The notes beneath the pieces were generated by a model. It searched no databases and was not told where the DNA came from. It was given only the letters and a program-made list of their open reading frames with translations. A DNA stretch of 64,000 nucleotides from Methylobacter sp. S3L5C (GTDB lineage: Bacteria; Pseudomonadota; Gammaproteobacteria; Methylococcales; Methylomonadaceae). Shown one piece after another: positions 1-64,000 of this stretch. A program made the position numbers and the translations under genes. The stretch lies in the NCBI RefSeq assembly GCF_022788635.1, contig NZ_CP076024.1:868001-932000 (forward strand), written 5' to 3'. Within the stretch, counting starts at the first letter, position 1. Each line of letters begins with the position of its first letter.

Positions 1-927
1 CTGGTTACCATTCAGACCGATAGCGCAGGATTACCTGTCAATTCTCTGTTAATAGAGAAAATGTACCCGATTAAACGTGAATTATATCTGAGTATGCTGA
101 TTGACAGAGCCAGTGAACGTATCAGTTTTATCGCCTCGGCAGCGGGTGGCATGGATATAGAAACGATTGCCCATGAATCGCCTGAACAAATTACTTCGGT
201 ACACGTTCATCCTGCCGCAGGCTTAAAAGTCTATCAATGCCGGAAAATTGCCTACACATTGGGTCTTAAAGGATCGCAAATCAAGGCGTTGGAAAAAATA
301 ATGCAAGGCATGTATAACTTGTTTTTAGCCAAAGATGCCAGTCAAATTGAAATTAACCCGCTAATAGAAACCGAGAGCGGCGATTTATTGGCATTGGACG
401 CTAAAATTAACTTTGATGATAACGCGGTAGCCATTCATCCTGATATTTTAGCGATGAAAGATCCTGCCCAGGAAGATGACAAAGAAAACCACGCCCAGCA
501 ATTTGGGCTAAATTATATTACCTTGAAAGGTAATATAGGCTGCATGGTTAATGGTGCAGGACTGGCAATGGCCACTATGGATCTGGTTAAATTAAAAGGT
601 GGCCAGCCTGCAAATTTTCTTGATGTTGGCGGCGGTACCAATGTTGAAAAAGTCTGTGAAGCATTCAAGTTGATTCTGTCTGATACCAGTGTAAAAGCGG
701 TACTGGTCAATATTTTTGGTGGCATCGTGCAGTGTGACGTTATCGCAGCGGGTATTTTGGCCGCTATAGAACAGATTGACGTTACCGTACCTGTGGTAGT
801 GCGTCTGGAAGGTACCAATGTCGAAGAAGGCAGGGCTTTATTGAGTAATACAGGCCATAACATATACGCTGCAAATGATTTGGCACAAGCGGCAGAACAA
901 GTAGTTGCTTTGGCGGAGATGGCATGA
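1..927 (+). CDS. sucC: Succinyl-CoA synthetase beta subunit, 5'-truncated by window edge
   Basis: The reading frame is open from base 1, so the gene begins upstream; 308 residues are present and about 80 N-terminal residues (start of the ATP-grasp fold) are missing compared with the usual ~388. With SucD it converts succinyl-CoA + ADP/GDP + Pi to succinate + CoA + NTP in the TCA cycle. Visible family signatures are IEINPL, the LDAKI stretch, [37 protein letters not shown] and VVVRLEGTN. The internal ATG at 61 is not the start, because conserved SucC sequence continues upstream of it. The stop overlaps the sucD start (ATGA), indicating translational coupling. Malate-CoA ligase (MtkA) is a close relative, but the sequence reads as SucC. 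Confidence 0.95.
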
Positions 928-1790
928 GCATTTTAATAAATAAAGACACTAAAGTTATTTGCCAAGGCTTTACCGGTAAACAAGGCACGTTTCATTCCCA
1001 ACAAACCCTGGACTACGGCACCCAATTAGTGGGAGGCGTTACTCCTGAACGTGGTGGCGATATCCACTTGGGATTACCAGTTTTTAATACCGTTCAAGAT
1101 GCCGTTAACAGCACCGGCGCTTCCGCCAGCGTAATTTATGTACCGCCTTTTTACGCAGCGGATGCCATTCTGGAAGCCGTAGATGCTGGTATCAAACTCA
1201 TCGTTTGTATTACCGAAGGCATTCCCATTTTACAAATGTTGCGGGTCAAAGCGGCAATGGCCAATACGGGAGCCTTATTAATCGGCCCCAACTGTCCGGG
1301 GATTATCACCCCTGGCGAATGTAAAATTGGCATTATGCCGGGTAAAATTCACTTACCCGGGTCTATCGGTATAGTGTCACGCTCAGGTACCTTAACCTAT
1401 GAATCAGTTCATCAAACGACTCAGCAAGGTCTTGGACAAAGTACCTGTGTAGGTATCGGCGGTGATCCAATTCATGGTATGAACTTTGTCGATGTACTCA
1501 GTCGTTTTCAGGCGGATGACCAAACCAAAGGTATCATCATGGTTGGTGAAATAGGTGGCAGCGAAGAAGAAGATGCCGCTGAATACATTAGATCTTACGT
1601 GACTAAACCCGTTGTTGCCTATATCGCGGGACAAACCGCCCCTGCCGGAAAACGCATGGGCCATGCAGGTGCCATTGTAACTGGCGGAAAAGGCACTGCG
1701 ACAGGAAAAATTGCTGCATTAAAAGCGGCCGGGATTGAAGTTTGTTTATCACCAACTGATCTTGGCGTAGCCATGAAAGGTTGCTTGTAA
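924..1790 (+). CDS. sucD: Succinyl-CoA synthetase alpha subunit
   Basis: A 288-residue protein, normal length for SucD. It has the N-terminal CoA-binding Rossmann segment ([20 protein letters not shown]) and the central ligase domain with [32 protein letters not shown] and [16 protein letters not shown]. The phospho-histidine loop [10 protein letters not shown] carries the catalytic His. It forms the heterotetramer with SucC and holds the phospho-His intermediate. Its ATG overlaps the sucC stop by 4 bases, so the two form one operon. A stem-loop with a T-run at 1946-1982 probably ends the transcript. MtkB (malate thiokinase alpha) is the alternative homologue, and nothing nearby suggests a serine cycle. 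Confidence 0.96.
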
Positions 1791-1813
1791 AAAAACCATA
1801 ACCGCTAAATCTA

Positions 1814-1935
1814 TAGATTCTCAAATAAATAATTTCGATACTATCAGATACCATCCCTTCAAGGGATGTTATCTGTATGAGCTTAAAGCGACGTTTATTG
1901 GAAATTTAATTTCTTAAAATTCATACAATAATTTT
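1814..1935 (+). repeat. Dispersed hairpin repeat, copy A
   Basis: About 120 bases starting TAGATTC and ending TAATTTT, sharing long blocks with 9717-9836 and 18483-18575 (for example ATAAATAATTTCGAT, TTATCTGTAT and GGAAATTTAATTTCT). Its core 1845-1875 is a 31-base near-perfect palindrome: a 15-base arm CAGATACCATCCCTT, one central base, and a second arm pairing at 14 of 15 positions. It lies just after sucD. It is probably a non-coding, REP/MITE-like genomic repeat. Confidence 0.75.
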
Positions 1936-1945
1936 AAAGAGTATC

Positions 1946-1982
1946 AACACGAAGAAATAAACTTCGTATCTTCGTGTTTTTG
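1946..1982 (+). terminator. Rho-independent terminator after sucCD
   Basis: Perfect 10-base arms AACACGAAGA and TCTTCGTGTT flank a 13-base loop and run into TTTTT. It lies about 155 bases after the sucD stop, between convergent sucD and miaA. I see no gene in the rest of the gap to 2193. Confidence 0.7.
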
Positions 1983-2193
1983 ATCCGATCATGGCTTTCC
2001 AGCTCAACCCGCGTTCTAACGGTTCTTGATCCATAGCCAGTCTTTGTGACTTTTTATAATTACCACAACCTTCTTGTCTCCAGTCAAGTCATCGGTCTTT
2101 TTCTTTTATTCACTGATGTTGCGCAGCAGTTAATCGTAATTTTTGTTTGCCGCCCCGAGCACCTAAACAATAAAAGCTATCGCGATAACGATA

Positions 2194-3144
2194 CTAAAAT
2201 TCTTCCCTGCTACTCATTACAGTCGCCAAGACTTCTTGCAATAAATCCGCTTGCCCGGTCTGAAAACTGATTGCATCCGTTTCTCTACGTAACCAGGTAA
2301 ATTGGCGTTTAGCTAATTGTCGGGTCGCGATAATGCCTTTTTCTGTCATACTTTCAAGACTGTCCTCACCTTGCAGATAGGCCCAGATTTGACGATAGCC
2401 TACGGCACGAATTGCCGGCATTTTTTCGTTTAAATCACCACGTTGGTAGAGCGCTTCTACTTCACTAATAAAGCCTTGTTCCAGCATATTTCGAAAACGT
2501 TGAGCAATGATATCATGTAGAATTTTCCGGTCTGACGGGGCAATAATCAGTTTTATTTGTTGATAAGGAAAGTCTTCACCCTGAACTGTATCAAAAAAAG
2601 AGGACAAGGGTTTGCCACTAATTTCGTAGACTTCCAAAGCGCGTTGAATTCGTTGTGGGTCATTTGGATGAATCCTCGCCGCCGCCAGTGGATCAATATC
2701 AGCCAGCCGTTGATGCAAGGCCTCTTTACCCAAGCGTTCTAAATCGTCATCCAATTTAGCTCTGATCGCCGGATTGGCTTCAGGTAATACGGCAAGTCCC
2801 TTTAATAGCGCATTAAAATAAAGCATGGTACCACCCACTAAAATCGGTATTTTTCCACGCCCGGTTATAGAGGACATTAAAGCAAGTGCTTGTGTTCTAA
2901 ACTGGCCGGTAGAAAACGATTCTGATGGATCCAAAATATCTATCAGATAATGGGAAATACCACCTCTTTCTTCCAGTGTGGGCTTGGCTGTACCGATGTC
3001 CATGCCTTTAAATACCAACGCAGAGTCCACACTAATAATCTCACCATCCAACTCCTGCGCCAATTGAACAGATAGAGCCGTCTTCCCTGAAGCCGTTGGT
3101 CCCATTAAGAAAATAGCTGGCGGCAATGGCTGTTTTTTTATCAT
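2194..3144 (-). CDS. miaA: tRNA dimethylallyltransferase MiaA
   Basis: A 316-residue protein, standard length. It transfers a dimethylallyl group from DMAPP to N6 of A37 in tRNAs that read UNN codons. The P-loop is [11 protein letters not shown] (residues ~15-25), followed by [17 protein letters not shown], the [15 protein letters not shown] segment, and the C-terminal tRNA-contact helix with [15 protein letters not shown] start at 3144. It lies 32 bases downstream of mutL in the same orientation, matching the conserved gammaproteobacterial amiB/C-mutL-miaA order. hfq, which often follows, is absent here. Confidence 0.97.
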
Positions 3145-3176
3145 ACCGGAATTCTGTTACGCATTACTGATATCGG

Positions 3177-5027
3177 TTATTGACCGCGCATGAAAAATTT
3201 ATCAAGATCGTTAGTTGATAATTCTATCCAAGTCGGCCTGCCGTGATTGCATTGTCCTATTCTTTCGGTTTGCTCCATATCCCTAAGCAATGCGTTCATC
3301 TCGTCTACGCTCAAACGGCGACGCGCACGGATAGCACCATGACAGGCGATAGTTGCCAATAACCGGTTGGATTGTTCCTGTATACGCTGACTCATGCCAT
3401 GCTCGTTTATATCAGCCAGTACATCACGTATCAAGGTTTCTTTATCAATGTTGCCCAATAAAGCTGGCGTTGATCGCAAAACAATCGTTTCAGGGCCGGA
3501 CCGGTTAAGCTCAAACCCTAACGTACTAAAAAACTCATGTTCTTGTTCTGCCAGATCAGCTTCTGCCAAACTGACGTTTATCTTAATCGGCAGCAACAAA
3601 GGTTGGCAAGGTATCGACCCTAATTGATATTGCTTTTTCAGACGCTCGTAGGTCACTCGTTCATGGGCTGCATGGGCATCAACGAGAATGATGCCTTTAG
3701 GAGTTTCGGCCAGAATATAAATATTATGCAAATGCGCGATAGCATAGCCTAACGGATGAGTATCCTGTGTTGAAGATAGTACTGGTACTGGGGCTAGCGA
3801 TGGTTGCTGCTTTTGTACAAACTGATCGTCCGGATACAATGAAGCATAAGCGCTTATTGTTTCCGCTACCGTAGGCAGTGACGTTTGTAGAGGCTGCCTT
3901 GGACTATAATCCGGTTTACGATCAAAATTTGAACTTGCCTGCGGCGTTGGTTTAAAATGCGGCTCATATTGCCTGGTTACGTTATCGCTAACCTGATCGA
4001 CTTCTACTACCTCGACACCGTGTTCCGGCCTGACATTGGCCAGGGACCGGTGTAATGCTGTAAACAAGAAATCGTGAACCAAACGACCTTCTCTAAACCT
4101 GACTTCCAGTTTTGCCGGATGTGCATTAACATCAACCAGAGTCGGGTCAAGTACCAAATACAAGACAAAAACCGAGTGTCGCCCATGAAACAAGACATCC
4201 TGATAGGCTTGCTTAACAGCGTGGGAAACCAGTTTATCCCTTATCAACCGACCGTTGACATAAAAAAACTGCATATCCTGCTGACTGCGGGAAAAGGTCG
4301 GCAACCCAACCCAACCGCTTAATTGCAAGCCTGATGCGGCAAAGTCAATTTTTACCGAACTCTCAATAAAAGCGGATCCGCAAATACCGGCAATCCTTTG
4401 CTCTTGCGCGCTATCCGTTACTGCGGGTTTTAAATTAAGCACTTCTTTTTGATTATGCGATAACGTAAAACCAATATCAAAGCGGCTCAGCGCCATTCTT
4501 TTTATTAACGTTTCAATATGGGCAAATTCGGTTTTTTCAGTTTTTAAAAACTTGCGTCTGGCTGGTGTATTATAAAATAAATCGCGCACATCAACCGTAG
4601 TGCCTTGAGGATGCGGATCGGGTTGCGGATCAAAGTTCTGTTCGGAGCCGTCTGCCATTACACTCCAGGCGCACTGGGCATCGGCAGTACGGGAAATTAA
4701 AGTAAGTCTGGCAACAGAACTGATACTGGGCAGGGCTTCACCACGAAAACCCATGCTGGCTACCTGTTCCAGATCCTGTAAGCTGGAAATTTTACTGGTC
4801 GCATGTCGTGATAAGGCAAGCGACAAGTCCTCTTTGACTATACCTGAACCATCATCCCTGATTTTTATCAGCCGGGCACCGCCCTGCTCAATATCAATGG
4901 TGATCTGCCTCGCTCCGGCATCAAAACAATTTTCAACCAGCTCTTTAACCACAGAAGAAGGTCTTTCGACTACTTCACCTGCAGCAATTTGATTAACCAG
5001 TTGAATGGGGAGTGAATGAATACGCAT
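3177..5027 (-). CDS. mutL: DNA mismatch repair protein MutL
   Basis: A 616-residue GHKL ATPase, full length. The N-terminal domain has IAAGEVVERPSSVVKELVEN (motif I with the catalytic Glu and Asn), DDGSGI and GFRGEALPSISS. The linker around residues 350-425 is poorly conserved and Pro/Gln-rich. The C-terminal dimerisation domain has DAHAAHERVTYERLKKQ and ACHGAIRARRRLS, and lacks an obvious DQHA(x)2E(x)4E endonuclease motif, as in Dam-dependent gammaproteobacteria. It links MutS mismatch recognition to MutH/UvrD. Its upstream operon partner amiC is now separated from it by an IS1-family element, so its promoter context may have changed. Confidence 0.97.
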   Translation of the reverse strand: MRIHSLPIQLVNQIAAGEVVERPSSVVKELVENCFDAGARQITIDIEQGGARLIKIRDDGSGIVKEDLSLALSRHATSKISSLQDLEQVASMGFRGEALPSISSVARLTLISRTADAQCAWSVMADGSEQNFDPQPDPHPQGTTVDVRDLFYNTPARRKFLKTEKTEFAHIETLIKRMALSRFDIGFTLSHNQKEVLNLKPAVTDSAQEQRIAGICGSAFIESSVKIDFAASGLQLSGWVGLPTFSRSQQDMQFFYVNGRLIRDKLVSHAVKQAYQDVLFHGRHSVFVLYLVLDPTLVDVNAHPAKLEVRFREGRLVHDFLFTALHRSLANVRPEHGVEVVEVDQVSDNVTRQYEPHFKPTPQASSNFDRKPDYSPRQPLQTSLPTVAETISAYASLYPDDQFVQKQQPSLAPVPVLSSTQDTHPLGYAIAHLHNIYILAETPKGIILVDAHAAHERVTYERLKKQYQLGSIPCQPLLLPIKINVSLAEADLAEQEHEFFSTLGFELNRSGPETIVLRSTPALLGNIDKETLIRDVLADINEHGMSQRIQEQSNRLLATIACHGAIRARRRLSVDEMNALLRDMEQTERIGQCNHGRPTWIELSTNDLDKFFMRGQ

Positions 5028-5077
5028 AGACAGTTACTATAAATTATTTATCTGAAAATCTATAGTATTATTGATTT

Positions 5078-5931
5078 GGTAGTGGGTGAAATCTGTAATC
5101 ATATGTAAATATCAAGTCCAAACTCAACTTTATTGATTAATAATCCGATGACCCTATCATGCATCAATTCCAGCTTCAAAAAGCAAATTGTTTTGCGTAC
5201 CAGACGTTTAATCCACGTCCTAAAGTTTAGATTTTTACGTTCTATTTTTTGGGTATTGCGCTTACCAATTTCATGCTTATCGGCATCAATATGGCGTTCA
5301 TAGGCACCCCAATCATCTGTGTAGTACCGCTTGATGCCAAATGGTTCAAGTAACGCTTTGAGTTTTTGAAAAACCACATCCTTACACTTGCCGAACATAT
5401 AGGCAAGCACGGTGTTGGTAGCGTGGTCAACAGCGTGCCAGAGCCAACGTTGGTTGGATTTATTACCGACATAAGACCACTGTTCGTCGAGTTCTGCCTC
5501 ACAACCTGCGTCCTCTAGCCTGACGTTCAGTTCGCCGCTGGCACTCAGCTCAAATATTTTGGGATTAACCTGAACAAGACTGACGGCTTTATTTCTCAAC
5601 GTGTTAATAACCGTATTCTTATCGATTTTTAGCACACGACCAGTATCACGAATACCGCTGCCATTGATTGCCATATCAATCACCCGCTTCTTTATGCCTG
5701 GCTCGCAGGCTCGGTAACGATATTTCAGCATAAAGGTTTTAGTTGGGCAATCTGGCTCTCGGCAACGGTAACGTTGTTCACCGTGCGCATTATATCCGGC
5801 TGACGAAATATGGTTGCTGTTACACTGGCGACAGGTAACTTGTTGATAACAGGTCATGGTCAATATTATGGGTTTTAATCGAAATGTCATAACTTCAAGT
5901 ATATTGAAAATTACAGATTTCACCCACTACC
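5078..5931 (-). mobile_element. IS1-family insertion sequence
   Basis: An 854-base element bounded by perfect 22-base terminal inverted repeats (5078-5099 and 5910-5931), starting GGTAGTGGGTGAAATCTGTA at the left end. It contains one transposase gene filling almost the whole element. No clean 8-9-base target duplication is visible: the flanks read ATTGATTT and GATTATTT, sharing only GATT with an offset. It separates amiC from mutL. Confidence 0.9.
5099..5857 (-). CDS. IS1-family transposase, single ORF
   Basis: The open frame extends upstream into the inverted repeat, but the ATG at 5857 (252 residues, beginning MTCYQQVTCRQC) matches the normal InsA-like start. The N-terminal zinc ribbon has CRQC and a second Cys pair, and is followed by a helix-turn-helix. 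The catalytic region has DEQWSYVGNK, YYTDDWGAYE and the QKIERKNLNFRTWIKRL block that contains the third acidic residue, as in InsB. In E. coli IS1, InsA and InsB are joined by frameshifting; here they are one continuous frame, as in a known IS1 subgroup. The gene looks intact. Confidence 0.92.
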   Translation of the reverse strand: MTCYQQVTCRQCNSNHISSAGYNAHGEQRYRCREPDCPTKTFMLKYRYRACEPGIKKRVIDMAINGSGIRDTGRVLKIDKNTVINTLRNKAVSLVQVNPKIFELSASGELNVRLEDAGCEAELDEQWSYVGNKSNQRWLWHAVDHATNTVLAYMFGKCKDVVFQKLKALLEPFGIKRYYTDDWGAYERHIDADKHEIGKRNTQKIERKNLNFRTWIKRLVRKTICFLKLELMHDRVIGLLINKVEFGLDIYI

Positions 5932-6455
5932 GATTATTTTAAAGGCAAGACTGTTTTAATGGGGCTCGGCCTTTACATTCAATTATTCCACCACCATACC
6001 AAAGAACGGCTTTATGGTTTTGTTTGATAAGCGGTACCTGACGTTACCGCAGAAACAAGACAGACTTAATATCGGAGTCTGAAGATATATGTTGCAGAAG
6101 TAGACTATAACTTTCTGGCAGTATATAGAGCCATAAATTAAGTACGCACTACAGAAAGTATATCGCTAAATCAACTTTAGACTATTTAATTAATGTCTGT
6201 TTGAAAGCAAATACTTACCGTTGCGGCGAAGAGTTTTATAACACTCAATGTTCAAGTTTTTAATTCTTGATTTTAAAGAATGCTGATAAATCATGCCTGA
6301 CAACCAAGTAACTATGATATAGCAGCTGAACGCATTGACCAAAATTCCTTGATTTATCTGGGACCATCTCAGTCAAGCTAAAAAACTTGAACATCGAGTA
6401 ACAGGCTTATCCACAAAATAATGTGCATAATTTTTGTTGGCGCTGTGATCAAAAC
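5932..6455. other. Intergenic region between IS and amiC
   Basis: About 520 bases with no convincing gene. A 22-codon open frame begins at the ATG near 5959 and has no recognisable product. The only clear structure is the inverted repeat at 6243-6399, described separately. The amiC-mutL spacing is normally short, so much of this sequence is probably acquired or decayed. Confidence 0.5.
6243..6399. repeat. 157-base segment bounded by 19-base inverted repeats
   Basis: The left arm ACTCAATGTTCAAGTTTTT (6243-6261) is matched in inverse orientation at 6381-6399 with 18 of 19 positions. The interior is AT-rich and has no open frame of note. It could be a small non-autonomous element (MITE). A 3-base AAC occurs on both outer sides, which is too short to prove a target duplication. 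Confidence 0.45.
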
Positions 6456-7688
6456 CTACATATCCAAGGCCGCAACTCTGTCATCAACGGGAGCAGATTG
6501 TCTAAAATAACCCAGCACACCTTTAAAAATAGCATTAGCTACTTTTGATTGATAGCTATTACTTAATAAGTTTCGCTCTTCTGATGCGTTAGAAATGAAA
6601 GCAGTTTCAACCAATATGGAGGGTATATCAGGCGATTTTAATACCAAAAAACCTGCTTTTTGTACGGAAAGCTTATGTAATTGCGAAATAGTATCAAAGT
6701 GCTTTAATACCTGCTTGGCAACATTAGCACTCGCTTCCTGAGTTGCCGTTTGCGACAAATCCAATAGAACTGATGCTAAAATATCCTCTTTATCGCTAAG
6801 ACTAACGCCCACTAAATCAGCAGCATTTGCGGTATCCGCCAGCCAACGCGCGGCTTCACTTGAGGCTCCGGTGGTGGATAAGGTATAGACGGAAGCCCCC
6901 TTAACGCCGGCATCCTGAAAAGCATCGGCATGTATTGAGATAAATAAATCCGCTTTAGCGGCTCGGGCAATTTTCATCCGGTCTCTAAGACCAACATAAT
7001 AGTCACCTTTACGAATCATCACGGCTTTCATACCAGACTGTTTACTAATCAATGCTTCCAATTTCTTGGCAATTTCAAAGGTAACTTTTTTCTCTTCAGT
7101 GCCCTGAGGTCCATGAGCACCGGGATCATTACCACCGTGCCCCGGATCAATGGCGATCACTATATCATTGGCGGTTACCGCTGCAATCAATTTACCGGCA
7201 ATTGATTTAGTCGCGACTGTCTTGGGTTGAAAAGACTGGCTCGCAGCCAGCTTGGTCACTTCATCTCCGGTTATTGTGGCGACAATAGGATCTTTATTAA
7301 GCAAATCAATGACCAGAACATGTTCATTGCTATTATTGGCGCTTAATGAGAATTTTTTCGTGCTAATCGGCATTTTCAAATCAACAACAATTCTTAAATC
7401 AGTGCCGTCTTTTATTCCTGAGCGGACTCGGGTAAATAATGGATGCGCTATAGAAGGTTGATTTAATGAATGCTTTAACCGGGCATTTTTAATATCAATG
7501 ACCAATCGCGACGGATTATCCATAACAAAAAACCGATGCTCTGTTGATGCTGTCACATCAAACGCCATGCTATTTTGTTTTGAACTAGTAGTATATCGTA
7601 ATGAATTTACGTTGATTTGTTGCGCATAACTCGACACAGACAATAACTGTAATCCAACGAAGAACAAGATTTTCCAGTAATTTATCAT
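6456..7688 (-). CDS. amiC: N-acetylmuramoyl-L-alanine amidase (AMIN + Amidase_3)
   Basis: A 410-residue periplasmic amidase that cleaves the bond between MurNAc and L-Ala in septal peptidoglycan during daughter-cell separation. The ATG at 7688 is preferred over an upstream in-frame TTG: a GGGGGA element lies about 8 bases before it, and the product begins with a typical signal peptide ending near SSYAQQ. An AMIN domain (about residues 25-135) is followed by a linker and the Amidase_3 zinc domain, with AIDPGHGGNDPGAHG (Zn His), FISIHADAF (second His) and SILVETAFISN (catalytic Glu). It lies downstream of nnr-tsaE. The IS1 element and a ~520-base gap now separate it from mutL. Confidence 0.94.
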   Translation of the reverse strand: MINYWKILFFVGLQLLSVSSYAQQINVNSLRYTTSSKQNSMAFDVTASTEHRFFVMDNPSRLVIDIKNARLKHSLNQPSIAHPLFTRVRSGIKDGTDLRIVVDLKMPISTKKFSLSANNSNEHVLVIDLLNKDPIVATITGDEVTKLAASQSFQPKTVATKSIAGKLIAAVTANDIVIAIDPGHGGNDPGAHGPQGTEEKKVTFEIAKKLEALISKQSGMKAVMIRKGDYYVGLRDRMKIARAAKADLFISIHADAFQDAGVKGASVYTLSTTGASSEAARWLADTANAADLVGVSLSDKEDILASVLLDLSQTATQEASANVAKQVLKHFDTISQLHKLSVQKAGFLVLKSPDIPSILVETAFISNASEERNLLSNSYQSKVANAIFKGVLGYFRQSAPVDDRVAALDM

Positions 7689-7775
7689 ATCAACATCCCC
7701 CAACGACAATAATTTGCTTTAAATTATGCCAATATGTCGTTGTTTTTATAAATCCTTTGCAAGTTTTTTAAAGTT

Positions 7776-8195
7776 TTAAGAAACATACTCTAAATTTACC
7801 GACCGGGCAAGCCCTTGTGGTTTTAAAGTAACAATTATATTCGGTTGTGGCAAAAAACCTTTGCCGTTATCTGGCCACTCAATAAAACAGACACTGTCTT
7901 GGTCAAAATAATCTCTTATGCCTATCCATTCAAGTTCTTCAGGATCAACGACGCGGTATAAATCAAAATGAAATATTTTACGACCATCGACCACGTACTC
8001 TTCAACTAACGTGTAAGTTGGGCTTTTAACCGTGCCATTATAGCCAGCCGCCCGAAGAAAACCTCTGGCTAATGTCGTTTTTCCTGCTCCCAAGTCGCCC
8101 TGTAAAAAAATCAGACATTTTGTGGGCACCGACTTAAACAATTCGGCACCCAATTGCTCGGTTGCTTCCGTACTATCCAAATAGCGCTGCATCAT
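7776..8195 (-). CDS. tsaE: tRNA threonylcarbamoyladenosine biosynthesis ATPase TsaE
   Basis: A 139-residue small P-loop protein of the t6A pathway, which works with TsaB and TsaD to modify A37 of ANN-reading tRNAs. It shows GDLGAGKTTLARG (Walker A), SPTYTLVEEY (switch region), HFDLYRV and FIEWPDNG, the standard TsaE series. The ATG overlaps the nnr stop by 4 bases (ATGA), so it is co-translated with nnr. The amiC start follows after about 87 bases. Confidence 0.95.
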   Translation of the reverse strand: MMQRYLDSTEATEQLGAELFKSVPTKCLIFLQGDLGAGKTTLARGFLRAAGYNGTVKSPTYTLVEEYVVDGRKIFHFDLYRVVDPEELEWIGIRDYFDQDSVCFIEWPDNGKGFLPQPNIIVTLKPQGLARSVNLEYVS

Positions 8196-9652
8196 ACAAT
8201 CTTTCTGAGGTAAGGCATTAAATCACTGGCCAACAGACCTCTTTCACCGTCCTTTTCTGCAGCTAAATCAGCGGCCAGTCCATGATGATAAACGCCTTGT
8301 TGTGCCGCATTTTTCAAGGACAAGCCTTGTGCAAGCAAGCCGGCAATCACACCCGCAAGTACATCGCCCATACCCCCTGAAGCCATGCCCGGATTTCCTG
8401 TCGTAGAAACGGCACAATCATTTTCAGAGGCAATTAGTGTACCGGCACCTTTAAGAACCGCAATACCGTCATATTTGGCCTGAATAGCTGAAACAGAGGC
8501 AAACCGGTCTTGTTGAATTTCCGCCGTAGAACAATTTAATAAACGGGCGGCTTCACCTGGATGAGGAGTTAAAACCCAGTCAGCATTTTTTACCGGCGAG
8601 CGAGCCAATAAATTTAAACCATCAGCATCAATGATCAATAATTTTTGCGCTTTTATGGTCGCTGTAAAAAGTTCTTTTGCCCAATCACTTTGCCCCAAGC
8701 CCGGGCCTATCACAATAATACTGGCCTTTTCCAACAAACAGGCAAGCTGCTTTGCACTGTCTACACCATGACACATTAATTCAGGCCGGTTTAGATTCAT
8801 TAACCCGGCATGTTCTGTCCGTGTTGCGATACTAACCAATCCGGCACCCACTCGCAAAGCCGCTTCACCAGCCAGTCTTGCAGCACCGGAATAACCCAAA
8901 TCACCACCGACTATCAGCACATGTCCGTAATTACCTTTATGAGCACAACGATCGCGACGCGGTAACGGCGTTTTAACAACACGAACCGCCGACGCTGCAA
9001 CTTCTTGAAAAAGAGACATCGGCACGGCTAATGAAGCATAAGCAATTTCACCGCAATAGTCAGCCGCTTGCCCGGTAAATAAACCTTGTTTTAACGCAAT
9101 AAAAGTAACGGTACAGTCTGCTTTTACAGCGCACCCCAGCACATTACCGGTATCGGCATTCAAACCAGACGGACTATCCACTGCAACAACATGGGCAGGT
9201 GCCTGATTGATAACCTGAATAGCCACTGCATAAAGCCCCGTTACCGGCCGATCCAGTCCGGTTCCCAACAAGGCATCAACAATGACATCTTCATCAATCA
9301 GTTCATCACCCTGAAAGGGAATAATAACCCCCTTTGCCTCACTATAATTCTGGTAAGCTGTCAAGGCATCACCTTTGCTGTTTTCAGGGTTTGCAAGAGC
9401 ATAAACACTCACTTTCAAGCCGGCTTCCAACGCCAGCCTGGCAACAATATAACCATCGCCGGCGTTATTCCCCGCACCACAAAAAACGGCTACGGATCGT
9501 GTATTGGGCCATTTATTTCTGAAACATTGAAAAACCTCATAACCCGCCCTACTCATTAAGTCAAAACCGGAAATGCCTCGATCTTGTATGGCAATTCGGT
9601 CAAGCTCTCTAACTTGAGCGGTACGATAGAGCGTTAGGGGTAATTTTTGCAT
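8192..9652 (-). CDS. nnr: Bifunctional NAD(P)H-hydrate epimerase/dehydratase
   Basis: A 486-residue fusion that repairs hydrated NAD(P)H. The N-terminal YjeF_N epimerase domain (about 1-215) has [15 protein letters not shown]. The C-terminal ribokinase-like ADP/ATP-dependent dehydratase (about 225-486) has [34 protein letters not shown] and [15 protein letters not shown], the nucleotide-binding signature. Both halves look intact. ATG at 9652. It heads the nnr-tsaE-amiC group; repeat copy B lies between it and purM. Confidence 0.95.
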
Positions 9653-9716
9653 AATAATTATTCGGGTTTAATGCAAGCGGAAAAGAAGGGTCACTGATAA
9701 TAAGTATAATTTTTTG

Positions 9717-9836
9717 TAGATTCCAGGATAAATAATTTCGATGCCAACAGATAACATCGCTTCAAGGGATATTATCTGTATAAACTTATAACGACGTGTA
9801 TGGAAATTTAATTTCTGAAAGATTATAGGCGAACGA
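9717..9836 (+). repeat. Dispersed hairpin repeat, copy B
   Basis: Second copy of the family, in the same orientation as copies A and C, ending at the purM stop codon. The 31-base hairpin at 9748-9778 is kept: arms CAGATAACATCGCTT and AAGGGATATTATCTG pair at 13 of 15 positions. The changes from copy A are scattered substitutions rather than one block. It lies between purM and nnr and could act as a transcript 3' structure for purM. Confidence 0.75.
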
Positions 9837-10892
9837 TTATGCTTTAAGATGCGTATAGCTAACTTCAGGCTTGCCTTCAGACTCAACAAGTTCGCCAATA
9901 ACAAAAACCGTTTCGCCCAACGATTGTAAAACTTCAATAGTCATTTTTTCATCTTCTGCAGCAACACACACTATCATGCCAATACCGCAATTAAAGGTCG
10001 TCAGCATATTTGCCTGAGATACGTTGCCCTGCTCCTGTAGCCACAAAAAAATATCAGGAAACGTCCAGGAAGACAAATCAATACTTGCGTTAAGTCCTTC
10101 AGGAAGCACACGTGGTAAATTTTCGGTTAAACCACCGCCAGTGATGTGGGCAAAAGCATGTACAGGTACTTTGTCCAATAGAGATAATAACGCTTTGACA
10201 TAAATACGGGTCGGCTCCAGTAACGCTTCGCCTAGTGTTTTATCATTAAATGCATCAGTAAGTGCCGAATTACTGTGAGCAATTATTTTTCTGATTAATG
10301 AGTAGCCATTGGAATGTGGGCCGGATGAGGCAATACCGATCAGCTTGTCACCGACACTTACTTTACTGCCGTCCAAAACTTTGCTTTTTTCCACAATACC
10401 AACGCAGAAACCGGCCAGATCATACTCTCCATCAGCATACATACCAGGCATTTCAGCCGTTTCGCCACCCACCAGCGCCGCGCCGGCCAATTCACAACCC
10501 TTACCGATACCCTCTATTACTGATGCTGCCGTATCAACGTCCAATTTTCCGGTAGCAAAATAATCCAGAAAAAATAACGGCTCAGCGCCTTGCACAATAA
10601 TGTCATTGACGCACATGGCAACCAAATCAATACCTACCGTGTTATGGATGCCTAAATCTATAGCCAGCTTTAGCTTGGTACCTACGCCATCAGTTCCGGA
10701 AACCAGAATCGGATTTTTATAACGATCCAATGGCAATTCAAACATTGAGCCAAATCCGCCCAATCCTGACATAACGCCCGCTGTGCGTGTTCTGGCCGCG
10801 ATGGGCTTGATGCGCTCAACTAATTCATTGCCTGCCGCAATATCAACGCCAGCACTTTTATAATTCAAGCTTTCTTGGTTTTGTGCGCTCAA
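9837..10892 (-). CDS. purM: Phosphoribosylformylglycinamidine cyclo-ligase
   Basis: A 351-residue AIR synthetase of de novo purine synthesis. Signatures are [44 protein letters not shown] and [16 protein letters not shown]. The start is a TTG at 10892: the frame upstream closes at a TAA and contains no ATG, an AAGAGA element lies about 10 bases before it, and the N-terminus [11 protein letters not shown] aligns with the usual SLSYKDAGVDI start region. Repeat copy B abuts its stop. purN, a frequent neighbour, is not present. Confidence 0.95.
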
Positions 10893-11103
10893 TGTAATTG
10901 TCTCTTAAAAATTTAAACTGTCGATATTGTACAAGAAATTGTCGTTTTTTGTGAATGATATGGAAGAAAGCTTGCCAGTGATTATCGATTAGTTGTAAGT
11001 TATTACCGAAATAATTAAATCGACTAAAAAAATAATTAAAGTAGCTTGCTATGTCAGCGAGTTAATCTTTAAAAAAACACCAGGTCTTGATTGAGGAATC
11101 AAT

Positions 11104-11505
11104 ATGAAATTAACAAACTTGTTTAAATCTACACTATTTATTGCTGTTGTTTTATTTAATGGCGCAGCAAATGCATATAGTCCTGAAGAATTAGAGAAAG
11201 AGTGCAAAAAACCACGCTTCACTGATTTTAATCTTACCAAATATAACGCAACTGATAATATTGAGGTTGCACCGGAATCCGAGTTTACTATAAAAGTATC
11301 ACCTTGGGCAGACCCCACCACCATTAAGCTGATGGCAAAAAAACAACCTCTGGCTTTTACTGTAGAAACCAATAGCAGTTTTCACAAAATAAAGGCAAAA
11401 TTACCTGCTTCCCTGAATGGCAATTTTGTCAGAATTGATGTCAGTGCCATGGCTGAAATGGGATGTGATGATAAAGATGGCTGGCTTATTAAAATAGCCA
11501 AGTAA
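11104..11505 (+). CDS. Small secreted protein of unknown function
   Basis: 133 residues, ATG at 11104 with GAGG about 8 bases upstream. The first ~24 residues form a clear Sec signal peptide (basic KLTNLFK, hydrophobic core, ANA cleavage site). The mature part (~109 residues) has only two cysteines, one near each end (KECKK and MGCDD), which could form a disulfide. Its alternating hydrophobic pattern suggests a beta-rich fold. I do not recognise the family. It stands alone on the plus strand between divergent purM and the convergent bat operon, so context gives no function. Confidence 0.75.
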   Translation: MKLTNLFKSTLFIAVVLFNGAANAYSPEELEKECKKPRFTDFNLTKYNATDNIEVAPESEFTIKVSPWADPTTIKLMAKKQPLAFTVETNSSFHKIKAKLPASLNGNFVRIDVSAMAEMGCDDKDGWLIKIAK

Positions 11506-11514
11506 CAAAATTGT

Positions 11515-11549
11515 ACCGCCTTGTGTTTGGCAACCAAGTACAAAGCGGT
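11515..11549. terminator. Stem-loop between convergent genes
   Basis: A 16-base arm beginning ACCGCCTTGT pairs with CCAAGTACAAAGCGGT at 13 of 16 positions (further G-U pairs possible) around a 3-base loop. It follows the stop of the small secreted protein by about 10 bases. No strong T-run follows on the plus strand; on the minus strand ATTTTG follows. It may be a bidirectional terminator shared with the bat operon. Confidence 0.45.
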
Positions 11550-11766
11550 TAGCTGGCTTTAATTTTAAAATATTTCCGCTTAAACCTTGAACAGAATGAC
11601 ATGCTGATGTAGTTATTCTGACCAGCAAATCGTGTGGGCCTCTGATTTAGTCAAGTCCACATTAGCTTTTAATGACTAATGCCGCGCTTCGATTTTTTCA
11701 TAGTCACAAATCTTACTCACTATTTCATATCCACAAGACTTGATACGCCTGTTCTTTTTGATCAGA

Positions 11767-13566
11767 TTAACGCTCCCGCTGCCCGTATTGATATTTGAAT
11801 TTACGCTTTAACAATCCGGCCGGATCATCGGGGATTCTTTTCAGCCATTGTTCATTGGCTTGCTGTTCTTCATCCGAAGGCTTTGCGCTGGCGGGTACTT
11901 GTTTGGGTGGTTCTTTTTCCTTACCCTCATCTTTTTTCTGCTCGGCTTGCTGAGCCTGATCGGTGCCCGGTTTTTTTTCTTCCGGTTTATTTTGTTGCTC
12001 TTGCTTTTCGTCAGATTTTTGTTCATCAGCTTGTTGCTGCTGGGATTTTTTATCTTCAGTCTGTTCGGGCTTTTGCTCGGCTTTTTTCTGCTCTTCAGAT
12101 TTTTCTGATTGATCATCCGCCTTTTTTTGCCCGGAATTCTCTTTGGACTGTTTTTCCTTATCGTCGGGCTTATCTTTCTTATCCTGAGGCGGCTGTTCTT
12201 GCTTTTGTTTTTCCAGGGCTTTTTCTACCAACTCTTTATTGTATTTGGCATCGGCGTCATCTGGGTTACGTTTTAAAGCTTTCTCATAGGCCTTTACGGC
12301 TTCTTCCAACTGACCTGATTGTGCAAGCGCATTACCTTGATTGTAGGCACTCAAAGCACTCTGGTTGACTTTCAGACTGTCCAACGCCTTATCGTAGTCA
12401 CCGGCTTTATAATGTGCTGCTGCTTTCCAGTCAGGATCTTCAAATAGGTTTGCCGCTTCCTCAAATTGGTTGTTTTTATAAACCTGTTGCGCCTGTTGGT
12501 CTTTGTTCTGCCATAGATCCTGCCATTCAAAGGCATAACTGTTTTTAGGCAACGGTAATAGCAGTAATAAGCCAATACATAACAGGCCTTTTCTAAAACT
12601 TAATGCCGCCAGCGGTAAAACCAGTAACAACAACCAAGGTCCTTTATCTTCCCATTGATCCAGCAATAAATTTTTATTCTCTTTGCCTTCCTGCTGTACC
12701 GGCTCGTCTATATTGGCCAGAAAGGCTTTAATATCGGCATCATTTGCTGTTATGGTTTGATAAATGCCCTTGCCTGCCTGAGCCAACTTTGCCAAATCAC
12801 CGGCATCTAATTTGGGAATCACAATAGTACCTTGTTCATCTTTCAAAAAACCGCCCTCAGGCAACGCTATCGGTGCACCCTCAGTGGTTCCTACGCCCAA
12901 TATTGACAATCTGTAGTTATCAAGTACGGTTGCTGCATCCGCCGCTTCATCACTATTAATACCGTCGGTAATCAACAATATCTGACCTTTTTGCAGACCT
13001 GCCTGTTTGAATAACTCAACGGCTTTTTCCAGTACCATCCGGGTATTACTACCTTCACTGGGCATAATGTCAGTAGTGAGTGCCGATAACTGACTGTCTA
13101 TGGTTTGCGTATCATTGGTCAGCGGGGTAACAGTAAAAGCATCACCGGCATAAACCAGTAAGGCCGTCTGTCCATCTTTGCGTTGCTTTAAAATATCGGC
13201 AATTTTGTAACGTGCCCTAATCAATCGACTGGGTTTAATATCTTCTGCATCCATGGACCGCGACAAATCCAGCGCAATCACCAGCGCCGATTCATTTCGA
13301 AATACCGGTGAAGGCAAGCGCTGCCAAGTTGGCCCGGCTAATGCGGCAATGACTAATAAGGCGGCAATAGCACCTGTTGTTAATGACCGATAGCTTTGGT
13401 TAACAGCCTTTTCCTGTAATAAATACGGCAATAATTCCGCATCGCACACCGCTGACCAGTTGCCTTGACTGAGTTTGTTTCTTAACATTAAAACAAGTAT
13501 TACCACAAAAGGGATAATAGCCAACAACCAGTAAGGTCTGATAAAGTGAAATTCAGCCAAGCTCAT
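11767..13566 (-). CDS. BatB-type VWA/TPR membrane protein with charged C-terminal tail
   Basis: A 599-residue protein. Two N-terminal membrane segments (about 10-27 and 62-80) lead into a von Willebrand A domain with an intact MIDAS (DLSRSMD, about residue 97). Two further membrane segments follow near residues 310-340, then a TPR-like region (NQGNALAQSGQLEEAVKAYEKAL), and a long Lys/Glu/Gln-rich low-complexity tail (about 455-575). It combines BatB and BatC in one chain, as in many Bat (Bacteroides aerotolerance-like) operons. These operons are thought to act in envelope stress or metalloprotein maturation with MoxR ATPases. The start overlaps the batA stop (ATGA). The antisense open frames over the tail are composition artefacts. 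Confidence 0.87.
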   Translation of the reverse strand: MSLAEFHFIRPYWLLAIIPFVVILVLMLRNKLSQGNWSAVCDAELLPYLLQEKAVNQSYRSLTTGAIAALLVIAALAGPTWQRLPSPVFRNESALVIALDLSRSMDAEDIKPSRLIRARYKIADILKQRKDGQTALLVYAGDAFTVTPLTNDTQTIDSQLSALTTDIMPSEGSNTRMVLEKAVELFKQAGLQKGQILLITDGINSDEAADAATVLDNYRLSILGVGTTEGAPIALPEGGFLKDEQGTIVIPKLDAGDLAKLAQAGKGIYQTITANDADIKAFLANIDEPVQQEGKENKNLLLDQWEDKGPWLLLLVLPLAALSFRKGLLCIGLLLLLPLPKNSYAFEWQDLWQNKDQQAQQVYKNNQFEEAANLFEDPDWKAAAHYKAGDYDKALDSLKVNQSALSAYNQGNALAQSGQLEEAVKAYEKALKRNPDDADAKYNKELVEKALEKQKQEQPPQDKKDKPDDKEKQSKENSGQKKADDQSEKSEEQKKAEQKPEQTEDKKSQQQQADEQKSDEKQEQQNKPEEKKPGTDQAQQAEQKKDEGKEKEPPKQVPASAKPSDEEQQANEQWLKRIPDDPAGLLKRKFKYQYGQRER

Positions 13567-14543
13567 GACAACCTCACGCGAGATAAACAGATAAAAGCGG
13601 ACAACCCCAGCGCCAGTGATAATGGCCAGTAATACAATTCACTGCGCGGTCTAAAATATTGTTTATCTTTTTCAACGGGTTCAAGCTTATCCAGTAACAT
13701 ATAGATATTATCCAGTTCATCCGTATTTCTGGCTCGAAAATAACGGCCGCCGGTACTCTCGGCAATCTTCACCAAAGTATTTTCATCCAGATCACGTGAT
13801 GGATTGACTTTACGGTTGCCAAAAAAACTGCGAACGATCATTTCATCCGCACCGATGCCAATGGTATATATTTTTAATTGGCTTGCAGCAGCCAGTTCAG
13901 CGGCTTTTAAGGGTGAAACTTCGCCGGCGGTATTGGCACCATCAGTCATCAAAATCAAAACCCGGCTATTGGCAGGCTGATTTTTAAGACGTTTAACCGC
14001 CAAACCAATCGCATCGCCAATAGCTGTATTATCGCCGGCAAGACCAATAACGGATTCATTTAACAAGGTCAATACGGTTTTTCTGTCAAATGTTAACGGC
14101 GTTTGCAGATAAGCCTGGGTACCAAATAAAATTAACCCTAATCGGTCTCCTATCCGTCTGTTTATAAAATCGCCAGCTACCCCTTTGGTTGCCGTCAGTC
14201 GATCCACAGGCTGCTTGTTAATGATAAAATCCTGTTCTTGCATACTGGCAGATAAATCCACTGCCAACATTAAATCCCGACCACTGACTGCTTGCTCAAT
14301 GGGCTCTCCCAACCATTGTGGACGAGTACATGCTATTACCAATAAACACCAGGCGATTGCCGCCAATAATAATGGCCATTGTCGGGTTTGGGAAACAGCC
14401 CGTGTTTGACCTTCAGAAAAATCATCCATAAACGGGACTTTTAATGCCGCCTGTTCCATAGGAGTATTAGCCGGAAACAGCCAGCGAATTAATAAAGGCA
14501 AAGGTAAGGCCGTTAAGAGCCAGGGCCATTCAAAATGAATCAT
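13563..14543 (-). CDS. BatA-type VWA membrane protein
   Basis: 326 residues. The N-terminal hydrophobic segments (about 8-22 and 60-75) precede a VWA domain with MIDAS residues DLSASMQ (about 95-101), a downstream TGAN-type loop (MTDGANTAGE) and a final membrane helix near residues 305-322. It probably displays a metal-dependent protein-interaction domain on the outer face of the inner membrane. Overlaps of 4 bases with the genes on both sides place it in one translational unit with DUF4381 and BatB. Confidence 0.88.
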   Translation of the reverse strand: MIHFEWPWLLTALPLPLLIRWLFPANTPMEQAALKVPFMDDFSEGQTRAVSQTRQWPLLLAAIAWCLLVIACTRPQWLGEPIEQAVSGRDLMLAVDLSASMQEQDFIINKQPVDRLTATKGVAGDFINRRIGDRLGLILFGTQAYLQTPLTFDRKTVLTLLNESVIGLAGDNTAIGDAIGLAVKRLKNQPANSRVLILMTDGANTAGEVSPLKAAELAAASQLKIYTIGIGADEMIVRSFFGNRKVNPSRDLDENTLVKIAESTGGRYFRARNTDELDNIYMLLDKLEPVEKDKQYFRPRSELYYWPLSLALGLSAFICLSRVRLS

Positions 14544-15031
14544 GATTTTTGTTTGCTTTTGGCTGGTAAGGTTTGAGCATTAAGCCAGTCTTCGCACAGA
14601 CTGATTAACTGAGAAATTTCCGCTTCGGTAGGCGGAGTATTTCGATAAGGTGCGGTGGTTAACAACTGACCACAACCGTCACTAAAAGGCGCCCCTGTTA
14701 ACGATTTATCAAGAAATACCAACCATTGACGCCCGGTTAAACTCGCCACCTCGGTTCTCGATGTAACACTGATAGCAACACGGCGAAGCAGCATGGACAG
14801 TTCACGCAGTTTCTTGTCATTATCCACAACAGAATATTGCTTGATAAAAGCCAGCTGTTTTTTAGCCGTCTTAATGGCTGTTTTACGTGTCAGGCGTTTG
14901 TAAAGCCAATATAAAAACACGATAAATAGAGGAATCAACACTGCCAGCAGCCACCAGCCAATTGCCGGAGGCCACCAGCCGATTGCTTCAGGAAGATGTA
15001 TATCTTTAAGGGGTAGCTGAGTGGTTGGCAT
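14540..15031 (-). CDS. DUF4381 membrane protein of the moxR/bat operon
   Basis: 163 residues with a single strong membrane helix (about 20-46) after a short N-terminal segment containing the repeated GWWPPAIGWW. The cytoplasmic part is helical and includes the conserved TGRQWLVFLD and PYRNTPP stretches. DUF4381 proteins normally lie between DUF58 and batA, as here, and their molecular role is unknown. It overlaps batA by 4 bases. Upstream, the PIN toxin-antitoxin pair separates it from DUF58 by nearly 860 bases, whereas most other junctions in this operon are overlaps. Confidence 0.8.
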   Translation of the reverse strand: MPTTQLPLKDIHLPEAIGWWPPAIGWWLLAVLIPLFIVFLYWLYKRLTRKTAIKTAKKQLAFIKQYSVVDNDKKLRELSMLLRRVAISVTSRTEVASLTGRQWLVFLDKSLTGAPFSDGCGQLLTTAPYRNTPPTEAEISQLISLCEDWLNAQTLPAKSKQKS

Positions 15032-15108
15032 TTGTTTATTTCAGTTTATTAAGTATTTATGCATTTTATGCACAATTTAAAACCATGTAATATGGTGTAA
15101 ATTACATC

Positions 15109-15531
15109 TTACTCAATTATGTCCGGGAATATTAACGAAATAAGCTGATTACCGTTTTTACGATAAACTTTAAAATCACTGTCCAACGTTAAAATTTGGC
15201 TTTGCGGATAAATTTCGGCCAGCCTGACCAGGCATCCATCCGCTAATGACATAGGAACATCGCTATATTTTTTCAATAATATGTTAAGTGGCTGTATTTC
15301 ATTTTGTAAACTAAATGGCAATGATAAAACGCCTTTTTCCAACCATTGCAACAGTAAGTTAGATTGTTGATAGCGCCTGAGTAAGAAACAGGCTTCAGAA
15401 ATTATTGCTTCACACGTTAGTAATGGCGGCTGTATATTGGAAAATTGTTGAATAGCCCAACCATGGTAACTGTCATTCTTATTAATAATGGCAACCAGCA
15501 CGCCAGTATCAACAATTACCTGTTGTTTCAT
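15109..15531 (-). CDS. PIN-domain RNase toxin (VapC-like)
   Basis: A 140-residue PIN-fold protein with the expected acidic residues: D8 in VDTGVLVA, E46 in IISEACFLLRR, D98 in SLADGCLVRLAE, and D117/D119 in TLDSDF. Members cleave RNA, often tRNA, and are neutralised by a co-encoded antitoxin. The ATG overlaps the antitoxin stop by 4 bases. The pair sits inside the moxR-bat operon in the same orientation. All catalytic residues are present, so it may be active. The substrate cannot be told from sequence. Confidence 0.87.
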   Translation of the reverse strand: MKQQVIVDTGVLVAIINKNDSYHGWAIQQFSNIQPPLLTCEAIISEACFLLRRYQQSNLLLQWLEKGVLSLPFSLQNEIQPLNILLKKYSDVPMSLADGCLVRLAEIYPQSQILTLDSDFKVYRKNGNQLISLIFPDIIE

Positions 15532-15779
15532 TCACCGTAGCCTTTCATATATTCCGGGTTTGACGATAAATCCCTGGGAGCATCAACAATAACACCCACT
15601 TCCCCCTGAACCATATCCAAACAAGATACATTGTTTTTATTTTCGGCCGTAACGGCCTGATTTTCATCTTCGCTTAAGACAATAATTTTTACTTTTTGCC
15701 CTTCATGCCAATGCCGATAAGCCTGCGGTAAATGAATAATACCTTCGTTAATTTGAGCTTCAAATGCTATGGTTTGCAT
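15528..15779 (-). CDS. Antitoxin partner of the PIN toxin
   Basis: An 83-residue acidic protein. The N-terminal half (IAFEAQINEGIIHLPQAYRHW) looks like an AbrB/MazE-type beta strand-rich DNA-binding swapped hairpin. The C-terminal half (VIVDAPRDLSSNPEYMKGYGE) is of the flexible toxin-wrapping type. ATG at 15779 is preceded by AAGGAAA. It probably represses its own promoter in the 110-base gap before DUF58. The assignment rests on size, position and the 4-base overlap with the PIN gene. Confidence 0.75.
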   Translation of the reverse strand: MQTIAFEAQINEGIIHLPQAYRHWHEGQKVKIIVLSEDENQAVTAENKNNVSCLDMVQGEVGVIVDAPRDLSSNPEYMKGYGE

Positions 15780-15889
15780 AAGGTTTCCTTTCTGGTTGCC
15801 AAGCTTTATTCGATTATTGCATTAGTATAATAGGATTCACTATAAGGTGATTATCAATCCTGAATCAGGAACAAATCTCCTACTTAAAA

Positions 15890-16819
15890 TTATCTTAAAG
15901 ATTGTATGGGGTCTTCGGTAGTACTGCATTGAATGACGGCAATACTTCTTCTTTTAGCCAGTAACTCCAAGCGTTGCAAGCGTTGGGAAAAACGCTGTTG
16001 ATAACTGGTCAGGCGCTCCTGATCGCTGCTGTCAATAACCACATCCCGCGTCTCATCAGTAAAACGATAGCGACCTTTAATGGGCAAACTGCTTTCCAGC
16101 GGATCATAAACAAAAATCAACACCACTTCACAATGTCGGGACAGCTTTGCTATATGCGTTTCGGCTTGTTCATTAATACCACGAAAATCACTGATAATGT
16201 AAACCAGACTGCCCGGGCGTGCATGTTGTGTCAATCTGGCCAAGACCTGTTCCAGGGTAATAACCGGAATAACTTCCGTTGACAACTGGCTGACCGGCCC
16301 ATTGGAATCGCCTCTGGAAACAATCGCATTTAAAAAGCGCAAGACCGCATGCCGGCCATTTTGCGGCTTTAACTCACGGCATTCCTGTTCATAAAATAGC
16401 TGACCGCCTATCCGGTCACCATGATGCTCGGCTGTCCACGCCAACAAGCCGGCCAATTTTGCCGCCAATACCGATTTAAAAACGCCACGGGTAGCAAAGT
16501 GCATGGTGCGACGGTTATCCACAGAAATAAATACCGGCCTTTCACGTTCTTCCCTAAACACCTTGGTATGCGTTTTTCCGGTACGCGCTGTCACTCTCCA
16601 GTCAATACTACGAATATCATCACCTGGTTGATATAAGCGAGCCTCATCAAACTCCATACCGCGACCTTTAAAGCGGGACATATAACCACCGCTTTGCCCG
16701 GAACGTTTCTGGCTATGCTGCAACGTTAAACCGCCGGCAGGTCTTGCCAAATCAATCAGCGTCTTCAAAGAGACAGAAACCCGCTCGTCTGCAGGAATTT
16801 CCTGTTTATTAAAAAGCAT
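15890..16819 (-). CDS. DUF58 protein of the moxR/bat operon
   Basis: 309 residues, starting at ATG 16819, one codon inside the longer open frame that would begin with TTG. The DUF58 signature is GRGMEFDEARLYQPGDDIRSIDWRV read in two parts (about residues 54-78), followed by KVFREERERP and a VWA-like fold without a full MIDAS (FISVDNRRTM). These proteins bridge MoxR ATPases and the VWA proteins. The start overlaps the moxR stop as TGATG. Downstream is the inserted toxin-antitoxin pair. Confidence 0.88.
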   Translation of the reverse strand: MLFNKQEIPADERVSVSLKTLIDLARPAGGLTLQHSQKRSGQSGGYMSRFKGRGMEFDEARLYQPGDDIRSIDWRVTARTGKTHTKVFREERERPVFISVDNRRTMHFATRGVFKSVLAAKLAGLLAWTAEHHGDRIGGQLFYEQECRELKPQNGRHAVLRFLNAIVSRGDSNGPVSQLSTEVIPVITLEQVLARLTQHARPGSLVYIISDFRGINEQAETHIAKLSRHCEVVLIFVYDPLESSLPIKGRYRFTDETRDVVIDSSDQERLTSYQQRFSQRLQRLELLAKRRSIAVIQCSTTEDPIQSLR

Positions 16820-17823
16820 CAAGGTACAGCAATCCTGGAAATCAGCTCTTTAATAAAATAATCCGTAGTAATACCTTCGGCTTCAGCTTCATAAGACAAA
16901 ATCAGGCGATGCCGCAACACGTCAAAGGCAATATCCTGAATATCTTCAGGGCCGACAAAATCCCGTTGTGACAACCAAGCCTTGGCTCTGGAACAGCGAT
17001 CCAAAGCAATACTGGCTCTTGGACTGGCACCATATTGCAGCCACGATGCCAAGTCTTTTCCGTAAGCCCCAGGATTACGGGTTGCCAGTATGATTTGCAA
17101 TAAATAATCTTCAAGGCTTTCCGCCATGTAAATATCCAGCACTTCATTACGTGCCTCAAACAAGGTGCTTTGGCTTATTGGCTCAAATTTATCGGTACTT
17201 TTTGATGAATCCGAACGGGCTTCTGACCTGGCTAGATGCAGAATGCTTTTTTCATGTTCGGCCTTCGGGTAATCAACTTTTACATGCAGTAAAAAACGAT
17301 CCAGTTGCGCTTCAGGTAAGGGATATGTACCTTCCTGTTCGATAGGGTTTTGCGTTGCCATTACCATAAACAATTGTGGTAAGGGGTAAGTTGCCTGACC
17401 AACTGTTATTTGCCGCTCTGCCATAGCCTCCAATAACGCCGCCTGTACTTTTGCCGGTGAGCGGTTAATTTCATCAGCCAGTATCAGATTATGAAACAAA
17501 GGCCCTTTTTGAAATTCAAAAGTACCTTGCTGGGGCCGATAAATTTCAGTTCCGGTTAAATCGGCAGGTAATAAATCGGGGGTAAACTGGACCCGATGAA
17601 AATCGCCGCGAATACCTTTACTCAACACATTGATTGCTCTGGTTTTAGCCAGTCCCGGTGCACCTTCAACCAGAATATGACCATCGGCCAACAAGCCAAT
17701 GAGCATCCTTTCAACAAGCACATCCTGACCAATAATCTCTTGATTAATGTAATTTTTTAACTTGATTAACAGAGCTTGATTGGTGTCTTTAGTCATTTTT
17801 GTTTTGCTGTTATGTTCTGACAT
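16819..17823 (-). CDS. MoxR-family AAA+ ATPase
   Basis: 334 residues. Walker A is EGAPGLAKTRA (about 54-64) and Walker B with sensor is LILADEINRSPAKVQAALLEAM read in parts (about 114-135); ATQNPIEQEGTYPLPEAQLD follows. The C-terminal lid contains SPRASIALDRCSRAKAW. MoxR proteins act as chaperone-like remodelers together with DUF58/VWA partners. It is the first gene of the operon; the ~1.1 kb region upstream is non-coding and must hold the promoter. The ATG at 17823 is supported by the family N-terminus INQEIIGQD. Confidence 0.92.
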   Translation of the reverse strand: MSEHNSKTKMTKDTNQALLIKLKNYINQEIIGQDVLVERMLIGLLADGHILVEGAPGLAKTRAINVLSKGIRGDFHRVQFTPDLLPADLTGTEIYRPQQGTFEFQKGPLFHNLILADEINRSPAKVQAALLEAMAERQITVGQATYPLPQLFMVMATQNPIEQEGTYPLPEAQLDRFLLHVKVDYPKAEHEKSILHLARSEARSDSSKSTDKFEPISQSTLFEARNEVLDIYMAESLEDYLLQIILATRNPGAYGKDLASWLQYGASPRASIALDRCSRAKAWLSQRDFVGPEDIQDIAFDVLRHRLILSYEAEAEGITTDYFIKELISRIAVP

Positions 17824-18942
17824 GATAATAGTTATTTGTTAATCCATAGTACAAAAGCGTTACGCCTGAAATATTTTATCCCGCTTACCTAAAAGCCAGT
17901 TTAAAAAGACTCTTGGTTGCTTACGCAATCTCATAAACCATTTATTTAAGCATTCACTTCCTGCTTTTGAAAAAGAGCAGGGACCCAATAATTACCATTT
18001 TTTTTACTAAAATGTTCCCTATTCTAACCGGATATGAGGCGTAACTTGTCATTAATTAAGCAGTAAATCCACAAAAACCGTAAAAGATTATCATCGTGAA
18101 GATACGAAGTTTCTTCTTGTCTTCAAGGTTAATCAATCACTATTAATTAAGCTGCGTCTCCATAACTGTAAACTTTAATCATTTCAAAATTCACAAGTAT
18201 AAAACCCAGTCAGCCCCACTCGGCATAGCCTATATTGTAGGCAAAAAAGCGTGGCAAGGTAAACACGTCCCGTTATCCGTATCCGTCCTTTTGCAACCTA
18301 TTGCCAGTTATGTTAACTATGGTAACCGACTAATCACACTTTTTTGGCTATTTTATAAAAAAATAACTCTCATCCGCTTCGGGCGTTATCTGATATTTAT
18401 CCAATTAACTGGGATGTTTTCGATAATTCCGGCGTGATAAATCATGTACGCATAAGGCAAGTTTTTGCGGCTTTAAGTTGTTTAGACATCTATGCCCCTG
18501 AAAGAATGTTATCTGTATGAGTTTACAGTGGCATGTATTGGAAATTTAATTTCTGAAAATTTATATATTAATTTTCTGGTGAGAAAAATCTGCCTGTTTT
18601 GCCTGATTCAATGCAGTCTGGTAGGCTGGATACGCTTTTTGTGCCTACGCGGAATTAAAGCGCTAGCACCAAAATAGTGGACAAAAAAGCGTTGCCCACC
18701 CTATATTTTGAATACTGCTTAAGGGTCGTTAGTCGACGCCCTATGCAGCCTATGATAATATTGACCGATTTTAGTTTGGCTTGGTAAAAATGCACTTAAT
18801 CAAAAGAGGTCGTCAGCTCGGGATTTAATAAACCGTGCTACCACGATAATCAAGTTGCCTGCGAGGCGACTTTCTCAACACGAAAATTAGCACTGTTACT
18901 TGCCATTCCTGGTTAACCTCCCTTACAGACATTAAATAAACG
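17824..18942. other. 1.1-kb non-coding, repeat-rich region
   Basis: No convincing gene is seen on either strand. It holds dispersed-repeat copy C (18483-18575). It also has two related stretches, GTAGGCAAAAAAGCGTGGCA near 18236 and GTGGACAAAAAAGCGTTGCC near 18677, and a short hairpin GTAGGC...GCCTAC near 18620-18650. Divergent promoters for moxR and the ArnT-like gene must lie here, but I cannot assign -35/-10 boxes with confidence. It reads as a repeat-accumulating divide between two transcription units. Confidence 0.6.
18483..18575 (+). repeat. Dispersed hairpin repeat, copy C (partly deleted)
   Basis: The 3' two-thirds match copies A and B closely (ATGTTATCTGTATGAG, TGTATTGGAAATTTAATTTC, TGAAAATTTATATATTAATT). 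The 5' third, with ATAAATAATTTCGAT and the left hairpin arm, is missing or scrambled, so the palindrome is lost. Confidence 0.65.
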
Positions 18943-20712
18943 ATGACTTTTTTCTCTCCCCAAACAAATCGCTCTGCCGGTGATGACGACATATCCTCTA
19001 TCAAGCACAATCGCTGGATTCTGGTTTTTATCTTTATTATCAGTATCTATATGCTGTTTGGTCGCTTGGGAGGATGGCCATTATTATCACCTGATGAAGG
19101 GCGTAATGCAGAAGTGGCCAGAGAAATGAGCCAATCCGGTTCCTGGCTGGTCCCTACTTATGACGGATTGGCTTATCTGGATAAGCCGGCCTTTTATTTC
19201 AAAACCATTGCCTTATCTTTTTCACTGTTTGGCGAATCGGAAGCAGTTGCCAGACTGTCATCTGCTTTCTTTGGTTTTTCACTGGTCGTGGCAGTTTTTC
19301 TATTTTGCCGAAAAATGTATGATCTGCGCACCGCCATGCTGGCCATGCTAATCATAACCACGACACCGCTTTACATCGCGTTTTCGAGATTTGTTATTTT
19401 CGATATGTCTCTGGCATTTTTTGTTAGCTGCACCATTTTTGCCTGTTTTCTGGCCGAGGAGTGCGAAGACAAGCAGCGGATACGTTGGTATCTGATAGGT
19501 GCCTTATGTGCGGGGATTGCCACCCTGATTAAAGGCCCGGTAGGATTTATTATCCCGACGCTGGTGATTGCCATTTTTAACGGCTTTGAGGGAAGATTGA
19601 GCGCCATGAAGCGTGCTTTTACGCCCCGCAATTGGGCCGTTTTTTTGGCCATTGTGCTGCCGTGGTTTATCGGCCTGTCGATTCTTCGCCCTGACTTCCC
19701 TTATTACGGGATTATGAGAGAATCCATTGCCCGCTTTACTACGACTGAATTTCATCGAACGGCACCTTTTTATTACTATGCACCCATTATTTTAGGTACT
19801 TTTTTTGCCTGGAGCTTCCTGCTACCGGAGTCCATCGTTGTTGCCTGGAAAAAAAGGAAAAGCTGGTCTCGCGCTGATCGCCTGTTTATTATCTGGGCCC
19901 TTGTTGTCGTCGTATTTTTCTCTATTTCACAATCAAAATTACCCGGCTATATTCTCACTGCAATAGTGGCTCTTGGCGTCCTGACCGCACGTGTTTTTGG
20001 CAAGGCAATGAACGACACAAAAGGACAGGCAGCACGCGTTATCTGGCATGGAACAATGCCATTACTGCTTTTTAGCGTCCTGGCAGCTATACTATTGGGC
20101 GCTATTGCTTTTGATCCCGAGCTGCTTAAAAGCAGACTCACGTCCAAACAGGATCTCTTTGATCCTTTTATACCTGCGATTCTGCCTTTGGCACTATCCT
20201 TTGCTTTCGTTGCTTTGCTTTCAATGTGTGCGCTCTGGAGTCGAAACACGCGACTGATATTTGCAGCCTTTATTAGTTTTCCCCTGCTGCTGTTGACCAT
20301 TAATTTTAATGCATTATCTATTTATGCAGAGACGCGCTCCGCACGTAGTCTGGCAGAAAAAATTTCAGCAACTTTGCCGCCGACCACCGAACTGGTTTGT
20401 ATAGAATGCCTGCCCAATGGTCTGCCATTTTATCTCAAACGCCTGGTGACGGTCCTAAGCCGTGACGGTAATGAACTGACCAGTAACTATGTCATATTTA
20501 CGCTAAATTCCGACAATCCTTGGCCAGAGGGCATCGTACCGATAGCACAAGCCCATGCCTGGCTTGCCACGCGCACTCATCCGGTCTATTTGCTGGCTGA
20601 TAAAAACCAGTTGGCAGCGCTTAAAGCCATTGCGCTGGAACGCGGCGTTGAAGTCATCAATCTTAATTCCAAATACTCGGCAGCGCTGCTGCCCACGCCA
20701 ACAGGAAACTAA
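18943..20712 (+). CDS. ArnT-like GT39/GT83 membrane glycosyltransferase
   Basis: A 589-residue inner-membrane protein with about 12 hydrophobic segments. The first periplasmic loop carries GGWPLLSPDEGRNAEVAREM (about 42-61), in which the Asp-Glu pair is the GT-C catalytic/metal motif. ArnT transfers a sugar from undecaprenyl phosphate to lipid A; this protein probably transfers an undecaprenyl-linked sugar to lipid A or another acceptor, substrate unknown. The C-terminal ~130 residues are soluble. One base separates its stop from asnB, so the two are co-transcribed. ATG at 18943. Confidence 0.86.
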   Translation: MTFFSPQTNRSAGDDDISSIKHNRWILVFIFIISIYMLFGRLGGWPLLSPDEGRNAEVAREMSQSGSWLVPTYDGLAYLDKPAFYFKTIALSFSLFGESEAVARLSSAFFGFSLVVAVFLFCRKMYDLRTAMLAMLIITTTPLYIAFSRFVIFDMSLAFFVSCTIFACFLAEECEDKQRIRWYLIGALCAGIATLIKGPVGFIIPTLVIAIFNGFEGRLSAMKRAFTPRNWAVFLAIVLPWFIGLSILRPDFPYYGIMRESIARFTTTEFHRTAPFYYYAPIILGTFFAWSFLLPESIVVAWKKRKSWSRADRLFIIWALVVVVFFSISQSKLPGYILTAIVALGVLTARVFGKAMNDTKGQAARVIWHGTMPLLLFSVLAAILLGAIAFDPELLKSRLTSKQDLFDPFIPAILPLALSFAFVALLSMCALWSRNTRLIFAAFISFPLLLLTINFNALSIYAETRSARSLAEKISATLPPTTELVCIECLPNGLPFYLKRLVTVLSRDGNELTSNYVIFTLNSDNPWPEGIVPIAQAHAWLATRTHPVYLLADKNQLAALKAIALERGVEVINLNSKYSAALLPTPTGN

Positions 20713-20713
20713 T

Positions 20714-22585
20714 ATGTGCGGTATCTGTGGTTTAGTTATGCTGGAAGGAATCGTTGACGACGACATCATCCCACAACAGGTTAACAAAATGATTGATGCA
20801 TTAATGCATCGAGGCCCTGATGACACAGGGATTGACGGTGATCATTCGGCACTTTTCGGGATGACCCGGCTGGCCATTCGTGGTTTAAGTGACGGCAAGC
20901 AACCCATTATTGACCGTGACAGCGGGGTTATGATGGCCTGTAATGGCGAGATTGATAATCACCTTGAACTACGGGAATGGTTGCTCGAGCGTGGCCGAAC
21001 TGTTGAACAAAGTACCGACGTTGCCGTCATCCCCGCCATGTATCTGGAACTGGGCGATGCCTTTGTGGAACGGCTTAAGGGAGCCTTTGCCATCGCTATC
21101 TGGGATCCGCGTACCAAAAAGCTGTTGCTTGCCCGCGATCGGGCTGGCGAACGTCCACTGTTCTTCTCGATTAACGATGGCGTCATTGCTTTTGCCTCGC
21201 TGATAGCCGCACTGGTATCGCCAGGTAAACATGACGTTACTGTCAGTACTAATGCCGTCCACAGTTACTTGCAAGCAGGTTTTTTTGTCGCTCCTGAAAC
21301 ACCTTTTAAAAATATTCAAAAAGTGTTGCCGGGAGAAGTTCTCACCATAGATACCAGCGGCATTCAACGTCGGCATTACTGGAGCTGGAACGCCGTTAAT
21401 ACAACCAAAAAAGCCGGTTCTTTGGACGCGTTCGACGATATTTTCCGGGAATCAGTGCGCAGGCAAAGCGAAGTTGATGTCGATTTTGGCCTGTTTTTAA
21501 GCGGCGGTCTTGATTCTTCTTTAATTACCGCCGTTACCCGAGCCATTCGTCCGGAAAAAACCTTGAAAGCCTATAGTCTACGCTTCACTGAAGCATCGTA
21601 TGACGAAGGACATTATGCCGAGCAAGTCGCGAATACGTTGGGTGTCGAGTTCGTACCCGTTTGGGTGCGCCCCGAAGACTTTCCGCCAACTATCGCAAAA
21701 CTCGTTCGGCAAGTTGGCGAACCATTGGCCGACCCTGCCTGGGTTCCCAGTGCGCTTTTGGCCAGTCGTGCCGCACAGGATGTTCGCGTAGCGCTGGTTG
21801 GCGAAGGTGCGGATGAACTTTTCGGCGGCTATCCGACCTACTTTGGTGCAAATCTTGCCGGCTATTATGCGCGACTGCCCGGTTCAGTCAGGGCACTGGT
21901 CAGACGTGTCGTAGAAGGTTGGCCCACCAGTGACAAGAAAGTCACCATCCCCTTCCTGCTTAAACGCTTTATTCAGGGTGACGAGCTCAACTTTCTGGGT
22001 CGCCATATACTCTGGACCTCCTGTATTTCTCCGGCAATTTTAAATCGCCTCGGCGTAACACCACCGTTGATTACCAGACCTGATTATTTATCAACAGAAA
22101 TGCTGGATAGGCTTCAGCAGCACGATCTGGAAACTTCACTGGCGGAAGGGCTATTAACCAAGGCAGACCGTGCCAGCATGAAATCGGCATTGGAACTGCG
22201 GGCACCGTTTCTTGATAAGGAAGTCATGGAATTTGCCGCGACTTTACCGGAAAAAGAACGTATTAACCGGCTACAAACCAAAGTTTTTTTAAAGCAGTAT
22301 GCGCTACGGTATCTGCCTGCCGATATCGTGCATCGTAAAAAACGCGGGCTTTCTGTGCCTTTAAGTAGTTGGTTGCGCGAACCGCTTTATGAATGGGCAA
22401 AAGCAAAATTATCGTCACCGTTGCTGGATCAGGTTGGTGTTAATCGTTACGTTGCAGTGGAACTGTTGCAAGAACACATGCAACGTAAAGCTGATCATGC
22501 CCGGGCAATCTGGACGCTGTGTGTCCTGAGCGAATGGCTGGAGTGGGTATCTGAAGTTAAGGCAGAGTCAGCAAATATTTTGTAG
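20714..22585 (+). CDS. asnB: Asparagine synthetase (glutamine-hydrolysing)
   Basis: The true start is the ATG at 20714, which gives 623 residues starting MCGICGL; the longer open frame upstream overlaps the previous gene and would bury the catalytic Cys2. The N-terminal Ntn glutaminase has HRGPDD, RLAIRGLSDGKQPI and CNGEI. The C-terminal synthetase has the PP-loop SGGLDSS and VALVGEGADELFGGYPTY. It makes asparagine from aspartate, ATP and glutamine. The length is that of the longer AsnB/AsnO class, whose members can also amidate other carboxylates. Tight coupling to a glycosyltransferase suggests a cell-surface role, but that is only inferred from position. Confidence 0.92.
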   Translation: MCGICGLVMLEGIVDDDIIPQQVNKMIDALMHRGPDDTGIDGDHSALFGMTRLAIRGLSDGKQPIIDRDSGVMMACNGEIDNHLELREWLLERGRTVEQSTDVAVIPAMYLELGDAFVERLKGAFAIAIWDPRTKKLLLARDRAGERPLFFSINDGVIAFASLIAALVSPGKHDVTVSTNAVHSYLQAGFFVAPETPFKNIQKVLPGEVLTIDTSGIQRRHYWSWNAVNTTKKAGSLDAFDDIFRESVRRQSEVDVDFGLFLSGGLDSSLITAVTRAIRPEKTLKAYSLRFTEASYDEGHYAEQVANTLGVEFVPVWVRPEDFPPTIAKLVRQVGEPLADPAWVPSALLASRAAQDVRVALVGEGADELFGGYPTYFGANLAGYYARLPGSVRALVRRVVEGWPTSDKKVTIPFLLKRFIQGDELNFLGRHILWTSCISPAILNRLGVTPPLITRPDYLSTEMLDRLQQHDLETSLAEGLLTKADRASMKSALELRAPFLDKEVMEFAATLPEKERINRLQTKVFLKQYALRYLPADIVHRKKRGLSVPLSSWLREPLYEWAKAKLSSPLLDQVGVNRYVAVELLQEHMQRKADHARAIWTLCVLSEWLEWVSEVKAESANIL

Positions 22586-22684
22586 CCGGATGATTCCATG
22601 AGGTTGCCGGAGAACAGGAATCGTAGCGAGGGAAAGCTGTTTTAGTCATTTGAGGTAAATAGTTGTTCCATTAAACGAAAATGA

Positions 22685-22715
22685 GCGGAAAACAGGGCAA
22701 AAATAACTTTTCCGC
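22685..22715. terminator. Small stem-loop between convergent asnB and VTT gene
   Basis: Perfect 8-base arms GCGGAAAA and TTTTCCGC surround a 15-base loop in the 158-base gap between convergent genes. There is no good T-run, so it is a weak terminator candidate. Confidence 0.35.
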
Positions 22716-22743
22716 ATCAGGTTTTCTATTTCCGAATAGTCCC

Positions 22744-23427
22744 CTAACTTAGGCTCGCATTTTTACGTTGCCGCTGTGCCAGAATCCACTTCAATGACAG
22801 GGTCAATAAAAAGAAAGCACAGGCAGCGATACCTAAATATTGTGCCAGATGCGATATATCAGCTTGTATGGCACCAGCACCAATAAGTGTTGCCGTCACC
22901 CCCAAAGGAAGAAATCCCAACGTGCTTCCTATCCAAAAATCACAATGACTAACAGAGCTCAGTCCTAACAAGATATCGTTATAAAGACCGCTAATTGGCA
23001 ATTGCCGCATAAATAATACTGATCGCCATCCTCGCGCGTGAGTAGATTGCGACAAGGCAATAATTTTTGGAAATTTTTGCTGAACAAACTCACGCCCACT
23101 CCAGCGAGTAAAAATAAAAGTGCCATAAGCCCCCAGCAATGTCCCAAAGTGGCTCCAAAGAAATCCCCAGGCAAAACCAAAGACCACTCCTGCCAGTGTA
23201 CATAAAAGCAATCTGGGCATACCAATAGCGGTAAGCATTGCGGCAGCAAGCGTAAATATTGCCGGTCCGGCATAGCCGGTTGTAGCCAACCATAATTTAA
23301 TTTGCTGACTTTGGTTTAACACTTCTTTTAGCGGCATGGAGTAGATTAAATAACTACAACCAATCACCACAACAAGCAGCAAACCCATCGCGATTTTTTT
23401 GGACAACGTACTGGTTGATTCAGCCAC
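22744..23427 (-). CDS. TVP38/TMEM64 (VTT, DedA-like) membrane protein
   Basis: 227 residues with about five membrane segments. The central VTT domain (about 65-185) has the family pattern LLCTLAGVVFGFAWGFLWSHFGTLLGAY, read as two short blocks, then GREFVQQKF and LRQLPISGLYNDILLGLS. VTT/DedA proteins are membrane scramblase/transporter-like proteins implicated in lipid-carrier recycling. The start appears to be GTG at 23427 with an AGGTGAG element just upstream. A short open frame lies 19 bases upstream in the same direction. Confidence 0.82.
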   Translation of the reverse strand: MAESTSTLSKKIAMGLLLVVVIGCSYLIYSMPLKEVLNQSQQIKLWLATTGYAGPAIFTLAAAMLTAIGMPRLLLCTLAGVVFGFAWGFLWSHFGTLLGAYGTFIFTRWSGREFVQQKFPKIIALSQSTHARGWRSVLFMRQLPISGLYNDILLGLSSVSHCDFWIGSTLGFLPLGVTATLIGAGAIQADISHLAQYLGIAACAFFLLTLSLKWILAQRQRKNASLS

Positions 23428-23446
23428 AACTCACCTGAAATAATAA

Positions 23447-23665
23447 TTAAAAAGCATCTTGATACCAGAGGCTATTAGATGGCACTAAAGAAAAACCCGT
23501 TCCGGTAAATGACTCTATCCATTTCATAGGATTCGATATAACTTCCTGAGTCAGTATTTTGGCTATCAACTGATGACCGGGCAACACAGGCCAAGCGACC
23601 AACAAGGCCACATCCCATTGAAAAAGCAGCGTAATTCTAACACATAAGCTTGTAGCCATTGCCAT
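23447..23665 (-). CDS. Hypothetical small protein upstream of VTT gene
   Basis: 72 codons from ATG 23665 (an in-frame TTG lies 3 codons earlier, another ATG 2 codons later). The sequence has a hydrophobic N-terminal half and an aromatic C-terminal half (GHQLIAKILTQ, MKWIESFTG, LWYQDAF). I do not recognise it. It may be a genuine short gene in an operon with the VTT protein, or the remaining 3' end of a longer gene. Confidence 0.35.
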   Translation of the reverse strand: MAMATSLCVRITLLFQWDVALLVAWPVLPGHQLIAKILTQEVISNPMKWIESFTGTGFSLVPSNSLWYQDAF

Positions 23666-24011
23666 TACCGTCAAAGTAAATATTTGCTGAAAAGAAATAA
23701 TTACCTGCTCTCTGCATTATTAAGCTCAATAAAATGCAGTTTCTGCCGCTATAAAAACCATATCTATCGACGATTTAGAAGATATTCTGTACCGAAAAAT
23801 CCCTAAATTAGATAGTGTCTAATGCCAATACTGCCATTAATATTCACACTGTCACAGAATCTTAAACAAACTTTCATTTTTTTGTCACAAAAGAGTTTTA
23901 CTCTTTGACCTGATAGCCAAGAACAAATACCACTGGAAATCTACGATTTTCATTACTGCAATAGCTCGATAGTGACTTTTGCAGAACTATTCTTTATCAG
24001 AGGATAAAAAA
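23666..24011. other. Divergent intergenic region before the PAP2 gene
   Basis: About 345 AT-rich bases between divergent transcription units. No gene is seen. CTGTCAC at 23849 and TTGTCAC at 23881 recall half of a PhoB box, but the spacing does not fit a Pho box. The final part holds the PAP2 ribosome binding site AGAGGAT. Confidence 0.4.
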
Positions 24012-24530
24012 ATGAAACTGCTCTATTCAATCCATAAATACGACGTTTTCATGTTCACCTGGTTAATTAATACCAGAGCGCACACTGCCTTAACGCAAAC
24101 CAGCCGATACCTGTCAAAAACCGGCGATGGTTCGTTATATTTATTAATCGCAGGATTTTTATTTTGCTATAAAGGGATAGAAAGTCCGCTACTGCAAGCA
24201 GTTCTACTGGCATTTTTAATAGAAAGACCCGTTTACTTTATACTAAAAAACGGCCTGAAACGTAATCGTCCCGAAGCAGCGATACAAAACTTTCACAGTA
24301 TTATTACCCCATCAGATCAATTTAGTTTTCCATCCGGACATACCTCAGCCGCTTTTATGATGGCAACCTTACTTAGCTATTATTTCCCGGCTTTATTAAT
24401 TCCACTTTATTGTTGGGCGACTGGAGTCGGCTGCTCTCGAGTCATACTGGGTGTACATTTTCCGACCGATATTTTGGTTGGACTTCTTTTGGGTATCAGC
24501 GTAGCACTTTTTAGTTTAGGACAAATATGA
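24012..24530 (+). CDS. PAP2-family lipid phosphatase
   Basis: 172 residues from ATG 24012, chosen because AGAGGAT lies 6 bases upstream; a longer in-frame start at 23979 has no such site. It has five to six membrane segments. The three acid-phosphatase motifs are intact: KNGLKRNRP (K-x6-RP), PSGH in FSFPSGHTSA, and SRVILGVHFPTD (SR-x5-H-x3-D). It probably dephosphorylates undecaprenyl pyrophosphate or a related lipid. Its stop overlaps the next gene (ATGA), so it is coupled to a glycosyltransferase. Confidence 0.9.
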   Translation: MKLLYSIHKYDVFMFTWLINTRAHTALTQTSRYLSKTGDGSLYLLIAGFLFCYKGIESPLLQAVLLAFLIERPVYFILKNGLKRNRPEAAIQNFHSIITPSDQFSFPSGHTSAAFMMATLLSYYFPALLIPLYCWATGVGCSRVILGVHFPTDILVGLLLGISVALFSLGQI

Positions 24531-25567
24531 AAATTTTTTATGGCGTACAAGGAACCGGAAACGGCCACATCACACGCGCAAGAGTTATGGCAAAAGAACT
24601 CTATGCCGCCGGGATTGACGTTACCTTTCAATTTACCGGCCGCCCGGCCGATAAATATTTTGATATGGATATTTTTAATGGTTACCAAGTGCGTAGCGGT
24701 TTAACCTTTAATACCGATAAGGGACAGGTTAATTATCTAAAAACAGCTTTCGAAGCCAAACCCGTCACCTTTATAAAAGATGTAAAAGCATTGGATTTAA
24801 GTGGTTATGACTTGGTCATCAGCGACTTTGAACCCGTTACCGCATGGGCTGCAAAAAATCAAAAAAAGCCGGTTTTAGGCATTGGTCATCAATACGCATT
24901 TAACCATAAAATTCCCAGAGCCGGATCCGATCCTATTGCCAATCAAGTCATGAAATATTTTGCGCCCGCCGATACTGGTGTAGGCTTACACTGGCATCAT
25001 TTTGGTCAGCCCATTTTACCGCCCATCATTGACACGCCAGAAACCCCCAAAAATATTATCAATAATAAAATTGTTGTCTATCTACCTTTCGAGGACCAAC
25101 AGAAAGTCATCACGCTTTTATCGCCCTTTGAGAATTTTGAGTTTCATCTCTACTCACCTGAACTGGCCCATTCAAAATTTGACCATATTATTTGCAACCC
25201 GCTCTCACGTGAGGGATTCCAGAAAGACGTGTATGATTGCTCGGGCATTATCAGTAATGCCGGATTTGAATTGGCCAGTGAAGCACTGCAACTGGGCAAA
25301 AAAATCTTGGCCAAACCCTTACACGCACAAATGGAGCAAATATCCAATGCTGCAGCTTTAAAACAGCTGGGCTATGGCCAAACCATGCATGATATGGACA
25401 TTTCAGTTATTGAACAATGGCTGCATGATAGCCACGCCATTCGCATCACTTACCCCAATATAGCCAAGATATTGGTTAACTGGATACAGAGCGATATGCC
25501 CGAAATGGAACCTGATTTTATTGAGGATATTTGGAGCACTGTTGAAGTCCAGCATATTAATCCTTAG
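24527..25567 (+). CDS. MJ1255-type glycosyltransferase
   Basis: 346 residues. The N-terminal GTGNGHITRARVMAKEL resembles the GxGxGH nucleotide-sugar transferase loop of the GT28/GT1 (MurG-like) fold, and ISNAGFELASEALQLGKKIL is the C-terminal donor-binding block. This matches the MJ1255/VC2487 family of poorly characterised glycosyltransferases. It is co-translated with the PAP2 phosphatase, suggesting that they act on the same lipid-linked glycan. A strong terminator follows at 25602. Confidence 0.8.
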   Translation: MKIFYGVQGTGNGHITRARVMAKELYAAGIDVTFQFTGRPADKYFDMDIFNGYQVRSGLTFNTDKGQVNYLKTAFEAKPVTFIKDVKALDLSGYDLVISDFEPVTAWAAKNQKKPVLGIGHQYAFNHKIPRAGSDPIANQVMKYFAPADTGVGLHWHHFGQPILPPIIDTPETPKNIINNKIVVYLPFEDQQKVITLLSPFENFEFHLYSPELAHSKFDHIICNPLSREGFQKDVYDCSGIISNAGFELASEALQLGKKILAKPLHAQMEQISNAAALKQLGYGQTMHDMDISVIEQWLHDSHAIRITYPNIAKILVNWIQSDMPEMEPDFIEDIWSTVEVQHINP

Positions 25568-25601
25568 CCGATTTCCAAACTTATAACTGATGTTCATTGT
25601 T

Positions 25602-25656
25602 TCATCTAAAACCATATTACTTTTAAACACAATAAAATGAGTTTTAGATGATTTTT
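25602..25656 (+). terminator. Rho-independent terminator
   Basis: Perfect 11-base arms TCATCTAAAAC (25602-25612) and GTTTTAGATGA (25641-25651), a 28-base AT-rich loop, then TTTTT. It lies between the convergent MJ1255-type gene and the GtrB-like gene. Confidence 0.7.
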
Positions 25657-25665
25657 AATAATCGC

Positions 25666-26601
25666 TCAAAAATTTACTCGCTCCAATTCAACTACCAACG
25701 GCATTTTACGTACTTGTGTATGAATAGACCCTATGTATTCACCAAGCACACCGATAAAGAATGCTTGAATTGCACCAAAGAAAAAAATGCCTATTAACAT
25801 TGGGGCGGTACCCAATTGAAAGGAATCCCAAAAGATGAGTTTCGCAATTAGAAAAACTACGGCAACAAAAAGACTCAAAAAAGACAGCAAAAAACCACTC
25901 ATTGCCATTAAACGGAGTGGTATCTTGGAATGATTGGTAATGCCCAGCATGGCAATATCGTATAGTGTGTAAAAATTATTCTTGGTAATACCACGTTGCC
26001 TTTTAGGCTGCCTAAAAGGAACTGTTGCTATAGGAAAGCCTATTTCACACAAAAGTCCGCGAAAATAGGGATAGGGATCATTGATATCACGGAGAATATC
26101 AATAACAACCCGATCAAACAGACCTGCTCCAGTCGCATTCTGTACCAATGGCACTTCAGATATCCGGGTTATGAAGCGATAATAGGTCTTTCTTAGAAAA
26201 AACATCATTGATGACTCTTCACTTTCCGGCTTGACTGCAAGCACTGTCTTAAAGCCCTCCTCCCATTTTTTTATAAAATCGACGATCATTTCAGGCGGAT
26301 CTTGCAGATCGGATGCAATCAAGACACAGGCATCTCCCTGTGACTGAAGAATTGCATAATAAGGCGATTTAATATGTCCAAAATTGCGTGCATTAACGAT
26401 CAGTTTGACTCGTTTGTCCCTTGTAGCGATCTCTTTGATCTTGCTAACAGTATTATCAGTTGAGGCATTATCGATACAAATATGCTCGTAATCATAGGGC
26501 AATCCCGCCATGACTGCGACTATACGCTGATAGAGTTCATCAATATTTTCTGCCTCGTTATAACAAGGAGTGACAATACTTATTAATTTTTTTTTCAACA
26601 T
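25666..26601 (-). CDS. GtrB/DPM1-like GT2 polyprenyl-phosphate glycosyltransferase
   Basis: 311 residues. The GT2 N-terminal domain starts SIVTPCYNEAENIDELYQ, with CIDNASTDNT and the metal-binding SDLQDPPEM. Two C-terminal membrane helices (about 228-250 and 262-285) end in the cytoplasmic QVRKMPLVVELER, as in GtrB and ArnC. It would load a sugar on undecaprenyl phosphate at the inner face of the inner membrane. The adjacent GtrA-like protein would flip it for a GT-C enzyme. It is the last gene of the long minus-strand polysaccharide region. Confidence 0.88.
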   Translation of the reverse strand: MLKKKLISIVTPCYNEAENIDELYQRIVAVMAGLPYDYEHICIDNASTDNTVSKIKEIATRDKRVKLIVNARNFGHIKSPYYAILQSQGDACVLIASDLQDPPEMIVDFIKKWEEGFKTVLAVKPESEESSMMFFLRKTYYRFITRISEVPLVQNATGAGLFDRVVIDILRDINDPYPYFRGLLCEIGFPIATVPFRQPKRQRGITKNNFYTLYDIAMLGITNHSKIPLRLMAMSGFLLSFLSLFVAVVFLIAKLIFWDSFQLGTAPMLIGIFFFGAIQAFFIGVLGEYIGSIHTQVRKMPLVVELERVNF

Positions 26602-26602
26602 C

Positions 26603-27088
26603 CTATTTATCCTTTTTATAAACCCAGTAATTCATTAACAGCCAACTTATAATTACGCTTAGCGGAATACATAAAGCCTGACCGATGTAAGGGTTAAATT
26701 GGAAATGCTCAATTAAAGCATCCAGCGCGGTTGCATTGATGCCATACACCAGACCATAGGCAGCAATAAACTTACCAAAAACAATCAGCCCACCCCGCAA
26801 TTTAAAAACCAATCGGCCAATACTAAAATAATTAAAAATTACACCCATTATGGTTGACATAAGCAGTGCAACTAAATAAGGCATATTTAAGGCGATTAAG
26901 ATGCCATAAATCCCGTAGCCTACAATCGTATTAAGCAGTCCAACACCTATAAATCTGGCTATTAGTTTTATTCGGTCACGGCTTTGTTCGGGTTGAAGAT
27001 TTACCGGGTTGATGGCTCTTCGATTTGATTTGGGTTGGCGATCTGACCTTCGTGATCGATTACTACTTGGTTTACGCCGCTTCTTCAA
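26603..27088 (-). CDS. GtrA-family membrane protein (candidate Und-P-sugar flippase)
   Basis: 161 residues. A very basic N-terminal tail of about 40 residues (KKRRKPSSNRSRRSDRQPK) precedes four membrane helices with GLLNTIVGYGIYG and the closing NYWVYKK motif. The start is TTG at 27088, overlapping the upstream stop as TTGA, an ATGA-like coupling. GtrA proteins pair with GtrB in prophage and chromosomal glucosylation systems. The basic tail is longer than usual. Confidence 0.82.
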   Translation of the reverse strand: MKKRRKPSSNRSRRSDRQPKSNRRAINPVNLQPEQSRDRIKLIARFIGVGLLNTIVGYGIYGILIALNMPYLVALLMSTIMGVIFNYFSIGRLVFKLRGGLIVFGKFIAAYGLVYGINATALDALIEHFQFNPYIGQALCIPLSVIISWLLMNYWVYKKDK

Positions 27089-28032
27089 GGCAAAATGCCT
27101 TCACCGGCAAGCTGCAATTGCTTCCTTATTTCAAGCAGAACCCCCTCTAAAGAGGTTAATTGCGGCTTATAGCCAAAACCAGCAGCACGAGTATTCAGTG
27201 AATAATAGTGGGGTTTACCTCCCGTTGCATTAATACCGGCAGTTGCTGCTATCATTTCATATTGCAACCCAAATTGTTCTTGTAGGGCAGCCAATAAACT
27301 CGGCTTATCAATAGGAGCTTTGCTGTAACAATCAACGGATGTGTTGGTAGCAGGCGACCTAAGCAAGGCGGCAACCAAATTATAAAAATCCGCTGGGTGA
27401 AGAAAGTCACGCACGATGTAGTCGGTTGAGGTCTTTAAAACAGTATTATCACGAATGGCACGCAATATATCAGTTATTAAAAATCGAGCCGAAATATCCT
27501 GGGTATGGCTAAAATAGTTAAATACCCGAATATCGACAATCGATAAATGCGGTAACAAGCGATGTCGACATTCAGCATGCAGCTTAGCAACTGAATACCA
27601 ATCTTGTGGTTGAAGGTTATTGATTGCGACCACAGCCTTGGTATTTTCATCAACGGGCGCGTCAAAACTGGAACCATAAGCAGCACCACTACTCAGAAAG
27701 ATATAACGACACTGCGGATGCAATCGCACATAGCCCAACGCTATTTCATCATATTTCTGTGTTACGTCAAAAATCGATGCACCCATTGCTGCGGTCTGTG
27801 CCGGATTTCCTACACCAACGAAATTAAGAAGGGCATCAAAGTGCTCATCCGCACTAAAAGCTGTGAAATCAGTAACAACGTATCGGTCTGACAAACCTAC
27901 GTTTGTTAGCCACTGCGCCACAACCTCCGGGCGCCGTGCAAAAAGTGCCAAATCATGGTTATCTTGTTTGGAGAAGGATAATACCAAGTCTTTAGCGATC
28001 TGGCTGGTGGCTCCGAGAATGGCTATACGCAC
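27085..28032 (-). CDS. NAD(P)-dependent SDR epimerase/reductase
   Basis: 315 residues, GTG start at 28032. The Rossmann motif is MRIAILGATSQIAKDL (a GxxxxxA variant), with the catalytic FLSSGAAYG and YSVAKLHAECRHRL (YxxxK). This is the extended SDR family, acting on nucleotide sugars. It follows the transketolase pair with a 10-base overlap, so it may reduce the keto group of the CDP-sugar made by RfbFGH and the transketolase. The exact reaction is not known. Confidence 0.8.
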   Translation of the reverse strand: MRIAILGATSQIAKDLVLSFSKQDNHDLALFARRPEVVAQWLTNVGLSDRYVVTDFTAFSADEHFDALLNFVGVGNPAQTAAMGASIFDVTQKYDEIALGYVRLHPQCRYIFLSSGAAYGSSFDAPVDENTKAVVAINNLQPQDWYSVAKLHAECRHRLLPHLSIVDIRVFNYFSHTQDISARFLITDILRAIRDNTVLKTSTDYIVRDFLHPADFYNLVAALLRSPATNTSVDCYSKAPIDKPSLLAALQEQFGLQYEMIAATAGINATGGKPHYYSLNTRAAGFGYKPQLTSLEGVLLEIRKQLQLAGEGILP

Positions 28033-28925
28033 AAATACTCCTCAGTTAATCCGCCTTGCGCATTCATCGTCGATTGCTTGGCAACCATGCCGCAAACCTT
28101 TGCATCCAGCGCCTTTATATTGATTCTAGCCAAAAGCTCGGGGCGTATTGAGGCTGATTCCAATAACCAGCTTCCAAAACCCCCATCCATTAAATGATCT
28201 TCTACCGTGATAATGCTTTCAAAGGCTTCAATCTGTTGAGCCTGATCTCCTTTCGTCTTCATGCTCCACAAAGGCATTGAATTAAGGGAGTAAGACTTCA
28301 TATCGGATCTCCGGGTCAACAATTGATTGACAAGATCCAGGGTAGCTCCGGTCGTTAAATAACTAATACCACCTTTTTCACCTTCACGAATAGTCAGCCA
28401 TTTACCCGGTGATACCTTTGGTATTTCAGCATGAATACATGGCTCTCCAGCTTTACCTATGCGAAGGTAGCCAGGCTGTGGATTATTGATGAGATAGCGC
28501 ATACATGCCCTGACTTCCATTGGATCGCCAGGCGCGGCAATCAGCATATTCGGCATCGCGCGGATCAAGGCATAATCTTGCACAGCATGGTGTGAATAAC
28601 CAAGATTCCCGTAAGCCATTCCGCCGCCGACAGCAACTACCGTTACTGGAAGATTATGGTAATCGACGTCATTACGAATCTGTTCGGCGCATCTAAATGT
28701 CGGAAAGTTCGCAATGGAATAGGCAAAAACATGAAAACCTTCCGAAGCCAGGCCTGCAGCCATCCCCATCATGTTCTGTTCTGCTACTCCGGCATTGAAA
28801 AAACGCTTTGGGAAGCGGGAAGCAAATGGCTCTACGACGCCAAAGCCCAAATCCCCGACAACTAATACGATGTTATCGTTAATTTCTGCTGCAGCGACTA
28901 GCTCACTAATAAAGGCACTACGCAT
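28023..28925 (-). CDS. Transketolase C-terminal (Pyr/C) subunit
   Basis: 300 residues, equivalent to the pyrimidine-binding and C-terminal domains of transketolase. It shows GVAEQNMMGMAAGLASEG, in which the Glu activates TPP, and a C-terminal Transketolase_C domain (about 180-300) with TVEDHLMDGGFGSWLLE. It overlaps the N-terminal subunit gene by 8 bases and must work with it. Split transketolases of this kind occur in sugar-modification clusters. Its place after rfbFGH argues for action on a nucleotide sugar rather than in the pentose phosphate pathway. Confidence 0.9.
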   Translation of the reverse strand: MRSAFISELVAAAEINDNIVLVVGDLGFGVVEPFASRFPKRFFNAGVAEQNMMGMAAGLASEGFHVFAYSIANFPTFRCAEQIRNDVDYHNLPVTVVAVGGGMAYGNLGYSHHAVQDYALIRAMPNMLIAAPGDPMEVRACMRYLINNPQPGYLRIGKAGEPCIHAEIPKVSPGKWLTIREGEKGGISYLTTGATLDLVNQLLTRRSDMKSYSLNSMPLWSMKTKGDQAQQIEAFESIITVEDHLMDGGFGSWLLESASIRPELLARINIKALDAKVCGMVAKQSTMNAQGGLTEEYLCV

Positions 28926-29724
28926 GAGCCATCTCCAGCTCAGCCAGCGCCATGGCTAATTGTTCATCATTTGGATTTTTGTAGTGCCATTCAACGCGAT
29001 TTTCCATGAAACTGACACCTTTCCCTTTGGTGGTGTGGGCGACAATAACGGTCGGTTTATCATCGGAAATACTGGATAGTGCTTGGGCAATTAATTGATG
29101 ATCATGCCCATCAATTTCATGCACCATACAACCAAAGGCTTTTAATTTATCGACGAGTGGCTCCAGGTTCAATGTATTCGCTATTGAATCAAGGCTCTGA
29201 AGCTTATTGTAATCAATGATGGCGGTGAGGCTTGTAAGCTTGTGATGTGCCGCAAACATTAAAGCCTCCCAGTTTGTACCTTCATCCATCTCGCCATCGC
29301 TCAATAAAACAAATGTTCGCCAAGTCTCACCACGCGCTTTAGCCGCCAAAGCCTTACCTACTCCGAAAGGTAACCCGTGACCTAGTGAGCCGGTTGAAAA
29401 CTCTACGCCATTAACTTTATGGCTAATATGATTCATTAGCCATGAAAAATCATCGCCATAAGTTTCCAACTGTTCTTTCGGAATAAAGCCGACTTCGGCA
29501 AGCGTTGAGTAAACAGCGACACAGGCATGGCCCTTGCTCAAAATAAAACGGTCACGTAACTTGTCATGATGGTCAGCAGGGTTAAAACGCATGACTTCTC
29601 CATACAGCACCGCGAGAATATCCGTAATAGAGAGTGCACTGCCAATATGAGAGGCCTTTGCCCTATGGACCATTTTTAGGGCATTTTGTCGGATTCTGTT
29701 AGCGAGTATTTGAGTTGTTGACAT
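28918..29724 (-). CDS. Transketolase N-terminal (PP) subunit
   Basis: 268 residues from ATG 29724, which overlaps the rfbH stop as TGATG; a GTG start 7 codons upstream is also open. It has the TPP-diphosphate/Mg motif GDGEMDEGTNWEALMFA and IIDYNKLQ, and LSKGHACVAVYSTLAEVG in the N-terminal part. It forms the active transketolase with the next gene, transferring a two-carbon ketol unit. Only the PP domain is present, confirming the split architecture. Confidence 0.91.
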   Translation of the reverse strand: MSTTQILANRIRQNALKMVHRAKASHIGSALSITDILAVLYGEVMRFNPADHHDKLRDRFILSKGHACVAVYSTLAEVGFIPKEQLETYGDDFSWLMNHISHKVNGVEFSTGSLGHGLPFGVGKALAAKARGETWRTFVLLSDGEMDEGTNWEALMFAAHHKLTSLTAIIDYNKLQSLDSIANTLNLEPLVDKLKAFGCMVHEIDGHDHQLIAQALSSISDDKPTVIVAHTTKGKGVSFMENRVEWHYKNPNDEQLAMALAELEMAHA

Positions 29725-31331
29725 CAGACATTGACACCCAGACACGCTTCGATCTTACTGACCGCAAATTCCAACATTTCTTGAGTTAATGCGGGTTGCA
29801 CACCAATCCAGAAAGTATTGTTCATCACATTGTCGGTATTGGTCAGATCACCGCTGATACGGAAGTTGGCACCGATCATATAAGGCTGACGAGTCAGGTT
29901 ACCGGCAAATAACAAGCGTGAGCCAATTTTGTGCTGATCCAGATAAGTCAGCAGATCCAGCCGTGTAACCGGACTATTGTCTTTCAAGGTAATCGGGAAG
30001 CCAAACCAGGAAGGGTCAGAGTGTTTGGTCGCTTCAGGCAAGTGCATAAACTCTTCGCAGCTTTTCAGGCGATTTTTGAGATAAGCAAAGTTGTCCTTGC
30101 GAGCCTGGATAAACTGCGGTGCCTTGTCGAGTTGGGCAACGCCACAAGCAGCCTGCATGTCGGTAATTTTTAGGTTGTAACCCAAGTGACTGTAGGTGTA
30201 CTTGTGGTCGTAGCCCTTGGGCAGTTGACCTAACTTAAAGCAAAAACGTTTGCCACAGGTATTGTCTTTGCCGGGTGCACAGAAACAATCCCGACCCCAA
30301 TCCCGAAAGCTTTCAGCTATCGTTTTTAGTTTTTTGCTATTGGTAAATACCGCACCGCCCTCACCCATGGTGATGTGGTGAGCGGGATAAAAACTTAAGG
30401 TACCAATGTCACCAAACGTGCCGACCATCTGACCACGATAAGTGGTACCCAACGCATCGCAGCAATCTTCGATCAACCACAGGTTGTACTTTTTACAAAG
30501 GTCGGTAACGACATCAAGATTAAAAGGGTTGCCCAGTGAATGCGCCAACATAATCGCTTTGGTTTTGGGGCCAATGGCTGCTTCAATCTTGCCGGCATCA
30601 ATATTGTGGGTTTTAGCATCGACATCGACAAATACCGGTACTGCACCAAATTGAAGAATGGGGTTAACTGTCGTTGGAAAGCCCGCAGCTACACCGATCA
30701 CTTCATCGCCGGGTTTTATGGCACGGTCGCCCAGCTTGGGAGACGTTAAGGTGCTAAAAGCAACGAGGTTTGCTGAAGAGCCCGAGTTAACGGTAATAAG
30801 ATGTTTAATACCGATGAAAGCAGCCAGTTTTTCTTCAAATTCTGCATTAAAACGACCTGTAGTTAGCCAACCATCCAGTGAAGCTTCGACCATGAGTTGG
30901 CGTTCTTCTACGCCGATTACCTTGCCAGAGGGGGGGATGACACTTGATCCAGGTATGAAGCTTTGTCGCGTATTGCCAAATCTATCGAATCCGTTTACTT
31001 CATTGGCAATAACTGCGCGATATACTCGAGCCATGGTTGCATCAGTGAGCTGCGCCCACTGTTTGATTACCAATGATTCATGGAGGAGTATGGATTTATC
31101 CAAACGGATATGGCTTTGTATCGGTAATGGTTCGCCAGAAAAATCTGTAGCATCAAGTCCTATGGCTTTTTCAGAGGCTTCAGGTGGTGTGGTTGTAATA
31201 AAAAGAAACTGTGCATCCCCATTAGCGTCGCTATCGGTCAATGCCAATGCCGGACGCACTTTGGCTTCAGTTAGATCGGTAAATGGAAATGGTATCTTGT
31301 AGATACTACCTGCTTTAAGTTTACAGGTCAT
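29724..31331 (-). CDS. rfbH: PemK/MazF-like toxin domain fused to RfbH (CDP-4-keto-6-deoxyglucose 3-dehydrase)
   Basis: One uninterrupted 535-codon frame. Residues ~1-115 are a PemK/MazF-type domain ([24 protein letters not shown] with the catalytic-type Arg26, [21 protein letters not shown]). From ~F125 the protein is RfbH/Ddh[29 protein letters not shown] with His in place of the PLP-Lys, and the iron-sulfur Cys set [17 protein letters not shown]. About 26 native RfbH N-terminal residues are replaced. ATG 31331 is chosen because GGAGG lies 9 bases upstream; ATG 31340 is only 1 base from it. It overlaps the antitoxin gene by 11 bases. RfbH removes the C3 hydroxyl, giving CDP-4-keto-3,6-dideoxyglucose. 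It is unknown whether the fusion is processed, active as a toxin, or neutral. Confidence 0.9.
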
Positions 31332-31542
31332 TCCAAACATCCTCCGCAGGGGATCCTAAAACATGTTTTGCAAAACCTGTTTGCTCCTGCATTCGGGCCA
31401 AAGCAAAGCTCTCAACAGGTGTTGCAGAAATACTATCAATATCTTCAATAATAATCCGTACTTTGGCACCTGCAAGCTTTTCGAGTTGGAGATGAATATA
31501 TCCCGACTCGTCAACCATTTCTATACGTGTAATTGCATGCAT
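31321..31542 (-). CDS. Antitoxin for the PemK-like domain
   Basis: 73 residues from ATG 31542, with CGGAG 8 bases upstream; the longer open frame upstream has no support. The N-terminal half is beta-strand rich ([20 protein letters not shown]), and the acidic C-terminus ([22 protein letters not shown], read in parts) matches the tail typical of antitoxins next to PemK-type toxins. The toxin-fusion start lies inside its 3' end, the classic toxin-antitoxin overlap. If the PemK domain is active, this gene would be needed for survival. Confidence 0.8.
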
Positions 31543-31570
31543 TTTAAAACTCCGCTTTTTAATCTGATTA

Positions 31571-31801
31571 TTAGTGTAGGATATATTTTTCCCATATTGC
31601 GTCTTCTTCAGGGTCGTTTTCAATTACGGCTGAATAGGCGGCCAACATAAATTGTTCATTATCATTGAGCTTATCTATTGCTTTAGATTGAATGGGTATT
31701 ACCATAACCTTAAATTCATTTCCCATTTCGGCGGGCACGTCAATGTATAGCTAATGATTTGGATCAATATGTAAAATGTCTCTTAATACTGCTTGTCTCA
31801 T
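31571..31801 (-). pseudogene. Second antitoxin-like gene broken by an amber codon
   Basis: ATG 31801 is preceded by AGGAG 6 bases upstream. Translation gives MRQAVLRDILHIDPNH, then TAG at 31753-31751 (codon 17). The frame then continues open for 59 more codons (LYIDVPAEMGNEFKVMVIPI... to EEDAIWEKYILH). The TAG sits where a Gln codon (CAG) would fit. The protein has the shape of AbrB/MazE-like antitoxins. It is therefore a one-mutation pseudogene, unless the TAG is suppressed or translation restarts. It lies 28 bases before the intact antitoxin. Confidence 0.75.
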
Positions 31802-31902
31802 GACTAACTCCTGATTTATCTACATTCTATTTTAGTAATCATTTGACAGTCATGCCAAGTTTTAAACGGCGGGGGAAAAGCGTCTACCTTATAGCCCCTA
31901 AG

Positions 31903-31960
31903 TTCCGGAGTGGGAACGCCGGAGCGTTGCCGGATAAATTCCCACGCCGGAGCATGGGAA
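31903..31960. repeat. REP-like palindromic element between rfbG and the TA genes
   Basis: GTGGGAA (31910-31916) and TTCCCAC (31939-31945) form one inverted pair. TTCCCACGCCGGAGCATGGG with its last two bases (31939-31960) forms a second hairpin. CGCCGGAGC appears twice. This style of TTCCCACGC/GCGTGGGAA palindrome is a common intergenic REP-type sequence in many proteobacteria. It marks the boundary between the rfb genes and the inserted toxin-antitoxin genes. Confidence 0.6.
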
Positions 31961-31985
31961 ACAGACAAAAATAAATTATTTATGT

Positions 31986-33056
31986 CTACGCACCTTTTAA
32001 ATAAAGGTCAATTTGTTCCAGCGTTACTGCTTTTATGTCCGCACCTTGCTGATACTGTTTTTGCCAGTCCACAATTCTACCGAGAGTTTCATCCAAATGC
32101 CACTTCGGATGCCAGTCCAGGCGTGCTTTTGCCTTGGAACAATCCAGCTTCAGGTAATGCGCTTCGTGGGGATGATCACCCTCTTGCAATACCCAGCTTG
32201 CTCCATCACCCCAAGTCTTGGTTAAATTATCGACAATCCATTGTACCGGCTTCGCGTCTTCATCGTTTGGCCCAAAGTTCCAACCTTCCGCGTAACTGCT
32301 ACCTTCCTCGTATAGTTTTTGCGCAAGTATTAAGTAACCGGATAGCGGCTCCAAGACATGTTGCCAAGGACGGGTAGCGTGAGGGTTGCGGATATTAACA
32401 GGCTTGCCTTGCGTGATGGCGCGCATTATATCAGGAATGAGTCGATCTTCTGCCCAATCGCCACCGCCGATAACATTGCCCGCTCTGGCAGAGGCCAAAG
32501 CTACACCATGCTCTTTATATTTATCGGAATGAAAATATGAGTTACGGTAGGCAGCCGTTACCAGTTCTGCACAACCCTTGCTATTACTATAAGGATCATA
32601 ACCACCCATAGGCTCGTTTTCACGATAACCCCAAACCCATTCGCGGTTTTCGTAGCATTTGTCGGTAGTGATATTGACTACTGCTTTAACACCATGCGTG
32701 TTGCGCACTGCTTCAAGCACATTGACCGTGCCCATGACATTGGTGGAGTATGTCTCGACCGGATTTTCGTAGGAGTATCGCACCAACGGTTGGGCTGCCA
32801 TGTGAATAACAATTTCAGGTTTGTATTCGGCGAAAACCGCTTGTAATTTAGTCAGGTCACGAATGTCCCCGATAATGCTGGTCATACCATTGCCAACTTT
32901 AGCAGCATCAAATAAACTCGGGTTGGTTGGCGGTGCCAAGGAATAGCCTGTCACTTGTGCATCCATGGCCTGCAACCAGAGAGAAAGCCAGCTGCCTTTA
33001 AAACCGGTGTGTCCTGTCAAAAGAACCGTTTTGTTCTTCCAAAAATTCGGATTCAT
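31986..33056 (-). CDS. rfbG: CDP-glucose 4,6-dehydratase
   Basis: 356 residues from ATG 33056, which overlaps the rfbF stop as ATGA and has GGAAGG at good spacing; ATG 33062 is too close to that site. The extended SDR fold has [18 protein letters not shown] (NAD loop), [13 protein letters not shown], and [17 protein letters not shown] (YxxxK). It converts CDP-glucose to CDP-4-keto-6-deoxyglucose, the substrate of RfbH. The next co-oriented pathway gene, rfbH, is separated from it by the inserted toxin-antitoxin segment. Confidence 0.95.
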
Positions 33057-33826
33057 AACCATACCTTCCAGGGGGCTTTACCGGATTGCCATAATTCTTC
33101 AAGATGCATCTTGTCGCGTAAGGTATCCATGGGTTGCCAGAAGCCATGATGATGAAATGCAGCCAGGCTGCCCTCTTGGGCAAGTCGCTCCAAGGGATCG
33201 CGTTCCCAGATTGTCTTGTCGTCAGCAATATAATCAAGTACTTGTGGTGACAGCACAAAGAAACCACCGTTGATCATCGCACCGTCGCCTTTCGGCTTTT
33301 CCATGAAGCTGTTAACTTTGTTTCCGGCAAGATCAAGAGCGCCAAAACGTCCGGGGGGGACCGTCGCAGTCAACGTAGCTTTAACATTTTGCGCCTTGTG
33401 AAAAGCAATAAGCTCGGTAATATTAACATCACTCACGCCATCACCATAAGTTAAGCAAAATAACTCTTCATCCTTAATATGCTCCTCTACGCGCTTCAAA
33501 CGGCCGCCCGTCATGGTTTCTTCACCGGTATCAATCAGTGTTACTTTCCATGGCTCCGCAAAGCGCTGATGGACTTCCATCCGGTTATGCTCCATATCAA
33601 ACGTTACATCAGACATGTGCAAAAAATAGTTGGCAAAATATTCTTTAATAACATAGCCTTTGTAACCGCAACAAATCACAAATTCGTTGATTCCATGATG
33701 GGAGTAAGTCTTCATGATATGCCAAAGAATAGGCTTGCCACCGATCTCCACCATGGGTTTTGGTCGTGTGGAAGTTTCTTCGCTTATACGAGTTCCAAGA
33801 CCACCTGCGAGAATGACTACTTTCAT
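33053..33826 (-). CDS. rfbF: Glucose-1-phosphate cytidylyltransferase
   Basis: 257 residues from ATG 33826, the standard RfbF length; the open frame extends upstream but only the later ATG gives the family start [13 protein letters not shown]. Motifs are [20 protein letters not shown] (nucleotide binding), [21 protein letters not shown] and [15 protein letters not shown]. It makes CDP-glucose from CTP and glucose-1-phosphate, the first step towards CDP-3,6-dideoxyhexoses. It is followed directly by rfbG. Confidence 0.95.
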
Positions 33827-34080
33827 TTTTTTTCCATATGTATCATTGTAAAATATAACCTTAAGATGTCGAAATAGTAGATCAACATATATCTTGGTGT
33901 GGCCTTGCAAATTTATTTTCAAAAAGTAAACGGATTAGCCCTATGCCAAAGCCTCCTATTATCAATCATACTAATTTTCTACAGGAAAGTAAGTTGTGAC
34001 AAAAGAAACTCAATGTAAGATGCTTGCCCAAATCAATTGACTTCCGATACTCAAACAGTTCGTCCTCTAAACGATGCTTT

Positions 34081-35985
34081 TCAATTACCGCCGACTTTTA
34101 GATTAACAAATCCAAGGCTAATCCTTCGGGCATCACTTGAAATACCCAGTTCTAAGGGGGACGTAACATCATGATAAATAAATTCAATTTTTAGCTTATT
34201 CTCCTTTCCAACCAGGCTTGAGGGTACCATAATTTTTTTAGTTTCAGGAGTAGATCCCAACGCACTAAAGTTCCAGGTAGCGGACATTTGTCCATTGACC
34301 TTAATATCAACCATTAGAGGTTTGCGCTTTTCATTAAGAAAAGGGGTGACCAAAAATTGCAAAGATAATTCTTTACCTTTTATTTCGTCCAATGTTATCG
34401 CAATTATGGAAAGATCTCCGTCAGACCATCGGCCCCATGGTTCTGTTAGAGAAAACCCACTGATAATATACCGGTTCGAGAATATGGAGTTAAAATTTAT
34501 AGTCTCTCCATTTTTCAAGTTATTTGTATAATAATCAATGCCTTGAGAAACGGCAATCGTACCTGAATCATATATCGTATTTACATAACGACTACCAGAA
34601 CTGGAGATTACGACTTTACCAACATCTGTTTTTTTAAGTTGCCCCATGCCGATCATACTTTGCGAAACGGCATCCCAAGGATGCTGCAACTCAGCTAATG
34701 TTATAAGCAGGTTAAACATATTAGGGATCGGTAATTGGGAGATTGTGTTATGTAAATTCATACCTGCATTATCATACTGATAATACTGCTTCACTTGTTT
34801 CTGATATTCTAAAATTGGCTTCAAATCAATACCGGGTCTATTAAACAATCCAAAAACAATCATAGTGGAGAAAAGAAAAACAGGTAACTCTGAAGAGGTA
34901 TATTTTTCAGGAATGCTCAATTGCTTGAAATCGCCCAAACTTTTATTCAATAAGCGTCCAATCTGAGACAAAATGAGGATGACAAAAAAAGTAAACAAAA
35001 TAAATAAATATTTTTTTACGGCATAGGGATTACTGAGATCCATACGATATAAAATATATTGGCAAAATGATAACCCGGCCACCGATACAACAACCGCACT
35101 TAAAAACAATATTGTCCGATCGCTTCCTTTTGATTTTATATCCTGATTCCGTGACCTCCACAAACAAAAAAGCCCAGATACACCCGCGACAATAATCAGA
35201 GTGATTACCCAAATTGTAATATCTAATTGAGTTGTCGTAAAAACTTCAAATTTTAACCCGCCATTATGTTTCGCTGCCCCAGCTATGGTTCGAACATATG
35301 GATTAAAGAAAGCACTTGCTCCCACAAGAATAATGAATAGAACAAGATAACCTAAATCATTTTTTATGCTCTTTTCTCGAACTAATTCCATAAAAATAAT
35401 AATAATTGAAGCCCCGAACAGGATTACTATCGGCAATGGATAGGCGAATAATCCAATGTTAATTACAATAAGGAGTGTTAAGAGCCTTGATATTAAAGAC
35501 TGTGACGTTCTGTATAACCAGAAAAAAATGGCTACAAAATAAGCGGTGGTGACAAGCTGTGGAAAAAAATAATTTTCGATTACCTCATAACCGATAAGGG
35601 GAAGAATTATCTTTGAATAATATAATAGAAATAGAACAATACTGACCAGAAGAAAGGATATGAAACCAGTTTCTAATAAAAAATAGCCAATTATGGCAAA
35701 AATAATCACACTTGAAATAAGTGTAGCAATGTTTAACCCCAATAAACTGGAATCAAAAAGCAAACCGACGCCCGCGCCAAGATAATGGGTAAGAGGTGGA
35801 TATAGCTTCATTTCCAACAAGTTTTCCTGATACCCTCCCGATATACCACCATCAGTCATAATCTTGTTGACGAGCGCATTATGCGAAACAAGGTCAATGC
35901 TGTCTGAATGAATCTGTCCCCAATTAAAGGCTATAATCATCAGCGTGATTAATACAAAAAACAAAGATAATTTAATCTTATTCAT
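34081..35985 (-). CDS. Large polytopic membrane protein (GT-C-like, unassigned)
   Basis: 634 residues from ATG 35985 (an in-frame TTG at 36039 would add 18). About 11 membrane helices cover residues 1-400, and the C-terminal ~200 residues are soluble and beta-rich. The first loop contains SDSIDLVSHNALVNKIM and KLYPPLTHYLGAG, an arrangement like GT-C glycosyltransferases, but no exact family motif is recognised. It lies between a multi-domain glycosyltransferase and rfbF. It probably acts in polysaccharide assembly. Its AT-rich codons differ from its neighbours and may indicate transfer. Confidence 0.7.
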   Translation of the reverse strand: MNKIKLSLFFVLITLMIIAFNWGQIHSDSIDLVSHNALVNKIMTDGGISGGYQENLLEMKLYPPLTHYLGAGVGLLFDSSLLGLNIATLISSVIIFAIIGYFLLETGFISFLLVSIVLFLLYYSKIILPLIGYEVIENYFFPQLVTTAYFVAIFFWLYRTSQSLISRLLTLLIVINIGLFAYPLPIVILFGASIIIIFMELVREKSIKNDLGYLVLFIILVGASAFFNPYVRTIAGAAKHNGGLKFEVFTTTQLDITIWVITLIIVAGVSGLFCLWRSRNQDIKSKGSDRTILFLSAVVVSVAGLSFCQYILYRMDLSNPYAVKKYLFILFTFFVILILSQIGRLLNKSLGDFKQLSIPEKYTSSELPVFLFSTMIVFGLFNRPGIDLKPILEYQKQVKQYYQYDNAGMNLHNTISQLPIPNMFNLLITLAELQHPWDAVSQSMIGMGQLKKTDVGKVVISSSGSRYVNTIYDSGTIAVSQGIDYYTNNLKNGETINFNSIFSNRYIISGFSLTEPWGRWSDGDLSIIAITLDEIKGKELSLQFLVTPFLNEKRKPLMVDIKVNGQMSATWNFSALGSTPETKKIMVPSSLVGKENKLKIEFIYHDVTSPLELGISSDARRISLGFVNLKVGGN

Positions 35986-36159
35986 TTTATTTATAATATA
36001 AATTGCGAATGTCTTCAACCCGTCTTCCCGATACTTCAAAGCATAATGGGGATTCAGGAGCTATTCTTTAGTCGTCAAGACCTACGTATTGCAGGTTTCA
36101 ACTTAAAATTCACTTTACCCCGTTAACTAATCGCTATTACTGAGTAAATATTTCAGTGA

Positions 36160-39100
36160 CTAAGGAAGTATATTCAATAATAACTGTTTTATACTTTGCT
36201 CCCATGTCAGCCAAGGCATATCGTTGGATGGTTGATGCTGACCAGCGGCATAAAGCTGCAACCATTTGGTAATCGACTGCGCAAACTCACTAGGCAACCT
36301 ACCACCGAAATAAAAAGCATGCTCTCCTGACACTTCGCGAAACACCGGAATATCTCTGGCTATAATCGACAGCCCATGTTGTGCGGCTTCGATCAAAGGC
36401 AGACCAAATCCTTCACCTTCGGAGGCAACAATCAGGCAAGTAGAGGTTGCATAAACTTTTTCCAAAAACTCATCACTAATAGCTTCGAGCCAAAAGAGTC
36501 GCTTATTGAGCTCTGGATGGTTGCGTAGACAGTTAACAATTTCAGGTATCGTCCGCCGCATATCCTTAGGCAAGCCTTTCCACCCCTCACTGCCAACGAT
36601 AACGAGGTTAATATCGACACCTTCCTGCCAGAGTTGTGTAAACGCTTCCAAGGTTTGCAGATACCCTTTCCTCGGCTCAAGGGTGCCAACCATTAGAAAG
36701 CTTGGGCGGGCCTTGAGCTTTGCCAGTGTTTGCCCTGCGTTCTTTGGCAAGCCGCAGGTCGGAGCGGAGTTTTCCATATCGGCACCAAGATGAAACCAGC
36801 CAATCCTGAATGGACGCTGACGCTTTAAACTATCGGTTTTCAACCAACCATTTAGTTCATCAGCTACAGCGCGGGAGATGCAAACTGCGCCGTCAAACTT
36901 GGTAATAGCGTGCAGCCATTGAGCATGGCTTGCATCTAAACCTGATGGGAAGAACTGAGGTAGTTGGAGTGGCAGCAGATCATAAACAATGAAATGGACT
37001 TTCACACCAGCATTACGGTAACAAGTGAATAATCCGGCTGCCTCCGCCTCAATCAAAATCTGACCGGATAAATCCAGTCCCAGCAATAAATCACCGTTCT
37101 GGGGTTCTACTACTTCATCAAACAATTCATCTGCCGGGCAATCCAGGAGACCTAAGGTATAGCGGCTTGCGTAGCGGTAATGCCAGGCACCGCCTTCGTT
37201 GCTCAAATAAACGGGTTCGACCCGGAATCCGGCTGGTGGTGATTTCAGCATTCCCATAACCATAGCGCGAGCCACTCGCTCAATCCCCGTCTTTAAATCC
37301 GTTTGACAGGTAGTGGATATATCCAGCAATAGTTGCCGTAGGGGTTGCTTGGCAGGCAACGACTGTGCAATGTTTTGAGCGATGATCCGATACTCCGCAT
37401 CTGTGGGTGAGTAACCCTCAATTTTGACAATAGCTTTATCCAGGGCGTGAGTACCACATTGAGAACGTGCATAAAACTGTTCTATGGCCTCGACATATTG
37501 TTCGGCGCAGCTGTCCGGGGCATGACGGGTTCTAATTATTTCTTGTGCCCGCTGGCCCAATCCGCTTCGTTTTTCATCGTTGTGCCACAAGGTTTCCAAA
37601 GCCTCGACAAGCTGGTGGTCTTCAAAGATATCGGGCAACACCCACACTGTATCAGATGACAAGTCAGCCATTGATCCATTGGCATTAACGATGGTGGGCA
37701 GAGCATAATTCATGCAATCCAATACCGCTGCAGAAGTTTCACCCCGCGAATTAGTACGAAGCTGTACAGCCAGATCAGCAGCAGCCAAGTAGTTTCTGTA
37801 TGTTGCCATATCTACCCAACCTGTAATGCGGATTCGTTGATCCAATTTGCTCGTGCGGATAGTCTCCATTAGCCGGGTACCATATTCCGTATTATCATTT
37901 TCACCCACAAACACCAGGATACAACGTCTGTCTTGTATCAGGCCAGAGTGCAGCCAAGCATCCAGTAAGTGTTGGTTAAGCTTGGTTACCCCCAATAGAC
38001 CAAAGCTACAAACCACATAATCATCGGATTTCAATCCTAACTGTTGCCGAGATAGATCTCGATTGCCATCAGTGACTGGTGCACGCAACAAGGGGATTAC
38101 CGCCCAGTCAGCGGAAAATTGATGGCCATACCACTTGGACGCGAGGTGTCGGGAATATTCCGAGTGGACAATAATACCCTGGGATTGCTGCAATACCTCA
38201 AGATTGAGGGGAAATTTCCGCACTGAATCAGTGACACTGCTCGCGTGAAAGTACTCAGCGACAGCGGCATAGCCGTGAGATTGATACAATGCTCCCGCTA
38301 AAGTGAACTGAGAGTTGTTACGTGTATCACGGCACCACTGAACGTCACCAAGGTAGAAGTCATGTAACACTACCGCTCCCGGAATGTTAGCCAGCAGATC
38401 GAACATATGCTGGTGAAAACCAGAGTTACCAAAATGATAAAGTACCCGGTCATATTGATGAGCATTTTTAACAAACCAGTCGGCTGCTTGCACTCCGCAG
38501 TTGGACGTAATCCATGGATCTGTGGTTTTTTCCTGAGCAATAATTACGTCAATATCATAAAAACGTGCCAGTTCCGGCAATAATTCAGCACTATAATCAG
38601 ATATACCACTTCGCTCTGGTGGAAGTGGTGAAATATAGGCCAACTTCAGCCGCCGACTCAATGGCAACTTAACTACTTGAAGCGGCACAGCAGTTAGCTC
38701 CTCAAATATGTTGATCAGGTTTTTTGCCTCGTTATTTGCTTCATGCTGGTTCGTTCCAGATTCACCGACCATCAAACCAACCTTTACACGCTCATGAGGT
38801 ATTTTAAGGCAAGAACAAATTTCATTTTCGTTAAGTGGCGACAACGCTAACAGCAAGTTGGCCCTTTTAAGGTATTCAATTTTGAGGAGCGTAAAAACAT
38901 TTACATCTGGATTATCACCAATATTATCTACGTTATCCAATCGATTAATTGCAACTACAGTAGTTAATTGCTGATCAAAAGAACCAATACTAACGACACC
39001 GTTATCCTCATAACCTTCAAAAAAACTGGGGATAAACACCACATCCGCTCGTAAGCTGGCGAGAAAAGCTTCACGAATACGCTCGGCAACTTCGCGCCGC

Positions 39101-39354
39101 CATTCATTACCTGGTTCTGACTCTCGCACCGGACCCGGAGCATACCAGATACAGATATTTTCCTCCGAAAGCAGTCCGTCAAAGGCAATACGAATAGACT
39201 CGATGGTGTCAGGAAAGAGGCTATTCAGTGCAAGGATTATTTCATGCTCACCCCGGTTACGCGCTATGGCTTGGGCGAGCGACAAAGTATAGCTGCCAAT
39301 CTCTCTAAAACGGCTTTCAGTTTGAGCGCCCTGCATATCGATAACGATCCGCAC
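36160..39354 (-). CDS. Multi-domain GT4 glycosyltransferase (WbdA/B-like)
   Basis: 1064 residues with a GTG start at 39354 (MRIVIDMQGAQTESRFREIG is the usual start of this class). An N-terminal GT4-like half-domain (1-200) is followed by a full GT-B domain (about 235-640; AYISPLPPERSGISDYS, then GWVDMATYRNYLAAADLAVQ) and a second full GT-B domain (about 690-1064). The last has MVGTLEPRKGYLQTLEAF and the E-x7-E motif EGEGFGLPLIE. Such proteins polymerise O-polysaccharide repeats before ABC export. The start shares one base with the methyltransferase stop (TAGTG). Confidence 0.9.
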   Translation of the reverse strand: MRIVIDMQGAQTESRFREIGSYTLSLAQAIARNRGEHEIILALNSLFPDTIESIRIAFDGLLSEENICIWYAPGPVRESEPGNEWRREVAERIREAFLASLRADVVFIPSFFEGYEDNGVVSIGSFDQQLTTVVAINRLDNVDNIGDNPDVNVFTLLKIEYLKRANLLLALSPLNENEICSCLKIPHERVKVGLMVGESGTNQHEANNEAKNLINIFEELTAVPLQVVKLPLSRRLKLAYISPLPPERSGISDYSAELLPELARFYDIDVIIAQEKTTDPWITSNCGVQAADWFVKNAHQYDRVLYHFGNSGFHQHMFDLLANIPGAVVLHDFYLGDVQWCRDTRNNSQFTLAGALYQSHGYAAVAEYFHASSVTDSVRKFPLNLEVLQQSQGIIVHSEYSRHLASKWYGHQFSADWAVIPLLRAPVTDGNRDLSRQQLGLKSDDYVVCSFGLLGVTKLNQHLLDAWLHSGLIQDRRCILVFVGENDNTEYGTRLMETIRTSKLDQRIRITGWVDMATYRNYLAAADLAVQLRTNSRGETSAAVLDCMNYALPTIVNANGSMADLSSDTVWVLPDIFEDHQLVEALETLWHNDEKRSGLGQRAQEIIRTRHAPDSCAEQYVEAIEQFYARSQCGTHALDKAIVKIEGYSPTDAEYRIIAQNIAQSLPAKQPLRQLLLDISTTCQTDLKTGIERVARAMVMGMLKSPPAGFRVEPVYLSNEGGAWHYRYASRYTLGLLDCPADELFDEVVEPQNGDLLLGLDLSGQILIEAEAAGLFTCYRNAGVKVHFIVYDLLPLQLPQFFPSGLDASHAQWLHAITKFDGAVCISRAVADELNGWLKTDSLKRQRPFRIGWFHLGADMENSAPTCGLPKNAGQTLAKLKARPSFLMVGTLEPRKGYLQTLEAFTQLWQEGVDINLVIVGSEGWKGLPKDMRRTIPEIVNCLRNHPELNKRLFWLEAISDEFLEKVYATSTCLIVASEGEGFGLPLIEAAQHGLSIIARDIPVFREVSGEHAFYFGGRLPSEFAQSITKWLQLYAAGQHQPSNDMPWLTWEQSIKQLLLNILP

Positions 39355-40544
39355 TAAAAATTCTCCTTGTTGTGATTTTGTCTGGCAGCTTTAAGGTCGG
39401 CGTAGATAAGACGTGCTCGCGGCGTCAGGCCTGCTAATTCGGCTGCAACCGGAGGAAAGGCATTTCGCCGGGATGATGCATTTCTGGTTGCTCGCCTAAT
39501 ATAACCTTCCAAAGCAGGGAATTTAGCCAATACGACGAATACCATTCGCCTGAGTTTAGATCGTTGACTAACATATAGCTTTATATGCGTCAGCAACAGC
39601 TTGATTTTTTCTTTACTTTTTAACTTTGCCACCTTGGGGAAACGAAATAGGCTTTTCGCAGTGCGCCCGAGCATTCTAAGCGGCTCGGTAAGTCGCCATG
39701 ACAAACTATTATTTATGGCAATTAAAGCTACTTCAGCTTGATGAGCTTTATTTTCGGCTTGCCGAGCTTTAACTTCGGCCTGATAGATTTTAGTTTTTAT
39801 CTGTTGATCGTAACTATTGGCAATACTTTCCAACGAGAGCCCATAATTAGCCTTAAATGCCTTAACTGTTGCGGCAATAACTTTTGGAGCATTGCCTTTC
39901 TGGGCCACAACAGCGTAATCTTGACTAACGTCATTAAGTACATTCATTAATGTCAGTTCGTTATTATCAGCAATTCCGATTGGTTCTTGTAACCTCAAAA
40001 CCTTTACCTTTGCAAATCCTGAATACTCTGCGATAAAGGACAGTAACTGTAATGGGATAGGCCGCTGATGTGTCGGGTCCAAATAAAAACTTGCAGTACC
40101 AACTACAATATTTTCGGGATTGGGCGTTTCAAGGATTAGCAATCCGCCAGGTTTAAGGATTCGTAGCGACTCATTTATTAGAGTTTGAAGCAAATCAAAA
40201 GGCAGGTGTTCAGCCAAATGAAATGCCGAAACCAGCATTTGACTTTCCGACGCAACTGATTTCAGGGTTTCGATGGCATCGCCTTGGCTTACATTGAGTC
40301 CACGCCTACGAGCAGCATCAAGCATGCCTTGATCAAGATCAACGCCCCGCACATCAATCCCGTTTTCCTGCATAAGTTCCAGCCATTCTCCACGACCACA
40401 GCCTAAATCAATACCTTGGCAAGAAATGTCGAATTGCTTAAGCGGCAAAATAAATGGGAGATAGATCTCCAACCGCGATTTAATCAGTTCCTGTGATCCA
40501 CGGTGACGCTCTTCAAAAGCCCGGTAAAAGTTGAGATCAGCCAC
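39354..40544 (-). CDS. SAM methyltransferase, O-polysaccharide chain-end type
   Basis: 396 residues, GTG start. The class I fold has GIDLGCGRGEWLEL (SAM loop), GVDLDQGMLDAARRRG, SAFHLAEHLPF and LLILETPNPENI, as in WbdD-like methyltransferases. A coiled-coil stretch (about 240-275, rich in AEVKARQAENKAHQ) is followed by SLSWRLTEPLR, a motif shared with the 1399-residue glycosyltransferase. Its place directly after Wzt suggests that it caps the chain non-reducing end. The Wzt C-terminal domain would then recognise that cap for export. No kinase domain is present, unlike WbdD. Confidence 0.86.
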   Translation of the reverse strand: MADLNFYRAFEERHRGSQELIKSRLEIYLPFILPLKQFDISCQGIDLGCGRGEWLELMQENGIDVRGVDLDQGMLDAARRRGLNVSQGDAIETLKSVASESQMLVSAFHLAEHLPFDLLQTLINESLRILKPGGLLILETPNPENIVVGTASFYLDPTHQRPIPLQLLSFIAEYSGFAKVKVLRLQEPIGIADNNELTLMNVLNDVSQDYAVVAQKGNAPKVIAATVKAFKANYGLSLESIANSYDQQIKTKIYQAEVKARQAENKAHQAEVALIAINNSLSWRLTEPLRMLGRTAKSLFRFPKVAKLKSKEKIKLLLTHIKLYVSQRSKLRRMVFVVLAKFPALEGYIRRATRNASSRRNAFPPVAAELAGLTPRARLIYADLKAARQNHNKENF

Positions 40545-41760
40545 GTTGTAACTCCCAAGTAGGCGGCAACCAGGCTACGCCAGTAAAGCGTGGGTGATTG
40601 ATATTGACAATATTGAAAAGTAGCACCCTGTCTTTCCAAACATAATTGGCGGCAAGATGTGAGTCTGAAGCATGCAATGCAAGGGTGACAGAGTATGATC
40701 CCTCCCCCATATTTGCAGGAAAAGAAAAATGATATTTTACACGCTCACCCGGTTCAAGCGTTTTTAAAGACAATCCTAGGTGATGCGTATTGGTACCGTA
40801 AATCGATTGCCCTAGACGATCTTTAATCAGGTAGCCCAACACTAGTTCCGGAATATTGACATTTGCACGCACAGTAATTTTAAGAGTAATATTTTCGCCC
40901 ACATTAACCACTTCCACAGGTTCTCCCTCGCTATTAACAATAACGGCGGATTCTATCTCCGCTTCACCCGTGCCTGAAATGGTTTGTACCTTGCCGGTAT
41001 CCAGAACTATCTGTTCTATTTTTGAATTTTCTTTTTGCCCGATCACGGCATTGTAATAATCCATGACATCTTCAGGCTCGCCCTGCATGGCCAACTTGCC
41101 ATCGTTGAGCAGTATCGCACGATCACATATTGATTGGATGGCACTTTTATCGTGTGAGACAATCAGCAAGGTAGTACCTTGTTTACGAAATTCGCGTATA
41201 CGATCAAAACTTTTATGCTGGAAATAATCATCGCCTACCGATAACGCTTCATCAATAATTAACACATCCGGTCGACGTGCCGTTGCTACACTAAATGCCA
41301 AGCGCATTTGCATTCCGCTGGAATAGACACGCACAGGCTGATCCATGTAATCGCCAATTTCGGCAAATGCCTCAATATCAGGAATCAGGCTGGCAATTTC
41401 TTCAACGCTCATCCCCAATAATTGCCCTGCCATGTAGGTATTTTGCCGTCCGGTAAAATCGGGATGAAAACCCATGCCAAGCTCCAGTAAGGCGGCTACA
41501 CGTCCGGTAATATTAACGCTACCGGTAGTGGGTTGAGTCGTACCGGTGATCATTTTAAGCAGAGTACTCTTGCCAGCGCCATTGATACCGATAATGCCCA
41601 CCGCTTCCCCAGAATTAACGGTGAAATTAATATCCTGCAATACCCATTTAAGCTGATGCTGAGACTTGCTAAAAGGCACTAACCACTCTACCAGCCGCGA
41701 CCAGCGTGTGGGATATTGTTTGTAGGCTTTGCCTAAATTAGTAATAGTAATGGTGCCCAT
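40537..41760 (-). CDS. wzt: O-polysaccharide ABC exporter ATPase, cassette 2
   Basis: 407 residues. The ATPase domain (about 1-240) has GINGAGKSTLLKM (Walker A), the YSSGMQMRLAFSVA signature, DVLIIDEALSVGD (Walker B) and VSHDKS (H-loop). The C-terminal domain (about 265-405) is the beta-sandwich carbohydrate-binding module of Wzt proteins, which recognise a modified chain end. It overlaps the downstream methyltransferase by 8 bases. Upstream, a decayed HepT gene separates it from its permease. Confidence 0.93.
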   Translation of the reverse strand: MGTITITNLGKAYKQYPTRWSRLVEWLVPFSKSQHQLKWVLQDINFTVNSGEAVGIIGINGAGKSTLLKMITGTTQPTTGSVNITGRVAALLELGMGFHPDFTGRQNTYMAGQLLGMSVEEIASLIPDIEAFAEIGDYMDQPVRVYSSGMQMRLAFSVATARRPDVLIIDEALSVGDDYFQHKSFDRIREFRKQGTTLLIVSHDKSAIQSICDRAILLNDGKLAMQGEPEDVMDYYNAVIGQKENSKIEQIVLDTGKVQTISGTGEAEIESAVIVNSEGEPVEVVNVGENITLKITVRANVNIPELVLGYLIKDRLGQSIYGTNTHHLGLSLKTLEPGERVKYHFSFPANMGEGSYSVTLALHASDSHLAANYVWKDRVLLFNIVNINHPRFTGVAWLPPTWELQRG

Positions 41761-41778
41761 ATTTAATGTGTTTTCGTA

Positions 41779-42088
41779 TCAATTGGGCATTGCCAAAATG
41801 AGTTTATGCAAAAAAGCTGCAATAAATTGCAGGCGATCGTTAGTTATAATAGTTATAAATTCGTAAACAATTTGGATATCAATATTCATATAGTCATGTA
41901 GAATTCGGTCGCGTAAGTCAATCGCCGAATTCCATTGAAGTAACTCTTGCGGGTTTTATATCACCATTTTGTTCAATGCTGGTAAAAGTATCATAGTCAA
42001 ATACAGGTATCGGCTCGCCCGCTGACTTGAGCAAATGTTTTGATTTACCGGCAACATTTTCTGTGAAAGCTTTAAAGGCATGCAGACT
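41779..42088 (-). pseudogene. HepT-like (HEPN) toxin remnant, frameshifted
   Basis: Two overlapping frames reconstruct one protein. The first part reads SLHAFKAFTENVAGKSKHLL through VFDYDTFTSIEQNGDI. After a frame change the second reads NPQELLQWNSAIDLRDRILH, then DYMNIDIQIVYEFITI, ending at a TGA at 41779. RDRILHDY is the HEPN RNase motif R-x4-H-x-Y of HepT toxins. There is no start codon in the first frame and no MNT antitoxin gene nearby. It lies between wzm and wzt, which are normally adjacent, so it is a decayed insertion. Confidence 0.7.
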
Positions 42089-42107
42089 CCACTTTGCTCA
42101 AGTCGAG

Positions 42108-42902
42108 TCATAGCTCATCGACCATTTCACCGGCATGTTTGCGAAAAAGGCGCAGACCGAGAACACATAAGGCAATAGCAACGATGGTTACAGGCAACAG
42201 GCTTTGCCATATCGGCCACTTTCCGGTAACGAGAATATCCTGGAACGCATTAATAAGATTAGCCATAGGATTATAGCCCATCAATGAGCGCATGGATTCA
42301 GGTAGGATACTGATCGGATAGACAATCGGAGTGAGCCAAAACCAGAACTGAATGACGATACCAAAAAACTGTCCGACATCGCGAAAGAATACATTAAGCA
42401 CCCCAAGACTAATGCCTAGACCAATGGCCAAAACAACAAGAATGGCAAGCAAAGGAAACAGCGCCAAATAAACCAGACCGGGAAAGTTACCGGAAATAAG
42501 CAAAAAAATACTGAACAGGCCAAATACAATGAAGAAATTAACCATAGCATTAGTAACAACAATAACCGGCAAACATAGCCGAGGAAAACTCAACTTCTTA
42601 AGCAGGTTGGCGTGTTCAAGAAAGGTATTTTGCGCGCGGCTAACAATTTCAGCAAACAACCCCCAAGTTAGTATGCCGGCACATAGGTAAATGCTGTAAG
42701 CAAAAGAGCCATCAATACCCGGTAATTTAGAGTGCATTATTTGCGAAAAAATCATCGTATAGACTATGATCATAGCTAGCGGATTAATCAACGTCCACGC
42801 GGCACCCAGCAAAGAGTTACGGTATTTCGACTGAAATTCGCGCTTTACACTACCAAAAATAAAACTACGATATGCCCATAGGGAATTCAGCATACTCTTC
42901 AT
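42108..42902 (-). CDS. wzm: O-polysaccharide ABC exporter permease, cassette 2
   Basis: 264 residues with six membrane helices of the ABC-2 type. The N-terminal interface segment VKREFQSKYRNSLLGAAWTLINPL and the late FRDVGQFFGIVIQFWFWLTPIVYP (each read in parts) are typical of Wzm/TagG. It forms the channel half of the exporter that moves undecaprenyl-linked O-polysaccharide across the inner membrane. Its partner Wzt follows after a 350-base gap that holds the HepT remnant. Confidence 0.92.
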   Translation of the reverse strand: MKSMLNSLWAYRSFIFGSVKREFQSKYRNSLLGAAWTLINPLAMIIVYTMIFSQIMHSKLPGIDGSFAYSIYLCAGILTWGLFAEIVSRAQNTFLEHANLLKKLSFPRLCLPVIVVTNAMVNFFIVFGLFSIFLLISGNFPGLVYLALFPLLAILVVLAIGLGISLGVLNVFFRDVGQFFGIVIQFWFWLTPIVYPISILPESMRSLMGYNPMANLINAFQDILVTGKWPIWQSLLPVTIVAIALCVLGLRLFRKHAGEMVDEL

Positions 42903-43092
42903 AAATTAGCCCTTCAAATCAGAAAAAATACGGGAGGTCATTAATAATAACGTAATCTGATTATGCAGTGATTTTCTGCTCTTATGGGAAAAGTCACCAT
43001 GGCAAGTTTAAAAGAAGAAGAGTAATAACATACTGACTCTGCCGCCATAAATATCGTATTCAACATAGTGATTTCGCCACTTTTCTGTTTTG

Positions 43093-44040
43093 TTAGACGC
43101 CGCAGAGAATCTTGACTACATCTCTCATTCGCTTACTGGCCTTCCACCCCAATATTTTTTCGGCTTTATCAGGGTTTCCCTGGCTCCAAGTAATTTCATT
43201 CGGCCGCATAAATTGGTCGCTTTGCAGGACATGTTCGGTCCAATCAAGCCCAAAGCAGGCAAAAGATTGAATCACAAAATCCTTGAGCGAATTAGTTTCC
43301 CCTGTAGCAATTACGAAGTCATCGGCGTGGTCAGCCTGAAGAATGCGCCACATTGCCTCTACGTATTCAGGTGCCCAACCCCAATCACGTGAGATACTTA
43401 AGTCACCCAACGTTAGCTTTTCTGATGATCCACATGAAATTCTATGGGCCGCCTGAACAACTTTTTGAGTTACAAAACGTGCCGGACGAAGCTCGGATTC
43501 GTGGTTAAACAAGATGCCGTTCGCAGCGAACATATTGTGGGCTTCGCGGTAATTTCGTACCAGCCAGTGCGCCGCAGATTTAGCTACTGCGTATGGACTT
43601 ACCGGATTAAATGGTGTGTGTTCATTTGCAGGCACTCCACCGGTATCGCCAAAACATTCACTTGAGCCGGCATGATAAAATCTTGCCGGCAACTCCAAAA
43701 ATCTGAGCGACTCAAGAATATTAAGTGTTCCGATGGTAATACTTTCAATGGTTTCTGAAGGTTGTTCAAAAGATAGTCCAACTGATGTTTGCCCGGCAAG
43801 GTGATAGATTTCATCCGGGCGTGCTTTCGATATTGCTGTCAGTGTACTTTTAAAATCATGCGGTGCCATTGACAGCAAGTTGACCTGCCCTGAAATACCG
43901 AGTCGGGCCAGTGAATCAAATCTTGACGCACCTGCATCCCTGGACGTGCCGAAAACCCGATAACCTTTGCTTATCAGTAATTGCGCAAGATATGCACCAT
44001 CCTGGCCACCAATACCGGTAATAAGTGCTGTTTTCGTCAT
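43093..44040 (-). CDS. gmd: GDP-mannose 4,6-dehydratase-like protein
   Basis: 315 residues. The extended SDR motif ALITGIGGQDGAYLAQLL, the catalytic HAGSSECFGD and YAVAKSAAHWLVRNYREA (YxxxK), NHESELRPARFVTQK, and the WGWAPEYVEAMW segment are the Gmd series. It should convert GDP-mannose to GDP-4-keto-6-deoxymannose, a precursor of GDP-rhamnose, GDP-fucose or GDP-perosamine. It is somewhat shorter than typical Gmd (~345-370). The usual RRGE in the FVT block reads LRPA here. The enzyme that would finish the sugar (Rmd, Per or Fcl) is not obvious nearby. Confidence 0.85.
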   Translation of the reverse strand: MTKTALITGIGGQDGAYLAQLLISKGYRVFGTSRDAGASRFDSLARLGISGQVNLLSMAPHDFKSTLTAISKARPDEIYHLAGQTSVGLSFEQPSETIESITIGTLNILESLRFLELPARFYHAGSSECFGDTGGVPANEHTPFNPVSPYAVAKSAAHWLVRNYREAHNMFAANGILFNHESELRPARFVTQKVVQAAHRISCGSSEKLTLGDLSISRDWGWAPEYVEAMWRILQADHADDFVIATGETNSLKDFVIQSFACFGLDWTEHVLQSDQFMRPNEITWSQGNPDKAEKILGWKASKRMRDVVKILCGV

Positions 44041-44967
44041 TTCATAGTTCTCGTAAAATTAAGTTGGGGCTACCAGATGTAGAGGTAATTATGGCATAGA
44101 TTGCGAAAGTTAATTGTATATTAAGACAATCTACTCTTCAGGTTAGCTGTTATCGTTGTTGACTACATCTTCCTGCGGTGGCGGCCTCCAGCCTATGTTT
44201 TAATCAAATAAAACTGTTCAAAGTATTGTAAAATGCCAATCATTCGGATGTCAGATCTTAAAATGAAGCATTTTAAACAGTAGCTTCCAATCCAGCGAGC
44301 AATATCATCGCTATACACTTTCAGAGATTAAACTTCCAAAAATTCCGTTAGATTCTGTCCATTTAACAAAATCAAGCCAGAACGACCTTGTCAATTTGGG
44401 TCAAAATGAATGGAATAGGGATTTACCACGACCAAATCCGATTAATTTACTCTTCTTGGCAGGCTTATTTTGGTCCACTATACACTTTGCCATAATAAAT
44501 CAACGCTGTTGCTAATCGGTATGTTTGAATATTTTTTAATTTGAACGAGGTTAACAAACTTGCTCGTAGTTTTTCTAACAACGCTTTGGAAAAAGATATT
44601 GATAATACTGCCATTGATATGATGACTTAATTAACTCCTGGTTTTAAACCAGTACCTGAAAAATTTTCAAGCTGACAATGTCATACTGCTGAGGTTGATG
44701 CGAGAAAAAATGACGCAAAGCATCTTTCAGAATTTGTTCAATTGTACATCCTTGTTGCACTGCCTGATGCTTGGCATAAAGTAAAAATTAATCATCAATA
44801 TTTATAATGGTTCGCATAAATTTATCACCCGATAACAAATGAGTACAAAATAAAACAGAAAACCCTAATAAATGCAAGTATGTATCTATATCTAAAGAAA
44901 TAAAGGAGTCTGACTCTTCTTAGCTCTTTCAATTGATGACGAAAAAAGAGCCCGCTTTGTTGTCATG
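44041..44967. other. Non-coding region with decayed gene fragments
   Basis: No intact gene. Besides the VapB-like remnant at 44644-44817, the minus strand has a 30-codon frame from ATG 44493 to 44401 (MAKCIVDQNKPAKKSKLIGF...) followed by other open stretches. The plus strand has a short frame ending at 44629. None is recognisable. The region breaks an otherwise tightly packed polysaccharide cluster and looks like a graveyard of inserted small genes. The promoter for gmd-wzm-wzt is presumably here. Confidence 0.55.
44644..44817 (-). pseudogene. VapB-like antitoxin remnant with early stop
   Basis: From ATG 44817 the frame reads MRTIINIDD, then TAA at 44790-44788 (codon 10). It continues FLLYAKHQAVQQGCTIEQIL and KDALRHFFSH to a TAA at 44644. 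The pattern MRT-x-NIDD-x-LL-x-AK and a following helix is that of ribbon-helix-helix VapB-type antitoxins. The C-terminal residues look degraded, and no VapC gene remains beside it. Confidence 0.65.
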
Positions 44968-45936
44968 TCACTTATGTGCCGACAAATAATAAGGCAATCC
45001 CAACAATCGTGATAGTGCGCCAAAAATTTGAAACAACAATCCTATGATCGCGCCATTCTGAATCAGCAGTAAATGGGAGAGCAAAAAGTCAAATGCCGCA
45101 GTGCCAAAGCCAAAGCCACCAGCCACTCCAAATACCCCGCCAAATATAGCCAATGGAAAAACGATAAAGCCTTTCATTGGTGATACGGCATCACCAACCG
45201 CAAATGCAATAAACAGCAATGAAGTACACCAAAAAATATGATTTAGCAGTGACAATCCCAAGGCCACAAGCAAGACTCTTGGATTTTCACGTAATGCATT
45301 AAACGATGCAATCATCTGTGTCAAGCGTTGTCCCCATGTATATTTTCCAAGCCAACTCCTGATATAACTATTATTATAAAGGCACCGAGAACCGGCAATA
45401 CGAAAAGCAATCAAAGGGCCTATGCCCGCAGCAAATGACATTCCAACAACAAGATTACGAGCAGGGAGATCTTTTAACATATCCCAACCGATTATGCTGA
45501 CTACATTGGCCAGCAGAAACAAACCCAACAAACCAATAACACGATCAATAGCGACAGCCATTACCGCGCGAGTTCTTAAACCAGCGCCCACATGTTCAAC
45601 GACGTAACCGGCTTTAATAAAATCACCACCATTTGAACTGGGCATAGCAAGATCAAAAAAAGAGCCAATCATTGTCCAGCGCAGCGCCTGCCAAAAAGGC
45701 ACAAAAAAACCTTGGCTCGCCAATATAACTTTAAAACGATAAGAAACAATCCAGAAAGGTGGCAGTGTTAGTAAAAAAGCAGCCAATAACCAAGGCCAGG
45801 TTTTTGATAATGATGCCAGAACAGCAACATCAATACGATTAAAGTAAACCAACAACCCGATAATAGTAGCCGCAACAGCCAATTTAAACCAAATAGAAGT
45901 AACCGTGCGACGCAACCAATAGTGCAAATTCAACAT
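44968..45936 (-). CDS. AglD/UPF0104-family flippase-like membrane protein
   Basis: 322 residues with about eight membrane helices, matching the lysylphosphatidylglycerol-synthase transmembrane/AglD family. Characteristic segments are RWTMIGSFFDLAMPSSNGGD, followed by an Arg-rich loop RTRAVMAVAIDRVIGLLGL, and FVFPLAIFGGVFG-type helices near the C-terminus. Proteins of this family have been linked to translocation or modification of lipid-linked sugars. It lies 11 bases after a GT2 gene in the same operon, consistent with a role in lipid-linked glycan handling. The substrate is unknown. Confidence 0.8.
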   Translation of the reverse strand: MLNLHYWLRRTVTSIWFKLAVAATIIGLLVYFNRIDVAVLASLSKTWPWLLAAFLLTLPPFWIVSYRFKVILASQGFFVPFWQALRWTMIGSFFDLAMPSSNGGDFIKAGYVVEHVGAGLRTRAVMAVAIDRVIGLLGLFLLANVVSIIGWDMLKDLPARNLVVGMSFAAGIGPLIAFRIAGSRCLYNNSYIRSWLGKYTWGQRLTQMIASFNALRENPRVLLVALGLSLLNHIFWCTSLLFIAFAVGDAVSPMKGFIVFPLAIFGGVFGVAGGFGFGTAAFDFLLSHLLLIQNGAIIGLLFQIFGALSRLLGLPYYLSAHK

Positions 45937-45946
45937 GTATAGTTAC

Positions 45947-46633
45947 TCAATCGCAACGAAACAACTCAAACCAAAGATAGACAAGTAAACGCTTACCCGT
46001 TGGCCAAATCTTGAAATGCGTTTCACCATAGCCACGAGATATTTCTTGTGTTGGAAATTCGATTCGTGGAATATTCAATTTGTAAGCGCGTACAACCATC
46101 TCAATGTCAATCGACAAGCCAACATCAAGAACTTTCATTTGCGTAAACGCAGATCGCTTCCAACCCTTAAAGCCATGCAGTACATCGCGTACCCAAGGCC
46201 CTTGGCGATTCCAAGCTAGCGCAGCAACTGCAGCTAACCCAAGTACAGCCCACTTACGCGGACGCCAAAAATGTTCATCTTCTTCATTAACAGATCCTGC
46301 AATCTGTCTGCTAGCAACGACTAGCTCGTTACCTTGCTCAAAAAGTGGCCTAAATTTACGCAAATCATCTGCTGGCAATGTTCCTTTGGCAAAAAAAACA
46401 ACCACCGCATCACCAGTAGCCATGTCATTCGCATAAACATAAGCGGCATTTAAACCACGTTTAGGCTGACGATAAACCGAAATTCCTTGGCTTTTAAGAT
46501 ACTGAACCGTACCATCAGTGCTACCACCATCGACAGCAAATACTTCATCAAACTCATCAATCGGTAACTTTGGCACATCTTCTAGGCAGCCTTGTAGTTC
46601 ATTCCATACGATCAAACATAACGAAATTTTCAT
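45947..46633 (-). CDS. Family 2 glycosyltransferase
   Basis: 228 residues. The GT-A fold has ISLCLIVWNELQGCLEDVPK, then FAVDGGSTDGTVQYL and a short AKGTLPADDL segment in the usual metal-binding region (no canonical DxD, so metal coordination is uncertain). LSIDIEMVVRAYK is the acceptor-side acidic block. It resembles dolichyl-phosphate-mannose/DPM-type small GT2s without C-terminal membrane helices. It is flanked within 13 bases by the flavoprotein and the flippase-like gene, indicating one operon. Confidence 0.82.
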   Translation of the reverse strand: MKISLCLIVWNELQGCLEDVPKLPIDEFDEVFAVDGGSTDGTVQYLKSQGISVYRQPKRGLNAAYVYANDMATGDAVVVFFAKGTLPADDLRKFRPLFEQGNELVVASRQIAGSVNEEDEHFWRPRKWAVLGLAAVAALAWNRQGPWVRDVLHGFKGWKRSAFTQMKVLDVGLSIDIEMVVRAYKLNIPRIEFPTQEISRGYGETHFKIWPTGKRLLVYLWFELFRCD

Positions 46634-46645
46634 ATTACTTCCTTG

Positions 46646-47848
46646 TTAGTTAGTTAATTCACTCGCCATTTGTAATGATTCAGCTACTGCAATATCTGAA
46701 TTCATGTGCTCCCATCTACCCCATCGTCCAAGACCAATAATGCCATTTTCTCGCGCCCAAGCCAATATTCTCTCAACTTTTTCCGGCTTACCAAGCGTAT
46801 TAATAGGGTAAGCAAATTCATTATGAAAACGCACACCATCAGTCGGTAATGATCGAGTAGCATTGGCTTCAGTCCAGTAACCTTTTGCCCCTGGGGAAAA
46901 ATTTGAGCGCAGTAATAATCTGTGATGTGCGATTGACTCATCGGGCTCATAGGTCCAATGCGATTTACTGTCCAACGTTTCCGAATAATAATCAACGTCG
47001 ATTGGTGCATTTTTAAGGCTTGTAATTGCCGTCAAAATATCTTTTGGCAAAGCACAATAGCCAGACCATAACGTCCAGGGAATAGTTGAAATAATCGTGT
47101 CTGCCTGCCAGCTCCCATTGACTGCGCGTTTTACCAAATCAATATTCTCGACGGTGCAGTTTGTAATTAGCGAATCACCTAGCGCTTCGCCCATACGTCG
47201 CCATACTTCGCCATAACCGAATTCCTTCGGATAAAGAAAAGTACCGTGCGCAGGTAATGCGCCCATAGGCCGACCTTCCAAACAACTCAACAAGGTTTCC
47301 CGAAACGAGACATTGGGCAGCTTGTACAACCAATAAGTGCCAAGTTCATCTGGATCCATAGACCAGATTTTGCGATTATAAGGCAACATGTATTCCTGAG
47401 CGATAAGATCACCCAGCTTCCATTTAATCCATGCGGCAAATGATTCAGGCATTGCTTCACCGCGTACACAACCAGCCTGCGCAATTGATTCAAGATAATC
47501 TGCCTGTACTTCACTCGGAAACTGCCAAAGATTGGCCTCAAGTGGATGATCGACTTCCATGCCCCGAATACGGATCTTGGACACACGGTCATGAAGATTC
47601 CATTCTTCTCGCGGCATAAAGCGAAAGAGAAAATCGAGCACTTCCTTGCGCTTCACATCCAGAAAATGACCGCCACCGATATCCAGTGGCGCACCATTGA
47701 CTATTTCGGAACGACAAAGTCCTCCGGCAAGACTTTGTTGTTCTATAACAAGAATATCATCCAAGGTGTAGCCCGCATCAAGCAGTGCATGTGCTAATGT
47801 CAAGCCGCTTGGGCCAGCACCAAGCACTACAAATTTATATTTTTTCAT
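46646..47848 (-). CDS. FAD-dependent UDP-galactopyranose mutase-like amine oxidase fold protein
   Basis: 400 residues. The dinucleotide motif is FVVLGAGPSGLTLAHALLDAG, followed by IEQQSLAGGLCRS and DIGGGHFLDV. Later blocks are YNRKIWSMDPDELGTYWLY and FLYPKEFGYGEVWRRMGEAL. This combination is found in UDP-galactopyranose mutase and related protoporphyrinogen-oxidase-like proteins of polysaccharide clusters. It could be a sugar mutase making a furanose donor, but the UGM active-site Arg/Tyr set cannot be confirmed by eye. Treat the reaction as open. Confidence 0.75.
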   Translation of the reverse strand: MKKYKFVVLGAGPSGLTLAHALLDAGYTLDDILVIEQQSLAGGLCRSEIVNGAPLDIGGGHFLDVKRKEVLDFLFRFMPREEWNLHDRVSKIRIRGMEVDHPLEANLWQFPSEVQADYLESIAQAGCVRGEAMPESFAAWIKWKLGDLIAQEYMLPYNRKIWSMDPDELGTYWLYKLPNVSFRETLLSCLEGRPMGALPAHGTFLYPKEFGYGEVWRRMGEALGDSLITNCTVENIDLVKRAVNGSWQADTIISTIPWTLWSGYCALPKDILTAITSLKNAPIDVDYYSETLDSKSHWTYEPDESIAHHRLLLRSNFSPGAKGYWTEANATRSLPTDGVRFHNEFAYPINTLGKPEKVERILAWARENGIIGLGRWGRWEHMNSDIAVAESLQMASELTN

Positions 47849-47912
47849 TATGTTTAGAGGAAAAGATTTTTGAATCTGTAAAAAAGTAATAAGGCATTTT
47901 ATTGTTTTAAAA

Positions 47913-49904
47913 TCATGGGTTTTTAATAGCAGTTTCCGAGGCTTTTACAATAGTTGACCTCCGCCATAAAAATCCATTGCTCCATTGAATATTTTGAAGG
48001 TCATCGGTAAGTTTACCTGATATATTCCAACTCGGCACATACACGATACCATTTTGAAGTTTTGCCAATGCTTGGCTACCTGTTTCGGTTGTTAACACAA
48101 GACTTTCAGTATCACTGCCTGCTATATTTGCCTGGCCTTCTCCAGCCTTCCAATTATCAACCAGATCAGAAGCCGATTTAATTTGAACATACATTTTGGA
48201 TAGATTGATAAATAGTGTAAACCGGCTTCCATCCGGTTGTGCGACATCCAAATCCACAGCCTTATATTTTGGGTCTTTTTTAAGCTGTGCGACTATCCCA
48301 GAATCAAGGCGCGAAGAAAATGGAGGCCAATTATCGCCACTTTTGTAAATTATTCCTGACGGGGATTTGTTTTTAATAAATTTAAGCGCGTCATCAACTG
48401 ACATCGATGTGTTTGAATAGTATGGCAACACCATATAAGTCAAATAAAAACCACCCTTCAAGCCTTCGTAGTCCAAAAGTCTGAGATGGTAATAGCGATT
48501 TCCCCCCAGAAAAATAACTGTCTTGCTTGCTTGAGCAGCATCAAGCTTTTTGGCAATTTCACTAACTATCTTATCAGTATTCCAATTCCTAGAATCTGGT
48601 CTTGCCTCCGCGTCCAAAGCCAAAACAGGATTTATTTTAAAAACAGATCGGAATTGATTTGCTAAATTCTCGCTTAATAAACTGTTGCTATATAAATAGC
48701 CTGATAAGGGAAGCATATAAGCCAGCGCTACCAAAATAACGGCCAATTTACTCCTAGGAAATCGAGATACCATAATTCCTGCAAACACAAAGACTGGCAC
48801 TAGACTTGGATAGAGATAACGGGGGTCTTTAATCTCGCCAAATGTAGCAAGTATAAAGGGAATAATGAGCCATAAAAATAATACTTTTATTAAAGTTTGC
48901 GTATGAATATTGACATCGACTTTCTCAACATTTTTACGAGGCTGTATAAATCTCAAAATCAACATAACCACCGCGAAAAAGCTCGCAATGAGCATTGCTG
49001 GGAGTGTAAAGACATTACGCAAATATTCCAGCACAACATGGATATCAAAAGCGTTTCCAAACCCATATAGCTGAGCCATACCGTGAGATGACAATAAAAT
49101 TGTCATCTCAAAAATCTGCCTCAAATTATAAAAATAATATAATCCAGCCAGAATTGTAAAAAAGATTACAGGAATGAAAAGTACAAATGTACTCCAAACA
49201 GATAATTTTCGAATATTGCTGTAGACCAAAAAAATAAAGGCTGGCAAAACAAATGCAACAAAAGTAACTTTTGTTAATAGCCCTAAAAAAATAAATATCC
49301 CGCTTATTACAGACCATTTCCTTTCTCGTGTTCTGTACAACAACCACAGTGAATATATTGCAGCGCAAACAAAAGCAACAAAGGGAAGTTCAACCAGATA
49401 ATTATGTGAAAGCATTGTGGTTAATGGGTGAAGCCCAAATAACACAAATACAAAGAAACCTGCCTTATCACCTACTTGTGGACTTGCTAATTCCCGTGCA
49501 ATCCCAAACAATGCCCAAGCGAGAATAAACCAAGTGAAGTTGAGTGAAATGACTGCAGCATCCAAACTTGGACCAAAGAAATAAAATGCGGGTTGAACTA
49601 TGACTGGTAAAAGAGGAACTCTTCCCCGATCCAAATTGAAGATGGATATAAAAAAATCAAAGAAGCCATTTTGCATTAAAGTGTTGTGTAAAATAGTGGC
49701 CTGATAAAGATAGAGCCCCTGATCCCACGCTGGAGGGCTGATATCCAAACATGACCAACGTACTGACAAACCAAAAAAAATAAAAACAGCAAGAATCGTC
49801 GCAAGCCTCCATGCTGCTGACATAGAGCTTAAAAAGCGATTACTTGTGATCAAAAATTCAGTTTGTGACAATATAATTCTCCAAAAAACATTTAATACTT
49901 GCAT
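47913..49904 (-). CDS. GT39-like GT-C membrane glycosyltransferase
   Basis: 663 residues from ATG 49904 (the open frame starts one codon earlier at a TTG; an internal Met at residue 28 is also possible). About 11-12 membrane helices are seen. The first periplasmic loop has DISPPAWDQGLYLYQATIL, with Asp in the GT-C catalytic position, and later GEIKDPRYLYPSLVPVF. The C-terminal ~240 residues are periplasmic. It probably transfers a sugar from a polyprenyl carrier. Donor and acceptor are unknown. Confidence 0.78.
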   Translation of the reverse strand: MQVLNVFWRIILSQTEFLITSNRFLSSMSAAWRLATILAVFIFFGLSVRWSCLDISPPAWDQGLYLYQATILHNTLMQNGFFDFFISIFNLDRGRVPLLPVIVQPAFYFFGPSLDAAVISLNFTWFILAWALFGIARELASPQVGDKAGFFVFVLFGLHPLTTMLSHNYLVELPFVAFVCAAIYSLWLLYRTRERKWSVISGIFIFLGLLTKVTFVAFVLPAFIFLVYSNIRKLSVWSTFVLFIPVIFFTILAGLYYFYNLRQIFEMTILLSSHGMAQLYGFGNAFDIHVVLEYLRNVFTLPAMLIASFFAVVMLILRFIQPRKNVEKVDVNIHTQTLIKVLFLWLIIPFILATFGEIKDPRYLYPSLVPVFVFAGIMVSRFPRSKLAVILVALAYMLPLSGYLYSNSLLSENLANQFRSVFKINPVLALDAEARPDSRNWNTDKIVSEIAKKLDAAQASKTVIFLGGNRYYHLRLLDYEGLKGGFYLTYMVLPYYSNTSMSVDDALKFIKNKSPSGIIYKSGDNWPPFSSRLDSGIVAQLKKDPKYKAVDLDVAQPDGSRFTLFINLSKMYVQIKSASDLVDNWKAGEGQANIAGSDTESLVLTTETGSQALAKLQNGIVYVPSWNISGKLTDDLQNIQWSNGFLWRRSTIVKASETAIKNP

Positions 49905-49951
49905 CAATAAAAATAAACAATGTACTTTGCGAATTTTTTATAAGATGGTAC

Positions 49952-50116
49952 TTAAAGCCTTCGAATGCGATGGCATTGGATTACAGGAACATCCTTTGTT
50001 CCAAAAGAAAGTTCCCGCCTAAACTCAAATACCTTCGCGGCATTCATTGTCAGGACAATAGAGAAAGGTCTATCGCCATTTATCCCTCCAGGGTCATTTA
50101 TCTTTAAGATAAACAT
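49952..50116 (-). CDS. Uncharacterised 54-residue open frame
   Basis: ATG 50116 to TAA 49952, between two GT-C genes. It encodes MFILKINDPGGINGDRPFSI and continues to VPVIQCHRIRRL. The composition looks protein-like, with a basic C-terminus. No family is recognised. It may be a small gene or the 3' remnant of a larger one; a plus-strand frame over the same bases is also open and less protein-like. Confidence 0.3.
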   Translation of the reverse strand: MFILKINDPGGINGDRPFSIVLTMNAAKVFEFRRELSFGTKDVPVIQCHRIRRL

Positions 50117-50138
50117 CTTCAATCTTAATCAACAAACT

Positions 50139-52040
50139 CTAATTTGACTTTTTAAAAAGACCGTTCAAAAAAGCTGGCGCAAGCGCTCCCATACAAGCAA
50201 AAGTAGGAATAATCGGCATTATGTAGCGTGCTTGTATAGCGCTAAAAGAACTGGCATCAATAATGCCAAACAATGCAATGCGCGTAATAATAGCGGTCGC
50301 TAGGACTACAAAAATACCCCCCCCCCCAGCGAGGTGTTCTCTATGAACGACTAACGAAAAAATGCCCCCTATAATCAAGAGACAGATTACATATCCTATC
50401 CATTCGTAAACTGTACAAAGTTTCAACAACCATTGATCCGCTCTATGTATTTTCGGATGTACATCCAACTTATCGATACCGATCTCCGCTTTTACATCAC
50501 CCTTAAAGGTCGACACAGCTCCTGCTTTTAATTGGCTTAAGGCAATGCTTCCTTTTTTGCCATCTAGCGTTAAGTAATGTAGAGTTGTTGTGGGTGTGAT
50601 ACTGATGGATGAAACAGTAAATGCATACGCACCGGGAACATCTGCACGCTGCTGTCCAGACAAACTCGACCATGGCGGTATCTCGTTTTCCGCACCCAGG
50701 CCGATTAATGTACCTGTCGGCAAGATTGTCCAGCCAGTTACGACTGTGTGGGGCGGTGCGGTTCGTCGCCCTGTAATTGTTACATAGTTATCAAACTGGC
50801 TGACCGATGCGTTCTCTTTGGGCGATTCAAGATATTGAAATTTTGGTTCTACTAAAAGTTGTAATACGTTAAAAACAGATTTCGGTACATCCGGCATCCA
50901 TTTATCCACATCGGGATCAAGAAAAGAAGAAAGGGTAAATCCTCGCTTCTTCAACCGGCCGGTTGCAAATGCATTTTCGAGTTCATTTGCTGCTGCTGCG
51001 TACTTGCTATCTGCAAATCTGGCATCCTGGTGCCATCCTGCTTGTGCTGCAACATCGCGTAGCGCCCAGAGAAACCATCCGTTACCAATCGCTCCTGCAA
51101 TGCCCGTATTCTGACTTGATATAGCAATCCACATTTTACCAATACCAGTTTCCATGAAAGGTTGAAGCTCACGGAAGGTAGGGCTTTCTTTATAGGCCAT
51201 AGTAAGCGCCTCTTTAGTGACCGTAAAGTGCTTCGGTGTTCGTCCGACATCAATGCCATTGAGTGCGGCAATCGCTTGTTGATATCCTGGTGCCGCCAGC
51301 TCATAACGGGCAAATACACCCCATTTCAGATAATTACCACCGGCTACTATTACACCTAAAAAAATTATTGATAGTAATGGCGCAATCAACAGCGGTATCG
51401 CTAATTGTTGCTTACCCCAACTACACCACCAACGCTGACGGTCTAACCAAGACCAACAGGCAATCACTAATAGTGGCATGGCCAATACGATTCCTTCTTT
51501 GCGAGTATGGAAAGCAATTGCGAATCCCACTATATAAACGACAAGAGCAATTCTACGTCGGTATGTGAATCCTTGCTCGCGGCAGTTCCATAACTCGATA
51601 CCTGCACCGATGATGGCAGCAAAAACTACAGTTAGAAATGTTTCGGCAAGCGCCCTGTCAAAAAAACTGATTGTGTAGGGATGAAAGGCCAAAAAGGCAA
51701 AAAGCAGAGCTGCCAACCAGGCCATCCGAGCGAAGCGAAGAAAGGCAAAGGCAAGATAACCGATAGCAAGCAGCCAAGCCAAATCAATTCCTAATCTGGC
51801 TGAAATGCCGAACAATTGTAAACAGTATAACCATGCTGAATAAATCGGCAGGTGAATAAAAGTCATCTGATTGTAAGAATCACCACCCCAAATTTTATTA
51901 AAGGCTGTTTGAATATACCAATATTCGTCATGTGGCGAATTTAACGCCAGAATGTCACGGTCTCCGGTAAGAATTAGCCTGAAAATGGCTGTCATTACAA
52001 TAAATATCCATAACAAGCGCTCGTTTCCCATTTTGATCAT
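50139..52040 (-). CDS. GT-C-like membrane glycosyltransferase with G11 tract
   Basis: 633 residues. About ten N-terminal membrane helices, with SPHDEYWYIQTAFNKIWGG in the first loop, where the Asp-Glu pair is like GT-C enzymes. A large periplasmic beta-rich domain (about 380-545) precedes two or three final helices. ATG 52040 overlaps the epimerase stop as ATGA. Residues 572-575 (GGGG) are encoded by eleven consecutive G. Loss of one G gives a TAG four codons later, and gain of one gives a TGA about 20 codons later. Both lose the final helices, so expression of the full product may switch. Confidence 0.8.
   Translation of the reverse strand: MIKMGNERLLWIFIVMTAIFRLILTGDRDILALNSPHDEYWYIQTAFNKIWGGDSYNQMTFIHLPIYSAWLYCLQLFGISARLGIDLAWLLAIGYLAFAFLRFARMAWLAALLFAFLAFHPYTISFFDRALAETFLTVVFAAIIGAGIELWNCREQGFTYRRRIALVVYIVGFAIAFHTRKEGIVLAMPLLVIACWSWLDRQRWWCSWGKQQLAIPLLIAPLLSIIFLGVIVAGGNYLKWGVFARYELAAPGYQQAIAALNGIDVGRTPKHFTVTKEALTMAYKESPTFRELQPFMETGIGKMWIAISSQNTGIAGAIGNGWFLWALRDVAAQAGWHQDARFADSKYAAAANELENAFATGRLKKRGFTLSSFLDPDVDKWMPDVPKSVFNVLQLLVEPKFQYLESPKENASVSQFDNYVTITGRRTAPPHTVVTGWTILPTGTLIGLGAENEIPPWSSLSGQQRADVPGAYAFTVSSISITPTTTLHYLTLDGKKGSIALSQLKAGAVSTFKGDVKAEIGIDKLDVHPKIHRADQWLLKLCTVYEWIGYVICLLIIGGIFSLVVHREHLAGGGGIFVVLATAIITRIALFGIIDASSFSAIQARYIMPIIPTFACMGALAPAFLNGLFKKSN
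50317..50327 (-). repeat. Homopolymer G11 tract (C11 on plus strand)
   Basis: Eleven C on the plus strand inside the 3' part of the GT-C gene; the longest G/C homopolymer I found in the window. Tracts of this length are prone to slipped-strand mispairing. Confidence 0.95.
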
Positions 52041-52969
52041 TTATTTAATACCTTACGCATCCATGCGGCAGTTTTAACAATCCCATCTTCAATCCTTACC
52101 TTAGGTTCCCATCCCAGTTCCTGTCGTGCCAAAGAATTATCCAGAACGCTTATTGGGACGTCAAACGGTCGTCCAGGCTGGTAATGCCTAATCACTTCGC
52201 GCCCGAGAACCTTCTCCAGCAGGACGATCATGTCATTCAGACTGGTGCCGACGCCTGAGCTGATATTGAAGACGGAATTTGTTCCTTCGTAATTTACGGC
52301 GAGAGCAAATGCCTCGGCGACATCGCTAACATAGAGATAGTCACGGGTAACACTGCCATCACCCCAGATTTCAATTGGTTGGTTTTGGATTGCTTTGCTC
52401 AAGAACACGCCCACTGCGCCTTGAGCAGTCTCGACACGCTGGCGCTCGCCAAAGGGATTGGCAACCCGAAGAATATTGGCATTAATGCCATGCAGTTCTT
52501 GATACATTAGCAAGTATTTCTCAATGGCCAGCTTTGTTATGCCATAGGATACTCGTGGCTCCGTTGGATGTTTTTCGTCTATGGGTAGATACACGGGATT
52601 GCCATAAACAGTACCCCCAGATGAAATAAAGACAATCTTGCGAACCTGTTTAGCAACCATCGCATTGAGCAACTGCAAGGTGGCGACAAGATTGCTCTGC
52701 ACATCATAAATCGGGTCATCATTAGAGTTCTTGGGCAACGTTGTCGAGACCAGATGCAAGATGACATCAACGTCGTCTATTGCGCTACTTACATCATGGA
52801 CGCTCATCAAATCGCCCGTCAGCCACTCAACTCTTTCGCCATCCAAAAACTGCCGATAGGGTTCTACGCGGGGACGTTCAAAAATGCGCAATTGATGACC
52901 ATCTTTAAGCAATCGATCTGCGATGGTTGAGCCGATAAAGCCACCACCGCCAAAAATAGTAATTTTCAT
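52037..52969 (-). CDS. NAD-dependent nucleotide-sugar epimerase (GalE-like SDR)
   Basis: 310 residues. ITIFGGGGFIGSTIADRLL is the NAD loop; FISSGGTVYG and YGITKLAIEKYLLMYQ (YxxxK) form the catalytic site; RVANPFGERQRVETAQGAVG and WGDGSVTRDYLYVSDVAEAF are extended-SDR blocks. It is closest in style to UDP-glucose 4-epimerase-like proteins. Overlaps of 4 bases on both sides place it between the giant glycosyltransferase and the GT-C gene. Specificity is unknown. Confidence 0.88.
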   Translation of the reverse strand: MKITIFGGGGFIGSTIADRLLKDGHQLRIFERPRVEPYRQFLDGERVEWLTGDLMSVHDVSSAIDDVDVILHLVSTTLPKNSNDDPIYDVQSNLVATLQLLNAMVAKQVRKIVFISSGGTVYGNPVYLPIDEKHPTEPRVSYGITKLAIEKYLLMYQELHGINANILRVANPFGERQRVETAQGAVGVFLSKAIQNQPIEIWGDGSVTRDYLYVSDVAEAFALAVNYEGTNSVFNISSGVGTSLNDMIVLLEKVLGREVIRHYQPGRPFDVPISVLDNSLARQELGWEPKVRIEDGIVKTAAWMRKVLNK

Positions 52970-55900
52970 CGGGTTAGCCCAATAACGTTTGTTGTAGCAT
53001 AATGCAAATTATTTAATGAAAGCGTCAAAGGAAACAGTCTTTCCAGCGCATGAAGTGACGTGCCATCGTAAGGCAAGGGTTCTTCAGGATAGTCGTCCCA
53101 ACCCAGGTTTAAATTCAGTAATGGAACCAAAGCTGAAGCCTTGGCCCAAAACATAGTGCCCACAGGAAAAATAAAATGTTCGGGTAATGTTTCAAGCCCC
53201 ATTCGTGCTGCTAATGGTTTAGCAAAGGCAAGATTAGTCCCCCAGCCTACTATATAAGGGTCATCAGGAAAAATCATCCCAATTGACACATCGTTATTCA
53301 TGTGTGTCAAGATGGTATCTGCCATTGGGCGCGATTCACTACCGAGCAAATTTTCCAACAAGAACTGACGCCATGTTTCACCCATCGAAGGATCCTTTAC
53401 ATCGACAGTTTTTTTTGTATGGATATGCCCGATAAAGTCATAGTTAGCTAATATCCCCTGACCGAAAGCCGTAAGCAACGGCCCTATATCCCGACCGCGA
53501 TTAGGGACAAGCTGTATATCAACAACTTTGCCTTTATAATTTATTAGCTCGCTAACAATCAACTGACGAGTGTTTTCATCGGTGATGCTAACAAACAAGT
53601 CAGGGCAAATCCGATTATATGCAAGTTGAGTAATTATTTCATCTAACAACTCAGGGTAGTAAATATGTAAATGCAATGCAATACGATGATTTTCCGGTAA
53701 ATTATCTACCATGACTTCCGGTGCGACAATCACCGGATAATTCCAAGATCCTTCTGGATGAGCCTCTCGTAAGTAGTCCGCAAATGGGTCTGTACCATGA
53801 GTTGCAAGTCCATGCTGCTCTTGGTAAATGCCGGGATGAAAGCCCGGGAAAGGTTTTCGGCGGTTAATCCCGCTTGCCCAGGCGCGAACATAAAGACGAA
53901 CTTCATCTTCAATCGAATGCACTTGCTGATGTTGAGGGCACGAGAAGTCTTGCCGAAACAGGCCGGCATCGAGAATGGTTTTTGTATCTACCTGCTCTTG
54001 CCGCGTACGATTGCAAATCCCTTGTGCCAAAACCTCAAGACGGGTAACGTATTTTTTCATATTAAAGTATGAAATCGAGGCTACACGGCATTGCTCTCCA
54101 ACGTCCTCACGTAAAAGCTGCGAAGCGGCCAAGGCCAGAATTTTTTGAGCCATATCAGATGAGTCAAGATATTGTGCAACACAATGATCTCGCAGACCAC
54201 TGTGAATAAGAAAATCCGCTATTCCGGTTGTCTTATCAAAACAAAGTACCGGCATCCCATAAGCCATTGCGTCAATCGCAACATTCGGCAATGGGTCTAG
54301 CCGCGACGAAAGCAGTAGCAGATCAGCTTCCTCATAAGCAGTTTCGATAGCGGTGGTTTCATTAATGAACAAAATATGTTCCTGAAGACCTGCACGGCGA
54401 ACCTGGTCTGCCAGATAAACAGAATACCCGATGTCATTTTCCGGATCATAGCCATTTCCGATCCAAATAAAACGACACCTAATTCCATCGGGCGCACGAA
54501 TAACACGGGTGGCACATTCGATAAACAGGTCAATACCTTTACGTAACTGCACAGACCCAGCTCCAAGCACAATCACTGTGTTCTCTGCAAGGCCCTTAGG
54601 ACGTATTAACCGGTGTATATGCTCACTCTCTATCTGGCGTTGCCCCTCACTGAATTCGGTCGGCAACAAACATCGGCCTTGGGGGAGAATATGAGCGGCC
54701 CGCTCGCTCAGATCAGGATACTCAGCGAACGCGTTTTCCATAGTTATATTCGCCGAGAAAACAACCTCGCCAGACCAAAAAATGGCGTCTCTGAACGCAT
54801 CCCGAGGGCGGGTGTAAGAAGCGAATTCATGAATCAAACTGATTGCAGGAACAAAGAATTTGCCCAGAGCTGGCAGCACTACGCGAGATTCTATGCTGTT
54901 AACCAAAGCGAATTTGAAATTAAAACTCGCACAGAGTTGGCCAACAATAGCATTTGCTAGGACTGGATTTCTCCTCAGGCAAAACGATTCAATCACTGCT
55001 GCCCCCGACAATTTAAAGGCATCGGAAAGTGAACCACCACCCAACAATAATGCAACAACGTTATGATGTTCTGCGAGAGCTTTAACGAGATTAAGACTTA
55101 GCACCGGTGCCCCAGTTCTGGATGCATCGTGGCTTACCACCAGTATCGTCTCGCGATCGGCTTTAAAATCATAAACGCCACAAAGATCCATCTCGGGTAG
55201 CATGTAAATGCGATCCTCATGATATCCATAAAGTAAATAATGAGTTGCTGGATCCATTCCAGCGGCAGCCACTTCTGGATATAACTTAAGATAAAGATCC
55301 CGATTGAAATTATCCGGAAGCTTGCCATACTCGCTACCAATATCCATCTCCGGCAGAGTGTAAGCACGACTCTCTCGACAGCCGTCCAGCAAATAGTGTA
55401 TTGCTGGATCAAACCCCGCCTCGGCTACGTCTGGATTAAGTTTGAGATAAGCATCCCGATCGAAGCTCTCTGGAAGCTTATCGAGGTTAATGGTTAATTT
55501 CCTATAAGCACGCTTCACTAGCAATACTAACTTCAGTCGACTGACTCGGCGTGAAATAAACCGTAATGGTTTCGTTATCTGCCAACTGGTTGAGCGCCGC
55601 AAAACAGCAATTTCATGAGCATGGATTGTTAAGGTTTGATTGAGATTGACGATCTGTGCATTTGCAGTTCGTAATAGCGCATCAAATTTTTCTGCCTGGA
55701 GCTTGTATGCATTTATCTGTTGTTCGCGTTCAATTAACTGAGACTGTAACTTGTTAGCTGCAACAGAATCGATGGCGTTGATTTCAGCCGTTTCATCAAG
55801 AAATATCTGCAGGTCATCAGCGGTATATTGGCGTAATTTAGGTACAGCATCTATATCTTGGATTTTTGAGAAGTCAGTAGCGTTGATAAGCGATTTGTCA

Positions 55901-57165
55901 GAGTGATATTTGCCGTAATGCGCTCTGGCCAAAAGTGAATGACGCATCAAGTCATCAACCGATATATTACTTGCCATATCAAGCAGATCAGCCTCAGTTC
56001 GCCATAGCCAGGCATCCGGATAGGCAAGATCACCGCCCCCATGGAACCGGGAGCGATAGCTTTGATGCATCAGTAAAGGAGTGCCGGCCGCCATGGCCTC
56101 AAGAGTCGCTTTTCCACCACCTAAAGGAAACGACGAAATATAAAGATCCACATGGTATTCAATGAGTGCTCTGGCAACCGATGGCACCCACGGGATATTA
56201 GTGAAACGCGCAGGGTCGACACCCTCAGCCATAAGCGCATGTTGTAAACCAGCTTCCATATCCGCTGTTAGGCTACCAATGTGAATGTGGCGACCACTGG
56301 TCGCAGCCAGTAACTTTGGTATCAGTTTAAAATAGTCGTAAAGGTAATAACTTGCGTTAAATTTATCCGGGCGGCCACTGGAACAAGTCACAAGATGCCC
56401 TTCACTTAAAAATTGATCAGACCTTGGCTCTAATGAGCCAAGGTTGATCGTAAGCGGCCAATAGTAATTATTCTTTATACCTAATTCATTCTTGCAATGG
56501 AAGAATCCTATATTGTGCGGATCTATATGGATAAAATCCTCACAGGTAACTCCCAAGCATAAATGGTGATCTGCATGATGAATGAAAACCACTTTGCCTG
56601 CAACATAGGAGCTTGCGGCTGCGATACCCACACCATCCTGATTATAAGTTAGCAGAACCAATGTAGTCGGTACTGAACTTCGCAAACGATCAAAAAGCCA
56701 CATCAATCGATCATTAGTGGAGCATACCTTCGCAACCTCAATAGTGACTCCATAAGTTACCGAGAAATTAGTTATTATGTCTTCTTGTGCTCTGTCGAGA
56801 ATATCTGTTAATAGAATACTAATAGGGGCATCAAATAATTTAAGTCTGATGATATCCTTTATTAACTCTACATGCCCGCCTGCATTAACGAGTTCAGTGG
56901 CGAGGATAACAGTACCTTTTCTCTCTAAAGGACAAAGGGAACCAATTCCTGCTTTGCTCGCCGCAATCTTGCCAATATATCGACATAACTTATCAAGATC
57001 AGCGCTTGCAAAGACCTTGCCGACTGATCTTTGATTATTAATTACCGCTTCTGAAAACTGGCGGATTGCATCCAAAGCATCTCCAAACTTGCCGCATTCT
57101 ACCAAAGCGTATACTTGCGACTCCAAGTCAGTAATTGAAGCCCTTTCGGCCTGATGTGTTGTCAT
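52966..57165 (-). CDS. Giant glycosyltransferase: two GT domains, tandem repeats, RgpF domain
   Basis: 1399 residues. The N-terminal GT-B-like domain (about 60-450) has PWVPSVARALIEYHVDLYIS and FPLGGGKATLEAMAAGTPLL, similar to the SPINDLY/OGT donor region. A coiled coil (about 470-520) ends in STSWQITKPLRF. Two ~50-residue repeats follow (from KLPESFDRDAYLKLNPDVAE and from KLPDNFNRDLYLKLYPEVAA). A second GT4 domain (about 680-1040) has VVSHDASRTGAPVLSLNLVK, GAGSVQLRKGIDLFIE and SSRLDPLPNVAIDAMAYG. The C-terminal ~300 residues are a rhamnan synthesis F (RgpF) domain with LHLHIYYPELLDEI, PNRGRDIGPLL and FIGHIHTKK. It probably builds several linkages of the O-chain. Confidence 0.9.
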   Translation of the reverse strand: MTTHQAERASITDLESQVYALVECGKFGDALDAIRQFSEAVINNQRSVGKVFASADLDKLCRYIGKIAASKAGIGSLCPLERKGTVILATELVNAGGHVELIKDIIRLKLFDAPISILLTDILDRAQEDIITNFSVTYGVTIEVAKVCSTNDRLMWLFDRLRSSVPTTLVLLTYNQDGVGIAAASSYVAGKVVFIHHADHHLCLGVTCEDFIHIDPHNIGFFHCKNELGIKNNYYWPLTINLGSLEPRSDQFLSEGHLVTCSSGRPDKFNASYYLYDYFKLIPKLLAATSGRHIHIGSLTADMEAGLQHALMAEGVDPARFTNIPWVPSVARALIEYHVDLYISSFPLGGGKATLEAMAAGTPLLMHQSYRSRFHGGGDLAYPDAWLWRTEADLLDMASNISVDDLMRHSLLARAHYGKYHSDKSLINATDFSKIQDIDAVPKLRQYTADDLQIFLDETAEINAIDSVAANKLQSQLIEREQQINAYKLQAEKFDALLRTANAQIVNLNQTLTIHAHEIAVLRRSTSWQITKPLRFISRRVSRLKLVLLVKRAYRKLTINLDKLPESFDRDAYLKLNPDVAEAGFDPAIHYLLDGCRESRAYTLPEMDIGSEYGKLPDNFNRDLYLKLYPEVAAAGMDPATHYLLYGYHEDRIYMLPEMDLCGVYDFKADRETILVVSHDASRTGAPVLSLNLVKALAEHHNVVALLLGGGSLSDAFKLSGAAVIESFCLRRNPVLANAIVGQLCASFNFKFALVNSIESRVVLPALGKFFVPAISLIHEFASYTRPRDAFRDAIFWSGEVVFSANITMENAFAEYPDLSERAAHILPQGRCLLPTEFSEGQRQIESEHIHRLIRPKGLAENTVIVLGAGSVQLRKGIDLFIECATRVIRAPDGIRCRFIWIGNGYDPENDIGYSVYLADQVRRAGLQEHILFINETTAIETAYEEADLLLLSSRLDPLPNVAIDAMAYGMPVLCFDKTTGIADFLIHSGLRDHCVAQYLDSSDMAQKILALAASQLLREDVGEQCRVASISYFNMKKYVTRLEVLAQGICNRTRQEQVDTKTILDAGLFRQDFSCPQHQQVHSIEDEVRLYVRAWASGINRRKPFPGFHPGIYQEQHGLATHGTDPFADYLREAHPEGSWNYPVIVAPEVMVDNLPENHRIALHLHIYYPELLDEIITQLAYNRICPDLFVSITDENTRQLIVSELINYKGKVVDIQLVPNRGRDIGPLLTAFGQGILANYDFIGHIHTKKTVDVKDPSMGETWRQFLLENLLGSESRPMADTILTHMNNDVSIGMIFPDDPYIVGWGTNLAFAKPLAARMGLETLPEHFIFPVGTMFWAKASALVPLLNLNLGWDDYPEEPLPYDGTSLHALERLFPLTLSLNNLHYATTNVIGLTR

Positions 57166-57168
57166 TAT

Positions 57169-58266
57169 TTATAGCGCCTTAGTTAGAATTTTACATACTT
57201 GATCGATTTGCCAGGCATTGATGTGCGGCCCCATAGGTAAACTCAACAGCTCATTGGCCATTTGTTCCGCAATCGGAAAGGATCCTTTCGTCCAACCATT
57301 GTCTTGGTAAGCCATTTGCAAATGAGGAGGAATTGGGTAATGTACCAAGGTACCAATGCCCGCATCGCCCAAAGTACGTTGCAATCGGTCACGGTAAGGG
57401 TGACGGATGACAAATACATGCCAGGCCGGGTCACACCAATCAGGGACATAAGGGAGATTTAACGATTTATCAGATAAACAATCAAGATATTGTTTTGCAA
57501 TTTTAGCTCTGCGCTCATTCCAAGCGTCCAATGGTTTCAGTTTTTCACGCAAAAACGCAGCTTGCAACTCATCAAGCCGCGAGTTAAAACCTTTCACTTC
57601 ATTGTGATATTTGACACGCGAACCATAATTACCCAGCACACGTATCTTATTCGCCAGATCGGTATCATTGGTTGTAACTGCTCCGCCATCACCGAGCGCT
57701 CCAAGGTTTTTTCCCGGGTAAAAACTAAAGCCTGCGGCATCGCCTAATGAGCCTGTACGTCTGCCTTTGTAGCGTGCGCCATGGGCTTGGGCAGCATCTT
57801 CAATTACTTTGAGATTATGTTTTCTGGCAATCGTGTTAATGGCATCCATGTCAGCGGGTTGCCCATAAAGATGTACCGCAATAATGGCTTTTGTTTGCTT
57901 AGTTATAGCCGCTTCAATAAGAAGGGGATCAATGTTATAAGTCCGTTCATCGGGTTCGACCGGGACCGGTGTGGCACCCGCATAGTTTACCGCCAGCCAG
58001 GTAGCGATATAAGTGTTGGAAGGCACAATCACTTCATCACCTTCACCGATACCATAAGCACGCAATATCAAATGTAGCGCTTCCAATCCGTTGCCCACTC
58101 CAACGCAATGTTTAGCTTGGCAATAGTCGGCAAACTCTTGTTCAAACTGCTTGACCTCATTACCGAGAATATACCAACCGGAATTAAGCGTGCGATCAAA
58201 TGCTTCTCGTAATTCTGTTTTCAGCTCTTCGTGCGGAGCCATTAAATCTAAAAAGGGAATAATCAT
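57169..58266 (-). CDS. fdtB: PLP aminotransferase for dTDP-3-amino-3,6-dideoxyhexose
   Basis: 365 residues of the DegT/DnrJ/EryC1/StrS family, closest in style to FdtB/Qdt[15 protein letters not shown] and [18 protein letters not shown] form the N-terminus; [20 protein letters not shown] and [18 protein letters not shown] carry the PLP-Lys; [20 protein letters not shown] is typical. It transaminates the 3-keto group made by the neighbouring ketoisomerase, giving dTDP-Fuc3N or dTDP-Qui3N. ATG overlaps the fdtA stop by 4 bases. Confidence 0.9.
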
Positions 58267-58688
58267 AATTTAGGGTTGGTCAGTGCCAAAAACTCTGAGT
58301 AGTCACGAATGTAGTCAGTCGCGTCATATAGTTCTGATGCCAATACCAAACAGACTGAGCCAGGATCAAAATCAACCTCAGCAGCCCAAATCATGGGTGG
58401 TATATGCAAGCCTTTCCAGGGACGGTTTAAATGAATTTTTCCTTGAAATTCACCATCGTCAATTTCAACATCAAAGCTGCCTGCAAGGCAAATCAGAAAC
58501 TGGTGCAGTGTTTTGTGGGCATGGGCACCACGACTTTCTTCGGTCGGAACATCGTAAAGGTAAAAAACACGTTTTATGTCGAAGGGGACGTGATTATTTC
58601 CCTCGATAAAGGTTAAATTACCTCTTGGATCTTTGGCTTTTGGTAAAGTAACAACTTTACAGTCGCTAATTGTTATTTTTTGCTTCAT
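58263..58688 (-). CDS. fdtA: dTDP-4-keto-6-deoxyglucose 3,4-ketoisomerase
   Basis: 141-residue cupin of the WxcM-like/FdtA-QdtA family. Motifs: [38 protein letters not shown] (active-site His pair), [10 protein letters not shown] and [13 protein letters not shown]. It moves the keto group from C4 to C3 before transamination. FdtA (galacto product) and QdtA (gluco product) cannot be told apart confidently by eye; the symbol is the family choice. RmlA/RmlB, which supply the substrate, are not in the window. Confidence 0.88.
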
Positions 58689-58812
58689 TAGATAGCTCCC
58701 CTTAAAAAATTGTCTTTGTGAAAAGGTACATAATCGCTACGGGTATGATCACAAAAACCAACAAAGAAATTTACCCAAAAAATAATTCCCAACTTTTTAA
58801 TTGTAGAACTGA

Positions 58813-59766
58813 TTAACATAAATTTACCTCATAATATTCGTGTGCTATTCCACCACCGCCAAATTCCGATTTAAAACGATATAAGCCATCATTTAGAACC
58901 TTGCCGCCATCTTCGTTACTTGTTCCAAAATCGAAATAACGCACACCCACTTGTTGTGCGTCGGTTATTGCCGAATCAAACACAGCATCCAGTGCCGACA
59001 CGTTGTAGGCAATTTCACTTGCGGCAATATATTGTGCATGCCAGATAGAAGGGGAATTAAAAAATACCACGCCTGCTTCAACATGCCCGTCCATCAAGGC
59101 GCAGCGGATAGTAATTAGTTGTGAAAAACGATCCTTAAGCAAGGTAAGTTCAGCCAAAGAGTGTACTGGTTTTGCATTGTGTTTATGTGCCAAATTTTGT
59201 GCAATGACAGCCCACAACTCACCTAGTAACGCAGGATCACTTGATAATGTAACCGCTTTTAGTGCCTTCTTTAGTCCGCGCCTTCGCCGCTCACTTAGTG
59301 GCTGGCGATTGGTCAAATCTATAGTGCAAGAAAGATCACAACGTATTCGCTGCGCGCCTAAACGAAACAGTGCATATAAATCATCTTGAGCTGGGGTTTT
59401 CGTATAAATGAATGGAACAGGCTTATATTGCAATCGTTGATAGCCGTTTTTTCCATAATATTCAGCTAAGGCAGTTAACACCTCAATCATACGCGTTCCG
59501 CTGAGCCAACCCTGATGCACAATTCCACCATAAGTGATGCCTGGGTGACTAATAACTAACGTAGTGTCCGATGGAGATTCAGCCGCTGGAAAAACACCTA
59601 CCAGCTTTCCCGATTGCATTATCAGTACAGACAAATCTTTAAAGCGATCTACGTGATAACTCAGAAAGCCACGTGTATGCAATAACGTAGAATTTACCGC
59701 ACCTGCGCAGAAGCCTTCCCATGCTGTTTCATGCGCTTGAGTGTAAGCAATAATCTCAATACTCAC
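58813..59766 (-). CDS. GNAT/FemAB-like acyltransferase
   Basis: 317 residues, GTG start overlapping the upstream stop as GTGA. It has the double-GNAT (FemAB-like) layout: NSTLLHTRGFLSYHVDRFKD early, then LSERRRRGLKKALK, VEAGVVFFNSPSIWHAQYIA and VRYFDFGTSNEDGGKVLNDG near the end. This class occurs in polysaccharide clusters and may add an amino-acid or acyl group to an amino sugar. It is close to fdtA/fdtB, so the 3-amino group is a candidate target. The function is inferred only. Confidence 0.72.
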   Translation of the reverse strand: MSIEIIAYTQAHETAWEGFCAGAVNSTLLHTRGFLSYHVDRFKDLSVLIMQSGKLVGVFPAAESPSDTTLVISHPGITYGGIVHQGWLSGTRMIEVLTALAEYYGKNGYQRLQYKPVPFIYTKTPAQDDLYALFRLGAQRIRCDLSCTIDLTNRQPLSERRRRGLKKALKAVTLSSDPALLGELWAVIAQNLAHKHNAKPVHSLAELTLLKDRFSQLITIRCALMDGHVEAGVVFFNSPSIWHAQYIAASEIAYNVSALDAVFDSAITDAQQVGVRYFDFGTSNEDGGKVLNDGLYRFKSEFGGGGIAHEYYEVNLC

Positions 59767-60686
59767 TTAATCAATTCCGCTACGCCAAAGCCCTGCTCAC
59801 CAAAATTATTGCCGTTATAGAAACAATAAGTTTTATCGTCAACCGAAATTACTGCCGAATACATAATTGCCTCCGAGTCGAATTTACCCGGCGATACGTC
59901 AAGGCCCATTTCTTCATCCTTGCGAATCCAGTTGATACCATCAGTTGATTCGGCATAGCCCAATCTATATGCGGAGAAGGAACGACGACGGATAGAATAG
60001 AAAAGTTGGTAATCATTTGGTCCACGCTTGATCACCCAAGGACGGCCAAAACCATGCTCATCTTCGCCTGTGATTGCCATGGAAAGTTTTCCCTCATCAG
60101 CCCAGTTAATACCATCCATGGATTCCTGATAACGCAGATCATAAACTGGCATTGATTTACCATTAATATTTGTCCATTCGCTTCCCGCGACATACCAGAT
60201 CTTGAAGACGCCATCGTCAAACATTACAAATGGACCACCACGAAAAAAAAGTTCATTATCAGTGCGGTCCAATATTGGTGACTGGCTGTACCGAATAAAA
60301 GTCATGCCACCATCTTTACTTACTGCAAGACCTGAAAAAATACGGTAGCGGATGTGTGTACAGATTTCGAATCCGGCGTAATACATATACAAGGTATTTG
60401 GCTCGGACTGCACGATGCTAATGGCCATCAGACCATTATCGTCAAAGGTACCTGGCTCACCTATATCAAGGATCGCACAAGGAGATACACCAAGCACATG
60501 AGTTGGATCATTAGCGGCCACATCAACATAACCAGGTCGACCACGGCCTTGATCATCAAGACAGGTAATAAAAACGCGAATCACCTCATCGTTTAACCGA
60601 AATGGGGTAGGCCCCATGCCGTGTGTTTTTGCCCATGCATGTGTGCCATCCGTGTTCCAAACTACCCCTAATTTACGCCACTTCAT
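59763..60686 (-). CDS. Five-bladed beta-propeller glycosidase-like protein
   Basis: 307 residues with repeated blade motifs typical of GH43/GH32-like propellers (FDDNGLMAISIVQ, LYMYYAGFE, GGPFVMFDDGVFKIWYVAG, and GINWIRKDEEMGLD). There is no signal peptide, so it is cytoplasmic. Members of this group in O-antigen clusters have no proven reaction; they could process a sugar intermediate or bind one. It overlaps both neighbours by 4 bases, so it is part of the amino-sugar operon. Confidence 0.72.
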   Translation of the reverse strand: MKWRKLGVVWNTDGTHAWAKTHGMGPTPFRLNDEVIRVFITCLDDQGRGRPGYVDVAANDPTHVLGVSPCAILDIGEPGTFDDNGLMAISIVQSEPNTLYMYYAGFEICTHIRYRIFSGLAVSKDGGMTFIRYSQSPILDRTDNELFFRGGPFVMFDDGVFKIWYVAGSEWTNINGKSMPVYDLRYQESMDGINWADEGKLSMAITGEDEHGFGRPWVIKRGPNDYQLFYSIRRRSFSAYRLGYAESTDGINWIRKDEEMGLDVSPGKFDSEAIMYSAVISVDDKTYCFYNGNNFGEQGFGVAELIK

Positions 60687-61369
60687 TCTTTCACCTTAAA
60701 AAAGCGTAATGCTGAAATCTTGGCCGGTTCCGGTTGCTCACCTTTGAATAACTGATTTGGCGCGGTATTACGGACAATAGTGACGCCAAGGCCAATCCAG
60801 TTGTCTTCGCCGATAGTCACATTATTGGCCAACGTCGCATTAACACCCATGAATGTGTTTCGACCAATATTACAAAATCCTGAGACCACAACATGGGAAG
60901 CAAGGAAGCAATTATCATGAATAACCGAATGATGCCCTATGTGGTTACCGCTCCACATCACAACATTATTACCAATCGTTACAAATGGCTGAATTGTGTT
61001 GTCTTCAAAGATGAAGCAATGTTCCCCTAATTGCACATTGTGCCAAACGAAAGCACGCGAGCTGACATAAGAGGCAAGCTGATAACCTTTTAGCTTGGCA
61101 GCTGCTGCTAAACGTGTACGAAGACGATTAAGTTGGGTATAAACTGTAGCGACATATACCTCATGAGTGCCAGGTGGAAAATGTGTTTCCAGCTCCTCGA
61201 AAGGTACAATGGGTAGGCCTCGCATTTCATTTCGTTTTAGAAAGTCACGCTCCACCGCAAACGCTACGACTTCATAGTCAGAATCAATATCAAAATATTC
61301 GTGGGCAACTTCTGCAAAGGCAGAATCGCCCACAATGACCAATTTTTTAATTTTATTCACTACAAGCAC
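60683..61369 (-). CDS. PglD/NeuD-like sugar acyltransferase
   Basis: 228 residues, GTG start at 61369 (another in-frame GTG is 3 codons later). An N-terminal Rossmann-like PglD_N domain (KKLVIVGDSAFAEVAHEYF) is followed by a left-handed beta-helix of hexapeptide repeats, with NHIGHHSVIHDNCFLAS containing the catalytic-type His, and GEDNWIGLGVTIVRN. It probably N- or O-acylates the 3-amino sugar made by FdtA/FdtB, the FdtC/QdtC step. Confidence 0.85.
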   Translation of the reverse strand: MLVVNKIKKLVIVGDSAFAEVAHEYFDIDSDYEVVAFAVERDFLKRNEMRGLPIVPFEELETHFPPGTHEVYVATVYTQLNRLRTRLAAAAKLKGYQLASYVSSRAFVWHNVQLGEHCFIFEDNTIQPFVTIGNNVVMWSGNHIGHHSVIHDNCFLASHVVVSGFCNIGRNTFMGVNATLANNVTIGEDNWIGLGVTIVRNTAPNQLFKGEQPEPAKISALRFFKVKE

Positions 61370-62128
61370 CTATGGACGGACAATTAAAATATCTTCACGC
61401 CGATTTGCCATCGGGAGATTAGGAGGTTGTGGTACGACGAATGCATGGAATCCGGCAGTCCGTGCTCTGGATATGATTGCCGCGATTACCGAGTCATCAA
61501 TGTGTCTGGGTTCAACACAATTGAATTTTACATCTGGAATCTCGTCCGTACCGGTATAATCCTGATGATGTTTTATCCCGTTTTCACTGGCAAAAAAACG
61601 TTTTCTCATCGATACATTGGGGATATCACCGATAAGCATTCGGCCAGAAGGAGCTAGAAGCGCCAGTGACTTGTCAATGAAATCAAAAATATTTCCATCC
61701 GCGAAGACATATTGAATGACCGAATAGATAATAATTGCATCTACGCGACCCTGTAATTCAGCCAGTAAATCTGAACAATCGGGGTATTTAGCGGGCACTT
61801 TCCTGACGCATGCTACTGAAACATCAGGCAGTTGACTCAGCATTTCAGCAGAATCGAGTAAAACCAAACTCTGATGATTGAGCTCAGCCCGAGTCATAAG
61901 CAAGGTCGGCAAATCACTACAGCCACAACCAATATCTAAAATCACACTATTTATTTTGGTTAAAGCAGGAAGCTTTGACTCTATATCATTAAATATAGCG
62001 ATCTCTTGATCGGCACGATAAGCATCCGGAAACCCAATTTTTTCATAGCGAGACATTTCACGATTAAGTGCCATTTCACGAAAATCTTCAAAATTAAGAT
62101 TTTCAAACAAGGAATGGTGTTTTTTCAT
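61370..62128 (-). CDS. Class I SAM-dependent methyltransferase
   Basis: 252 residues from ATG 62128 (the open frame starts two codons earlier at a TTG). INSVILDIGCGCSDLPTLL is the SAM loop, followed by LVLLDSAEMLSQL, an IIIYSVIQYVFADG block in the place of motif IV, and GRMLIGDIPNV. It sits directly between Wzt and the acyltransferase, so it may modify a cluster sugar or the chain end. The target is unknown. Confidence 0.8.
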   Translation of the reverse strand: MKKHHSLFENLNFEDFREMALNREMSRYEKIGFPDAYRADQEIAIFNDIESKLPALTKINSVILDIGCGCSDLPTLLMTRAELNHQSLVLLDSAEMLSQLPDVSVACVRKVPAKYPDCSDLLAELQGRVDAIIIYSVIQYVFADGNIFDFIDKSLALLAPSGRMLIGDIPNVSMRKRFFASENGIKHHQDYTGTDEIPDVKFNCVEPRHIDDSVIAAIISRARTAGFHAFVVPQPPNLPMANRREDILIVRP

Positions 62129-62194
62129 ATTCAATTACTCATAGATAGCAAGTACTGTTTGGGATTGTTTATTTGTAATTTGATCTGCATTTGG

Positions 62195-63550
62195 TCAATT
62201 TACATCAATCTTCTGAATACTAATATCAACGTCTTGCCATACTAATGCGGGGAAAATGTCATGAATATCGCTACCAAAACTACTTCGAAACACAATAGCA
62301 TTTTCAACCACATCAATATACTCATGTGCGATATTTCTTTCCACGATACTTTCAATCCCAAGGGTGAGTGTATATGCTCCTTGAGCGAGTATGTTCTGGC
62401 CACGTATTTCAATAAGATAGTTATGGCCGGCTAGCAGATCAGGGACTGTAATACTCGAGTGATTTGTAGTCATTGAGCCTATCAGCTGATTACCCTTAAG
62501 ATCCTTAAACGAAAATCCAAAAACCGGATTTTCTACATCCACTTCAGCCCACACCAGAAAACGGATCAAAAAATCTTCTCGTAAACAGATTGTTTCGACA
62601 GGTAGGGAGTTACTGTTCAGAAGAGCTACATTAAGAATACTGGCTCTACCGTCTCCATAGCGCCGCCAACCTTCGGAAAAAGAGCTATAGTTTTCCAGAT
62701 CAGCTAAAGGGTCTTTAACTTTAATGGCAATGGAAGATTCCAATTTTATTGAGTCCTCACGGCTTTTTGATAATTCATTATTAATAGATAAATGTGCTTC
62801 TGCAACATATTTGCCTATCGTTAACTCGGGATCACCATAGGCTTTCATCTCCCCATTACTCAACCATAGAACTTTTTGGCAAAAATTTCTTACGCTCGAC
62901 GTGTCATGACTGACAAATAGCACAGTTGTACCCGTGTCCATTAGTTTTTTAAGCCGTGTCATACATTTTGCCTGGAAGGTAATATCACCTACAGCGAGAG
63001 CTTCATCAATAACCAATATGTCAGGTTGTACATTTATCGCGACAGCAAAAGCGAGCCGTAACATCATTCCACTTGAATAAGTTTTTACCGATTGTTCAAT
63101 AAAGTCACCGATGTCGGCAAAGGCAACGATATCATCAAAACGCGCATCTATTTCTTTGTTGCTTAAGCCTAGCACTGAGGCATTCATATACACGTTTTCG
63201 CGCCCGGTAAATTCTGGATTAAAACCGGAGCCAAGTTCCAGCAAGGCGGCTATGCGACCATAGGTTTCAACGCTGCCAGCGGTGGGGTTGAGGGTGCCAC
63301 AGATCATTTGTAGCAGGGTTGATTTTCCGCTGCCATTGCGTCCGATAATACCGACAGTCTCGCCTTTTTTGACTTCAAAAGAAACGTCTCTAAGCGCCCA
63401 GAACTCGTGAAAATATTGTTTAGGTGTCTGCCAGGTTAATCGTTGCAAACGTGGGGCGACAAATTGCTTAAGCCGATCACGCGGATTGTCATAGATTTGG
63501 TAGCATTTGCTAAGATTTTGAACTTTGATGGCGATGTCGGTTGTGCTCAT
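62195..63550 (-). CDS. wzt: O-polysaccharide ABC exporter ATPase, cassette 1
   Basis: 451 residues. The ATPase domain (about 1-260) has GIIGRNGSGKSTLLQM, TYSSGMMLRLAFAVAI, DILVIDEALAVGD and FVSHDTSS. A Wzt C-terminal beta-sandwich domain (about 300-445) follows after a linker. It differs from the cassette 2 protein in its linker and C-terminal domain, implying a different chain-end ligand. Its permease lies immediately upstream. Confidence 0.93.
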   Translation of the reverse strand: MSTTDIAIKVQNLSKCYQIYDNPRDRLKQFVAPRLQRLTWQTPKQYFHEFWALRDVSFEVKKGETVGIIGRNGSGKSTLLQMICGTLNPTAGSVETYGRIAALLELGSGFNPEFTGRENVYMNASVLGLSNKEIDARFDDIVAFADIGDFIEQSVKTYSSGMMLRLAFAVAINVQPDILVIDEALAVGDITFQAKCMTRLKKLMDTGTTVLFVSHDTSSVRNFCQKVLWLSNGEMKAYGDPELTIGKYVAEAHLSINNELSKSREDSIKLESSIAIKVKDPLADLENYSSFSEGWRRYGDGRASILNVALLNSNSLPVETICLREDFLIRFLVWAEVDVENPVFGFSFKDLKGNQLIGSMTTNHSSITVPDLLAGHNYLIEIRGQNILAQGAYTLTLGIESIVERNIAHEYIDVVENAIVFRSSFGSDIHDIFPALVWQDVDISIQKIDVN

Positions 63551-63624
63551 TTAGTTAATCCGTTGTCATCAGCTGGTTTTGGTTTTGTAATCGCCATATC
63601 AGGTTAATTGCGGCGCAGCCATTT

Positions 63625-64000
63625 TTAAAGAACATCAGCAAAGCCTTTTCTGGTTTTTTGGAATAAAGCAAAGCCTGCCCAAGCAATTATGGTGGCTGCC
63701 AGAGTGTATACGCCCAATCCTGCCCAATTTGGCAAATGACCCCAGATGAGCACTTCTCGAGCCTGTTCAATAATAAAGGTGAGTGGATTAGCCATGATAA
63801 CTGCACGAAATCGCTCTGGCACTGCAGTTATCGGGTAAAAAACAGGAGAAAGAAACATTAAAACGGTGGTAATGATGCTGATGGTTTGTCCAACATCACG
63901 CAGAAATACACCGATAGATGCGAGTATCCAGGCAAGTCCTGTGGTTAAGATAACCAGTGGCAGTAATACCAGTGGAGTAAAAACTGCTGTCCATTGTAAG
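63625..64000 (-). CDS. wzm: O-polysaccharide ABC exporter permease, cassette 1, truncated by window edge
   Basis: The frame is open from the window end (first complete codon at 63999); about 124 C-terminal residues are visible. It reads LQWTAVFTPLVLLPLVILTT, then LASIGVFLRDVGQTISIITT and MFLSPVFYPITAVPERFR, the standard Wzm/ABC-2 C-terminal half. The ATG at 63858 is internal. The N-terminal half, with the first membrane helices, lies beyond the window. It pairs with Wzt 74 bases downstream. Confidence 0.92.
   Translation of the reverse strand, partial: LQWTAVFTPLVLLPLVILTTGLAWILASIGVFLRDVGQTISIITTVLMFLSPVFYPITAVPERFRAVIMANPLTFIIEQAREVLIWGHLPNWAGLGVYTLAATIIAWAGFALFQKTRKGFADVL

Follow-up and report, generated by a model that had tools for sequence, protein, structure and literature searches.

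Most known poly-G contingency genes belong to host-associated pathogens. One of these species, Campylobacter jejuni, is not known to have a MutS/MutL mismatch repair pathway. Surface glycans are also modified by the Gtr modules that glucosylate the O-antigen of Salmonella and Shigella, which combine a GtrA flippase with GtrB and a polytopic Gtr transferase; the gtr operons of Salmonella undergo phase variation by means of DNA methylation, not by means of a G tract. Poly-G tracts lie in capsule and LOS genes of C. jejuni, such as cj1139 (wlaN) and cj1426, and for cj1426 the switching has been measured, at about 2e-2 (PMC8437040). A search of the literature found no paper on phase variation in methanotrophs.

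The organism considered here, Methylobacter sp. S3L5C, is a psychrophilic lake methanotroph with one chromosome of 4,815,745 bp and 43.3% G+C, assembled with Unicycler from PacBio and Illumina NovaSeq reads (PMC9723741). We analysed a window of 64,000 nucleotides of this chromosome (43.2% G+C); coordinates refer to the window unless they are said to be those of the genome. On the minus strand the window holds an open reading frame of 633 amino acids (50139-52040) for a polytopic GT-C-like glycosyltransferase. Late within this gene, a homopolymer of eleven G (50317-50327, minus strand; eleven C on the plus strand; 918317-918327 of CP076024) codes for Gly572-575 and runs into the frame of Ile576. 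An earlier note on this DNA had read the eleven G as GGGG at residues 572-575, and our recomputation returned exactly this run and frame. The same note had held that removal of one G leads to a TAG four codons on, that addition of one G leads to a TGA about 20 codons on, and that the last membrane helices are gone either way. In silico, the sequence with ten G reads ...GGGVFL and then meets the TAG (50306-50308, minus strand), for a product of 577 amino acids; with twelve G it reads ...GGGG plus 19 residues and then meets the TGA (50257-50259, minus strand), for a product of 594. Both shifted frames remove helices 573-597 and 604-629 of the AlphaFold model, and so all three claims stand. By frame logic, the in-frame tract lengths other than 11 are 8 or 14.

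The positions of these two stops also bear on the idea that the run slips at the level of RNA: with the DNA unchanged, RNA polymerase or the ribosome would slip on the eleven G, and full-length and truncated protein would be made in a constant ratio. Known cases of transcriptional slippage are mainly on A/T runs. Long homopolymers can indeed cause such slippage, as poly(A) does in Buchnera (PMC2831843), but here the run is of G and both shifted frames stop soon; we consider this explanation very improbable.

The part of the protein beyond the tract is conserved. In alignments of nine and of 24 homologues there is a C-terminal motif of R587, S598, F599 and Y606 (residues 587-606; 50223-50282, minus strand). 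R587 and S598 are at least 90% conserved and Y606 is invariant in the 24-sequence alignment, F599 is invariant among the closer set of nine homologues, and residues 586-600 are among the most conserved blocks of the homologue alignment. Neither the 577- nor the 594-residue product retains any of these four residues. A one-base slip should therefore inactivate the enzyme: judging by the loss of the motif, the products of both G10 and G12 should be inactive.

The G11 site itself coincides with the beginning of the penultimate helix. In the 24-sequence alignment it directly follows a short loop, which carries positive charge in most of the homologues, and the residues that these have at the site are mostly of the P/A-L-L/F/Y-V type. 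The earlier note had named, as evidence against a switch, relatives that keep GGGG without a homopolymer; in the alignment, GGGG occurs at this site in none of 23 homologues. Since, in addition, GGG makes up only 13% of the glycine codons in the gene cluster, a demand for glycine does not explain the run. None of the homologues has a comparable tract at the same place, which, like the late position of the tract in the gene, speaks against a switch.

The distance between the tract and R587 is for the most part the one seen across the homologue family, in agreement with a functional length of 11. This is of importance for the possibility that the tract length is in error, in other words that the run has some length other than 11, or one masked by the consensus, and that the frame has been misjudged. 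Homopolymers are error-prone, and in one draft genome of the genus (L045; G016:C57) ftsZ is apparently frameshifted exactly at a G12, either by an error of consensus length or as a real variant, which is a warning on assembled tract lengths. The S3L5C assembly, however, is a hybrid of PacBio and Illumina reads (public as SRR14663859 and SRR14663858, respectively), and a length of 11 gives both an intact reading frame and the family spacing, where a random length would do so one third of the time. We regard an error of length as improbable, if somewhat less so than slippage on RNA.

The next-longest G/C runs in the window are of 7 or less. Expected numbers of runs were obtained from a model of run lengths fitted to the window, and genome-wide counts by pattern search. 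For G/C runs of at least 11, 3 are present in the genome against about 0.06 expected, and for runs of at least 9, 13 are present against about 1.8 expected. The G11 tract is well above the expectation from composition, yet it is not unique in the S3L5C genome. The coding runs of at least 9 are the G11 in the GT-C-like gene, a G9 in a decayed histidine-kinase paralogue and a G16 in a small repressor-like ORF; the remaining 10 are intergenic or of doubtful status. We infer from the excess of long G runs that runs may grow by slippage once they are long. Growth of this kind is the core of a neutral explanation of the tract, by which G runs drift upward by slippage, one of them persists in an accessory, weakly constrained gene, and its rare frameshifts are ordinary losses of function. 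That the surplus is mainly intergenic agrees with neutrality; nevertheless, long G runs are rare within genes, the frame here is intact, and selection should have removed a merely harmful G11 from a site where glycine is unconserved and a conserved motif follows directly.

Some of the other runs deserve a separate description. An intergenic run of 23 G (genome 3824533-3824555; L016) could have arisen in assembly or by extreme slippage. A second in-frame candidate, the G9 in the histidine-kinase gene (genome 4263443), was rejected as a switch, because this gene is a decayed paralogue with base changes and insertions around the tract: of the duplicates at 3497184-3498191 (L117) and 4262388-4263395 (L017) of the genome, one is intact and one is decayed, with the G9 and small insertions. 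A tract of 10 C near a LexA/UmuD-like gene (L015) was rejected as coding and is probably upstream of the true start. Within the window, nine A at 26587-26595 make up codons 3-5 of a GT2 gene adjoining gtrA (MLKKKLISIV); this run, near chance in AT-rich DNA, may be a weaker slippage candidate and may share the pathway.

Across the genus, which includes M. psychrophilus Z-0021 (4,691,082 bp in 156 contigs, with 92.9% ANI to S3L5C; PMC9679665), our scan recovered 42 distinct G/C runs of at least 11 in 18 of 35 genomes, each of which was inspected. Most of them are intergenic or at the ends of ORFs. Internal coding runs of relatives include those in glycine-rich motifs of aroC, cysS, ftsZ and an amino-acid kinase, where these housekeeping tracts are G11-12, and others lie in an acyltransferase-3 gene (G11) and an HTH gene (G13). 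Comparable runs in housekeeping genes are what a neutral tract would lead one to expect, and thus a coding G11 alone does not mean phase variation. An orthologous intergenic G tract with identical 25-nt flanks measures 9 in S3L5C (genome 496845-496853; L010) and 15 in G002 (L036, C112); tract lengths do change in the lineage, therefore, if both assemblies are right.

The acyltransferase-3 (PF01757) gene with G11, at L110:508-1692 (G022:C302), adjoins a possible glycosyltransferase gene and is a candidate for a second surface-glycan tract in the genus. The G16 of S3L5C (genome 4308173-4308188) lies in the 3' part of a small repressor-like ORF without a Pfam match (L018:1704-2258), and the G13 lies in the 3' part of another, which matches HTH_3 (L111:1455-1859; G022:C662); both ORFs are near a related kinase-like ORF (MSLNKTIIGF...KQSGKSTAAE). 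It is possible that the tracts in the repressor-like ORFs are prophage-linked and conserved in kind across the two Methylobacter genomes. A more far-reaching proposal, which we think unlikely, is that free-living Methylobacter uses a small poly-G contingency set (GT-C, acyltransferase-3 and HTH regulator-like genes; G11-G16) as a source of cell-type mixtures, for instance where phages exert pressure, even though mismatch repair is present.

As to what the enzyme does, a Pfam search of the 633-residue protein with an E-value limit of 10 returned no family, PMT, PMT_2 and Arnt_C included, and a sequence search of the PDB returned no match. Its AlphaFold model (pLDDT 77, pTM 0.78, from 24 sequences) shows a membrane protein of many helices; a large soluble region separates helix 214-240 from helix 533-565. 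Compared with the PDB by Foldseek, the model has as its top folds Pmt4, ArnT and oligosaccharyltransferases, with a probability of about 1.00 for the first ones; for PMT and ArnT the E-values are 3e-3 to 5e-3, the TM-scores 0.28-0.38 and the identities 10-15%. The assignment to GT-C in the earlier note agrees with these fold matches; with a best E-value of 2.9e-3 and no TM-score above 0.38, GT-C is a likely fold class and not a proven family. At about 20-29% identity, distant homologues are scattered among bacteria such as Luteimonas, Rhodanobacter, Polynucleobacter, Bradyrhizobium, cyanobacteria and Methylococcales, and four relatives from the same family carry a fused GtrA domain. From the fusion with this flippase domain, together with the GT-C-like model, the protein is probably a periplasmic glycan-decorating enzyme.

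The neighbouring genes, all on the minus strand, provide a surface-structure context. Downstream of the tract gene is a second GT-C-like gene (PMT_2, PF13231; 47913-49907), and upstream are an NAD-dependent epimerase (PF01370; 52037-52969), which shares synteny and 87% identity with its counterpart in G046, and a large glycosyltransferase with RgpF and GT1/GT4 domains by Pfam (52966-57165). The cluster, with these and other glycosyltransferases, also encodes a Wzt-like protein with Wzt_C and a Wzm-like protein (40537-42902; PF14524, PF00005, PF01061), which form an ABC exporter of glycan. This agrees with the description of a polysaccharide gene in the earlier note; the cluster is a surface-glycan cluster of the ABC-exporter type. 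Further away, a GT2 and GtrA pair (25666-27088; PF00535, PF04138) is a possible source of a flipped, lipid-linked sugar donor. With this pair and the Wzt_C exporter in the window, the likely role of the enzyme is the decoration of an exported glycan from a lipid-linked sugar. Thus, where the earlier note had allowed variation in either the length or the decoration of the O-chain, we would narrow this to decoration, which is favoured by the GtrA-fused relatives and the GtrA/GT2 pair.

The tract gene is accessory. The 34 other Methylobacter genomes contain no orthologue; G028 has homologues at 26-29% identity, and the family and order have only distant ones, at about 20-29%. A search of plasmids with the protein gave only matches of 22%, and an initial scan of contigs with this single protein as query gave none. 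In G046, which belongs to another genus of the family, the genes upstream have identities of 87% and 65%. DNA identity stops at the start of the tract gene, and what follows is a remnant of about 60 amino acids with residues ~7-65 recognisable and the frames broken; this genome has apparently lost the gene. Absent from congeners and a remnant beside syntenic genes in G046, the gene is dispensable, a point for the switch; its loss by truncation counts in favour of a neutral tract. In congener G002, about 44.6-61 kb of the window is without a good match and only the dehydratase region at 43.1-44.0 kb matches well. Short stretches of the window at ~44145-44630 match several G002 contigs in both orientations, as a dispersed repeat edging the variable glycan segment.

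Whether a slip matters depends in part on how often it occurs. An intact MutL is encoded in the window (3177-5027, minus strand; Pfam) and a MutS frame of 864 amino acids elsewhere in the genome. The rate of slippage should be lowered as a result, and rates such as the ~2e-2 of cj1426 should not be assumed; mismatch repair is in this respect a further point for neutrality. All told, we take the neutral tract to be a serious rival with a substantial chance of being right, and give about an even chance to a tract that slips readily and can serve as an on/off switch for an accessory, glycan-decorating enzyme; an error of length and slippage on RNA are less likely than either.

If the tract is a switch, a run of 11 G (or 8, or 14) would give the full periplasm-facing GT-C glycosyltransferase. 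Loss or gain of one G in replication would yield 577 or 594 amino acids, lacking the final two membrane helices as well as the motif, the truncated enzyme would presumably be inactive and the cell-surface glycan undecorated, and a second slip would restore both the reading frame and the enzyme. Slippage would have to be frequent enough to matter, and selection, probably by phage, would have to favour a mixed population. Were this so, clonal populations of an important consumer of lake methane would be mixtures of surface types, with effects on attachment and on resistance to phage, and phage pressure could be followed simply by the length of the tract in metagenomic reads.

How, then, does the locus compare with known systems? 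ArnT and PMT (PDB 5f15, 9i5l) are the best fold matches, and the homologues all keep D38, which follows the first helix, but identity is 10-15%, TM-scores are 0.28-0.38 and there is no Pfam match to PMT or ArnT here. With the Gtr modules the locus shares a polytopic transferase, the fusion to GtrA in some relatives and a GtrA/GT2 pair in the window, whereas the tract protein has no demonstrated homology to known polytopic Gtr transferases. The likeness to the capsule and LOS genes of C. jejuni is that a G tract lies in a surface-glycan gene and a one-base change truncates the product. C. jejuni, however, has many tract genes per genome and measured switching, whereas S3L5C has one glycan tract, a candidate for switching, in a genome that encodes MutS and MutL. 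As a predicted poly-G contingency locus in an environmental methanotroph, the G11 gene is a good candidate, new in its organism and known in its kind.
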